Shown here piece by piece: positions 1 through 64,000 of a stretch of 64,000 nucleotides of DNA. The position numbers were made by a program, and so were the translations under genes. How positions within the stretch are numbered: the stretch's first letter is position 1; the number at the start of each line of letters is the position of its first letter. Source of the stretch: Magnolia sinica. Its lineage: Eukaryota; Streptophyta; Magnoliopsida; Magnoliales; Magnoliaceae. The DNA lies in NCBI RefSeq assembly GCF_029962835.1, contig NC_080584.1:78830862-78894861 (forward strand), written 5' to 3'. Below the pieces are notes generated by a model. The model was not told the DNA's origin. It was given only the letters and a program-made list of their open reading frames with translations, and searched no databases.

Positions 1-187
1 GCGTTTCAACTCTCTGTAAACGGGGCACAAATCGTTGTATGCTTGGATAAACCCATTGTATCATCCATCTAGTTGACCCTTCTTTGGTGGACCAACACAT
101 ATAAATTCACAATGACTGGGGAATTTTCCCCTGTTGACCATTTTTGTTTTCAGTCATCTATTCGATCAAATGGCCAGGACGATTATG

Positions 188-226
188 TCAGTTTGACTTT
201 TGAACTATGGTCAAAAGTCAAACTGA
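188..226. repeat. Perfect 16-bp inverted repeat (hairpin)
   Basis: TCAGTTTGACTTTTGA at 188-203 is followed by a 7-base spacer and its exact reverse complement at 211-226. It lies about 30 bp upstream of an AG/exon-like boundary. It is too short to be a MITE or a typical miRNA precursor; function unknown. Confidence 0.7.
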
Positions 227-2068
227 GGGCTATATAATTTGATTGGTCTGTTTTCAGATGAATGTGTGTTATGTGTATGGTGGACGAGACAACATAAAGT
301 GAAGAGTGCTGGTGAATGGCCTGGATCTCCAACTGAGGTTCCCAGAGCAGATTCAGGTTCGGTATCCATCTATTTGTCAACTGAATGTGTCTCATCTAAT
401 GTTTCGGTACTTGTGTCTCAATTCTGCTCTTTAACTCATCTCAGCCATCGGTTAGCACCACTGATACAACTCTTTTTTCTGGCAATGGAGCTTTAGATCC
501 TATGGATACGTCTCCTTGTTCTACTAACCACTTAGATGGCATACATGATGACAACACTTACACAAGATTTGCAAATCAACAAAGGCTGGAAGAAGGGCAT
601 CACCAGAAGCCATAAAGATGTGGAAAGAAAATGGTTTTACTAGGTAAATATACAAAAGGATGTACTAAATGGCTGAATGTTAGCAAGTTGTTAATATTAC
701 TTGGAGCATAGTTCAAAAGCTTCTACCACTTCTTTCGAATTCAGCGCCATTTTCCATTTATCATCAATATCTTCAAGTCCAATGCCCTGGGTCCTGTTGG
801 CTTTATTTTGTGTGCATCTGTTAGTCTACTCTTTTTAATGGTAATCTGATATGATTTCCGTTTTAGTTTGTCTTTGGCTCTTTCATTAGCTATGTCTATA
901 GAAACCATCTGCCAGCGAGATTCAAATGTTGATACCATAACCTACAGATGTGTGAGATTTCCTAGTAGATTAATTTAGCACTATTTGGATATGTAAATTA
1001 ACTTATGAGCCGAATATTTTGCTCAATGTTGTTTAAATCCTACAGTTTTCTGTTCGGATCCTATGATCTAATTGAAGTCTCAGAGGGGGCTGAATTGCCT
1101 TTAGGGAAGATGTTGAAACGTTTGAAATCCCAAAGAATGAAGAAAATGTCTGATGGATAGCCCGGATCTCTTATAATGTGCTATGTTGGAACATGGGCAG
1201 CATCTGGGTTGTCGTGACTGTTGATGGTGGATGTAAGAATGCATTGTTTCTACAATTGAATGTGTCTAGATGCCCAATAGAAATGTCATTTATGTATAGA
1301 CTATTGAGGTTGCTTATGCTGTTTCTAATCTAGATGTGTTTGAGTGGTTTTGCTTCTTTGCAGCTGCAGTCATCAGGATGGAAGACGAAACATCTTCTGT
1401 CGTCTTCGATTGTTTGGAGGGAACATTGGATTCATGGTCCTTCGAATGAAAAGATCAACTAGGTAAGCCTCTGCTCTATTATATCCCCTTGTGTGTTCGA
1501 TCATTGCTCATGCCCCCAATGCAGAACAGAGGAATTATATCCTGCACAGCAGTATCTATGCTATGCTTGGATGTACACAAGGATGGTTTTGTGCTTCTCT
1601 TTTTCATCCTTCTTCGAGGTAACTCAATAAAAAAAAATTGTTAGTCTTATTCTATTGGCAATTTTTATTTTTATTTTTCATTTTACAGTAATAAACATAT
1701 GCTAGAATTCTAGATATTCTATTTAAGAAATTCTGCTTTCTGCTGCTTCATCTTCATCTATGAATGCAGATGGGTATCCAATCTAAGTGTAGTTTGAAAT
1801 CATCCAATCACCCTGCCATGTTTACTTTGGTGAGTTGGCTCTGCCATATTCAGGTTTGACCAGCTCTACTACATAAATCTCCCTTTTCTTTGAATGAGAA
1901 AACTATTGGGGTTCCTTGGGATTTCTATGGCTCCACTGTATGTTTGGCACATGAAAAGCGTGCATTCATAGTATGAATTCAGTGGGTTCTCTGAACTGTT
2001 GGCTGTCCTTGAAAGGGTTGTCATAGAATGATTGGCCAAGAGTTTGCAATGTACATTTAGGTTTCTGG

Positions 2069-2522
2069 TTTGTATGAGCAAGGCCCATGGTTCATTGATC
2101 CATACCGTTGAGTTGATGGGACTTATTGTCACCTTTCCAAAAAAAAAAAAATGGATGTAATTTAATGGACCCTATTGTCAACGACACATTCACCAAATAT
2201 CATATAGATGTGAAGATTGTAGCTATAGAATATTTGGCCCTTTTTTCTTCTTCTTCTTCTTTTTTTGCTAAATGTGAACTGTTTCTGTATTTCTTCCTTA
2301 AAGACATGTTTGGGTATGTGAATCGAAAGGAAAAGAAAGGAAATAATATAATTGTTCTATGATGTTTTCCATGAGAACTACTGAAACATGGTTGTTGTAA
2401 TGTCCACCTATTGAAGGCTTAGGATTTCTAACCATCTGGGACATTTTGGTGCATGGTCGTCCACATTGACCAGCAATATTAACGGTGTGGATCACTGAAC
2501 CATGGGCCTCACATATACAAAC
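2069..2522. mobile_element. MITE-like element with inverted ends
   Basis: The ends are imperfect inverted copies: AGGCCCATGGTTCATTGATC near 2081-2100 and its reverse-complement-like partner near 2490-2510 (reading GATCACTGAACCATGGGCCT). Similarity continues outward through a TTTGTAT..-type sequence. A related end-like sequence occurs near 8380-8400, so this is a dispersed family. No transposase is present and no clear target-site duplication could be fixed, so superfamily is unassigned. The centre contains an A-run near 2138-2150. Confidence 0.5.
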
Positions 2523-4815
2523 TCTCATCCTAAGCACAGTACAATACCTGCTATTGAGAAATGTGATGTGGTTCTGGGTTTAAGTTCTGAACCCAGTAAT
2601 ATGTTTAGTTGTCATACTTTGTAATGAGACATCCCCTGTTTTTAAAGAAAATGTATTATTCTGTGCGGATGAACAATCTAATTCTGCAGAATTGCTTTCC
2701 TTGGAAACAAAAGATGTAGAGAAAAGACAGAGAAATTGAAAAAAAAAAATAATAATAATAATAATAATAATGCCTTTGGTACTTGGTAACATTTGTGAAA
2801 TTGTATCTCCTTTCAGTTTTTGTTGATAAACTGATGGTGTTCATGGGAGAAATTGAAGCATTCTGTTTCCATGGTTACAGCAGTCAAGCCAAGGAATAAT
2901 ATCAGAAGAGTTGATTAATCACCTCATGAGTATTCTTGGTCACGTAATGCAGCTCAAAACATTGAAGGTAGGGAAATAAATGAACATGCAGCTCGTTGTT
3001 GCATGTATGAAGGAGCTATGATTGCAATAAAACCTAGCTAGTAATGCCAACGCTTGCATTCTAAGCTGTCTAATCAAAAAGTGTACTATTGTTTTTAGGA
3101 TTCATATTACCTACTGTGGAGCACAGGTTTCTTCATTTGATTTTACTGTTATTTGGCTCAAACTGTAATTACCTAGGAGTTAGTGAAGTTAAATGATATG
3201 ATGATGCAACCACAAAGGGGAATGTAAATAGATCAAAGAAAAGAAAAAGATAGTGGGAAAGAATCCAACAATCTTCTAGTCAAGACTAGAGAAACAAAAA
3301 CTAATTGATGACATTATCTTCTCAATTAGGCATAAATCTATGTTTGTGTGTAGGTCAAGGGCATTGAGTACAGAGTATAACTCTCTCCCAAATGAATCTT
3401 CCCAACCATTTGACTGTGATTGAGATGAATTTGTGTAAGCTACCACTCCTGATATCTCTTTCCCTTTGTTCCATTTAACATGATTCTCTGATTCATATGT
3501 AGTTTTTCTCATAGATGACATTGCTGATAACGGGAAGAGGTTAAAACCTCTTAAAATCCCTCATTGAGTTGATTTTATCTAGTTTTCTTAATCATAAGAA
3601 GCATATGATTGATTAATATATTTGGTTTCATAGCATGGTCTCAAGAGCTGATGTGAATCCTACGCGATTGAGGAATTCATGATTTCAACGTGATTCATGA
3701 CAAGCGATGAGTACATAGTCCACTTCAGCTTATGGGCTATTTCAAAGGTATTATAGAGGTTTCCATATCATGCACCACCATGTGGGTATGTTTGTAGTTG
3801 GCTGATGTGCAGTTGTGAAGAAGACTAGAGGCTGGATGTTTGGGCTCACAAGGTTGGTGTTTGCTGTATGTATGGATTTATGGGTGGTTGTCTTATTGCT
3901 GTATGTTGTGTGCTATAGGGCTGTTAGGAGAGTGGATTGTAAAAGTTAGGGGTGCCAGGGGAGGTATGTCTATAGAGTAGGGGTTCGGGCCCCCCTTCTG
4001 TTTTATATCTAGGTGTGGCTTCATGCAATGGTTGTTGCAGGCCTTCTACAGTTTGTTGTTATCTTGCAATCTAGCATGAAATCAACACTCAAGGAAGACC
4101 TTTACTGGTGTGCTGCAACCCTTTCCTTTTTCAACAAACAGGTGATGAGTTCTCAAATAGAACAAATACGTGCACACACATACCAATAATAAAACAATAC
4201 ATGCATAAAGAATGTCAAGAGCATGCTTGATATGGGAAATGACACTCTCTACCTGAGTTTTCCTCGTAGGCAAATAAATAGTTTTGCAAATAATCCACTG
4301 TCTCATGAGTTGCTTCCACTGTTCCACATGAAAATCTTCCATTGAAACTCTCAAGATCTTTTTTGATAGAATGCTGAAATTTTTATTGAAAATTAATTGA
4401 AAGAAGGAAAGCTATCGATTAAGATAATGGACAACTATTGCCAATTAGAAGAGTCCCTTACTTTTAGATAGCTATCAGATCATTAAATTACCATTTTGAG
4501 TTCAGGAGTTTTTCAGATAGCTCTTCTTGATCTTGATAAAGCTCTTTTCTTCTGATTGTTTAAGTTATTTAGAAACTGAAATGCTTGCAATGGCTCTTGT
4601 TTTAGTGGTATGCTGGGAATGGGATTCTTATCTAATTTGAATCCTTATTTTATCATTTACAGTCGACAGACGTATTTGCATGTGTTATGACAGATTTCTT
4701 TTTTGGAAAGTAACATTACCAGGGATTGGACCCTGGATCACTCACACACACTTCTTAATCTTATTATGATGGATAAAAATTTTCCTGGTTCACTGACTTC
4801 CTTTTACCTAAATAG

Positions 4816-5019
4816 TTCGCTATCATCTTGATGAGGACCCAAAGACTTTGAAGGTGTTTCCCATTCCACTTCATGATGCCAGTGGCTCAACTCTGCATTA
4901 TGACCGGCTTAGCATTTCACCTGATGGAAAGATATTGGCAGCAACCCATGGTTCCACATTGTAATGGTCATGTGCTGAAACTGGAAAGGTTTTGGATACA
5001 TCTGAAAAATCACATGAAG
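4816..5019 (+). pseudogene. WD40-repeat-type host exon, degenerate
   Basis: A 204-bp block bounded by TAG before and GTATAAG after encodes a WD40-like stretch with the motifs LSISPDGKILAATHG and AETGKVLDT, i.e. a beta-propeller blade with the usual 'SPDGK.LA' strand. The frame contains one internal TAA between HGSTL and WSC, most simply a CAA (Gln) codon turned to stop. No neighbouring exons of the same protein were found, so this is an isolated dead exon. It resembles a plant WD40 protein I cannot name with confidence. It lies only about 200 bp from an exon of a different gene (5226-5289), which is unusual. Confidence 0.55.
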
Positions 5020-5225
5020 GTATAAGCATTTTCCATTCTGTCCTTGCTTTTTTCCAATTTAATTTACTGATTATTGTATCCGTGGTTAGAATTGATGTTG
5101 CAAAACTTGTTGGTAGATATCGAACTTGGCCCAGTCGAGTAGTTTGGGAATCAATTTTGAATTTAAAGGTCTTGTTTTTTGTTCGGATTTTATGTGTCCA
5201 TGCTGAAACGCAATTCTTGGTGCAG

Positions 5226-5289
5226 GTGTATTTGGGTGGACAATACGTAAACAATCCTACACTGTCAGATGTTACGTTTCTAGTTGAAG
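5226..5289 (+). pseudogene. ARIA/ABAP1-type BTB-domain exon fragment
   Basis: After TGCAG at 5221-5225, a 64-nt exon reads VYLGGQYVNNPTLSDVTFLVEG and stops at a GT donor. From family knowledge, this matches the start of the BTB/POZ domain in plant armadillo-BTB proteins (ARIA/ABAP1 type: VYLGEQYVNN.TLSDVTFLVEG), including the conserved 'LSDVTFLVEG' strand. The following BTB exon and the upstream armadillo repeats were not found. The piece itself carries no stop, but without partners it cannot make a protein; it sits among fragments of unrelated genes. Confidence 0.65.
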
Positions 5290-5394
5290 GTTGTAAATCA
5301 TTCTTGACTGAATCAATTTGGTAGTCTATATGCTCTCATTCTTTGGGGCTTTAGACAGAAATGTTAGAGATATAAGTTTTCTTCTTGTCGTTGG

Positions 5395-5426
<32 letters not shown>

Positions 5427-5830
5427 AGAATTTTAAATTTTAGCATATATCACATGTTCTGTGAAGTTACTTCTTGGAGCTTTATGGTGGACAGCCTATG
5501 GTGCACTGAGTCTCTTTTTCCTTATTTGGATTGCCTTAACTGCCAAATGGGTTTTTGTTGACCATTAAGGAAAACAGTAGTTTCAGGAGATTCCATGCTC
5601 AAGGATCTGTTGGATGATACAATCAGTGGTATTTTTGGTCATGTTTATGAGTTGTGTGATCTTATCTTTGAACCAGTGATTCCTAACCAGTCTCTTGGCC
5701 TCATTTCAAAGTTATATGTTCTATTTTCCTTATATTGCTTAATATATTGTTATTGTGCAAGTCCTATTCATCAATAGTTCAGGTTTGATAACAAGCATCA
5801 CAAAAATCCATGCTTCTTGCATCTGTCCAG

Positions 5831-6582
5831 GGATTTGAGTGAGAATGAGTTAGTCGGGACAATTCCACCAATACTAGGCAATCTGTCCTATACTGGCAAG
5901 CTGTGAGTTGGAGACTACCACATCTAGTTTATGATCTTAGCAATACGTATGTGCCATGATTGGTCATTGTGTTTTCTGTTTATTCTTCCCAGGTACCTAC
6001 ACAGTAACAAGCTCACTGGGCCAATTCCACCCGAATTGGGGAACATGTCCAAGCTAAGCTATCTGTGAGGGTTCCTTCTTTAAAATAAAATTTCCAGTTC
6101 AGGGGTATTTGTGTAAAATATATCTGATCCTTTCCTTCTGCAGGCAATTGAACAACAATGAACTGGTAGGTAGCATTCCGGCCGAGCTTGGACAGCTGGA
6201 GTGATCTGACAGTGGGTGTACTAACAAGCTAAAAAAAATAAATAATAAATAATAATCGTGAGTTTTTATTTATTTATTTTTAAAACGGTCTCCTTTATTT
6301 CTATCATCTTATTTTAACCTTTTGTGGGAATATTTTAATTTATCATGCCAGGAATATTGCCAACAACAACCTTGAAGGACCAACCTTGAAGGACCGATTC
6401 CTCGGAACATCAGTTCCTGCACTGCACTGAATCAATTGTGAGTCTTTTGATTTCAGATTTGTTTACAAGAAATTTTTGTTCATTTCTGATCCCATGATAT
6501 CTTGTTTCAGTAATGTGCACGGCAACCGATTGAATGGTTCCATTCCATCTGAATTCCAGAAGCTGGAGAGTCTAACATATCT
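5831..6582 (+). pseudogene. ERECTA-like LRR receptor kinase, five-exon relic
   Basis: Five consecutive exons each encode one leucine-rich repeat and keep ERECTA's known one-LRR-per-72-bp-exon structure: 5831-5902, 5993-6064, 6144-6211, 6352-6437 and 6511-6582, all between AG and GT borders. Readable repeats include LVGTIPPILGNLSYTGKL, LTGPIPPELGNMSKLSYL and LNGSIPSEFQKLESLTYL; 'PPILGNLSYTGKL' is characteristic of the ERECTA family. Exon 3 is 4 nt short and runs into a TGA. Exon 4 carries a 14-bp tandem duplication (CCAACCTTGAAGGA twice), making it 86 nt and shifting the frame. The remaining LRRs, membrane segment and kinase are absent from the window, and a LINE interrupts the intron after exon 5. 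This is a partial, dead copy; ERECTA itself senses EPF/EPFL peptides in shoot and stomatal patterning. Confidence 0.85.
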
Positions 6583-6610
6583 GTAAGTTTTAACCAGAAG
6601 ATATATGTGG

Positions 6611-8280
6611 TGCAGTTTTGTGCAATCCAGATACGCCCAGGACCTACTCACAAATGACACTACTCAACCGACATCCTCTTTCTCTCCTTTGTGGAAAAGA
6701 ATCAAAGTCCTCTTCCCGCTTCTGGACACCCACATGCAATGGCAAATTAGCGAGGGCAACCAGAATCTATGGAAAGCTAATTGGACTAGTTTAGGCCCGA
6801 TGGAAAGTAGGGTCACTTACAACATCGAACCTCCTCTCAGGGACCTCAGAATTAACGAGTTTCTGGGCAAGTCTGGCCCTCTCCCGCCTTCGGCTGCTCT
6901 CGCCATTCTTTCCTAGCAGGACATTGACTTCAACTTCCATACTGGGATTTGTTTATCGGATGGCCCTAATTTACCTATCTGGCATAGAAATCCCACAGGA
7001 GCCTTCTCTGTTGCATCGGCTTGGAATGTCATCAGATCACGCAGGCCTGCCACAACTTGGGGTCCCAAAATTTGGAATGTCAAAGTTCCCCCAAAGGTGT
7101 CAGTGCTGGTTTGGAGAATTATCTCGAGAGCGCTCCCAGTTGATGCGAGGGTTCAAACTCGTGGCGTTCACCTCGCTTCTCAATGCAGTTGCTGCTATGT
7201 TGATAGTAACTAGGGCCACAGACCCCAGATTGAGACCATTCTCCATCTTTTCTTTCAAAGCAGGATGGCGCACGCCATCTGGTCCCACTTCGCTTCAATC
7301 TTCGACGTTCACATGGCCCCTTCTTCCTCAGTTGAGGCCGACCTAACCCATTAGTGGGAATCCCGACCAGGAAATGGTCCGTCAACCCCTTTCAAGAAGC
7401 TTATTCCTTATTTCATTCTATGGGAACTTTGGAAGAGCAGAAATTTGGCGAGATATGAAGGGGTGACCATGAAGTAGGGAGTGATCATCTCTCGCATCTA
7501 TAGTTGGGTTCATCTCATCGTTAATAGATGGGGAATTCCTCCCTCCCGGTCCAATTCAATGAGCAGGGCGCTTGAGGCTATGGGCATTCCAGTGCCTACC
7601 CAGCCTCAATGTTCATCCCAGGTGGTGATTTGGAGGAAGCCCCCGCCAGGTTGGGTCAAATTAAACATTGATGGATCTGCTAGGGGTAATCTAGGTGAGG
7701 CGAGAGGAGTGAGTTCCTCTTTGGATTCCACACGGGCTATGACGTTGCCTCCAATACTCAAGCGGAGCTTCGGGCAATTCATGATGGGCTTCAGCACTGC
7801 CTTCATCTTGGGTAACCCAATATTCTTGTTGAATGTGATTCGCTCCTCGTCGTGAACTTCCTCTCGGGTTATGCTGTTCCCGGTTGGAAATGGAAAGGAT
7901 GGATAGACAGAATACACAACCTCTCCAAAGCTAGAAATGTAAAATTTGTTCATACTCTTAGAGAAGGTAACGGGCCAATGGATGCCTTGGCCAAATTGGG
8001 GAGCAAATGTCAAAGGTCGAGTTTGTTTTTAGATCATTCCAACCTCCCTCCAATGGTTAGAGGCCTACCCTTCCTTGACAGATTGACCCTAGGCTCGGTG
8101 AGGAGGGGGACGTAAGATCTACTCCCCTTCGCTCCCTCCTTTTATTTTCTTTTATCTTCTTTGCCTTACAATAGGCTCCCCTCGCCTTTTTGTCTGTGGG
8201 AGCCTGAATCCTGGTTGATGCAAGCCAGTTTTGTAAATCCTTTTAGTGAAATGAATTATTCCTTTTCCAAAAAAAAAAAA
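6611..8280 (+). mobile_element. 5'-truncated L1-type LINE with poly(A) and perfect TSD
   Basis: A 1.67-kb non-LTR retrotransposon tail. The direct repeats AACCAGAAGATATATGTGG at 6592-6610 and 8281-8299 are identical (19 bp), and the insert ends in an A-run at 8269-8280, the hallmarks of target-primed reverse transcription. Translation shows the zinc-binding RT-tail domain near 7060-7330 (WGPKIWNVKVPPKVSVLVWR, then RGVHLASQCSCC and a MAHAIWSHF segment). An RNase H domain of plant L1 type lies near 7640-8020 (VKLNIDGSARGN; later VHTLREGNGPMDALAKLG). Endonuclease and reverse transcriptase are missing because of 5' truncation. The frame carries a TAG after YVDSN in the zinc region, further stops near 7350 and 7475, and frame changes within the RNase H part. 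It is inactive, but the exact TSD implies a fairly recent insertion. Confidence 0.9.
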
Positions 8281-8299
8281 AACCAGAAGATATATGTGG

Positions 8300-9199
8300 C
8301 TTATGCTTTTCTTTTCCCTTCATCTGTTCTGCCACTGCCATTCGAAACTGACTGATTTGCCTACAACTATGTAAGTAGGGCCCCATGGTTCAATGATCCT
8401 GACCATTGAATTGAGCTCATCCGACCCATCATGGATGGACTTCCCAAAAGATCTCCCAGATTGGAAGATTGTAACCCAAATGTTGGCTTTTTGAGTTGAT
8501 GTTGAAATGGTAATGTATCTTTCTTAATAATGTAAAGTTGTCCTATCATTTTGAGGATGGTCCATCCATGGTGGGCGCCTAAGAGCCCATCAATAGTATT
8601 GGGTGCCTGAGCCCCTTGTGACCTTCCTCTTGCACAGCTTTGTATCAAGGTTTGATTCATCATCCTAAGCTGTTTATAGTTTTGTTGAAAACTTAAATGT
8701 CTAAACATGTTTGTTGCATTATGACACAAGATTACTCTAACTTTTAAGTTTACAACTTCGAGGCTGTTTATATGAGATGTCACCTTTCTTGGCCAGGCTG
8801 TGGACTCTATGGGGAGAACAGAATAATCGTTGCAGTAGGAACCTACGCGGTCAGCTTTGAAGACACTTTTAGGAGGGCAAAATCAAAGATTTTGGAGTGG
8901 TCTTATGGATTGTTAGGGTGGTGTTGTTGTTTTTTTTTTTGGCTTGTAAATCAAAGTTGTTTTTGCCTAAATCACTATTTTGCTGGTTTATTCAAATTAA
9001 TGATGCCAGCTCAATGGCTGTTGTTTCCCAACACTCAAATTAAAGAGGGTACTACATGAAGTGCGCCTAAAAAAAAAAACAACCATTCATAAATGCAACA
9101 GGAAGTAGAATGAAAAGAGGTACAATAGCCCTACATGCATTACATGGGGGTGGACGTGTATGTGTCTTTGAGATGGCCATAACAAGATCTTTTAAAATA
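8300..9199. other. Intergenic, with a MITE-like end
   Basis: Directly after the LINE the old ERECTA-relic intron resumes. No sixth LRR exon could be found. Near 8380-8400 a GGGCCCCATGGTTCAATGAT sequence resembles the ends of the element at 2069-2522. The remainder is low-complexity AT-rich DNA with poly(T) at about 8930-8940 and poly(A) at about 9069-9079. No gene is seen. Confidence 0.5.
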
Positions 9200-9202
9200 T
9201 GA

Positions 9203-9640
9203 CACTGCAGCAATGAATTCTGGTGTCCATACTGTAATTGCAACTCAAGTTTGATGCAGGGAAGGATAATGACAATTTCATGTGTTGATACAATAAAAAG
9301 AAATTAGGCCAAAATGTTCAATCCAACAATGCATTTCAATAACAATACAGTAGTTTGGATTGTAGATTTCACATAATATACACTATTATTTGTGCCCTTA
9401 GGCTACGGATTAAATCCAAAAGGTTTCTTTATAGCTACGGATTTTATCCGTAGCCTTATCCCATTTTCTGCTCAAAATTATGATTTAGGGGCGGCCCACA
9501 AAACCGTGGCCGCCGGTAAAACCTTTACTGACTAAGCCTTTGCCGGCTGTTGGCTGACAGCCGGTAAAATATTTACCGGCAGTTTTTTGGACCTTTGACG
9601 GCGGTTTTGCCCGCCGAGAAAGGCTCATTTTGTTGTAGTG
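9203..9640. mobile_element. Probable small non-autonomous CACTA element
   Basis: The right end reads ...TTTTGTTGTAGTG, the reverse complement of the classic CACTACAACAAAA terminus of CACTA (En/Spm) elements. The best left end is CACTGCAGCAATG at 9203, which matches imperfectly. Both sides carry TGA (9200-9202 and 9641-9643), the 3-bp target duplication expected for the superfamily. Inside are subterminal inverted motifs (GGCTACGGAT near 9402 and ATCCGTAGCC near 9447) and GC-rich GCCGCCGGTAAAA repeats. No transposase. The right end is secure; the left end is tentative. Confidence 0.5.
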
Positions 9641-9649
9641 TGAGTATAA

Positions 9650-10030
9650 CCTCCTTTCCACAAGCTTCCTCTCTCTCTCTCACACACCTTTGATAGCCCT
9701 AAACCCTTTAGTAAACCCTTGTAAAGCTTTAAGAAACCCTCTTGTATTACCTATAAAGCCCTAGTACCTTCCATTTATAGTTTAGGAAATTCTCTTTCGC
9801 ATGGGTACGAAAACCGCCTCAAAGTTCTACAATCCACACAAAATTACGGAAGTAAATCTGCGTAACCTCGACTGGTTGAGCAAGGACCTCGACTAGTTGA
9901 GCGAACCCTCGACCGGTTGAGCAGACCCCTCAACTGGTCGAGCAGCGCGGAGAAAATTAAACCCGAAGTCGCTGGAGTTCGAGTCGAACCTCACCCTCGA
10001 CCGGTCGAGCCTGGGAGGAAAAATCCCATC
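9650..10030. repeat. LTR-like fragment with CTCGACCGGTTGAG array
   Basis: The stretch contains plant-LTR-like text (CTAAACCC.. and CTCTCTCT runs) and, from about 9864 to 10010, five or six near-palindromic units of the form CTCGACCGGTTGAGC or CTCGACTGGTCGAGC. It is absent from the matching position of copy B, so it ends at or defines the left border of the duplicated segment. No coding signal. Family not assigned. Confidence 0.45.
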
Positions 10031-10852
10031 AGGCCCCACCACGAGAATGACCTGGTGCAAAAACTAGGGTGGTCCACTCATCATATGTACCATTCTTCCA
10101 TATTCAATGTATAGAGTGGACTGGCCTGCTTTAGGGCCAGATTATCAAAACAGTGAATAGGTTGATGAGTGAGATTATAGATACCCGCCATCCATGGGAC
10201 CCACAATTTGGATGGTCCAGATAATTGTACATCAGTGCCAGTTGTGAAGGGGATGAGATACATCTTTTAAACTCTGCAAAAACCTAACACAATCCCTACT
10301 GCTACATCATAACATGGCCAAAAATGCGAGTAAATTTTTTATTTTTTATTGTTTGATTAATTTCTCATCCTAAATTCAAATGTTAGGATCGTCTAAATGG
10401 ATCGGATTTTGGGCAATCGCCCATTTATCATGGGCCCACCAGATGTGCTGTCTGGATTTTCAATTCAAAGAAACTCAAACAAGAAGATATCAAAACAATA
10501 GAACCCCAATAGTAATATAAAACACGACAATCTCATGTTGCTGTTATAAGATTTCAAAGAAACCTAAAGCGCGTTTGGATCCTCAATTCAACTGAAACGT
10601 GATAATCGGTCCATGCAGAACAAGCAACCTAGTTCCATGATTTCAAGTTGGACCTAAAACAATCTAAACCACAAATAGGGAACCAACATCTGCTCTGTTC
10701 AACTGAAATATCACGATTGAATTCAATTGAACATCCACACATGGCCTATATACGGACAGAAACTGAAGAAGACCGAGCTACTATAAGAAACTAATTTCTA
10801 CGCCATGATTTGAATTGGAATTTGGGATGCTAAGATATCTCCATGACAATCT
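10031..10852. other. 3' flank of kinase gene A
   Basis: Non-coding and clearly homologous to 47903-48786. It contains the likely 3' UTR of the kinase transcript (minus strand) but no unambiguous poly(A) signal I would commit to. Several indels distinguish it from copy B. No other gene is seen. Confidence 0.5.
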
Positions 10853-13354
10853 CTACTCGTTGGAACTTGCTGACGACACGCTTTTGGACCGTGAATTGGA
10901 CCGTGAATTGGTTGATGAATTGCTCGGCAGTTCAGAGCTTTGAGAAGCCACCGGTGAAGAGTTGGAGAAGAAAACCATGTTCTGATTTTCTATGAGAATC
11001 TGAAGTGATCTCGGTACCGGTGGGACGTTTGCTTCCAAAACACCCTCCAAGATTTGAATAACCTGCCCCATAGACGGCCTGTCATTCTCGTCATCTTGAA
11101 TGCACCAGCCTGCAACCCTGCAAGCTCGACCAAGCTCTTCCATGTTCGCATTTCCCTCCAATCTGTAATCCAACAAGCAATGGATTTCACCATCCATGAT
11201 TTTTCTCAGAGCCCAAATCGGGAAAAAGACTGTTTCCCCAACCCCCGATTGCTCTGTATTCCTCCTCCCTGAAATGACCTCGAAAACCATCATCCCATAG
11301 CTGTAGACATCGGCTTTTGGCGTGATTGCCAGGCCTGAAATCCATTCAGGAGCAAGATAGCCTCTTGTTCCTCTCATGGTTGTTAAAACCCGACTGAATT
11401 CCCGTCCAACAAGCTTTGCCAGACCAAAATCAGCCACCTTGGGACAGAACCCACCATCCAGAAGTATGTTTTCTGGCTTAATGTCGCAATGTATGATACA
11501 GTCTCTGCATTTCTCATGAAGATAAGATATTCCTCTTGCCGTCCCAATCGCAATCTGATACCTCGTTGGCCAATCCAGGAGATTGGAATTCTTACCAAAC
11601 AGATGAGAATCCAAAGACCCATTTGGCATGTAATCATAGACAAGCAGCCTTTTAGCCCTTTCGGAGCAAAACCCACGAAGGCGGATGAGATTAACGTGTT
11701 GGATCGTTCCGATTGTGCTAACCTCCGTCCGGAACTGCTTTTCTCCTTGCCGAAGCCCTTCAAGCTTCTTCACTGCTACTGTTGTTTGATCAGGTAAAGT
11801 CCCTTTGAAAACAGAACCGAAACCTCCACCGCCTAATTTCTCTGAGAAATTCTTCGTTGCAATCTGCAGACTTCGGTAGCTAAATGCAGTCAAAGAGCCT
11901 TGAACTGCCTCCGAACATACCATTTTCCGTCCCCACCGTCGCCTCCAAATAAAAAATAGAACAATACCCAATATAAAAACAGCTCCTGCAACTGCGCCTA
12001 CAACAGCCCATGTAATGGTTCCCTTCCTACTGACTGAAAACTTCATTTCAGAGGGATCAAGACGGAGATGAAGAGTGCCTTCGTCAACATTTCCACCAGA
12101 CAACTGCTTCAGATCTAACAATTCTCCATTCCATATCAAACACCTGCTCTTGAAAGCATAAGCAGTGCAAGAACAGTCATTTAAGCAAGCCAATTCACAT
12201 TCTCTGTCACTCCCAACTGCCAAAAATCGAGAGCGGTCTGGCAGCTTCATGCCGGACAAAGCCCAAAACCTGTCTTTCTCACCATCAAAAGACACATTCT
12301 GCCCACACCTCAAAGGAGTTTTCCTCCTGCACCCACCTGACCAACTACTCAAATTCCAGTCATTCGGAGACTTTGGCTCGAAACCATGCAAGCACGTACA
12401 GGACGACAAGCTCTCCTCTTTGCAGCTCCCAAAGGCCCCACAAATAGCATAAACCTCACATTTAGATCTTGGCTGAGACCAGAACAGATTCCATGAATGT
12501 GAGTCTTTCCGCCATAAAAAGGAATTCATTTGGCCTGAAGAACCCATCACGAATCTCGTAAGGATGGAATCATTTTTCACCGAATAAGTGAAAAACTTCC
12601 TCTCTTTGGTTTCATTGAAATTGAAATTGAATATGTAATTCCATATCATTTCGGGGACTTTGCTGAAAATATTTCCATCCCAATCCCCACTAGTCCAGTA
12701 ATTTCGAGTCCCATTCCACGTCATAACATACTGTGTGCTTCGGCTCGGGTCTATTGAGAGAGAGAATGGCCCAGGGGCCGGATCTTCGGAGTTCTTCCAT
12801 GAAGTAAGCCGGTTGTTTTCCTTCGTCACCTTGTTCAAACCAAGCCACCCTCCAGGCAGCCATGTATGAGTTGGGTGATCAAAGCTCTGCCAGTGCAGGA
12901 CAGACGGATCAGACCGGTCTCTCAGAACTAGATTTCCATTATCTAGGAGGACCGCAACAGTCGGGTTCAACGGCTTGGATGTTAGATTGGTTGACCAGAT
13001 TGGAAATTTTGAGGCGCTGACGAGGACTAGATTGCCATCTTCTGCAATTGTTAGGATTGAATTGGTGGGATTTGGGAGGGGCTTTTCTCTGTTAGCTACC
13101 CAGACAACTGTTTGTTCTGAGATCTGTTTGTACCAGATGCCTATGTAGTAGTTTTGGGATTTGCCTGGTGTGAAGAAACCCAGTTCAAATATCCCGCGTT
13201 GGGAGGTTAGGTTATGGGGCCAACTAAGATGTTGAGTTGGGGCGATGGAATCTAAACCATTGGAGAGGTGGGCCTTGAGAGAAAGGATGAAGAAGAGGAG
13301 GAGAGAGAGAGATGGCATGATTCTTCTGATATCCATGCCTACTGAAACATGCAA
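10853..13354 (-). CDS. G-type lectin S-receptor-like Ser/Thr kinase (At2g19130-like), copy A
   Basis: Intronless 833-residue receptor kinase, full length for the family. Order: signal peptide (about 13-32, LSLLLFFILSLKAH); bulb lectin domain (about 40-165, with VVWVANRE at 83-90 and GNLVL at 140-144); S-locus glycoprotein region (about 200-330, with SGDWDG at 222-227); Cys-rich EGF/PAN part (about 300-431); membrane segment (about 447-470) followed by RRRW; kinase (about 503-775). Kinase residues visible: Gly loop GGGGFG at 508-513, Lys529 in VAVKK, Glu544, HCDIKPEN with Asp624, DFG at 642-644, APE at 668-670. The Arg of HRD is Cys, so it is a non-RD kinase. The Ser-rich tail has a 12-bp in-frame repeat (SRSNSRS) that copy B lacks. 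All key residues are present, so it is probably active at the plasma membrane; ligand unknown. Translation could instead start at residue 7 (MDIRR), just before the signal peptide. Confidence 0.95.
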   Translation of the reverse strand: MHVSVGMDIRRIMPSLSLLLFFILSLKAHLSNGLDSIAPTQHLSWPHNLTSQRGIFELGFFTPGKSQNYYIGIWYKQISEQTVVWVANREKPLPNPTNSILTIAEDGNLVLVSASKFPIWSTNLTSKPLNPTVAVLLDNGNLVLRDRSDPSVLHWQSFDHPTHTWLPGGWLGLNKVTKENNRLTSWKNSEDPAPGPFSLSIDPSRSTQYVMTWNGTRNYWTSGDWDGNIFSKVPEMIWNYIFNFNFNETKERKFFTYSVKNDSILTRFVMGSSGQMNSFLWRKDSHSWNLFWSQPRSKCEVYAICGAFGSCKEESLSSCTCLHGFEPKSPNDWNLSSWSGGCRRKTPLRCGQNVSFDGEKDRFWALSGMKLPDRSRFLAVGSDRECELACLNDCSCTAYAFKSRCLIWNGELLDLKQLSGGNVDEGTLHLRLDPSEMKFSVSRKGTITWAVVGAVAGAVFILGIVLFFIWRRRWGRKMVCSEAVQGSLTAFSYRSLQIATKNFSEKLGGGGFGSVFKGTLPDQTTVAVKKLEGLRQGEKQFRTEVSTIGTIQHVNLIRLRGFCSERAKRLLVYDYMPNGSLDSHLFGKNSNLLDWPTRYQIAIGTARGISYLHEKCRDCIIHCDIKPENILLDGGFCPKVADFGLAKLVGREFSRVLTTMRGTRGYLAPEWISGLAITPKADVYSYGMMVFEVISGRRNTEQSGVGETVFFPIWALRKIMDGEIHCLLDYRLEGNANMEELGRACRVAGWCIQDDENDRPSMGQVIQILEGVLEANVPPVPRSLQILIENQNMVFFSNSSPVASQSSELPSNSSTNSRSNSRSKSVSSASSNE

Positions 13355-13520
13355 GATATATGTAGGAAGGAGAAGATACGATGAGGTGCTTGGAAGGAGG
13401 TTTCCTGGTATTAAAGTGCGAAGTTAAAATTACTTAAATACCCCGTGGTTACCATGGTTGACTGGTTCTTCAAAGTTCAAATTTTGCGGCTGAAACACCC
13501 TTCTAGACATATACGGTCAA
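13355..13520 (-). promoter_or_regulatory. Putative promoter of kinase A: TATA-like and two W-boxes
   Basis: Reading the minus strand, TATTTAAG (plus 13433-13440) lies about 80 bp before the start codon. Further upstream are W-box cores: TTGACT on the plus strand at 13458-13463 and TTGACC on the minus strand at 13515-13520. All three sit at matching places upstream of kinase B, although nearby non-coding sequence has drifted. W-boxes bind WRKY factors, common at immune receptor genes. Function is inferred from sequence only. Confidence 0.4.
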
Positions 13521-15083
13521 TGTGGAGTTTGTCTCGCCGTGTTGTGCCCGTGTCAAAGTTCTAAAACTCGCTGACTCGACTCTGAACTCTTCTGAGTTAG
13601 CTTGACTCGGTGAGATTTCAATCCGAATCACTGGAAGCCAAGGATTAATGGGTGGTTTTAAGCTGAAAGAAAAAAAAATAATTTAAAAAAAAATAAATAT
13701 ATCCTTCTAATCATGTTACAAAATACCGGGCGTTGCATGTATCAAAGTTATAAAATAGTTTTATGTATCAAAGTTAAAAAATACTGGAAAATTCAATCTT
13801 GAGTCCTTGCATGCATAGTTTTTAAACTCACTGACTGGACTCAAAACTCGTTTAGGTCAATTCAACTCAGTGAGAATTTAAGCTGAGTCGCTAGAAAACT
13901 CAGTATTAATTGGCTAGAAAACTCAGTCGCGTGTGGATGTGACTTGTGATGGTATATCAATGCATACCAAGGGACTTTAACACTCACGTGTACGATGTGG
14001 AGCTCGGCTAGGCGAGGGTGGGTGTAGGGACAATCACACCAGGCTTGATTTCCCAATTCCTTAGCTGGACTTGATTTTCTTTGTCCCCCAGGAGAGATTC
14101 GAAAACCTAACTTTCTCCTCTAGTACCATCTCAACTACCTATTTACTCTAAAAGCATTAGAGAATGGTATATTAATATATATCAAGGGTATTCAACATGA
14201 CTCAACACTAAGCCAAGAAGACTCATTGAGTCGACTTGATAGAATTGGAACGGAACAAGGGAATCAAACCATTCATACCTTCGGTAAAATGCACTTAAAC
14301 AGTGCCTTATGTAGTGTGCTACTATTAGATTTAACGTTGTTAGTGGATCTAATTTATAGTATTAGATGTTGAGTCAACATAGGTTGAGTCTCAAATTTTG
14401 GAACCATCTTACATGACACAAGGGATATTTAATATTTAAATAAAAAAATTATGAATTGTAATAAATATTAAAAATAAAAAAGGTTTTTCTTACTTCCCCA
14501 CATTCTTGGGGATCGCCGAGACCTTTTAAACGGCACAAGGGGTGACATATCATCGACCTGAACTATCCATTCATTCACACGACTAAGAGCTAGCCATGGC
14601 ATCGGAATCACGCCTTTCAGATTAACATAATAATAAAGTTTTGTTTGGTGCTAAGCTAAAGTAGCTTGATCCTCATAGGAGAGGTTGACTGTTGGAATAT
14701 CTCCCATTCGTTTAAATTTCATCCCATAAAAAAAAGAAAAAGAAAAAAAAAAGATTGAATGTAATTGATGGTAAATGGATGCACATGGGTAGAAAAGGGG
14801 CATTTGGTTGTCGGTAAACCAATAGTGGCAATTGGAACCAAGGTGAAATGAAATCCAACAAAATCATGTAAATTGAAATCTTGTAAAAGGCCTAATGTTA
14901 GTAGTTGGATTATAAAAAGCGGGCCACAATTATGGTCCACCCAAGACTTAGAATTTTTTTATTTTTTTTACTGAAGTATATATTTTAGTGGGTTTATTAC
15001 AATTATTACATTAAATGTCACGTAAACTAATTTAGGAGTATTAAAATAGATTTACTTAATGTATTCTAATTCCAGGCATCAAA
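13521..15083. other. Duplicated intergenic DNA with CTCGACTCAGTGAG-type repeats
   Basis: Aligned with 51449-53005 in copy B. Two related stretches (about 13560-13640 and 13810-13930) are rich in ACTCGCTGACTCGACTC and ACTCAGTGAGAATTT motifs and look like old DNA-element debris present before the duplication. No supported gene. The segment ends at the copia target site. Confidence 0.55.
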
Positions 15084-15088
15084 ACATA

Positions 15089-15481
15089 TGTTGTATTTGA
15101 TGTCTTAAATCTAATCAGATTTTGCGCAAATTTTTTCGTAAAACTGTGAAATTGCGGGATTTGTTTCCAATTTCATTTAAGATTCTTTCCAAAGCTATAT
15201 ATATAGGTGTAAATGAGATTGTGATGCATTCCAAGGGTTTCTAAATAATTCTAGGGTTTCAAAAGGGTGTTGCATGGGTGAGATTCGAGGTTATTCGAAT
15301 TGGGTAAGCCATCTCTCTTTGTAATTTCTACTTTCATAGTAAATTTTTGTTGCTTTGTGCTGTGGTTTTTTTCCGAAAGGATTTTTCACGTTAAATCATT
15401 GTATTTTCCTTCCATTTTGCTTAGTGCTTTTGGATTGCTATCCTAAATTCATCTCTGTGTGATTCTCTCATTTATCCAACA
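15089..15481 (+). repeat. 5' LTR of the copia element
   Basis: Starts TGTTGTATTTGATG and ends CCAACA; a TATATATATAGGTG sequence near 15199-15210 may be its TATA region. The adjacent bases 5' are ACATA. Related LTRs are at 41582-42011 and at 63463 onward. Confidence 0.88.
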
Positions 15482-15483
15482 AG

Positions 15484-15495
15484 TGGTATCAGACC
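15484..15495 (+). other. Primer-binding site, tRNA-Met type
   Basis: TGGTATCAGACC follows two bases after the LTR end. The usual plant copia site is TGGTATCAGAGC, complementary to the initiator tRNA-Met 3' end. Confidence 0.8.
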
Positions 15496-16569
15496 AATCA
15501 TTGGGGCGCGGGCCTAAATATAAATGATTAGTATTAATGGGAAACACTAGGTATGACATTGAGAAGCACTCAGGTAAATATAATTTTAAGTTATGAAAGA
15601 TCAAGATGATCAGTTCGTTAACCAAACAAGGTGAAGATGGTACTCTTGAGGAGCGAAAGTCGACTATGAGTGATGATAATTAGAATACGCTTAATAAAAA
15701 GGCTTTATCCTCGATCCGTTTGTGTCTCACGGATGAGGTTCTGTATAATGTTTTGATGGAGAAAATTGCAGCTGATTTATGGGCGAAGTTAGAAGATATT
15801 TATACGAAAAAAATCCACTAAAAATTGTATACACTTGAAGCTACAGTTGTTCACCTTCATGATGGTAGAAGATGGAGATGTGGAGGCCCACATCATTTAT
15901 TTTAATAAATTGATTTGCAGGTTGCTGGATATGGATGAAGTAGTCAAAGATGAAGATTAGGCATGCATGCTGTTGAATTCTCTTCCAGCATCGTTTGAGT
16001 CATTCAGAGACTTATTATGCACAGCAAATAAATCCCTAAGTGTGAACACCATTATCTTAGTCCTTCAAGGAAAGGTCATAAGAAACATAAACGTTGGCGT
16101 AGGTGAAATTGTGGTGTGGACCGCTATAGTAGAGGTAGGAATAGGTCAAAGTGTCCTAGAGGGAGGTGAATACGACTTTATAAAATTTTATGCCTTATTT
16201 TAAATCTTATTACCTTAATTTTGATTTAATATGCAACTATCAAGATATCACCAATTTAACTCTAATGGCTTCCAAGCCAAGTAGAGGATCCAATCACAAG
16301 ACTATTCAATATTTAGTATGATACAATAACTAGTCTAAGATGGATGAGAAAAGTGACTGTGTATGAGATGTAATTCAAATCAAAACATTCATATTATCAA
16401 GGTTGTATATAAAAGATAAACATAATGAAAGATCAAGCAAGAATCAATCCCAAACACAGTCGTTTATAGTGGTTCGGCTATGTGCCAACTCCACTCCCGG
16501 CAGACGCACTCATCCCATGAGTGTACCGGATTTTACTAATGGAGGTTTTAAATCAGGTTCACCTCAAAC

Positions 16570-16960
16570 TGTTACAACCTGCACAAGGATGACTCTAGGA
16601 CCTACACAAGGTACCTAAGACGTGCCTACACAAGACACAAGTTTATACCTTACACAAGAGTAAAGGTCAACACGAAACACCTAAGTTTTATGCCCTACAC
16701 AAGAGCAAAGGGTCCACACAAAGAACTTAAGTTGTATGCCCTACACAAGAGCAGAGGATCCACACAAGGAAACTAGGTTTTAGGCCACACATGCCAAGGA
16801 TCTATATAAGGAACCTGGTTTAGACCACACAGGTCAATGATCCACACTAGAACCCTAGTTTAGGCCACACAGGCTAAGGACCTACAAAAGGGACCTAAAA
16901 TTTATACCCAACACAAGAACAAGGGTCAACACACAACACCCAAACGTACTCTCCCGTTGG
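16570..16960. repeat. Diverged tandem array, CACACAAGGAACCTA-type
   Basis: About seven degenerate units of roughly 45-65 bp, each with a CCTACACAAGAGCAAAGG-like half and a TCCACACAAGGAACCTAAG-like half. They lie inside the copia-type solo LTR. Such arrays are common in the U3/R part of long plant LTRs. Confidence 0.6.
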
Positions 16961-17462
16961 AGGCCTCCTATGAAAACTTGAAGGGGTGAGAAGCACCTGT
17001 GACCTAATCTACATAAGGAATGATCAACAGGGTCTTTGGACTCTAATGACTTACAAATAAGTAGATGAGCACCATTCTACACGATGATGAAGATATACCC
17101 CCTTGATGATGGAGATTTTTCAGCTCCCTTGATCCGCAATGCTCGATGATGTTCCAATAAGGCGACGGGTTAAGTTAAGGTTATCTTGGAATCCTACTCT
17201 ACTAAATGTTTTCCTATTTTAGAAAATGAGTGATTCCAAGCATTCAAGGTATCCCAGCTCAATGATTTGTCATTGAGATAGTAGCCGGGTGATCCTTGAA
17301 TGAGGAACTTCATTCGCCAATCCACTCTATTAAATATCAATGATGGGGGTGGATTGAGGAATGAACTCCCATGAGAAAAAGAGTATGGGGAAGGTGATAT
17401 GCAATTACTCTCTCAAAGCTTTCACTTTTTTCTCAATACAACAACCAAGACCAAGCTCTCCT

Positions 17463-18150
17463 TGTCACCCCCCGAACTCGAAAATCGGGCTCACAAAATT
17501 TTCGATCGCCGAATCCGACGCCGACAGCCTCCATAAAACCCCATTCTCGGCTCCCAGCACCCATTTACCAGGTCTCAATCCGTGGATCCTACAAGGAGGA
17601 TTTTCAATATCAATTTAATTCATAATGAGCATAACCATGAGCATAACCCACGAACAATAACCACAAGAACACCATCACAAAATCCACTATGATCAAAAAC
17701 TTTTAAATACAATGCGTCTGAAAGGAAATATAAGATGATGGTAATAACAAAAACTCAAAAGCTTGACTGTACGCTCCAACTCTGATGAGGCTACGGCTGC
17801 GTGTCATGCCCCAAACTCAGAAACCGGGCTCACAAAATTCTCGTTCGCCGAATTTGGTCGACAGCCTCCGCAGTACCCCATTCTCGGCTCCCAATGCACA
17901 TGCACCAAATTCCAATCCTAGGATCCTACAAAGAGGATTTTTCAATGTACATTTATCTTAAAGAAGCATAACCACAAGTATACCCAAATCACAAGAGCAA
18001 TATCACCATCACATATCCACTAATATAATCATTTGACTACAATGCTGAAAAGAAAATACATAAATCGAAAATCATGCTCCAGAAGACCACTGTACGCTCC
18101 AAGCTCAACACTACTACATCACTTGCACGCAACTATCATGCATAAGCTTA
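17463..18150 (+). repeat. LTR start duplicated head to tail
   Basis: The opening ~340 bp (17463-17806, TGTCACCCC.. with CGGGCTCACAAAATT and CCCCATTCTCGGCTCCCA) recurs in diverged form from 17807 (TGTCATGCCCC..), after which the LTR continues normally. Either unequal exchange or insertion of a sibling copy could explain it. Confidence 0.75.
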
Positions 18151-19589
18151 TAAAAAGCTTAGAGAGTGGTGTAAGTATGTGCACAAGGTAAGTACAAGTA
18201 TTCAATACAATGTCATAGTCATACAATACCGCACATACTAATAATCCATAAATCGTACAATGTCGGAATAAGCAGAAATATTGACAAGATCATGAATTAT
18301 CAGAGTAGTCAGAAATACTGACAAGATCATAATTCACACGATAACAGAGTAAGCGGGAATACTTACAAGTCCATGAGTCATACAATATTAAGATACGCAA
18401 TACAAATCAAACTGTGCAAATGAGGAGTCATAGAGAGACAAATATTAAATGCAGAGGATGCAATGCAATATACATTCCTGATGAGTAATACAGTTAGCGT
18501 CAGCCATACCATATGCCACGGATGTAATGCAAAATGCGGTGCGAATAGAATGACCATGCTGGAGTGTGAAGTCGAGATGGTAGTACGTAGTATCGCAAGC
18601 TATGGGGTCTATCACAATTGACTTCTATCTAAACTAGTCTCATACCTAATTTGGATAGTCAAACTCAATGTGGTAAACTCCTGATCTCAGGTTAGTCACG
18701 CGCCTCAATCGAAATCCTGGCCATTACGAAGGTACACATAACAAATAGTTGCGCACCACCAGCCCGAGTGAATAGTGAATGAATGAATGAATGAGTATGC
18801 AACTCGTGCTCAATAAGTCCACATATCAGTACAGTTCATCTCTGGGATCATCACCGAGGTTTAGTACACTCCAAATGGCACTGCCGCTCTCCCAGCTGCA
18901 CATTCCCAATGAGAGTAAGAAACTTCACTATCCGCCTGGCCAATAGTCTGCAATACCTATCCGGCACGTCGATAGCGGATCCATTCATGAGCTGGTCAAA
19001 CTCGGCCTAGTATTGCCCTCTTCTCTCGGGCGGGTAAGGCCATACCCCCTCCCAACCGACCACAACACAGTGAGAGACGCAGCCTCCTGGTATTCGGCAC
19101 TCGAGCGCTCATGTATTCACTCAGTCTCGACGTTGGAGCATCTCTTGGCCTTGGAGGTTTAAGGACTTTCACCCACGAACATCCAAAGTGCCCAGATGCT
19201 CGAACTAAACTTTCCAGTGTCCCATCTAGCCATCCACAACAAGCCTGTGGAGGTCATAGCCCTGATGTTGCTAGGGCGTATAATAATCACAATCACACAA
19301 TGCAAGATGCATAATTCATACAATCCAGTTATGCATTGATCCTGTGCATACCATGCGCTCATGTGAGACAATCTCCTCGCATCAAGGAGTCTCATAACAA
19401 ATTGCCCAATGACATATGCAATGGTCAACTACATCTCATAACAAATATGCAGATGATACGTATGGGCATGTATCATGATACTATGCTGTCACATACTCAT
19501 AATCGGTATCAATAACCGACATCAACAATCGGCCTCGACAATGTGGACATTTAACCAATATTGCTCCCGATGTATGGTCCACATAGAGC

Positions 19590-20760
19590 CAAACATATAA
19601 TGCGCCCACAGCCTCACACAAAGGTTTAATATACAACACAATGGGCCTTACACAAGGACCACATATACACAACAGGTGGGCCCTGCTCATGGGCCTCAAA
19701 TACATGACATGTGGGCCCTGCACATAAGTCTCGAATGCATCAAATGGGTCGGGCATAATAATATCACGATGGGCCTTGCCCATAAGCCGAGAATACATCA
19801 AAATGGGCCTTGCCCATGGGCCATGAATACATACAATGGGCCTTGCCCATGGGCCTCAAATACATCATAATGGGTCCCATCACCTAGGCCTCAATACACA
19901 TCTCATTGGGCCTTGGACATGGGATGAATACACATCACGTCAGGTCTCAAATACGGGTCACATATACATCACATTGAGCCTTGACAATCAAAATCGGCAA
20001 TCGACCACGACAAATTAGAATCGGTAATCGGCCTCGATCGATATTCGGCAATCGGCCACGACAAATCAAAATCGGTAATCGGCAATTGGCCACGACAAAT
20101 CAGAATCGGAAATTGGCCTCGATCGATAATCGGCAATCGGCCATGACAAATCAAAATCGAAAATCAGCCTCGATCGATAATCAGCGATCGGCCACGACAA
20201 ATCAGAATCGGAAATCGGCCACGATAAATCAGAATTGGTAATTGGCCTCGATCGATAATCAGCAATCGACCACGACAAATCAGAATCGGTGATCGGTAAT
20301 CGGCCATGACAAATCAGAATAAAAAATCTGCCTCGATCGATAATCGGCAATCGACCATAACAAATCAGAATCAGAAATCGGCCTCGATCGATAATCGGCA
20401 ATCGGCCACGACAAATCAGAATTGAAAATCGTCCTCGATCGATATTCGACAATCGGTGAGAATCCTATCAAGGCCTAAGGGAAGGTCACAATGTAGACAT
20501 CTAACCATCATTGCGGATCAATGTGGACATTTAACCAACATTTTCCCTAATGGGGTAGTCCACATAGAACCAAACACATAATGGCCCCACGGCCTCGCAC
20601 AAGGGCCTCGAATACATCACATCGGGCCTTATCCATGGGCCTCCAATACATCACATTGGGCCTTGCCCATGGGCCTCGAATACATTAAAAGGGTCACGCG
20701 TCATGGGCCTAATACATGTCACAATGGGCCTTAGATTCAAACAGGTGGGCCCCATCATAT
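19590..20760. repeat. Two interleaved tandem arrays inside the gypsy LTR
   Basis: Outer array (about 19590-19990 and 20590-20760): ~33-36-bp units of the GGGCCTTGCCCATGGGCCTC / AATACATCAC type. Inner array (about 19981-20455): about nine ~51-bp units with AATCGGCCACGACAAATCAG and CCTCGATCGATAATCGG. A further ~65-bp direct repeat (ATGTGGACATTTAACCAA ... CACATAGA.CCAAACA) brackets the inner array near 19540 and 20520. No convincing coding; open frames here are repeat artefacts. Confidence 0.75.
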
Positions 20761-20763
20761 GGG

Positions 20764-20765
<2 letters not shown>

Positions 20766-20862
<97 letters not shown>

Positions 20863-20864
20863 TA
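20766..20864. repeat. (TA)n microsatellite
   Basis: About 99 bp of TA dinucleotides, broken only by TACATA and TATGTA steps. Confidence 0.95.
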
Positions 20865-22065
20865 AGTGGGCTGTTACAAATGGGCCAAGTTAAATGGGTC
20901 GAACCAAATGGGCCGGTGTAAATGGGCCGAATCGATTGGGCCGTTACAAATGGGCCGAATCAAGTGGGCCCCTAATACATTAAATGGGCCATACCAATGG
21001 GTCGTACCAACTACTCCCTTCACCCATTGTTAGAGATGATTTTAGAGCATTATTTAAAAATGAATCATATACAATGATCATCTGGACCATACCACAAATG
21101 ACAGTGGTGATAACGATTTCCACAGTTAAATTTCAATGGGCCGCACCATAGTATTTATTTCCCATCCAGTCTTTTCATAAGGTCACAAAGACCTGGAATT
21201 TAGAAGCAAAACAAATATTATATTAATTGCTTCAAAAGTTCTGTGCTCCCACAAGGGTTTCAATGATGGACGTTCAATCCCCCCACTGTTTTACTGCAGT
21301 GTGGTCCATTTGATAAATAGCATGGATAAAATACATACATCAGGTGTAAGCCACACAGAACTTACTGATGTCATGGTGCCCATTGATGGACGGTATAGAT
21401 GAAGCACGTACATCGTGTGTAGCCCACGAAACTTGCTACTGGAAACAATAGCTATAACTGGTGTGGCAGACCAGCCAGTCAGTGCCCATCGTCCATTTGA
21501 ATGGTCTGGATTACAAATGGATGGACGGCGCTGATAGAACTCATACACCATGTGGGGCCTCGTCCAAATGAACGAACAGTGAGGATGCAAATATACATCA
21601 CAGTGAACTCCACCTATCCACTGATGAATGGACGGCATTAATATAAACATGCATCAAGTTGGACTCCACCCGTCCAGATCGCTGGACGGCGTGGATACAA
21701 ACATACATCAGTGGGACCCACCACTCACATGGCCCACCTTACATATGTATATATATTATAATATAATATAATATAATATATATAAATTACACTAGCCACC
21801 GTCCAGACACCTGAATGTTCTGGACGGTGGAGATCTCATGCACATTACATGGTGTGCCACACGTGTGGCCCACCTCAAATCATGATAATATATATTATAT
21901 TAATATATATAAATATATAGCATATAATATAATATATTATATGTACATGCACAAATCCACCGTCCAGATACATCTGGACGGTGCAGATGGTGTAAATTGA
22001 AGGTGGGTCCCACGTATGAGTGGCCCACCAGTGCATCTTGTAATATAAAATATTATATTATAAAG

Positions 22066-22066
<1 letters not shown>

Positions 22067-22140
<74 letters not shown>
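22067..22140. repeat. (TA)n(TG)n compound microsatellite
   Basis: TA repeats to about 22110, then TG repeats to about 22138. Confidence 0.95.
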
Positions 22141-22141
<1 letters not shown>

Positions 22142-23317
22142 ACGTGTGTGGGAGGGTGGGATGTGTCAGCGTCCATGCCCTCATCCTCTTTCTTTTTCTT
22201 TTTTTTTTTTATTAGCTTGTTAGTATACACACGTCAGTACACACACTTCATGTTAGCCACCTCCACTAAGACCTTAAGTGTTGAAACGAGGTATCTCCAC
22301 TCGGTCTGCGAGCTGAGCTATGGATCGGGGTGCGTCCAAACCCTGGACAGCCCGGGTGCAATTGCACTTCACGGTGGAGTCCCACCATTCATGATGGACG
22401 GTGCGGATGAAACACAAATTAGAGGGGCCCACTTCATCAAAACGGATAGAAAGAGAGAGGGAGAGAGAGGGAGAGAGAGAAAGACGGTGATGGAGGGACC
22501 CTGCCACTATGGGTCCCTCATGATTACAACATATACATCTTAATGGGTCCCACCAACAAGTGGACTTTCAAATGCAAATCAACGGTAGAGCACCCACCTA
22601 TTAGCCTCCTTCTTTGGCTCCTTGTACTTGTATGGTCCTATGCTCAACTTTTAATGGTGGATGATGGAGTTTTGATAGAGGGTGGGAAAGTGGGCCACAC
22701 TTATTGTTTAGGGAGAGAGCTTGGACGTATGGAATTCTTAGTTGCTTGAGAGTGAGGAGATGGAATGAAAGAAAAAGAGGGAAGTAATGGGTTAAAGGGA
22801 TGAGGTGGTGTGGTGGTTGTAAGGAAAGATATGAGTTTGTTTGAAAATGTATAAAAGAGGAGTAGTGAGGGGAGAGAGAGGGTTGACTTGTGGGAAAAGA
22901 GAGAGAGGCCACTTGTACTTGTTGTTGGGTGAGGTAGCATGGAGGTAAGGTGGTGTACTTGACTTGGTTTGATGTGACATGTTGTAGAGATTCCCTAAAA
23001 GTTCGCAACGCGCGGTATTTCTTCGGAATGAACGTAGGCCCACATCTCCTAGCTTGGGTATCAAATCGGTGAGTGAGTCGCGACGTTAGAACCGCGGCGA
23101 CGGCGTGGTCGCTATGAAACAAGTTTCAGATCGAGCCAACTTCGGTATACAAGACCCGGCTTAGGATCGCGCGCAAATGTCAGATACAGGTCAAGGGTTG
23201 CCGTAATTCAACCGGGAGGACCGCGGAAGTCCACGAAATGGTACGGACTATGATTGGGGTCTTACACTCCTTATAAAGGCAAAAAGCTCCAATGGACATA
23301 AAATTGTCAGATTATGA

Positions 23318-24140
23318 TTGAGTTCGATATCATCTAACCTGATTCGATGTCATCGAATGTATACTTTCGATACCATCGAATATTAGTTCGATGATACGAA
23401 CTCAACTAAAAAACATTCCTAAAACTTCTGAGAAAGGATCGATGTCATCGAACCCTATTCGATGTCATCGAGATTTGAACTTCGATGTTATCGAATCACA
23501 GTTTGATTCCTCGACGTTATAAACATAATAGCTTACTGGACTTTTTAAAACCTGATTACGTTGATATCGATATTGTTTCGATGTCATCGAAATTCAAATT
23601 CCAATATCATCAAAACAAATTTCAATTTCTTGATCTTTTTCGAATCTATTCCTTCAAAGCTCGCTGGACACAATCTGTCCAGATTCGATATCATCATGAC
23701 TTTCTCAATATTATCAAAATTTGAATATCGATGTTATCGATGTTGTATCGATTCCTCGATCATTTCCATTTGATTTTCCTGTCAAGCTTGCTGGACACAA
23801 TCTGTCCAGATTCGATATCATCGATCATCTCTTGATGTCATCGAAGTTTAAATTCCGATGATATCGAGGATGATTCGATTCCTCGAGTAATGTCAAAATA
23901 TTTTCCAAAGAAGTTCAATAGAGAGTACTCTAAGTCCTTCGATATCATCGACTATCTTTCAATATCATCTATATTTAAAATTCGATGTTATCGAATGTAC
24001 TTTCGATTGATCGAATATTTATCCAAAATACTTTGTGGTTGCTGGACATAAAAAGGACTCAATTCGATGTTATCGAGTCCAGTTCGATTCATCGAGACTG
24101 AGTGTTCGATTGTATCGACTAAGAATCGATGATATCGAAC
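23318..24140. repeat. Array of TTCGATGTCATCGAA palindromes
   Basis: About twenty copies of a 14-15-bp near-palindrome (variants TTCGATATCATCGA, TTCGATGTTATCGAA, ATCGATGATATCGAA) are spaced 20-60 bp apart in the copia-type solo LTR after the gypsy insert. A similar array with GATGCCATCGAA variants is in the copia LTR at 63500-63805, a different family. Confidence 0.8.
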
Positions 24141-27100
24141 TTAGCTGAAAACTTAGAAAATTTTCCATTTTGAAACCAGGTTTTCAGACTTTTAACCTCT
24201 ATGTTGTTCTAAGTCTTTTAAGGCTTTTATTTACCTGGGTGTTTTCGAATTTGGAATGTGAACCTGATTTACCTGTGACAAGCTCGGAACACACATCTGA
24301 TTGAGGTGATAGCTTGATCAATCTTCATATGGGGCTTACCTGACTCACCGACTCAATCTTCACGCTAATTGACAAACTAGGGCACTTTCGGTAGGGACAT
24401 CTTCTGATGCATTGTTTACGAGAAGTAAGAAAACAAAGCGAAAGGTACAGGATCTTTAAGACCTATATCCAAATCAAAGGGCAAGGGCAAAGGAAAATTA
24501 AAGTGCTAGAACTATGAAATGATTGGACACATGAAGAAGGATTGTACAAATCCTAAAGCAAAGAAAGAAAACTCAGAGGCTTCTTCCAGGAAGGCTAATT
24601 TTGTCACATCTGATGAAAAGACAAGTGGAGGTGATGTTCTGTCTGTGTCCATGATCGGACACTTGCACGACAATCATAGAGACGAGTAGATCTTTGACAT
24701 AAGAACGTCATATCACATGACTCCTTATTGGAGTTGATTTTTTAGTTACAAAGAATGCGATGGTGGACATGTCTTTATGGGCAATGACAATGCATGTAAT
24801 ATTGTGGCTATTAGTACAGTGAGTATCAAGATGTTTGATGGTATGGAGCATACTTTGACTGATGTCAGGCACATTCCTGATATGAAGAAAAGTCTAATAT
24901 TAATTCTCTTTGTGCACTCGAGGTTATAGGGTGTAAGTTTACTGGGCTTAATGGTGTCCTTAAAGTTTCAAAAGGGAACTTGTGGTTATGAGAGCGCAAA
25001 GGCACGAAAAATTTTACAGGTTAATCAGGAGCACTTCAGCAGGTGGAGCGGCAGAGGCTGTTGCGGATTTCATGTCTACACGTATGTGGCATACCCTTCT
25101 GGGCCAAATGAGCAAGCGGGGTATGAAGGTACTATCTGATCATTATTTGATTCCAGTTTTTAAGAATTCTGATTTAGATATATGTGAACATTGTATATAT
25201 AGTAAACAATTTAGATTATCTCTTAAATCTGGAAACCATGTATGTAAGGGAGTGCTTGATTATGTGCACTCTGATGTATGGGGGCTATCGCTAGAGGTTT
25301 CCGTTAGGGGGTCAGCATGGTTTGTTTCATTCATTAACGACTACTCTCGAAAATTTTGGGTTTACTTTATGAAACATAAATCTGAAGTTTTCACTATATT
25401 TAAACAATGGAAGGCAATGGTGGAAAAATGATCAGGGTGAAAAATAAGGTTTTAGAGATTAACAATGGTGGAGAATTTACTTCCACTGAGTTTAATGAAT
25501 ATTGTAAGGATGAATGGATCATTAAGCACAACACAATGCGCCACACACTCGAATAAAACAGTGTGGCTGAGCAGATGAATCGAACTCTCTTTGAGAGGGC
25601 CTGATGCATGTTATGTAATACTGCATTGGGTAAGGACCTATGGACAGAGACCATTAACACAGCTTGCTATTTAGTGAACTAGTCTCCTTTGACAATAATT
25701 GAATGTAAAATCTTAGTGGAAGTATGAGTGGTCATAAGATGAACTACTCAGATTTGCACATATTTGGTTGTGAGGCTTACTCTCATGTACCGTCAGTTGA
25801 GAGATAAGCTAAACCATAAAGCCAAAAATATATCTTTGTTGACTATGGTGTTGGTGTAAAAGGTTATAGGTTATTCGATAAGGTCACGCGCAAGGTTATC
25901 ACTAACTGTGACGTCAAATTTGATAAAAGCACCCTATTCCATAAGAATAATCAACGAGGAGCAAGAGGAACCAGAAAGGTTGATCGTAGAAGTTTAGATT
26001 GACATATATGATACTCAAGTAGAGACAAATGCGCAGACAGATATACATGAGAAGGTGGAGTAGCCACCTGTGAGAAGAAACTATAACACCCTGGTTCTCA
26101 TAACCCGAGGACGATCGCTCAAGTATGAGAACCCAAGTATTACACTACGAAGTAACCAACTTTACATCTAATTACTAGAAAATTTCATGATGTAAAACAA
26201 GGCAACTACCATGTAAACTAGAATATCAAGAGTAACAACAAAGAAGTTTAATACAAGTAATTGAAAGCAACATGGAATCCCACAGCAGGGGAATTGTTAT
26301 TACAGCTCAAACAAAACTTAAAGTATAGGATACGAAAGTAAGTAAAATCCTAAGATATCAATTAAGCTTCAACGGCTCAACTACATTCACATTGAGTACT
26401 TCCTCGCCAAACTCCACCTTAGTTGTCCCTAGAATCCCATCATAGGAGGTCTCCACCTGTTCATCATACTTGTGTTTATTTGGTGCAACTGCACAATTGG
26501 GTAAGTGAAAACTTAGTGAAAATTTTCTGCAAGGATTCACGCATATCAATTTATTCCAAATTAGTTTCAATCAACATATTACATCTTAATAGAAATAATA
26601 TGAACTCAAATATAAACGTATGGATGTATGAATGTATGTTCAAGTCATAGACCTAGGGATACACATCCAGCTGTCAAAATAAAAGGTCGCCTAAGGAGAA
26701 CTAGTCACCTAGAAAAATATTCAAAGATACACCTAAGGAGAACTACGCACCCGAAAAAGACCATGCAGGTGAGTGCGCCTAAGGATATCTCCTGAAAAAA
26801 TACACGGGGTACACCCAAGGAGTGTCTAATCCCAGAAAAGCCTCATGTAAAGAAAGAACGCCCTAAGTGACACAAATGCACATGCTCTATGAGTTTAACT
26901 AAAGTGATAGAACTTTCAGGAATTCGATCAGAGTGTGGCTTACATTTAGCACTCAAAAAAGCTCATATGTCGTGCGTGTATACCATGCACCATGATACTC
27001 ATGCACACCATAGGATTCATAGGATTATATTCATAAATGTGGTCAAAGCTCATGGTCTTTTAATAGTATATCAACCATCCACACTTGGGTTTAATATAAA

Positions 27101-29730
27101 TTCATTTCCATTCTCTAGATCCAAAGGAAGGCCCACAATTATTACATTTCAAGCATATTAAATTGTTAACAAGTCTATTCAACATTTCTCATGAAAGATA
27201 ACATTCCATACATAACTTTAGTTTGTAAAATAGGATGAAATGGAATATCATGACCCTTGTCATTACTAGTAGGACTATGTCTAAAATCAAGCCATTGCTA
27301 AAACATCATAGAGAATGTAATGCTAAATTCCAACTACATAGTTATCAACCGTGGGGTTTGAGTAATGGAATTCGATATACTAACTCATGTTCATCACATC
27401 CATATGGAAACTAAAGAGTTACTATTGGTATTATTCTAAAATTTCATTAGTATAAAATTATACAATTCTAACCTATATAATGAGAAATGGAGCAAGCTTA
27501 TCATTGTAGTGGAAGCAAGAATTCTTACAATTAATGCTACTTGAAGATGCATATATGTACTTAAGTAATTTCAAATGTGGCATAGTGAATGTGCAACAAC
27601 CCTTATGAGGTGGATTAGAGTAACATAATTTAATGCATTCCCACATGTTTATTCATGTCAATTCAAACTTAAAGGAACACAACTACTATTTGCACAATTA
27701 TAATATCTTTCTACAACTATTTAGAATTCCATGAAATGATGAAGCCATGTGGGATATCCCTCACCTCGAATGGATGTTTCTCGTCTTGAATTTCCTCTCA
27801 AGTGAGCTTATGAGTTCTTGATTGAACTAATTGAAGGAAGAAGTGCCTTCTAAGGAGAATTAGTGGTTGGTTGTACCTGGAGCATATGACCAGGGACCAG
27901 TAAGTCACGACCGAGTTGAATCGGTCGGGGTTGTTAACTAACAACGAGTTGAGTTAATCGATATGAGTTCTATTAATCACGTGGCTCAATTAATGATTTC
28001 ATTGGATCGAATTGTAACACCCCGATTTCTAAAACCTAGGTACAAGACTCATTTTCAAAAATCTGGGGGTTTAGAAATCAGAGAACCATCGGAATGTAAA
28101 CTCAGAGTGCGATAGCAAAAAGAAGCATATATAATCATGTAAACCCAAATATTTGGCCAGCCTAGCTGGGGGTCTTAGTTACAAAATTTCCATAAGTTCA
28201 CAAAACACTAAACCATTGAAACAAAAAGAAATTGAACTACTAATTAAGACTGAAATATGCCGCTGCTTCTTGTTGCGGCTCGTCATCATAGTACTCTCCC
28301 TCGGGCTCCACGATCGCGTCATCAAGGTCAACACCATCATCCTCTACATCCGTCCCTGCATATTCTGTACGGTTGGATAGTTGATGGATGAGTAGCCAGC
28401 TCAGTGTGAATTCCCCTCAAGATTACACATCGCCGCCTTAACAAACATAGTTGAAAGGAAAACAAGCAGTAATCCAAAACAGACAATATGCAGTCTTATT
28501 AGATGCATGGATGCATGAATGCACATTGACTAGGGGATGCACATCCAGTCGGACTTGGGCTCGTCACTCATGCAATCATCGACCTAGGAATGATCATCCA
28601 GTCGGAACAGGGGTCGATAGTCGATAGTTTGGGAGCTAGCGAAACGATACCCCAACAACTCTAGGGCACGTGCTACAGCGTCCAGAATTAATCATACATC
28701 ATCATCAATATGCCATGAATGCATGATTACCCAACTGTTATTAATCCAGTTACAATCAACCAATTTAAGTAACTCAATGATCACTACGGGAGGCTCGTTG
28801 CCCAGCGTAGGCTGACAGCTCGAGCATACTGTCCCATGACCACCATCCCCGGCTCATGAGGTTCTCCACCTTGGGATGTTTTAATAGGATACCTTGATCA
28901 AAATGACACTAGTTCAAGGGTCCTATTTCCCCACACATTTTGTCTAATTACATCTCAAGTGTGACTTGCATACAATTATGGAATCTTTCATGTGTAGCAT
29001 CAAAGGCTATGTAAAGAGGCAATCATATTAGCATGTGACAACATATGAAAATAAAACATGTAAGGAAGCATCATGAGTTAATAACGACTGATGATATGCT
29101 ACCAAGTCATGTGAATAGTGGTCATTATTTAAGGATTAACTAGCATCTGAGCCTATCATATGGTAAAAGTAAGTATTACAATGGTGGTAATCTAGTGCAA
29201 ACTAGGTTTAGCTAATTTAGAAATGGAAAGTCCAAGGGGAAAGTCATGACCTGTATGGTAGTATCCACGAACTCGGTCTGAGTCTCCTTGTAGCCTGGGG
29301 TCACTCAAGGAATCTCCTAAAATTTACAGTTTACGTTTGTCAGGTATTTCTATGGCTTGGATTAACAAATATATTGCAATGAAGTCCTGTGGATGGTGTA
29401 GATATGCAACATATCACGAGGTGGGCCTCACCCGTCCAAAGGACTGAACGGGGTGGATGCAGAACACTCATTGAAGGTAGGGTCCTATGTCATTTGGTTG
29501 GTGTAATTAAGCACTACATTAGGTTGGGTTCCACGGTACCAATGGCGCAGATAAGATACTTATGCTGTGGTGGGATTCACTGCACATATGGATACGTATA
29601 TCAGGGTGGAATCCACATGTATGGCCCATAGAAATTTCTAATGATTCAGAAGATATTTTGGCATCTTGGTCATCCATGACCAACCAGGGGGCGCATCTAA
29701 CGAATGGTTCAGATGGCACTGGCGCCACCC

Positions 29731-29855
29731 ATGCCAGTACACACACTTCATGTTAGCCACCCTGCTAGAGGTCGACACCAAGACCACAAGTGTTGTAACG
29801 AGGTATCTTCACTCAGCCTGCTAGTGGAGCTATGGATCTGGGTGTTCAGATCCCA
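29731..29855. repeat. Module shared by two gypsy LTRs
   Basis: ACACACTTCATGTTAGCCAC ... AGTGTTGTAACGAGGTATCT ... GAGCTATGGATCTGGGTG corresponds closely to 22231-22340 in the other LTR, although flanking text differs. It may be a conserved LTR core or an old SINE-like insert in an ancestor; I cannot decide from two copies. Confidence 0.5.
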
Positions 29856-31472
29856 CGCTGGATGTCCACCGAAGGACGGTCTGCAGAAAGTTCCAGCCTT
29901 GACGTGGCCCACTGAGATTGAAATCTCAGGTGCAGCCCACTGTTTTAATGGTGCGGCCCACCAGCTTGCATTTAGCAGAGCAATACGGTTTTCCCGCCGT
30001 CCCAATATAGTTCGGGTAAGTTGGCACCGTCCAGACGTTGGACCGCGTGGTTGCAGAATGGTTTCATCAAGGTGGGGTCCCCACAGCCCTTACGTGTCGC
30101 ACGTGTGGGATGGCCCCATGCATCCAACGAACAGATTGTTCAAATAGAACACGTACATCATTATGGAATCCCACGATCGCGTCCAACCACTGGACGGCTT
30201 GGATTACATCACGCCATGCGGTCAGAGCCATGGAATTGGCTTATGCATGCAGCAGTTTGCTGTTCAATGCTGGCCACCTGCTCACAGAGGTGGGTCTCAC
30301 GTGGGTCCCACCATATATATATATATATAGTGTATACTATCTTATTTATTATTTTATTCTTTTTTTGGTTAGTGTGTACAGTAACCGTCCAGAGCTGGCT
30401 GTTCATTGGACGGCCTGGACATGATGTCCGTTGACAGACGGCCAGGACGAAACATGATGGTCCAGGGCTGTTTGAAATGGATGGACGGCCTGGATGCAAT
30501 CCACATACACCATGCTGCATATATCAGAGGTACTTTATATAATATAATATATTTTTTTCTTTTAAAAATTCACATGTACGTGTTATATGTACATATATAT
30601 GTAATGACGGCGGGGCCACATACATAGCCCACCAATTGTTGTAGGGTGAAGTCCACCTGCTGATGCAGGATGCGGCCCACCTGCACTTGTGCAGGGCCCA
30701 AAACTAGGGAATCCTATCGGTTTTGGGTGAGGCCCACCTGCATTTGTGCAGGGCCCACCTGCGTTTTGGCGAAGCCCGGATGCAGCCCACCCTCGTTTGC
30801 AACGTGCTCAGCACCCTACACGCTGGCAACGTGGAAACAGCCAATGTTGCAGGCTATTTTCGGAGCCCATTTCCGGCCCTGTTTTCAGCCCAAACGTGGT
30901 CCTTTCCGGCCATATTTCGACCCTCACCAGTGCTCAACTAGCGGCACAGTGGCTGTCACCTTCGTCGTCCAAAAATGGCCTGAAACAGGGTCGTTTCCAT
31001 CCTCATTTTCGGGATGATATCAGCCCACACTGCAGCTCAACGGAGCTTGTTTGTGAGCTGCTACTACACTGCGTTTCAGCCCCCGGCTGGGGCCATTTAC
31101 ATGTCACGGTTTAGCCCCAAGCAGGGCCCGATCTCAGGCCATGTTCGGCCTTAAAACAGCGCCTGAGCGCAGGCTACTTTCAGTTTCAAACAGAGCCTGT
31201 CCTTGGCTATACGTTCAGTCCTTGCTGATGGGTGTTTAGTCAGCCATGAACGTGTGTGGTTGAGGTGTGATGGAGTTCTTGTTTGAGTTTATTTTAGAGT
31301 CCTAAAAAGTGGAGGGAAGGTTCTACCTGTTTCAGTCGGGTCCGACCCGAGCTCGAGCTGTCACGCGCACACCCACCTTTCCTTCTCCTACTTCCTTTCT
31401 TTTCTTACTCTCTCCTACTCAAGTGGCGTGGCCGTGGGCTCACACTGACTCGGCTCGGTCGGTTTCTCACGG

Positions 31473-31514
<42 letters not shown>

Positions 31515-31985
31515 CATACCTTTCTTACCTCTCTTTCTGTGTAGGCTGAACCTTCCCTTATATAGGCAGGGAGAGGACGACTGGATTTAATGCGGCCTCA
31601 GGAGGCAGCGGCTGCGTCGCTGCCCTCCCCAACCTAAAAGAGGAAAGCCTCAGGTGCTCCTTCATGGCCCTGCCTAGCCATTTCTGGCAATGAGAGGACC
31701 CGCCCAGCTGTGCCGGTGAAAGCTTGGGTCCATTGGTTCACGGGGTGTTTCCCTTGCAAGAGAAGCACTCCGGGGTCCCTCTCCTTTGAATCCTAAACCC
31801 ATGATAAGGGAATGGACAGTTGGGACTCAAATCCCAAGTCCCTATGCGTGGGGTCGAATCCTTATACCGTTTTGGGTGGGTGGACCCCACGAGGAGAATG
31901 GACGTCTTGGATCGTCCGGAAAATGGCCACGGTGGCCCACTTTGAAGCTCAAAGGCCATTGTTTTTAAAACAATGAGTGGTAGGA

Positions 31986-32484
31986 TGAAGAGTTGAACAC
32001 GACAAGTAAATATAATTTTATTTATTACAAATACTTGTACACAACAATGGTATACTTTACAACACTCACAAACTATCACTCTTGAATGACAACTCTCACA
32101 CACAAGGAAAAACTTTTTTGAAGTCTTAATACTTGGACACCTTACTTTTACTCTTGAACTCACTCTTTATTGTTTATGTGTTATGTACATAATGAGGCTC
32201 TTCCCATATTTATAGAGAGCTATGGAAGATTCTAGAATCAATATAACTCTAAAGGGTTATAGAAGCTTCCAGAAATCCTATAAAGTTCTATTATATTCCG
32301 GAACATTCTAAGAGAATCCGGAAGGTTCTAGCATAGTCCGGAACATTGTGGAAGAGTCAAGAAAACTCTATCAAACTCTAGAAGTTTCTGGAAGATTCTA
32401 GAGAATTCTAGAACTTTTCAAAAATGTCTGGAAGTTTTTGGAAGACTCCGGAATATTTAAGAGAGGTGGTGATGACATTTAACA
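31986..32484 (-). repeat. 3' LTR of the minus-strand copia
   Basis: In element orientation it starts TGTTAAATGTCATCACC and ends ..CAACTCTTCA. It contains the heat-shock-element array and TATA box described at 32207-32413. Confidence 0.88.
32207..32413 (-). promoter_or_regulatory. LTR promoter with heat-shock-element array
   Basis: GAA and TTC pentamers alternate with exact 5-bp phasing. At 32381-32413 seven consecutive units (GAA, TTC, GAA, TTC, GAG, TTC, GAA) occur, six of them perfect. A three-unit element GAAGATTCTAGAA lies at 32225-32237. On the minus strand TATAAATA (plus 32207-32214) lies just downstream of these, so the order HSE then TATA fits a U3 promoter. The other LTR keeps the three-unit site at 35917-35929 and a partly decayed long array near 36070-36106. 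HSF-bound HSEs of this kind drive the heat-activated ONSEN copia of Arabidopsis; activity here is inferred. Confidence 0.65.
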
Positions 32485-35400
32485 GTCCCCCTCAGCACCA
32501 ACTCTCACAATTCTGCCTTGGTCATCATGCCAAGTTGTTTTTTGAATTCGGTGAACTTAGTATTGCTAAGTCCTTTTGTGAGTATGTCTGCAACTTGATC
32601 ATCGGTCTTCACATGACTCATCTCGATTTCTTCTTGAAGTACCTTCTCTCTCACGAAGTGATAGTGTACCTCCACATACTTAGTCCTGGCATGAAACACT
32701 GGATTCTCAGCCAAGCAGAATGCTGATAGATTGTCGCGGCGCAATATCATTGGATAATCATCTAGTTGATGAAGATCCCTCATTAAATGTATAAGCCATG
32801 TGCTTTCTTGTGCTGCCATCGCCATTGCTCTGTATTCAGCCTCCGTGGTTGATAAAGATACTGTAGGTTGTCTCTTGCTACACCAAGAGATTGCTCCTGA
32901 GCCAAGGTTGAATACGTATCCAGTAGTTGATCGTCGTGTATCATGATCACCACCATAGTCAGCATCGCAGTACCCAACTATCTTGCATACTCCACTTTTC
33001 TTATATAATAGACCAAGGTCTATCGTACCCTTCACATACCTCAGTATTTGACATACTGCTTCAAGTTGCGGCTTCTTTGGTATTTGTATGAACCGGCTAA
33101 CCACACCAACTGCATAAGCTATATCTGGTCGTGATAATGTAAAGTAGATTAGAATACCAACTATTTGTTGGTACATAGTTACATCTTCCAAGTCTTTTCC
33201 TTCTTCCGAACATAGTCTGGCGTTAACCTCTATAGGTTTGGCAATTGGCTTGCATTCAAGCATCCCATATTTCTTTAATAGGTCTTTGGCATACTTCTGC
33301 TGACAGAGGAATCTGCCTTTGTTGCTTTGGTCAATCTCTAACCCAATAAAATGCTTTAGTTCTCCAAGTTCCTTCATTTGGAATCGCACAAACAAGTTCT
33401 CTCTTGTCCTTTCAATCTCACTGTCATTATCTCCAGTGATGATTAAGTCATCCACGTATACTAGCACTATTGCTAGTTTACCTTCCTGAAATTTTACAAA
33501 GAGACTGGAGTCCACAGGTGCCACCGAGAACCCACTTTGCACTAAAAATTCCCCTATCTTGTCGTACCATGCCCTAGGTGCTTATTTAAGCTCATACAAG
33601 GCCTTCTTTAGTTTGCAGACGTAATCTTGATGCCTTTTACTCTGGAAACCACTTGGCTGCTCCATGTAGATATCTTGATCAATTTCTCCATGTAGAAAGG
33701 CATTCTTCACATCCATCTGCCACAACTTCCAAGATTTGCTCGCTGCAAGTGCTAGTAATACTCGCACCATTATAATTTTTTCTACTGGGCTAAAAGTCTC
33801 ATCATAGTCCAACCCATATTCTTGTGAGAATCCTCTAGCCACTAGTCGAGCTTTGTACCTTTTTATTGATCCATCAGGGTGAGTCTTGACTTTGTATACC
33901 CATTTGCATGATATCAACTTCACATCCTTGGGTTTTAGAACTAGTTCCCAAGTCTGATTTTGGTTCAATGCCTTAATATCTTCTTCCAACGCCTTCTGCC
34001 ATTTTATGTCTCGGGATGCTTCTTCAAATGTCGTTAGCTCTTTCACAGTCTCTTCTTCTGCTAAGGCAGCATCCACGTATCTTGGGTTAAGCTTTCTTTA
34101 TCTAGTCAACCTCCTAAGTGGTGGGTTGTCTACCGCACCCTCTTGTTGACTCGGGCAAAGCTCTTCTAGACTACTTTGATGTACTCTAGTTTGCCATGGA
34201 CTCATCGATTTATCTAGTGTTCCAAACAGATTAGGCACTTACTCACCATCTCATGCTATAGGCATCAACTCCTTAGTTGAACTAGGAGATTCTTCTCCTT
34301 CCCTTGTCTCCTCCATCTTCTCATGCAATTCATCTTCTAAGTCTTGAGAGTTTGGCAGCTCCTCCTTCAGTGGTGACCACCATGATGAGGTTTCATCAAA
34401 GACAACATTTCTAGATATATAGCACCCTGAATCAACGATCCAATCATCACTGTAGTTGATAGCTCCTTGATTGGAAACTGCGGTAAGGGCTATTTCACCA
34501 GTCTTTGTCACTATTGAGGAAGCAGCTACTTCGTCAATGACTGCGTTAGACTGCTTGAGTGGTTCGTCAAAATCTATCTCTTTATCTGAACAATCTCCTT
34601 TGATAGATTCAGACACTGCTAAGGATGTCTGAAAGTCCCAATCATCTTCACTGTCTTCTTGGTGATTTCTAGAAGTCACCAAGTTACCTTCGACTGATTT
34701 TTTCTTGAACCAACAATTTTTTACAAAGTGACATTTCTTGCCGCAATTGAAACACTCTATATCACACCTTCGAGATACGGATGATCGTCGTTTATTTGTG
34801 TTGTTGTCGGATTGAACTCCCCCTATCCGAGGACTTCTTCCTTATGCTTCTCTCTTCTTGGACTTTCCAAAGTTCTGCTAACTTTATTTGCCCTTTCTGT
34901 TTTGCTGTCGATGTCCGCCTTTTTTATTATTACAGTAGAATGTTTCATTTTCCTTGTTTATCGATGCTCCAACCATTTGTTTACATAAACTTTCTTGATT
35001 GGCCAACAAATTCTCCAACTCTATGAGAGTAGGTTGAGTAGGCCAACCTCGTATTGCCGTGATAAAAGTATTATACTCGGGCTTCAACCCGTGTATAATG
35101 ATCCTCCTCATTCTTTCCTCATGAATATTTGCTTTAGGATCCAATTTTGAAATTTCTCGGCATAAATCCTTCACACCTGTAAAGTATTCGCTTATCGACT
35201 TATTTCCTTGGGTGGTGGACATTAACTTATTCTCCAAATATTGAAGTCGAGCATCATTTGTTTTTGGAAACAATGATGCAAAGGTGTCTCATGCCATCTT
35301 GGGTGTGTCATCATCCTTGATTCGCACGAGCAATTCATCCTCGATGGTTGACTTGAGCACGTACATTACCTCCCAGCCTTAATCTTCCACTTTTGGAGTG

Positions 35401-35680
35401 ATTCAGCATTTTTCTTAGGAGGTGGAGTAATCTCATTCTCATTAACAACCTCCCACAAGTCCTGCCGTTCAAGGTAGGACTTAATGTGACTCTTCCAACT
35501 TTGATAGTTATTGTTGTTAAGCTTCGTAACTCCGCATGTTATGTTCACAAGATCCGCCATCGTGACTTGGTGTGATTATCACTCCCTTTACCAAGCAAGC
35601 CAACAAACTTCACAGTCTCCAAACTGTGCACGATCACCTTAGAAAACGGATCCCGACCAAACCTCGCTCTGATACCAAAT

Positions 35681-36176
35681 TGAGGAGTTGGACATGACAA
35701 GTAAATGTAATTTTATTTATTACAAATATTTATACACAACAATGGTATGCTTTACAACACTCACAAACTATCACTCTTGAATGACAACTCTCACACACAA
35801 GAAAAACTCTTTTGAAGTCTTAATACTTGGACACCTTGCTTTCACTCGTGAACTCACTCTTTGTTGTTGGTGTTATATACATAATGAGGCTCTCCCCATA
35901 TTTATAGAGAGCTATGGAAGATTCTAGAATCAATATAACTCTAAAGAGTTCTAGAAGCTTCCAGATATCCTATAAGGTTCTATTATATTCCGGATTATTC
36001 TAAGAGAATCCGAAAGGTTCTAGCATAGTCCGGAACATTGCGGAAGAGTCAAGAAAACTCTATCAAACTCTAGAAGTTTCTGAAAGATTTTAGAAAATTC
36101 TAGAATTTTTCAGAAATGTCTAGAAGTTTTCAAAAGACTCCGGAATATTCAAGAGAGGTGGTAATGACATTTAACA
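35681..36176 (-). repeat. 5' LTR of the minus-strand copia
   Basis: In element orientation it starts TGTTAAATGTCATTACC and ends CAACTCCTCA, followed by AT and a gap base before the tRNA-Met primer site (GCTCTGATACCA on the plus strand at 35666-35677). Confidence 0.88.
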
Positions 36177-36799
36177 AACGGTTTTGTAATTGGGTTCAGT
36201 CAACCATGTTTTGACCATAAGTAGTGGTCCAGTGCACTTTGTGTATTATTATTTGGGTGTACATGCACCTAGTTTTTAGGGGCCTATCGTGACTCTGGTG
36301 GTTGATCTGCCCCGCTCGATCGTCTTAGCGTCTAGACATAAGGGTCCCAGCCCGATTTGGGGTGGGGCTGAGGCCCAAGTGGGCCACTATACACCTTTTG
36401 GAGCCGTATTTGGCCTGCATGATGTGATCTGTCAGTCAAACGGTTTCGATATTTGTTTTCAACAGTTAAATACATGTATAAGACACAGGGGGGCTTTGTT
36501 GGTTATCCTCTGACTCCCGTGGATTGAGTTTCCAGAGTACTGCTAACACATACGGTCTTAGAAACTGATTGAGCTTAAGTGATTCGATCCTGCTTACCTC
36601 TTTAATTGGTGTGGAGTGTAAACTGAGTCTTCAAAGTCATGGTAGATTGTCTCACCGTTGCTTGGAAATCCTACCCAGTGCGTGTTAAGTCATTAGGTTG
36701 ACGGGTCTTGAGTTTTAATAATTGTGGTTTAAAGGGTAACACCAGTGCACCAGAGGTACAGCGTGTTACACGAATGCTACCCAAATCACCCATAGGTGA

Positions 36800-37210
36800 T
36801 TGAAGTCAGCATAACTCAGTCAGGAAACTGGCCGAGTCAGCCCATTACTAAGTATAGAGTCAACTCAGTTGGAAAACCGGGGCAAATCCGGGATGCCCAT
36901 GGTTGGGCTTCTAGCTGACTGGGGCGAGTTACTTCCCAGACCCAACTGAGTCAGGTCTTTTGAGCCTGAAATGGTCCTGAGTCACGGACTCATTGGTGAT
37001 TCGACTCAGTCAAGTCTTTTCGACTAGCAACGTGCAACTTTGTGAACATATCTGAGACTGATTCCAGGTGCTGATCATTGCTCGAGGCAAACCGATCTCA
37101 GCCATGGATTAAGATCAGGGTTTTCACCCTGAAGTGTGGATCTAATTCACCCAACTTGTGACTGAGTTGGGAATGGCTGAGAACTCCATCAACTGAGTTG
37201 GTGAAAGAAT
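36800..37210. repeat. Array of CAACTCAGTTGG / ACTGAGTCA motifs
   Basis: A dozen or more copies of ACTCAGT, ACTGAGT and the palindrome CAACTCAGTTGG are scattered through about 400 bp of the outer gypsy LTR, immediately after the CGAAT duplication of the inner LTR. Non-coding. Confidence 0.6.
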
Positions 37211-37668
37211 CCTGAAACTGAGAGGAAACAGATGTGGGTACCTTGATCAGGGACGTCGTTTGGATGCTGAAAGGGACGTCGTTCTCCGAGTTCGTTGGAA
37301 TCAAAAACTCATCTTCCTGACTTGGTTATGGTTGTCGTTTTGAGGCAAAACGGCCTGATATAACAGAGAGTTGGGTCGGATACTGATTAGTTTGGTAAGT
37401 GTTTAAGACAGAGGTAGGTTTCAGTTCCATTACCTGCGTTGTAGTGGGGTTTCCAACTGAGTGAAAAAGGGTCCGAGGCGAGTCCGAGAAGTCTCAGGCG
37501 GTCTACTGGGAGCTCGTAACAGAGGCTGGCATTGCCTTTCCTCTCTTTCTCTCCCTTCTCCCTTCTCTCTTTCTATCTTCTCTCCTTCCTACTCTCTCTC
37601 TGCTGTGAACGACTCAGGCCGAGTCGAGCTGCAATCAGACTTACAACTCGTTCCAGTGGCGGCAGACA

Positions 37669-37673
<5 letters not shown>

Positions 37674-37722
<49 letters not shown>
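37674..37722. repeat. (CT)n microsatellite
   Basis: Uninterrupted CT repeat. It generates spurious Ser-Leu open frames. Similar runs are at 31476-31510 and 43619-43649. Confidence 0.95.
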
Positions 37723-37724
<2 letters not shown>

Positions 37725-40700
37725 TTCCTTTATTTCTTTCTTTCTTTTTTCTTGTTTTTTCTTGAGATTCGCCCTAACGCGCGACTACTTATAGCCTTTC
37801 CGTTTCTGGATGGTTCTACCAATAATCATGAAGGTTTGTGCATTGGTTAACGTAAAGCCACCGAGAACGGTCGCCATCAGCGTCTCACCGTGCCTCCGAT
37901 CTTGTGTATAGACTCCTAAACTAAACTTTGATGGATATTAGATGGGGTGGGCCACACGATGGACGTCTCGGATTAGAGATAGGGTCATCTTTAAAGAAGG
38001 TGGGTTCTTGACTGATTTGGAGAAGATGAGCACCTTGGCGATGGTAGTTTTATGGCGACCAAATGATCTACTGATCTAGTCCATTTAGATGGCTCAGATT
38101 CTTCCCAAAAGGCGTGTGGGGTCCATCTCACGGTGAAAGGTGGACCGTTGGTTAAGATAGGGCACCATAGGTGAGAACTCCCTGCCGCTCTAATTTCTCC
38201 TCATTATCTCGTTCCCTAGGAGGAACGCTTGGCAAACCTATCTTGGACGTCCCAGATGGCTCGGACGAATCTTCCAGAAGCCGGAGAAGAGTGGAGATCG
38301 TGCCAGCCAGAAATGGAAGTTATTCTTCTGCCTTTTTCTACTTAGGTAGCCATTCCAGGAAACTGTAGGGGTGACGAGGCTCCTGTTACGCGCGTGGCTT
38401 CCGTCCGATGAATTCCAACGGTTGGAATTTCCAGCTCCACCGCAGACGTGGTTGTCTCTCCTCGTCAGCAGTCCTCTTTTTGCAACGTTCGACTGGTCAC
38501 TGACCGAGCGTGAGTGGGGGTCTTTTGACCATGGATTTCGCCATGGTTAGGGTCGTGGACCCCACCGATCATGATGGACGGTCTGTATCATGGAGACGGG
38601 TTTGATAGTGGGCCATCATCAGCATCAGATAAACGGCCTTGTTTGAATTCGAGACGGGCAGGAACTTTTGGAGGAAAATCTGAAATTTTCAAGACCGAAT
38701 TTACTTCCCATGTACGGCCAGTGCACATGGTTCAGTGCATGTGCATGATTTAAAGTGGGGTCCATGAAGATGTATGGTGCAATCTGCACCGTCCATTTAT
38801 TAGGCAATTCACATGCTTAGGGGGACCATATCTACTAAAATATCAGCCGTTAAGTGGCCATTTCGTCGATTCGATGGTTGGATCAGTTCTAATTCATACA
38901 TTAAGTGTGCTAGTAGTCCACTTACATTATATTTTAATTTTTCTGAATTCGTCTTCAAGTTTATTCTTTTTTCTGAATTCATCTTCGAGTTTATTCTTGT
39001 GTTAGGGCATTTTGGTAATGTTTGGTTGGATTCCAAATCATCGATTTGTCATAAATCGATGATCTATGGTTTCCTTGGGTTTCCAAGGTGTAGGTGTATA
39101 GTTGGACTCCTAAATCAATGGTCAGATTGGCTTTGAATCGGAGATGAAGTGACCACGGGGTTTCTTCCCAAGGATCCATGGTTGGATGATTCGATTAAAA
39201 CGGAATAAATGATCATTTAGTCCTTTTAGGATCCTATGATGTAAAAATCATCAATATACGGTTTTAGGATCTCTTAGGATTATTCAGGTGAATTTGAATG
39301 ATTGATTTGGTAATCATTTGTTGATAACTCTAGTAGTTCCACTATCCATCCAAGTGGACTTTAATGTTTGGCTATACATTTAGATTGTTTGATTAGTATG
39401 ATTAGGCAGTGGATCGCTTTACGGGGTGTTGTTGGCCTAATGGACAGTATATTTGATGACAAGTCTTGATGTTAAAATGATTGGTTTAATTTATGCATGA
39501 TTGAGTTACATGCAGATCTCGACATCGATTGCTCAATTAAACCCATTCTATGATTACAATGTGAATTGATCAAGTTGATTTAGGGCCGAGTTAAGAGATT
39601 GGATTATGTTTATATTTATATTGATTAGGGGTTTGATCACCATTGTTGGTGTAATCTTAGGTTGAATGGTCAAAGGTCAACTCGAAGTACCTTGCAAGTA
39701 CTTTGTGGCTATCATATTCTGAATCTAATGGTTAAGATGGATAGTTTGTGAATAGTTGGATGAAGGTGTGTTGTTTAAATTACATGTGTTCTCACACATG
39801 TATAAAGTTATTTAGATCTCTATAGTAATACCAATTCAGGGTGTTACAGAAACCCACCGCGTGATCGTAGGTTACCGGCAAGATACGAGGATGACTCTAA
39901 TATTGCATATGTCCTCATTACAGATAAGGGGGGCCCATCTACTATTCAGGAGGCTCTTAATGAGCATAATGTAAAAAAGTGAAAGGTAGCTATAGACGAT
40001 GAGATAAACTCATTACACAAAAACAACACATGAAAACTGGTAGAGCTTTCAATGGGTCGAAAAGCAATCAGATGCAAATGATTATTCAAAAGGAAACAGG
40101 ACAAATACAAAGCGAGGCTGGTAATGAAGGGATATGATCAGAGAGAAGGAATCAACTTCACAGAGATATTCGCACTGGTGGTTACACAAGTATCTATCAG
40201 ATTCATGTTGGCGTTAGTTACTCAATACGATCTCGAGCTGGAACAGATGGATGTTAAGACTGCATTCTTGAACATAGAGTTGGAAAAACATGTCTACATA
40301 AAGCAACCAGAAGGCTATGAAATTAAAGGGGCAAAGAAAAAAGTTTGCAAGTTAATGAAGTTGTTGTATAGCCTAAAACAGTCGCCTAGGCAATGGTATA
40401 AAATTTTGTTTCTTTCATGATGAGTCAAAAATTTATTCAGAGTAAATACGATCACTGTGTTTATTACAAGACATTGAGTGATGTCAAATTCATTATCCTA
40501 CTATTGTATATAGATGATATGTTGATCGTCAGTCATGACATGTCTGAAATCAACTTACTGAGGACTCAGTTATCAAGGACATTTGAGATGAAAGATTTGG
40601 GAGCTGCAAAAAGGGTTCTCGGCATAGATGTTCATAGAGACAGGAAGAGAAGCTGACTTTGGTTATCACAACCAAAATACCTTGAAAAGATGCTGATCAA

Positions 40701-41581
40701 GTATGAGATGGACTAGACAAAGTTGATGAGCGTTCCTCATGCGACTCACTTCAAGCTTTCCTCAGAACAATGTCCTAAATCAAATGAGGAAAAACAGGTT
40801 ATGTCTCATGTGTCGTATTAAAATACGGTTGGTAGTTTAATGTATGTCATAGTTTGTACAAGACTAGACATTCGCAGGTAGTCAGTGTTGTGAGCAGATA
40901 CATGTCAAACCCCAACAAGTAACATTGAGAAACAGTGAAATGGATACTTCGATACATTCGATATACAAAATACTACGTCTTAACTTTTGAGAAGACATTG
41001 GCAAAGTTGGTAGGCTATGTGAATTCAGACTACCCAGGTAGTGTGGATTTCAGAAAGTCAACTTCATGATACTCATTTGTTCTAACGGGTGAAGCAATTA
41101 GTTGGATGTCGAAGCTTCAGTTTGTAGTGGCTCTTTCCACGACCGAAATAGAATATATGGCAGTAACAGAAGCGTTTAAGTAAGGTGTTTAGTTAAGGGG
41201 CATGATAAATCAATTGAGGCTTTAGCAGAAAGCCGTGCCAATTAATTGTGATAGTAAAAGCACTATAAATTTGGCTAAATTTTCTGTTTATCACTCTCGT
41301 ACTAAGCACATTGATGTTCGTTACCACTTTATCCGACAAGTGCTTGAAGAAGGAAGCATAACTTTGGAGAAGATTCACGCCAGCGTGAATTCGACAGACA
41401 TGCTCACCAAGGTTGTTCCTATAGAGAAGTTTAAGTTTTGTGCAACTTCTCTAAGCTTGGTGATGACGTAAAAGGAAGACGGAGTATGCACGAGAAGTAT
41501 TGATGAAGTTATGATGCAATGCAGAGATAAGAGAAGAGGACAATGAGCTACACATTTGAAGATTGAAGACATGGTAGAGAT

Positions 41582-41688
41582 TATTGTATTTAATGTCTTA
41601 AATCTAATTAGATTTTACGCAGATTTTTTTCACAAAACTGTTAAATTGCGGAATTTATTTTTTATTTCGTTTAGGATTCTTTCCAAGG

Positions 41689-41745
<57 letters not shown>

Positions 41746-42011
41746 GGATTAGAATGCATTCCAAGGGTTTCTAAATAATTCTAAGGTTTCAAAGGATTGT
41801 AGCAAAGGTGAGATTTGAGGTTGTTCGAATCGAGTAAGCCTTCTTTCTTTGCAATTTCTGCTTTCATAGTGAATTTTTATCGCTTTGTATCATGATTTTT
41901 TCTCGAAAGGGTTTTCCACGTTAAATTATTGTGTTCTCCTTCCTTTTTGCTTATTGCTTTTAGATTGCTATCCTAGATTCATCTCTGTGTGATTTCACTG
42001 TTTCCCCAACA
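41582..42011 (+). repeat. 3' LTR of the outer copia element
   Basis: Starts TATTGTATTTAATG and ends CCCCAACA, followed by ACATA. It contains a (GT)n run at 41692-41740 where the 5' LTR has a short TA run. The preceding GGTAGAGAT resembles the junction before the related LTR at 63463. Confidence 0.88.
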
Positions 42012-42016
42012 ACATA

Positions 42017-43295
42017 CCTTTTAGATTCCAGTGTATTCTAATTGTAAGTATCCAAACACAATTAAGGATTCAAATTCACACCAATTTCATTTAGCATATA
42101 ATTTAGATTTCATTATATTCCAATTACAAGCATCCAATCAAGCCCTTAGTGAGAATAAGAGGATATCTGTCCAACTTACCATCATTGCATTCTCAAAATT
42201 GGGGCTGATTTTGCATGTGGGAGTGTCTACTGACAAAATTTCTTATTGCTAATTTCTCTGTTTGGGAATTCTGAGAAGATCCTCAGATTGAGAAGCTTTT
42301 CAAGGGCTATTATGGAGGGGAAAAAAAATTTGGTTGAAAATAAAACAGGACACTTATGTTTAACATGACACTGAAATCCCCAACTCTACAAATGAGTCAA
42401 ATTACAACATTAGAATATTCAATAGACAGATTGATTAAGGAGATGAACGCAAGCGAGTCAGCACTACATCTCTTGGTGCTTTTGGACAATCAAAACGTAT
42501 TAGGCAACAATGTATTTTTCAATTGTAATGGAATTAAATTTCTTTCTTAAAAAATTCTAATATATTTTTCATGAACACTCATTCATCAGCATATATGTGT
42601 TGAGACACATCAACAAACGGCATGCTGAATGTAAACATAGACATCTTCTTAAGGTGGCCCGAAATTTCGGGCTCACCTCTTCCACTATCTTTTTTAGGAG
42701 AATGTGTTTTAACTGCCACTTATCTTATCAATCGCATACCTAACACCAACTTAGCTGAAAAAAATAAAAAAAAAATCTATATAAAATAATCTGATACCAT
42801 GAAAATTTTTAAAAAATAAAATTGATTGATTTTCTCTATTGCATATTCTTTCAATGGATAAAATCAAATCCTTAATTGGAGGGGGAAAAAATACAACTAG
42901 AAAACATATTGTTGCCTAATAAAACGGTTGATAAGTGGGCCATAATGTAAATGAGGCTATGGATTAAAAAAAAAATTACAGCTATACCACATAGCTATTG
43001 CATTAGATGTTAGAAAAATGGACAGATGAATTTTTTTTAAATTAATTTTGCGATTTTATTGGGCATGGTCTATTGAAATGGTGGCCTAACAGATCAACGG
43101 TTCTGATCGCATTCTACGTTATCCGTATATAAGGTGGAGATGCCTCCCAATCTTCTCTTTAAGGGAGAGGAAAATTTGATTTTGACCAATTTTCACCACT
43201 ATATCTCGAGACCTCAAGAGAAATTCAAATTCACATCAATAAGAGATGTGGGCCCATAGATGAATGGTTATGCTCATCGCATCTCTACTTTTTTG
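42017..43295. other. Duplicated intergenic DNA, right of the copia insertion
   Basis: Continues copy A after the insertion and aligns with 53012-54275 of copy B. It contains a relic of a copia integrase end (42598-42755) shared by both copies. A short open frame (42356-42550) has a counterpart at 53342-53536. Its downstream context and codon pattern do not support a gene. Confidence 0.55.
42598..42755 (+). mobile_element. Ancient copia integrase relic (copy A)
   Basis: The text matches the end of a copia integrase (VETPQQN.. followed by GECVLTATYLINRIP in the better-kept partner at 53571-53740). Present in both duplicated copies, so it predates the duplication. Fossil, badly broken. Confidence 0.6.
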
Positions 43296-43303
43296 GCCGA
43301 AGG

Positions 43304-43616
43304 TAGGGCTGTACACGAGCAGAGTTAGCTCGGTAGCTCACTCGACTCGACTCAGATCGAAGTTGAGTTCGAACCGAGTCGAGCTGATTTTTGGAGCTCG
43401 AAATGAGTTCAATCTTGCCCCAGCTTGACTCGACTCGAATACTGCTCGAACTCGGCTCGACTTGGTTCGACTCAGCTTGACTTGGTACAGGGTATATATA
43501 CCTTTCAAAAAAAAAAAAACCCTGCCCATTTTCAAAAACCATCCTAGCCCGCCCGAACCCTAGACTCTCCTCCCTAACCCTCTCTTCCTCCCTGTTTCTC
43601 TCAGTCGGCTAAGCTA

Positions 43617-43652
<36 letters not shown>

Positions 43653-44032
43653 CTCCCTTACCCGCACGACCGTGCCAATGCATGGCCGTCCAATCTCCCT
43701 ACTGTCTCCCTCCTCCCTTACCTGCACGGCCCTCGCTACTAATCTCTCTCCCTCCTCCTCCCTTACCTGCACTGCCGCATGGCCACCATCCGATCTCTCT
43801 ACTCTCTCCCTCCTCCCTTACCCGCACGGCCACCGTCCAACCATTTTCCTAAACCCTAAGTCTGTCATTGCTGCTTGAACTCGGCTCGAACTCTGCTCGA
43901 ACTCGGCCGAGCCGAACACGAGCGGCTGTTCCGAGCTCGAAGGCCGAGCCGAGCCAAACATGAGCTGAGACTTGAGCAATCCAAGTCGAGCACAAGATAA
44001 GCTCGGCTCAGCTAGACTGGAGTACACCTCTA
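43304..44032. mobile_element. Non-autonomous hAT-type element, 729 bp
   Basis: Ends TAGGGCTGTACACGAGC and, reverse-complemented from the right, TAGAGGTGTACTCCAG are the TA(G)GGGTGTAC-like termini of plant hAT elements. It is flanked by a perfect 8-bp duplication GCCGAAGG (43296-43303 and 44033-44040), the size expected for hAT. Copy B has one uninterrupted GCCGAAGG at 54276-54283. Inside are clustered GCTCGAACTCGGCTCGA motifs at both ends and a CT run at 43619-43649; no transposase. Confidence 0.88.
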
Positions 44033-44374
44033 GCCGAAGGCATGATAACTGTCACTAAGCACGGGTCAAGATGAACTAGTCTTTGTTCATTGACTCTCCA
44101 CCGTTCAAATGGTTGTCCTGTTGGTGAGTCCGGATCCTCTGTCTGGTGGGCCCTGTTGTAGATGACCCACTCGTGGAACAGCTAGGCATGGGTCCACGTT
44201 GAAAATGGAAAAAGTCAGTACGAAGGCTAGGTTTAACCAATGGTTTTTTTTTTTTTTTTTTTTACCGTGGCTTATCCACAGTAAAGCCCACAAGATGGAC
44301 GGTCCGATCCACTGATGATAGATCCGCATGACCAGTTGTGATGGGAAGTTTCCTGATGATCAGGAGCAGATTAG

Positions 44375-44820
44375 GTGCGGCCCTGATCGTGGCCCACTTT
44401 GATGCATGTCCTGAATATCCACTCAATCCATCCACTTTTCCAGATCATTTTTGGACGTGAACCAAAAAATGAAGCAGATCCAAATCTCAGGTGGACCACA
44501 CCATGTGAAACAGTGGTGATTGAACTGTCACCATTAAAAAAAAAACTTGCCAGGGCCCACCGTAAATTTTATTTACCATCCAACCTGTTGGTAAGGTCAC
44601 AAAGGCATGAATGAAGGAGAAAAACAAATATCAGCTTGATCCAAAGCTTTTATGGCCCATGAGAAGTTTTTAATGATCCATCACCACTGTTTTCTACATT
44701 GTGGTTCACCTGAGATTTGGCTCTGCTTCTTTTTTTTTTTTCCTAAACTGATATGGAAAAACGGATGGATGATTTATATATACAAGAAATACATCAGGGT
44801 GGGCCCCACGGTCAGTGCCA
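44375..44820. mobile_element. Foldback element with long inverted arms
   Basis: The left arm (CTGATCGTGGCCCACTTTGA.., CAGATCATTTTT, CAGATCCAAATCTCAGGTGG, AAACAGTGGTGATTG) is repeated inverted on the right (CATCACCACTGTTTTC, CACCTGAGATTTGGCTCTGC, AACGGATGGATG, ACATCAGGGTGGGCCCCACG). Arms are about 180-200 bp around a centre with CCATCCAACCTGTTGGTAAG. Related partial copies are at 45411-45720 and 21020-21290. In copy B only the left end survives (about 54640-54684). Confidence 0.75.
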
Positions 44821-46879
44821 CAGCATGATCAGTAGGCATCTCAGCTTCAGTTTGATTGGGTATAAATACAAGGGCATTTTCGTCATTTCATGAGATGCGC
44901 ACCTTACGTGGTGAAATCATACGCTAGGAGTCCCTCATTTTTCTGCACTATATGTAAGTGTTAAATCATACGATAGGAGGCTCGCATCTTTCAGCACTAT
45001 ATATGAGTTTTAAATTATGATAGATTGAGCTCACTAGTCATAAATCCACACCATTGGTATGATTTTATAATGAACTCTATTTTAAGATATCATCAATTTG
45101 AAAACTTTATTTATTCTATAAATGACGGTTTAGAAGAGAAATATAGAAACGTTCTATATTGAAGTGGAAAAGTATACTAGTAAAATAGATATTTTAATAA
45201 GATAAATATCTTTCAATTATCCATCTACACTTTTTTCATCATATCATTGGTTTGGATTACGAAAAAATGGACAACACCTTTCCGGAATAAAAATTCGTAT
45301 ATACACCGCGAAAGTGCTGTCCACACAACCATACAATTCCTCCTCCGTAAGGCAAGGAAAATGGGGGTCCATTAAACATGCCTTTTGGCGTACGCGGAGG
45401 AGCTGGGGAGCGGATTAGGGACGGCCCTTAATGTGGGGCCTACCATGATGTAAATATTATCAATCCATTCCGTCCATCCGTTCTCCCAGATCATTTTACA
45501 GTACTTGGTGTAAATGAAGCAGATCTAAGATCCATGGGGGACCACACCGTATGGAAATAAAGTCATTACCATTAAAAACTTCTTAGATCTACCATAATGT
45601 TTCCGTCATTTTTATTTTCCATCCAACGTGTTGCTAAGGTCACATAAACCTGGATGGAGGGAAAGAATAAATAATTACTTTTTTTTTTTTTTTGCAAGAT
45701 TTGGGTCCACATATATAGTCAATGTGGAAGCACCCTCACCACTACAAAGGACAATGGAGATGTGGATAAGGGGGTGTCGGTGGACGGCAGCCGGCATGCC
45801 TAAATTAGCTAGTAAATTTTAATCAAAGAATCGGTTCTGAAATCGTCGTGTATTAATGGGATACGCCGAAGAGTGTCTGGACTCATGGGAAATTGTCAAG
45901 AAGATGTCGTCAAGCTTGCCTCGGTCAGTGTAATATTCGTCAAGATTAGGTAATCTTTGGCCAAGATTAGGTAAGGCTTTATTCTTCCCAGTTTGGGGCC
46001 TAATCCTCTTAGGGTTACTTGTGCAGCCCTGGCAGTGGTCGACCTGGTCAGCTCGAGGTGCCAAGAAACTCGAGGCTTGAGCTCATTCCCTTGTGGGTGG
46101 CTTGAGTTTCTTCTCCTATAGGTCTCTTGGCCGTGTTGCCACATTGCAAGATCTCAGTGATGGTTGTCACATTGCAGCCACGATCTTGCGCCACTTTGGG
46201 TGGCTGGGATCAGGCTCATGCCTATTTTAGTTCGGCCCGTCATGGCCTAGGCCAGGCAGGGGTCTAGGTTTTACTCCAATGGACCAACTTAGATATACCT
46301 TGACCAGCTCGACCCAAGCTTGTTGACAAACCTAGTGTACTTATCCAAAGCAAGCCAGACATGGGCTACCTGGCCCAGCTGAGGCGGATCACCGCTGCAG
46401 CCATCCTGCTGGAAAATGGACTTGCTTATTATAATTGGAGTTGAAATTCTAGAAATACAAATGTTCAAGCACTAGCAAAGAAGCACGAGGGCTGGGTCTT
46501 CCATCACCCATCCATTTTGGCCCACCATATGAATGGTCCAGAATAAGTACATGAGAGGGAGGCTTCGGCTACAAAACTGAAGCAAAAGGGCAAGTGCTTA
46601 TGGTTCTCCCAAAAGAAACCGATGAGATTCTAGGACAAGTACTGGTCAGTGGTGGCTAGTCTAGCCAATTTACTTCTAACTCGATGGCGTGACTGGACTT
46701 CCTGATTCTTCCGTGTTCAGCTGATAAACTTCCCTGACATTCTACACGTGTCAAGTGGGTGAATTGGGGACGTACTAGTCAGGCAGATTGGGTTAGGTAA
46801 AAGGTTCAACCACAGCCCAACCCTACCTCAAGAGGACCAACCATGCAAACCGGCCGAGTTCCAAGCCGAGGTTCTCAAT
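44821..46879. other. Spacer between the two duplicated copies
   Basis: No intact gene. Holds a truncated foldback copy (45411-45720: CATCCGTTCTCCCAGATCAT, ATGAAGCAGATCTAAGATCC, CCATCCAACGTGTTGCTAAG) and, from about 45820, GC-richer repetitive text that I cannot assign, possibly old LTR remains. Open frames here are short and lack family features. Confidence 0.5.
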
Positions 46880-47549
46880 TGATGTAGAGCGGGTCGCAGG
46901 CAGTTTCATGGTAAAGGTGTATGAGAAAAAGCCCATTCGGAGGCGGAAGTGATCTGGACCGTCAGGGCCTTAAAACGGACATATTTTGCAAACCAAAATG
47001 AGTTAATGAAGTTATCATATATGATTTTGGAGTACAATGAGTTTAGCCACCCAAGCACGTTGTGCCTAGTTGTGCACACTGGATTTGCAAAATATCGACG
47101 GACGAATCCTTGTTTTAATTCCATTTTTACTATTTATAATAAGTTTTAGTTTGATTATTACTCTTCATCAGTTCGGCTTTAGAAGTTGCGCCCAACATGT
47201 ATGGTGAAGCCAATTAGGACACTATTTTTGGGCAAAACCTTGCGCACTAGTAGTAATCACAGCCATCTATAAATATTAAGTTAGTTTACTAGTTATAGTT
47301 AAGTCACAATTTTTTTTAGTTGTATTTTGATTCCGAAACTTCTTCCATGGCTTAGTATACCTATTTAAGGGGTGTAAACTCATTTATTCAATCATTAATC
47401 AATTTATGAAATTTTTAGAATTTCTTTATCTTGATATTTCCTCATGAATTTGATAAGTTTACGTGAGAAATCCAAGAAACTCCATTAATTTAGAATAGTT
47501 GTCCTTGAGAAAGACAGTGATCGACCTCGTTGTGTTCATCCCTGCATCA
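46880..47549 (+). mobile_element. Probable solo LTR, gypsy type
   Basis: Starts TGATGTAGAGCGGGTCGC and ends CATCCCTGCATCA, so its ends form the short inverted repeat TGATG/CATCA. The end passage (GAAAGACAGTGATCGACCTC) is of a kind seen at the 3' ends of plant gypsy LTRs. Flanks TCAAT and CCAAC are only partly alike. No coding. Confidence 0.5.
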
Positions 47550-47607
47550 CCAACCCAAACTTCTCCACCCTCGACATAAACTGGCCCAACCTAACACAAA
47601 CACCATG

Positions 47608-47757
47608 AACCCAATTCGCAGACCTTGACAACCCGGCCTCAATTTGATTGACCTGAACCCAATTCGCAGACCTTGAACCCAATTCGCAGACCTTGACAAC
47701 CCGGCCTCAATTTGATTGACCTGAACCCAATTCGCAGACCTTGACAACCCGGCCCGA
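47608..47757. repeat. Short tandem repeat, ~50-bp unit
   Basis: ACCCAATTCGCAGACCTTGA occurs about four times, mostly followed by CAACCCGGCCTCAATTTGAT. Non-coding. Confidence 0.8.
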
Positions 47758-47902
47758 CCCATCATTGGGTCAATTGGGTTTGGGTCAACCTGAATTCAAG
47801 CTGCATCCTTGCCCCGGCTCATGCTATGGACGTAAAAACACTTCAGTGCTAAGATTTTAGAGAGCCATGATACGCCAACTACCACCTCACAAACTGCCTC
47901 TG

Positions 47903-48786
47903 GTGGGCCCCACCACGAGGATGACCTGGTGCAAAAACCCGGGTGGTCAACTCATGAGATGTACCATGCTTCCATATTCAATGTATAGAGTGGACCGGCC
48001 TGCTTTAGGTCCAGATTATCAAAACGGTGGGTCCCACCTACTGAAGGCTCAGATGTCCTATATGGGTAATAGTTGGCACGTGGGTCCCACCTGCTGAAAG
48101 CTCAGATGCACTCATCAAACAGCTATAATTATAGTTGATGAGTGCGATTATAGATACCCTTCATCCATGGGACACATCTTTTAAACTCTGCAAAAACCTA
48201 ACACAATCCCAACTGCTATATCATAACATGGCCAAAAATGCAAGTAGATTGTTTTTTATTTTTATTCTTTTTTTTTTTAAATTTTTTATTTCTCATCCTA
48301 AATTTAAATGTTAGGATCGTCTGAATGGATCGGATTTTGGGCAATCGCCCATTTATCGTGGGCCCACCAGATGTGCAGTCTGGATTTTCAATTCAAAGAA
48401 ACTCAAACTAGAAGAGATCAAAATAATAGAACCCCAATAGTAATATAAAACAGGACAATCGCATGTTGCTGTTATAACCAAAGGATTTCAAAGAAACCTA
48501 TAGCGCGTTTGGATACTCAATTCAACTGAAACGTGATAATCTGTAGATACAGAACAAGTAACTTAGTTCCATGATTTCAAGTTGGACCTAAAACAATCTA
48601 AACCTCAAATAGGGAACCAACATCTGCCCTGTTCAACTGAAATATCACGATTGAATTCAATTGAACATCCAAACGTGGCCTATATATAGAGAGAAACTGA
48701 AGAAGACAGAGCTACTATAAGAAACTAATTTCTGCGCGATGATTTGAATTGGAATTTGAGATGTTGAGATCTCTCCATGACAATCT
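47903..48786. other. 3' flank of kinase gene B
   Basis: Homologous to 10031-10852, with an extra GGTGGGTCCCACCTACTGAA-type doublet (about 48026-48110) not present in copy A. Otherwise non-coding. Confidence 0.5.
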
Positions 48787-51276
48787 CTACTCCTTGGAAC
48801 TTGCTGACGACACGCTTTTGGACTGTGAATTCGTTGATGAATTGCTTGGCAGTTCAGAGCTTTGAGAAGCCGCCGGTGAAGAGTTGGAGAAGAAAACCAC
48901 GTTCTGATTTTCTGCGAGAATCTGAAGCGATCTCGGTACCGGTGGGACGTTTGCTTCCAAAACACCCTCCAAGATTTGAATAACCTGCCCCATAGACGGC
49001 CTGTCATTCTCGTCGTCTTGAATGCACCAGCCTGCAACTCTGCAAGCTCGACCAAGCTCTTCCATGTTCGCATTTCCCTCCAATCTGTAATCCAACAAGC
49101 AATGGATTTCACCATCCATGATTTTTCTCAGAGCCCAAATCGGGAAAAAGACTGTTTCCCCAACCGCCGATTGCTCTGTATTCCTCCTCCCTGAAATGAT
49201 CTCGAAAACCATCATCCCATAGCTGTAGACATCGGCTTTTGGCGTGATTGCAAGGCCTGAAATCCATTCAGGAGCAAGATAGCCTCTTGTTCCTCTCATG
49301 GTTGTTAAAACCCGACTGAATTCCCGTCCAACAAGCTTTGCCAGACCAAAATCAGCCACCTTGGGACAGAACCCACCATTCAGAAGTATGTTTTCTGGCT
49401 TAATATCGCAATGTATGATACAGTCTCTGCATTTCTCATGAAGATAAGATATTCCTCTTGCCGTCCCAATCGCAATCTGATACCTCGTTGGCCAATCCAG
49501 GACATTGGAATTCTTACCAAACAGATGAGAATCCAAAGACCCATTTGGCATGTAATCATAGACAAGCAGCCTTTTAGCCATTTCCGAGCAAAACCCACGA
49601 AGGCGGATGAGATTAACGTGTTGGATCGTCCCGATTGTGCTAACCTCCGTCCGGAACTGCTTTTCTCCTTGCCGAAGCCCTTCAAGCTTCTTCACTGCCA
49701 CAGTTGTTTGATCAGGTAAAGTCCCTTTGAAAACAGAACCGAAACCTCCACCGCCTAATTTCTCTGAGAAGTTCTTCGTTGCCATCTGCAGACTTCGGTA
49801 GCTAAATGCAGTCAAAGAGCCTTGAACTGCATCCGAACATACCATATTCAGTTGCCACCGTCGCCTCCAAATAAAAAACAGTGCAATACCCAATAGAAAA
49901 ACAGCTCCTGCAACTGCGCCTACAACAGCCCATGTAATGGTTCCCTTCCTACTGACCGAAAACTTCATTTCAGAGGGATCAAGACGGAGATGAAGAGTGC
50001 CTTCGTCAACATTTCCACCAGACAACTGCTTCAGATCTAACAATTCTCCATTCCATATCAAACACCTGCTCTTGAAAGCATAAGCAGTGCAAGAACAGTC
50101 ATTTAAGCAAGCCAATTCACATTCTCTGTCACTCCCAACTGCCAAAGATCGATTGTGGTCTGGCAGCTTCATGCCGGACAAATTCCAAAACCTGTCTTTC
50201 TCACCATCAAAAGACACATTCTGCCCACACCTCAAAGGAGTTTTCCTCTTGCACCCACCTGACCAACTACTCAAATTCCAGTCATTCGGAGACTTTGGCT
50301 CGAAACCCTGCAAGCACGTACAGAACGACGAGCTCTCCTCTTTGCAGCTCCCAAAGGCCCCACAAAGAGCATAAACCTTACACTGAGATCTTGGCTGAGA
50401 CCAGAACAGATTCCATGAATGTGAGTTTTTCAGCCATGAAAACTGTTGAATTTGGCCTGAAAAACCCATCACGAATCTTGAAAGGATGAAATCATTTCTC
50501 ACCGAGTATGTGAAAAACTTCCTCTCTTTGGTTTCATTGAAGCTGAAATCGTATATATAATTCGATGTCATTTCGGGTACTAAGTTGAAAATATTTCCAT
50601 CCCAATCCCCACTAGTCCAGTAATTTTGAGTCCCATTCCACATCAAAAAATACTGCGTGCTTCGGTTCGGGTCTATTGAGAGAGAGAATGGCCCAGGGGC
50701 CGGATCTTCGGAGTTCTTCCATGAAGTAAGCCGTTGGTTTTCCTTCGTCACCTTGTTCAAACCAAGCCACCCTCCAGGCAGCCATGTATGAGTTGGGTGA
50801 TCAAAGCTCTGCCAGTGCAGGACAGACGGATCGGACCGGTCTCTCAGAACTAGATTTCCATCATCTCGGAGGACCACAACAGTCGAGTTCAACGGCTTGG
50901 ATGTTAGATTGGTGGACCAGATTGGAAATTTCGAGGTGCTGAGGAGGACTAGATTGCCATCTTCTGCAATTGTTAGGATTGAATTGGAGGGATTTGGGAG
51001 GGGCTTTTCTCTGTTAGCTACCCAGACAACTGTTTGTTCTGAGATCTGTTTGTACCAGATGCCTATGTAGTACTTCTGGGATTTGCCTGGTGTGAAGAAA
51101 CCCAGTTCAAATATCCTACCTTGGGAGGTTAGGTTATGGGGCCAACTAAGATGTTGAGTTGGGGTGATGGAATCTAAACCATTGGAGAGGTGGGCCTTGA
51201 GAGAAAGGATGAAGAAGAGGAGGAGAGAGAGAGATGGCATGCTTCTTCTGGTATCCATGCCTACTGAAACATGCAT
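48787..51276 (-). CDS. G-type lectin S-receptor-like Ser/Thr kinase (At2g19130-like), copy B
   Basis: Intronless 829-residue paralogue of the gene at 10853-13354, aligned without gaps until the Ser-rich tail, where it is 4 residues shorter. Same order: signal peptide, bulb lectin, S-locus glycoprotein region, PAN, membrane segment (about 447-470), kinase with GGGGFG at 508-513, Lys529, HCDIKPEN, DFG and APE; also non-RD. The frame stays open upstream to an ATG at 51405, but that ATG lies beyond the TATA-like box conserved in both copies, so I chose the start matching copy A. About 60 residues differ from A. Nearly half lie in residues 200-330, while residues 381-460 are identical and the kinase differs at about eight sites. 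All catalytic residues are kept; likely functional at the plasma membrane, ligand unknown. Confidence 0.95.
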   Translation of the reverse strand: MHVSVGMDTRRSMPSLSLLLFFILSLKAHLSNGLDSITPTQHLSWPHNLTSQGRIFELGFFTPGKSQKYYIGIWYKQISEQTVVWVANREKPLPNPSNSILTIAEDGNLVLLSTSKFPIWSTNLTSKPLNSTVVVLRDDGNLVLRDRSDPSVLHWQSFDHPTHTWLPGGWLGLNKVTKENQRLTSWKNSEDPAPGPFSLSIDPNRSTQYFLMWNGTQNYWTSGDWDGNIFNLVPEMTSNYIYDFSFNETKERKFFTYSVRNDFILSRFVMGFSGQIQQFSWLKNSHSWNLFWSQPRSQCKVYALCGAFGSCKEESSSFCTCLQGFEPKSPNDWNLSSWSGGCKRKTPLRCGQNVSFDGEKDRFWNLSGMKLPDHNRSLAVGSDRECELACLNDCSCTAYAFKSRCLIWNGELLDLKQLSGGNVDEGTLHLRLDPSEMKFSVSRKGTITWAVVGAVAGAVFLLGIALFFIWRRRWQLNMVCSDAVQGSLTAFSYRSLQMATKNFSEKLGGGGFGSVFKGTLPDQTTVAVKKLEGLRQGEKQFRTEVSTIGTIQHVNLIRLRGFCSEMAKRLLVYDYMPNGSLDSHLFGKNSNVLDWPTRYQIAIGTARGISYLHEKCRDCIIHCDIKPENILLNGGFCPKVADFGLAKLVGREFSRVLTTMRGTRGYLAPEWISGLAITPKADVYSYGMMVFEIISGRRNTEQSAVGETVFFPIWALRKIMDGEIHCLLDYRLEGNANMEELGRACRVAGWCIQDDENDRPSMGQVIQILEGVLEANVPPVPRSLQILAENQNVVFFSNSSPAASQSSELPSNSSTNSQSKSVSSASSKE

Positions 51277-51448
51277 GGACATGCAAGATATATGTAGGGA
51301 GGAGAAGATACGATGAGGTGCTTGAAAGGAGGTTTCCTGGTATTGAAGTGCGAAGTTAAAATTACTTAAATACCCCTTGGTTACCATGGTTGACTGGTTC
51401 TTCAAAGTTCAAATTTTGCGGCTGAAACACCCTTCTAGACATGGTCAA
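51277..51448 (-). promoter_or_regulatory. Putative promoter of kinase B
   Basis: TATTTAAG (minus strand; plus 51365-51372), TTGACT (51390-51395) and TTGACC (minus; plus 51443-51448) stand at places equivalent to those upstream of kinase A. An extra CATGCATGGA-like insertion near 51272-51288 separates start codon and TATA slightly more than in A. Confidence 0.4.
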
Positions 51449-54275
51449 TGTGGAGTTTGTCTTGCCGTGTTGTGCTCGTGCCAAAGTTCTAAAACTCGCT
51501 GAGTCGACTCTGAACTCGTCTGAGTCAGCTTGACTCGGTGAGATTTCAATCCGAGTCACTGGAAGCCAAGGATTGATGGGTGGTTTTAAGCTGAAATTTG
51601 GTAGCCGGAAAAAAAAAAAAAAAAACCATGTTACAAAATACCGAGAATGTCTTCTCGTGCTTTGCATGTATCATAGTTAAAAAATACCTGAAAATTCAAT
51701 CTTGAGTCCTTGCATGCATAGTTTTTATATTCACTGGCTCGACTCAAAACTTGTTTAGATCAACTCAACTCAGTGAGAATTTGAGCCGAGTCGCCAGAAA
51801 CTCAGTACTGATTCGCTAGAAAACTCTGTCGTGGATGTGACTTCTGATGGTATATCAATGTATCCCAAGGGACTTCAGCAGTCTGTGGCATGTGCAGGGT
51901 GGAGCTATGCACAGGAACATGTTAGGTGAAGGTGGGTGGAAGGACACTCACACCATGCGTGATTTCTCAATCCCTTGGCTGGACTTAATTTTCTTGGTCC
52001 CTATAGGAGATTCAAAAACCTGTCTCCTCTAATACCATATCAAATAATCATTTGCTCTAGAAGTTCAAGTTGTTAGACAATGATATATTAATACATATCA
52101 AGGAACTTGAAGATGACTCAACACTATGCCAAGAAGACTCATTGAGCCGACTTGATAGAACTGGAACCGAACAAGGGAAGCAAACCAACTATCCCTACCA
52201 GAGGTAAAATGCACTTAAACAGTGCCTTATGTAGTGTGCTACTATTAGATTTAACTATGTTAGTATTTCTAATTTATAGTTATTAAATATTGAGTCAACT
52301 CAGGTCGAGTCTCAAATTTTGGAACCTTCTTGCATAACACAAGAACTATTCAATAATTAAGTTTTTTTTTTTTTTTTAAAGGAATGGTAATAAATATTAG
52401 AAAAAAAGGAAGGTTCTGCTTACTTCCCCACCTTCTTGGGGATGTTCCAAACCCTTTAAATGACACAAGAGGTGATTAATCATCAATCTAAACCATTCAT
52501 TCATTCACATAACTAGGAGCAAGCCATGGTAACAGAATCACACCTATATCGGATTAACGTAATTATAAAGTTTTGTTTGGTGCTAAGCTAAAGTAGCTTG
52601 ATACTCCTAGGAGAGGTTGCCTAGTGGAATATCTCCCATCAGCTTTAAATTTCAGTCAAAAGAAAGTTTGAATGTAATTAGTGGTAAATGGATGCACATG
52701 GATGAAAAGGGGCATTTGGTTATTGGTAAATAGTGGCAATCGGAACCAAAGCGAAATGAAATCCAACAAAATAATGTAAATTGAAATCCTCTAGAAGGGC
52801 TGAGATACGAGTGAAAATATTAATATTAGTTGGATTTTAAAAAGCGGGCCACTTTTATGGCTCACCCAAGGCTTAGAATTTCTTTAGTTTTTTGCCAAGT
52901 ATATATTTTGGTGAGCTTATTATAATTATTAGTTTAAATGCCACATAAACTAATTTGAGAGTATTAAAACAGATTTACTTAATGTATTCCAATTACAGGC
53001 ATCCAAAAACAACTTTTAAATTCTAGTGTATTCTAATTGCAAGTATCCAAATACAACCAAATTCACATTAATTCCATTCACCATGTAATTTAGATGTCAC
53101 TGTATTCCAATTACAAGCATCCAATCAAGCCCTTAGTAAGAATGAGATGATATCTATCCGACCAATCATCATTGAATTCTCAAATTTGGAGCTGATTTTG
53201 CATGTGGGAGTGTTTAGTGACAAAATTTCTTGTTGGCAATTTCTCTGTTTGGGAACTTCCGAGATGATTCTCATATTGAGAAGTTTTTCAAGGGTTATTA
53301 TGCAGGATAAAAAATCTGGCTGAAAATAAAACAGGACACTTGTGTTTCAAGTGACACTAAAATTCCCAACTCTACAAATGAGTCAAATTGCAACATTAAA
53401 ATATTCAATAGAGAGATTGATTAGGGAGATGAACGCATGCCAGTCAGCAGTACATCTCTTGGTGCTTTTGGACAATCAAAACGTATTAGGCAACAATGCA
53501 ATTTTCAGTTGTAATGGAATTAAATTTCTTTCTTAAAAAATCGTAATCTATTTTTCATGAACATGAGGCATACCTGTGTTGAGACACCTCAACAAAACGA
53601 CACACTGAATGTAAACATAGATATCTTCTTGAGGTGGCCGGAAATTCCGGGCTCAACTCTTCTACTATCTTTTCTAGGAGAATGTGTTCTAACTGCCACT
53701 TATCTTATCAATCGCATACCTAATACCAACTTAGTTTAAAAAAACTCTATAGAAAATAATCTGATACCATGAAAAATTTTTAAAAATAAAATTAATTGAT
53801 TTTCTCTATTGTATATTCTTTCAATGGATAAAATCAAATCCTTAATTGGAGGAAAAAAAATACAACTAAAAAACATATTGTTGCCTAATAAAACGGTTGA
53901 TAAGTGGGCCATAAGGTAAATGAGGCTATGGATAAATAAAAAATTACAGCTATACCACTTAGCCTTTGCATTAGATGTTAGAAAAATGGACAGATTAAAA
54001 AAATCAAATTAAATTAAATCTTGTGATTTTATTGGGCATGGTCTGTCCAAACGGTGGCCTAACAGATCAACGGTTCTGATTGCATTCTACATGATCCATA
54101 TATAAGGTGGAGATGCCTCCCTATCTTCTCTTTAAGGGATAGGAGAAAATGATTTTGATTAATTTAATTTCACCAATATATCTCGAGAGACCTCAAGAGA
54201 AATTCAAATTCACATCAATAAGAGATGTGGGGCCATAGATGAATGGTTACCCTCATCGCATCTCTTAGATTTTTG
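51449..54275. other. Duplicated intergenic DNA of copy B, with the empty copia site
   Basis: Aligns with 13521-15083 joined to 42017-43295. At about 53006-53012 the sequence CCAAAAACAACTTTTA takes the place of CAAAACATA + insertion + ACATACCTTTTA, i.e. an unoccupied target. No gene is supported. Poly(T) near 52362-52378 and poly(A) near 51608-51625 distinguish it from copy A. Confidence 0.65.
53571..53740 (+). mobile_element. Ancient copia integrase relic (copy B)
   Basis: Reads VETPQQN and GECVLTATYLINRIPNTNL, matching the end of copia integrases. Partner of 42598-42755 and better preserved. Fossil. Confidence 0.65.
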
Positions 54276-55225
54276 GCCGAAGGCATGATAACTGTCACTA
54301 AGCACAGGTCAAGATGAACTAGTCTTTGTTCATTGACTCTCCACCGTTCAAATGGTTGTCCTCTTGGTGAGTCCGGATCCTCCGGCTGGTGGTCCCTGTT
54401 GTAGATGTCCCACTCCTGGAACAGCTAGGCATCGGTCCACGTTGAAAATGGGAAAAGTCAGTACGAAGTCTAAGGTTTAACCAATGGTTGTCGTTTTTTT
54501 TTCTTCTTCTTCTTCTTCTATTATTATTTTATTATTATTAAAGCCCACAAGATGGATGGTCCGATCTACTGATGATAGATCCGCATGACCAATTGTGATT
54601 GGCAAGTTTCCTGATGATCAGGAGCAAATTAGGTGCGGCCCTGATCTTGGTGCCCACCTTGATGTATGTCCTGTATATCCACTGGCAATAGGTGTTGTGA
54701 ACAGATATATGTCAAACCCCGGCAAGTAACAGTGGAAAGTGGTGAAATGGCTACTTCGATACATTTGAGTTACAAAGGAATACGCCTTAACTTTTGAAAA
54801 GATAAGGGTAAAGTTACTAGAGTATGGGGATTCAGACTACGAAGGTAGTGTACATTCTAGAAAGTCAACTTCAGGTTACTAGTTTATATTAGCAGGTAGA
54901 GCGATTAGTTGAATGTCAAAGCTTCAGTTTGCGGTGGCTCTTTCTACAACCGAAGCAGAGTATATGGCAGTGACAGAAGTTTTCAAGGAAGGTGTTTGGT
55001 TGAGAGACATGATAAATCAGTTGGAACTTGAGAAGGAAATTGTGTCGATTAATTGTGACAACAAGAGCGCTATTAATTTATCTAAAAACTCTGTTTATCA
55101 TTCTCGTACTAAACATATTGATATTCATCATCATTTTATCCGGCAGGTGCTTGAGGAAGGAGGCATGATTTTGAAGAAGATTTACACCAGCGTGAATCTA
55201 GCGGATATGCTTACCAAGGTAGTTC

Positions 55226-57242
55226 TGTTCACTCCCCAAGTATAGAGTTGTGATGTAGTAATAAACTCGGTGAGACCGAGGTCGAATCTCAAGGGACTGA
55301 TACCTGTACGTTATCTGAAACTAAGTAGAACTAGAACTAGACTAAGATGTAATCTAAATCAAATAGAATTTAAGGAATAATTGTGGAATAATTATCTAAA
55401 ACTTTAAACAATTCAGGGAAGGGAAACTAGGGATTCAGAGGAAGTTAAGCTGAACTTACTTGATCTAGTTTTCACGAGATGAAAGGTATATGAATTAGAA
55501 TGGATTCCATCACCAAACCATGCCCAGGAGACAAAGCAAACAAAAGAATTAAACTAATTACCAACCAATCAACAATGCATGAAGGTTAAGAAGGGTACCG
55601 TCATCCGACCATGCCCATGAGACGATGGCGAACAACAGGGCTTCCTGACGTCATAAACATAAAAAGAAAAAAGAAATACTCAAAGCTATCACAAACCTAT
55701 TGTAATTTTAGTCACAACAGACCATTAAAAACTAAAAACATTCCATTAAGATCAAACTATTATCAAATTCAATGTAAATAAAAAGCACCAGCTAAAAGTC
55801 TCCCATCACGCTACAAGCTTCACCTCTTAGCCCTAGTTAAGAAGTTTAGTCACACATAAACATGATTAGGCTAAATCTCAAAAAGAAGAGAAAAAAAGAA
55901 GAAGAAAACAAACAAAGAATAGGAAAAACAAACAAACTCTCTCTCATGTACTTCACGTCCTAGCTGTTCCCTAAAACTCCCTTTTCTCCAGCTCACCTAG
56001 GACGTTTTTATAGCTACTAGGGCCGGTGGAGAAGCTGTCGCAGCAGCTACACATGCACAACGAAAGCTTTTTCGCAGCAAACTTTGGAGCCTTCAAACTT
56101 GTCACTTTCCTCGCTCAATTTTCAAAGAAACACCGTCCCTTAGGACGTTTTTGAGTGCTCTGCATGATGGACGGTTCAAATTTACCTTATGATGAAAGAT
56201 GGTGGGCCACAACCGCCTGAAAATCTGGATTTTTACGGATGTGCGAAAGCTTCCACACCTCTTCGCTGTCGTGATCGGTGGGCCCCACAGAGGTATTTTC
56301 AGGGAAATCCACCCCGTCCATTGGATTCAGGACGAAATTTCAGTCAAGAATGGGTGGTTTTGAACGTCCATTCATGAGGCCCAGAGGAGAAATCACGCCA
56401 AAAATCATTTTAAACGTCGCAGGACCACCTGTTTGTGGCCTCTGTATCGCGCACATGTGCACGCATGGGTGTAAAATTTCAGCAAGGTTTTGTAGTATTC
56501 GAGGCCCTCTACACGATGGACGGCTTGGATCATCCGAAAAGTTACTCTGTGGGGCCCACTAGCGTCCGCAAAACGGACGCCGTCCGTCCGTTACGCAGCG
56601 CAAAAAGCGGCTGCTGCCGTTTTTAGAAACAGACGCGGGTCAGTGCCTGCTGACCTGCTGACTCGGTTCGGTGCGCGGCGGGAGTACACAGTACCGTGCA
56701 CTTGCAAAGACAGATGGGGTCCACTATGATGTATATGTAAGATCCGATCCATCCATTTGTTTTGTCAACTCATTTAATGAGTTGAGCCCAAGATTGAAGC
56801 ATTTTCAGATACCACGCGGGCCCCAAATCATTGATTAATGGGCTGATCTGTCCGTTGGGCCACTTCCAGAGGGATCCAATGGCTGAAATTTGACGTGTAC
56901 GGTTACTTTTTGGTCCTCGAGCCATGTATAAAGTTTCGAGCCAATCGGATGGCGAGAACCCTGTGATCTTGCATTCTGTGCCAGTTTCGGGCCTCTTTAA
57001 CGTGAACGGCTTTATTTCCTCGGATCCCTGGTGTGTAATTCCGTCGATCTTGGTCCCCTGGAGTCTGTCCCTTGCCTTGGTGCATTCTGAACGTTAAATC
57101 CGTGCTTTTAGCATTCCGATCCAGTCCAAGCTCGCAATTACACCTTGCAACACAAACATGATTAAAATGGGCTATTAAATGGTACCATGTTCATAAATCC
57201 AAGCAATAATTGGGTCTGATATGCAATATTTGACCCTCAACA
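55226..57242 (-). repeat. 3' LTR of the gypsy-type element
   Basis: On the plus strand it runs TGTTCACTCCCCAAGTATAG to TTTGACCCTCAACA. It contains GGTGGGCCCCACAGAGG-type and CCGTCCGTCCG motifs. Confidence 0.88.
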
Positions 57243-58686
57243 CAACTCCCAACCAGTATTTTTCTAGTCCCGAGCAAAATATGCGAAAAGTAAGTTGAGA
57301 ATTACAGAACAATCTCTATAAACTCGAGTGATTTTTACAGAAAAATCGAGATGTGAAAATTCTAAGATTCATGAATGGTGAGTGGAATTTTCTTCTGGAA
57401 TCAAGCTTACAGTAAACTTCATAATCAAGTGGAAACTATTAATCCATTAATTAGAATGTTCTAAACATTAAGTTCCATGAGTGTATAGTGTAATCACGGC
57501 TTACGATCATTAAAAGATCCAATCGTTAATTACATGATATCATTGGTAATTAACAACGGAATTCATGAAAACTGAAACCAACACTTTCCTTACAGATTAA
57601 CTTTTCCTTCTATCAGCCTTTAAATTTTATTTTTTTTATGAACAGTAATGCTAAGGAAGGGCATCAAATCCTCACATATAGGGAGCAAACCTATGATGAA
57701 AACTTGTCGCCTAACTTTTTTTCTAAATGTCAACCATGGGGGATCAAATCTACACCTATAGGGAGCAAACCTATGGTGAAGATTATGCGACTTACCCTTT
57801 TAACTCTTCTTACTGAACTGATGCTAATTTTTTTATTTTTTATTTTTAGGCTGGTTCCTTTCATGTTTAGTGATTACCAAGTTAATCATTCAATTATCGA
57901 ACCGGAACCTTAGTGTATAAGCGAGATGTGATATGTGAAATCATGACTCAATCAATGTTTACAACTTTTAATCATGGATTAACAATTTAAACTTAACTGT
58001 GAAATCTAACAGACGGTTGAATCCAAAAGTCATAAATTATCACTTCAAATTCACAAGAAATTCCAGAAAAATTTACAAATTTTCATAATTCTTGCTCAAG
58101 ACCAAGAAAACACTGATTAGGAAACCTAGTCTCCCACCCCCAACCTAAAATCTACATTGTCCTCAATGTAAAAGAATAAGCATGCAATGCACATGGGACA
58201 ACGAAAGTAAATGAGAAGTGATGGGAAGATAATACCTGAACGAAAGAATCAAGAGGCTTTCCATAAATATCTACGTAAAAGGGGGTCAGTACAAGAGAGA
58301 AACCAACAAAAATAAAGATAAAATCCTACCTATACCACTTTCGCAGGTGCTCTCGATTGCATTTAGCGTATGCAACAAGCCTTTAAACCCCTAGGTTGCC
58401 CCTAGTGGACGAGTTGTAGTCTCGTGAGGGTTTGCAGCAATGTTACCCACAAACATTGAACTAAGAAAATAAAACGGAATGAAAAGCTAGGATGCCTGCC
58501 AGGAGTGCTAAGTTTATCATCTATCCTAAAGCAGTATAAAACAAACTACCCTAGTCCTATGAAAGCAGGGAAAAACTACTCGATCATACCGCAAGGTTCC
58601 TCTTCCGGCCAATATCTTGACAAGTTTCTTAGTAAGTTCCTTAACAGGATCATCCAAAAGCCCTTTTTGCAATAGGCTTGGACGCT

Positions 58687-60478
58687 CTAGAGCATGACTT
58701 TCCAGAGAAACTTATGTACCTCATAAGAAATTTTCCATTGAATTACTTGAGGTATCCAGAGTATATATGATTCACCTGTGACAAACGAAGTTTCAATGTT
58801 AGTATCCCATGGTGAATCAAAGACTACAAGTAAATAAAGTTTAGAAAACTTCTTAAGAAGTGATGTAGTATCAACACATTCCGAAGTTCCAAACTTCGGC
58901 TCAATTTTCAACTCCTCTTCCTTTACTGGTAGACGTTTAAGATCAGGGGAAGAAGGGGCTTCAGAATAAGGGTTTTCTCGGTCAGTGATGACTACCGAGA
59001 TGTCATCTTGCAAGGCATCCACTTTATCCTTTGACATGGGATCGTTTGAATCTGCAAAGTATGCCAAACAATCATCCAAAGAGTTGGGAAGTTCAGCTGA
59101 GTGTGACTTATTTTTTCCATTGTAGCTCGTGATGATCTGCCTAAGGAAACCATCATCCTTGACAGTAGCTAGATGTACGCTTTCTTCCTCCAATCCTGCA
59201 CAGACAGATTGAAAATCAATAGGGTAAGCATCGATGTGATCACTTTGTTTATTGAGACTACTCAATCGAGGCGTTGAATTGTCAAATGTGTATAGCTCAG
59301 ATGGTAGCCTCAATTGAGTGGTTTCAAATTCCAGGGTCATAGCGAGCAACTCGTCCTTCTCCTGAATCACATCATCATTCGATTCAGAGGCGTGGTCCAA
59401 ACATGTTTCACAAGAGTTAAAAGGGTCGGTTGTAAGGAGCTATTCCTCCATCTTTAAATCAGAAATGTCAGGTGAGGGGAGTGACTCATTATGACCGACC
59501 ACTTTGTGTGCATCTTGATCATTGACCTGGACCAACCTTGAGATGGATTCCAGGGGAATTGTAGCTACACATTCAGGATCACCGTCCCAATATTCATCAT
59601 ATTCTAGTTCAGTGCAATGCACATTTGGGATAGGATCGCCTTCCTCACATTCTATTCCTAAATTTGGTTGAGGTTCAAATAAACTAACCTTTATCTCATC
59701 ATTGAAATCCTGTGTGTCATATAAGGAAGGTGTGTCATCATCACTATATTTAAAAGACACCCCATGTATCTTCACTATTCCTTTGAACAGTCATCGGGAT
59801 CTTCTCATCAGGAGATTGAACCGCATGCTCATTAATGGAATCCAACTCCTCATTCCAAATTCCAGATTCCTTCAAAAGTGAGTGAGGATCACTTTCTTCG
59901 CATTGTATTTTTGGATTGGGTTGTGGTTGGGATGAGAAAGCTTTCTCTATCCTTTCGAGACGCGAAGTGAGTGTTTCCATTGCTTTTCTAATTTCCGCAA
60001 GACAGGCCATGTCATGTTGAAGTGAATCCTCTTGGGTCGTTTCTGGTTGGATTTCAAAGGTATGAAATTCAAGAGAATTATTATAACATGTTGATGGTTC
60101 ATTTACCCAATTTTGATGTTCCCACCAGTTATAGTCATGCTGATCATAGGTGGGAGAATCTGCTGGTTAGTAATATTTATTATCACTCATGATATAATCA
60201 CGCATTGTTTTCTTTTTATCAGATGGGTGATAATAATTCTCACAACCATAATTATGATAACCCCAACACTCACGTACTGTTTTGTTAATCCGTGGGGTGT
60301 AATTGGTCTCCTGCATATAATCACGTAAGGACTTCTTAGCCGGTGGATCTTTATATTCTGATCGGTTCTCACTGATAGTTTCAGAAAAGTTTTGAGACAT
60401 AGGTTGATTTATATCTTCATCATTCCAAAATAGGTTATTCTTCTTAGCATACTGACGTTCCCACTCGTGCATATACAT
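58687..60478 (-). other. Minus-strand open frames of the LARD-like element
   Basis: Four stretches (58687-59400, 59440-59775, 59750-60010, 60167-60478) are open on the minus strand. The first in element order has repeated KKSLRDYM / KKTMRDYI boxes, recalling the LRDY/MRDY motifs near gag starts of some plant gypsy families. The others are strongly acidic (Asp/Glu-rich), with a possible helical segment ETLTSRLERIEK near 59930-59960. No catalytic motif was seen. Their product and need for transposition are unknown; this is a fossil-element reading, not a host gene. Confidence 0.45.
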
Positions 60479-60599
60479 GATGAAACCCTTAATCTGAATT
60501 TAATCCTAAGAAAAACAGAAGGAAAAATCCTACAACAATGTGTAAAATAAGAGGAGGAGAAGTTAGAAAGAAGGTACCGCATGAGAAGTTCCTATGTTA

Positions 60600-61190
60600 A
60601 GACCCTGAAAAAAAGAAAAACAAAAGAGATTAGTTTCTAAAATACAAAGTCTAAAGTTAGAAAGTTCCTACAATTGAAATAGAATGTTAGTTTCTAAAAA
60701 AGAAAGTTCCCTAAACCTAAAAGCTAAGTTAGTTTCAAAAAAGAAAACCTAGAATTAGAAAGTTTCTAAAATAGAAAATCTAAACCTAAAAATAAACTAA
60801 TTCTTAAAAAGGAAAGCTTCTAAAAATAAAATAAAGGAAATATGAGTTAGTTTCTAAAATTAAAAGGAATTTCTAAAAAGGGAAATAACTAACCTAGTTT
60901 CTAGAAACAAAAGAGGAAAGTTTCAAAAAATAAACTAGTTCCTAAAAATAGAAAAATACTAGAAAATAGAAAATTTCTAAAATTAAAAGAAAGCCTAGAA
61001 TAAGAAAATTTTTAAAATTCAAACAATAATTCTAAAAATAGAAAAAGTAGAGGAATTAGAAAGGGATTACCAATTTAGAAGTTATTTCAGGATCCTACAA
61101 AATAGGAAAATAGGTTAGTTTCTAAAAATAAAATAAAATAAAAACCTTTAACCTAAAGTTAGTAAAATCCTAATCTTAACCTAATTCTAA
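60600..61190. repeat. A-rich AGTTTCTAAAA-type repeats
   Basis: Dozens of variants of GTTTCTAAAA(T)AGAAA in tandem-like order occupy the leader between the LARD primer site and its open frames (in element orientation). Non-coding. Confidence 0.7.
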
Positions 61191-61223
61191 AACTAATTAA
61201 TTTCAGAAAAATGAAGCCGTCAA

Positions 61224-61241
61224 TCCCCGGCAACGGCGCCA
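61224..61241 (-). other. Primer-binding site, tRNA-Asp type
   Basis: TCCCCGGCAACGGCGCCA on the plus strand equals a plant tRNA-Asp 3' end including CCA. It lies six bases inside the LTR at 61248. Confidence 0.8.
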
Positions 61242-61247
61242 AAAACT

Positions 61248-63314
61248 TGTTCACTCCCCAAGTATAGGGTTGTGATGTAGTAATAAACTCGGTGAGATCA
61301 AGGTCGAATCCCAAGGGACTGATACCTGTACGTTATCTGAAACTAAGTAGAACTAGAACTAGACTAAGATGTAATCTAAATCAAATAGAATTTAAGAAAT
61401 AATTGTGGAATAATTATCTAAAACTTTAAATAATTCAGGGAAGGGAAACTAGGGATTCAGAGGATCCACTTGTAGAGATCAGGGAGATCTTCTGCCTGCA
61501 TCAAAAATTATAGAAGTTAAGCTGAACTTACTTGATCTAGTTTTCACGAGATGAAATGTATATGAATTAGAATGGATTCCATCACCAAACCATGCCCAGG
61601 AGACAAAGCAAACAACAGAATTAAACTAATTACCAACCAATCAACAATGCATGAAGGTTAGGAAGGGTACCGTCATCCGACCATGCCCATGAGACGATGG
61701 CGAACAACAGGGCTTCCTGACGTCATAAACATAAAAAGGAGAAAGAAATACTCAAAGCCATCGCAAACCTATTGTAATTTTAGTCACAACAGACCATTAA
61801 AAACTAAAAACATTCCATTAAGATCAAACTATTATCAAATTCAATGTAAATAAAAAGCACTAGCTAAAAGTCCCCCATCACGCTACAAGCTTCACCTCTT
61901 AGCCCTATCTAAGAGGTTTAGCCACACATAAACATGATTAGGCTAAATCTCAAAAAAAAGAGAAAAGAAGAAGAAGAAAACAAACAAAGAATAGGAAAAA
62001 CAAACAAACTCTCTCTCCTGTGCTTCACGTCCTAGCTATTCTCCAAAACTCCCTTTTCTCTAGCTCTCCTAGGACTTTTTTATAATTACTAGGGCCGGTG
62101 GAGAAGCTGTCGCAGCAGCTACACTCGCGCAACGAAAGCTTTTTCGCAGCAAACTTCGGAGCCTTCAAACTTGCCACTTTCCTCGCTCAATTTTCAAAGA
62201 AACGCTGTTCCTTAGGACGTTTTTGAGTGCTCTACATGATGGACGGTTCAGATTTATCATATGATGAAAGATGGTGGGCCTTAACCGCCTGAAAATTTAG
62301 ATTTTTGTGGATGTGCGAAAGCTTCCGCACCTCTTCGCTGTCGTGATCGGTGGGCCCCACAGAGGTATTTTCGGAGAAATTCACCCCGTTCATTGGATTC
62401 AGGATGAAATTTCAGTTAAGAATGGGTGGTTTTGAACATCCATTCACGAGGCCCAGAGAAGAAATCACGCCAAAAATTATTTTGAATGTCGCAGGACCGC
62501 CTGTTTGTGGCCTCTGTATCGCGCACATGTGCACGCATGGGTGTAAAATTTCAGTAAGGTTTTATAGTATTCGAGGCCCTTTACACGATGGACGACTTGG
62601 ATCATCCGAAAAGTTACTCTATGGGGCCCACTAGCGTCCGCAAAACGGACGCCGTCCGTCCATTACGCAGCGCAAAAAGCGGCTGCTGCCGTTTTTAGAA
62701 ACAGACGCGGGTCAGCGCCTGCTGACCCGCTGACTCGGTTCGGTGCGCGGCGGGAGTGCACAGTACCGTGCACTTGCAAAGACAGATGGGGTCCACTATG
62801 ATGTATATGTAAGATCCGATCCATCCATTTATTTTGTCAGCTCATTTAATGAGTTGAGCCCAAGATTGAAGCATTTTCAGATACCAGGCGGGCCCCAAAT
62901 CACTGATTTATGGGCTGATCTGTCCGTTGGGCCACTTCCAGAGGGATCCAATGGCTGAAATTTGACATGTACGGTTAGTTTTTGGTCCTGGAGCCATGTA
63001 TAAAGTTTCGAGCCAATCGGATGGCGAGAACCCCGTGATCTTGCATTCTGCGCCAGTTTCGGGCCTCTTTAACGTGAACGGCTTTATTTCCTCGGATCCC
63101 TGGTGTGTAATTCCGTCGATCTTGGTCCCCTGGAGTCCGTCCCTTGCTTTGGTGCATTCTGAACGTTAAATCCGTGCTTTTAGCATCCCGATCCAGTCCA
63201 AGCTCATAATTACACCTTGCAACACAAACATGATTAAAATGGGCTATTAAACGGTACCATATTCATAAATCCAGGCAATAACTGGGTCTGATATGCAATA
63301 TTTGACCCTCAACA
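61248..63314 (-). repeat. 5' LTR of the gypsy-type element
   Basis: Near-identical to 55226-57242 and carries an additional ~50 bp (about 61464-61513, GATCCACTTGTAGAGATCAG..) missing in the other LTR. Confidence 0.88.
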
Positions 63315-63462
63315 GGTTCCTACAAAAAAGTTGAAGTTCTATGTAACTTCTTTGGGCTTGACAATGGCATAAAAGTAAGATGGAGTATACACGAGAAGCG
63401 TTGATGGAGCTATGATAAGAGAAGAGGACAACACGTTTGATGATTGAAAACATGGTATAGAT

Positions 63463-64000
63463 TGTTGTATTTGATGTCTTAAATCGAGTCAGATACAGGC
63501 CTGTCGATGCCATCGACAAACTGTTTGATGCCGCCTTTGATGGCATCGAACAATGCTCGATCCCACCGGAATTTTTTGGATTTTCTCCAGTTGGTTGCTA
63601 GACACATTGGTATCAATTTTCAATGACATCGTGGAGTGTTTGATGCCATCAAAGCTAGGTCGATGCGATCGAAGGAATCCAAAATTTCATGTGTCGTCTC
63701 TGGACTGTTTTGGCATTAGTTCGATGTCATCGAAGTATCTTCGATGCCATCGAAGGTTTAGTGTTGATGACATCAAAGGGTATTCGATGTCATCGATCAA
63801 ATCGCACCGAATTTCTATTTGGGAATTTCTAAAATTTTGTTTCCGATTTCGTTTGGAATTCTTCCCGAGGCTATATATATATAGGTGTAAACGGGATTGG
63901 GAGATATTACTAGGGTTTCAAATTTGCCCAAGGGGTTTCAAGTTGTGTAGGAATGGTGCGATTCGAAGTTACTCGAATCGGTTAAGCCCTTTCTCTTTGT
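63463..64000 (+). repeat. 3' LTR of the second copia, with GATGCCATCGAA array
   Basis: Starts TGTTGTATTTGATGTC like the LTR at 15089, but about 63500-63805 is occupied by ten or so TTCGATGCCATCGAA-like near-palindromes not present in the LTRs at 15089 or 41582. The common LTR text returns at about 63830 (GATTTCGTTTGGAATTCTTC, TATATATATAGGTGTAAACG). Truncated by the window end. Confidence 0.8.

Follow-up and report, generated by a model that had tools for sequence, protein, structure and literature searches.

Whether a plant retrotransposon has taken over the heat shock response of its host, and whether it did so as a single copy or as a family, is the question raised by a Ty1/copia long terminal repeat (LTR) in Magnolia sinica. 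The stretch of DNA analysed here (64,000 nucleotides, hereafter the window) was earlier noted, from its letters alone, to carry an array of heat shock elements (HSEs) placed before a TATA box. Below we describe the element and its array, the distribution of both across the genome, and how far the pattern of sequence change speaks for a role in binding HSFs.

The element carrying the array

The window element is a Ty1/copia LTR retrotransposon, having two direct LTRs with TG...CA ends, a primer-binding site, a polypurine tract and RVT_2 domains, all on the minus strand. Its 3' LTR (31986..32484, minus strand; 499 bp with TGTTAA...TTCA ends) carries the reported array, and the 5' LTR of the same element (35681..36176, minus strand) lies 3.69 kb from it. 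The two are 93% identical across a 300-nt block that includes U3, and as a pair give a K2P of 0.079. Adjoining the 5' LTR is the primer-binding site TGGTATCAGAGC (35666-35677, minus strand), which we take to match plant copia elements primed by initiator tRNA-Met, and the first ten bases of which come directly after several other 5' LTRs of the family. The polypurine tract TGAGGGGGAC (32485..32494, minus strand) adjoins the 3' LTR, and TGAGGGGGAG was found at this position in 10 of the 13 elements compared.

The coding regions are broken. A stop divides the reverse transcriptase region (32505..34097, minus strand) into two open pieces (32505-33581 and 33582-34097), and in both of these RVT_2, the copia-type reverse transcriptase domain, scored above the Pfam cut-off. 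The gag region (34884..35575, minus strand) likewise survives as pieces recognized by Pfam domains, with DUF4219 above the cut-off at 35366-35575 and Retrotran_gag_2 slightly under the curated cut-off at 34884-35288. Between gag and reverse transcriptase is a piece (34251..34841, minus strand) in whose translation a CCHC knuckle and a protease-like DSG can be recognized by eye; Pfam found no retroelement domain in this piece. It includes a breakpoint near 34426, past which a deletion has removed the integrase region, and no integrase domain was found by Pfam in the minus-strand pieces of the window copy that were scanned.

An extended HSE ladder in U3

Read on the minus strand, U3 extends from the start of the LTR to the TATA box TATAAATA, which in the 3' LTR is located at 32207..32214 (minus strand). 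The main HSE ladder occupies 32286..32458 (minus strand) and consists of 35 slots for GAA or TTC in one 10-bp register; with its in-register units reaching from ~32458 to 32286, the array is larger than first noted. It is followed by a middle three-unit HSE that is off the register of the main ladder (32262..32274, minus strand), and by a promoter-proximal three-unit HSE (32225..32237, minus strand) that stops 10 bp short of the TATA box. The earlier note had placed a three-unit site just upstream of TATAAATA, and it is indeed present there at 32237-32225. Its identical counterpart in the 5' LTR (35917..35929, minus strand) reads 35929-35917, in agreement with the claim that both LTRs keep traces of the array. 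A block of "seven contiguous units" had also been reported (32381..32413, minus strand), and this was correct only in part: the phased block does exist at 32413-32381, but it reads TTC, GAA, an imperfect CTC as the third unit, and then four perfect units (32398-32381), making four the best perfect run.

On a 5-bp grid the 3' LTR contains one perfect GAA/TTC run of four units and three of three units, and the 5' LTR three runs of three units. By the definition of a strong 4P-type HSE, in which at least four adjacent inverted nGAAn units stand at 5-bp spacing, the 3' LTR thus possesses one (4 units) and the 5' LTR does not (3 units). One fixed 10-bp register across the 270-bp U3 takes in 18 perfect units of the 3' LTR and 16 of the 5' LTR. 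When each was subjected to 500 dinucleotide shuffles, the count averaged ~4 and never exceeded 8, so that the description of the array as far beyond chance holds for both LTRs. A 270-bp sliding scan of the window gave scores of 9 or more only in stretches overlapping either LTR, and at most 8 elsewhere.

The array is shared by the LTR family

A DNA search with window positions 32100-32500 returned 128 candidates, from which 40 LTRs were scored (the window's two and 38 further genomic LTRs; 38 align nearly end to end); as this query contained the array, the sample favours array-bearing copies, and relatives with a different U3 may be missed. A perfect run of at least three units was present in all 40 scored LTRs and one of at least four units in 22, the longest run being three units in 18 LTRs, four in 11, five in 2, six in 6 and seven in 3. 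In-register counts averaged 18.3 (range 12-23), versus 4.1 in the shuffled controls. Downstream of the TATA box the longest run was a single unit in 38 of the 40 and two units in the remaining 2. The earlier note had taken the array to be a property of the family and had named family LTRs without phased HSEs as one observation that would count against it; phased HSEs were found in 40 of the 40 LTRs scored.

Aligning the 40 LTRs revealed that 23 out of 54 register slots hold an exact unit in at least half of the copies, and that all 23 are inside the 35-slot block. Among the nine other registers, six had no slot occupied in at least half of the copies, and the remaining three had 1, 3 and 4 such slots, of which shifted proximal HSEs may be the source. 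The position of the TATA box deviates by no more than 3 bp from one offset in 37 of the 40 LTRs, exact TATAAATA being absent in 3. Each copy carries 2-8 CpG dinucleotides in U3 and 0-2 in R-U5.

Long perfect runs are concentrated in this family

We searched the genome (1,838,573,281 bases, 127 contigs) for six perfect alternating units using two patterns, each self-reverse-complementary. These matched 17 positions each, corresponding to 21 distinct places, and a reversed control pattern gave 0 matches. Twenty of the 21 places with at least six perfect units fall in LTRs of this family, which further supports the array as a family trait; the only other one (L074) is located inside a 126-codon open reading frame. 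The longest run found genome-wide comprises nine units (C2:4251769-4251811). An origin of the array by chance is ruled out by the shuffles, the reversed-pattern control and the other registers taken together.

A search for five units gave 37 and 34 matches for the two patterns versus 12 and 8 for the control pattern, and isolated five-unit sites are near background. Runs of at least five perfect units occupy 36 distinct places, 26 in the family and 10 elsewhere, where two runs within one C9 LTR are counted as one place, and where family status was assigned by alignment in 24 cases and by location inside LTRs of the family search in two. That long HSE runs are simply common in the Magnolia sinica genome is ruled out by these 26 of 36 places falling in one family. 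When 270-bp stretches around the ten non-family places were scored, nine reached 6-8 in-register units, no higher than the background of the window goes, and one (L086) reached 11, as compared to 12-23 in the family LTRs. Three non-family places (L085, L087 and L088, at C14:77.68M, C18:62.28M and C18:62.37M) carry five-unit HSEs that resemble one another, in surroundings that seem to be shared on inspection by eye, and possibly represent another repeat family. Around positions 345-470 of a further place (L081, C7:47.83M), many CTAGAA-like words come after a five-unit HSE, but only 6 units keep strict register; this may be another degenerate repeat with HSEs.

As a positive control we used the upstream stretches of 19 of the 47 HSP20-domain matches (19 of the 21 best-scoring). 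The longest perfect run was three units in 3 of these, two in 14 and one in 2, and the best 270 bp held 3-7 in-register units, these stretches being approximate as transcription starts are unannotated. The small-HSP upstream regions sampled thus score far below the family LTRs.

Age of the family and an integrase-less form

The family is a moderately repeated Ty1/copia family of Magnolia sinica. Thirteen LTR pairs were compared, and in 11 of them K2P ranged from 0.048 to 0.101, a figure that includes two pairs with partly fetched LTRs (C17:72.66M and C3:123.9M, 423 and 446 sites). Two values (0.137 at C10:11.4M and 0.229 at C12:80.3M) were set aside, one LTR being truncated and unaligned sequence having entered the comparison, and the pairs at C10:75.34M and C3:123.9M, with LTRs 8-11 kb apart, may not be single simple elements. 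Across a larger set of 55 LTRs (the 40 plus 15 pattern hits) identity has a median of 90.1% and reaches 95.3% in the closest pair from different elements. Judged from these divergences, the family is an old, star-like burst, with no recent activity evident in the 55-LTR sample.

Inspection by eye of the 11 pairs with readable outer flanks revealed an exact 5-bp target-site duplication in 7, a duplication with one mismatch in 2 and none in 2, one of these last being the window copy (flanks CCGTT and TCCTA). Of 40 scored matches (88 candidates), 15, the window copy among them, run across the breakpoint near 34426 and 25 stop there, as is consistent with these 25 being copies that lack the integrase deletion. 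Four copies other than that of the window (C2:4.25M, C10:84.09M, C17:72.66M and C79) share this breakpoint and are flanked by exact 5-bp target-site duplications that differ from one to the next, which argues that the deleted form moved as such. The integrase-deleted form, a non-autonomous one, was probably mobilised in trans by enzymes supplied to it.

Possible constraint and decay within the array

When changes were placed on a tree of the 40 LTRs, internal and terminal branches held 26 and 137 of them in core columns, and 57 and 278 in R-U5 columns (p = 0.80). This branch-based test therefore detected no lower rate in the core than in R-U5 columns and lends no support to selection on the array; it is a weak test, given that 89% of the tree length is terminal. 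At the 12 columns of the TATA box, internal changes were relatively more frequent (6 internal and 6 terminal).

Columns were also compared after splitting them by base, a post hoc comparison whose p values are uncorrected. Core columns that have A or T as the majority base and match the motif had undergone 0.20 changes per column (60 columns). The rate was 0.82 for the 44 A/T spacer columns (p = 0.003) and 0.73 for the 140 A/T columns of R-U5 (p = 0.0002), whilst the six A/T core columns that do not match the motif had 1.0 changes per column. At the LTR tip, which is needed for integration, the 12 A/T columns had zero changes, indicating that low change marks functional sequence here. Selecting A/T columns by register offset alone, with no motif match needed, gave 0.23 changes per column (62 columns) versus 0.83 for the rest; when the register was slid through nine shifts as a control, values ranged from 0.24 to 0.86, the lowest belonging to the shift by 5, which shares core positions.

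C/G core columns accumulated 5.6 changes per column, the figure for spacers being 3.9 (p = 0.06) and that for R-U5 being 3.2 (p = 0.001). They are the fastest-changing columns, and present-day copies are thus losing their sites. At C/G core positions, C to T and G to A account for most terminal changes, the pattern expected of methylated cytosines, and since the same two changes also dominate at C and G in R-U5, this decay is not specific to the array. The low change at A/T core positions is consistent with past selection. Selection for HSF binding before insertion, followed by methylation-driven decay, would account for both the slow A/T and the fast C/G columns, although a context-dependent mutation rate may be an alternative cause of the contrast.

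A predicted HSF-driven promoter and its alternatives

We consider it probable that in the active past of this family its LTR served as an HSF-driven, heat-inducible promoter working in the mode of ONSEN. Its U3 consists largely of HSEs, with some 35 five-base GAA/TTC slots in one helical register over ~175 bp, followed by the middle and the TATA-proximal three-unit HSEs. Trimeric class-A HSFs (of the HSFA1/HSFA2 type) would bind neighbouring units cooperatively, and by analogy many such trimers could line up on one helical phase up to just before the TATA box, from which HSF binding under heat stress would then set off transcription. The family might in this way have amplified through the heat response of its host, as ONSEN does, with an integrase-deleted subset presumably moved in trans. 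Once inserted, copies would have been methylated, and C-to-T decay would have eroded their sites.

The array could instead be a decayed minisatellite, a palindromic decamer that expanded by chance tandem duplication within an LTR and was then copied passively without any role for HSFs, which we regard as unlikely. Tandem Repeats Finder does report period-20 arrays in both LTRs (32297-32347 and 36084-36132), U3 length is nearly constant in the family (by the TATA offset, in 37 of 40), and the internal-versus-terminal branch test gave no core constraint, all of which fit a passive repeat. Such a repeat should, however, decay evenly, and the A/T cores have changed about four times less than A/T spacers or A/T columns of R-U5. 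When in-register decamers were pooled, most core positions were also more informative than the adjacent spacer, with exceptions at one spacer base and at the final A of GAA. The ladder may well have originated by duplication, which is compatible with function; in the excerpted account of PMC5059998 a duplication origin is proposed for the ONSEN array as well.

A promoter bound by HSFs might alternatively have had another main trigger (oxidative, developmental or seed-maturation HSFs), or might have been occupied chiefly by repressive class-B HSFs. HSF families answer several cues, and the sequence cannot tell which HSF binds; nonetheless, we rate this reading as improbable, since 4P-type heat-responsive arrangements track strong heat induction in the Brassicaceae copia LTRs described in excerpts of PMC5059998. 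Least credible of all is that the repeats work at the level of RNA, as hairpins for packaging, dimerisation or polyadenylation, instead of as sites in DNA. Compared with 200 dinucleotide shuffles, U3 RNA from the 3' LTR does show better folding (z = -3.4), but intact decamers placed in shuffled order fold equally well (mean z +0.29 in 12 of the 40 LTRs), so that folding is a by-product of palindromic units, no specific retained structure is apparent and RNA folding is ruled out as the main cause.

Returning to the HSF-driven promoter, the evidence from sequence suggests that the family once spread by answering heat. A more far-reaching combination of these points can be offered only tentatively: an independent magnoliid copia lineage with possibly the densest natural HSF promoter described, richer in perfect units than the small-HSP promoters of its host, whose ladder was kept by selection through its burst, whose integrase-less derivative spread, and whose wave of insertions was driven by the heat shock response.

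Genomic neighbourhood and implications

The earlier note had also raised the possibility of a heat enhancer in the neighbourhood of a receptor gene. Two G-type lectin receptor kinase genes, each with B_lectin, S_locus_glycop, PAN_2 and kinase domains by Pfam, flank the element: one at 10853-13423 (minus strand), 18.6 kb downstream in the sense of the element, and the other at 48787-51408 (minus strand), 12.6 kb upstream. At these distances, and with both of the window's LTRs decayed, the enhancer proposal is unsupported. The two kinases are 92% identical in protein sequence over 825 residues, and this pair of S-receptor-like kinases is apparently a local duplication lying on either side of a transposon-bearing stretch. 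Also within the window are a complex tandem array (19986-20456) made up of ATCGG-type units, its nested periods ranging from 27 to 214 bp, and a fragment of another retroelement with a gag_pre-integrs domain (24964-25431, plus strand).

Heat-captured retrotransposons are best documented in Brassicaceae. If our reading is true, the same strategy of heat capture arose in magnolia in a more extreme form, and the heat shock response would have been the main driver of one transposon wave in this lineage. In this threatened tree, the family could thereby have dispersed strong predicted HSF sites across the genome. Moreover, its dozens of scattered copies form a graded series, from 3 to 9 intact units in succession, allowing the number of units to be compared with heat response.

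Comparison with known heat-responsive promoters

Among the matches listed in our literature search of open-licence PMC papers, none deals with a copia family of Magnolia that bears HSEs. The closest likeness is to ONSEN (ATCOPIA78) of Arabidopsis and its relatives, likewise a Ty1/copia element with clusters of nGAAn/nTTCn in its LTR promoter, and with capture of HSFA1/HSFA2 as its proposed mechanism (excerpts of PMC3907296 and PMC5059998). According to PMC3907296, the ONSEN LTR is bound in vitro by HSFA2, and its activation is HSFA1-dependent and to a large extent HSFA2-dependent too. Excerpts of Pietzenuk et al. 2016 (PMC5059998) relate at least four adjacent nGAAn units to the binding of two HSFA2 trimers and to the strongest heat induction of copia LTRs, with Brassicaceae LTRs bearing four such adjacent units being induced up to about a thousand-fold. 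The same account assigns to A. thaliana ONSEN a gap heat-responsive element together with a 4P one, the latter being 3P in one copy, whereas the magnolia family has ~35 slots plus two further sites. Base composition differs also: the magnolia units include CpG-containing TTCCGGAA, whereas in the sections of PMC3907296 consulted the LTRs of two ONSEN copies have only CHH cytosines, and with 2-8 CpG per U3, unlike the CHH-only ONSEN LTR, silencing may have come to dominate in the magnolia family. The heat response has been measured for ONSEN; that of the magnolia family is predicted from its sequence. With its magnolia host and an array architecture that differs from the published description of ONSEN, the magnolia lineage is likely independent of ONSEN.

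Other COPIA families of Brassicaceae (TERESTRA, COPIA37 and ROMANIAT5) resemble the magnolia family in having gained heat-responsive elements independently in copia LTRs. In the excerpted account these comprise at most six clustered nGAAn and are young and species-specific (PMC5059998), whereas in magnolia the array is present in 40 of the 40 scored copies of an old burst. Outside Brassicaceae, heat-induced elements include the cotton copia GBRE-1, the bamboo gypsy elements PHRE1/2 and relatives of ONSEN in adzuki bean, for which the parts of the review consulted (PMC9780303) mention no HSE ladder. The nearest parallel in architecture is artificial: reporters in which repeated HSEs with TTCTAGAA stand before a minimal promoter are described in excerpts of PMC4326385 as reporting the heat shock pathway, and these are man-made for mammalian cells, whereas the magnolia ladder is a natural transposon promoter. 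The magnolia LTR probably embodies the same principle as an ONSEN-type promoter, in a far more extended form.
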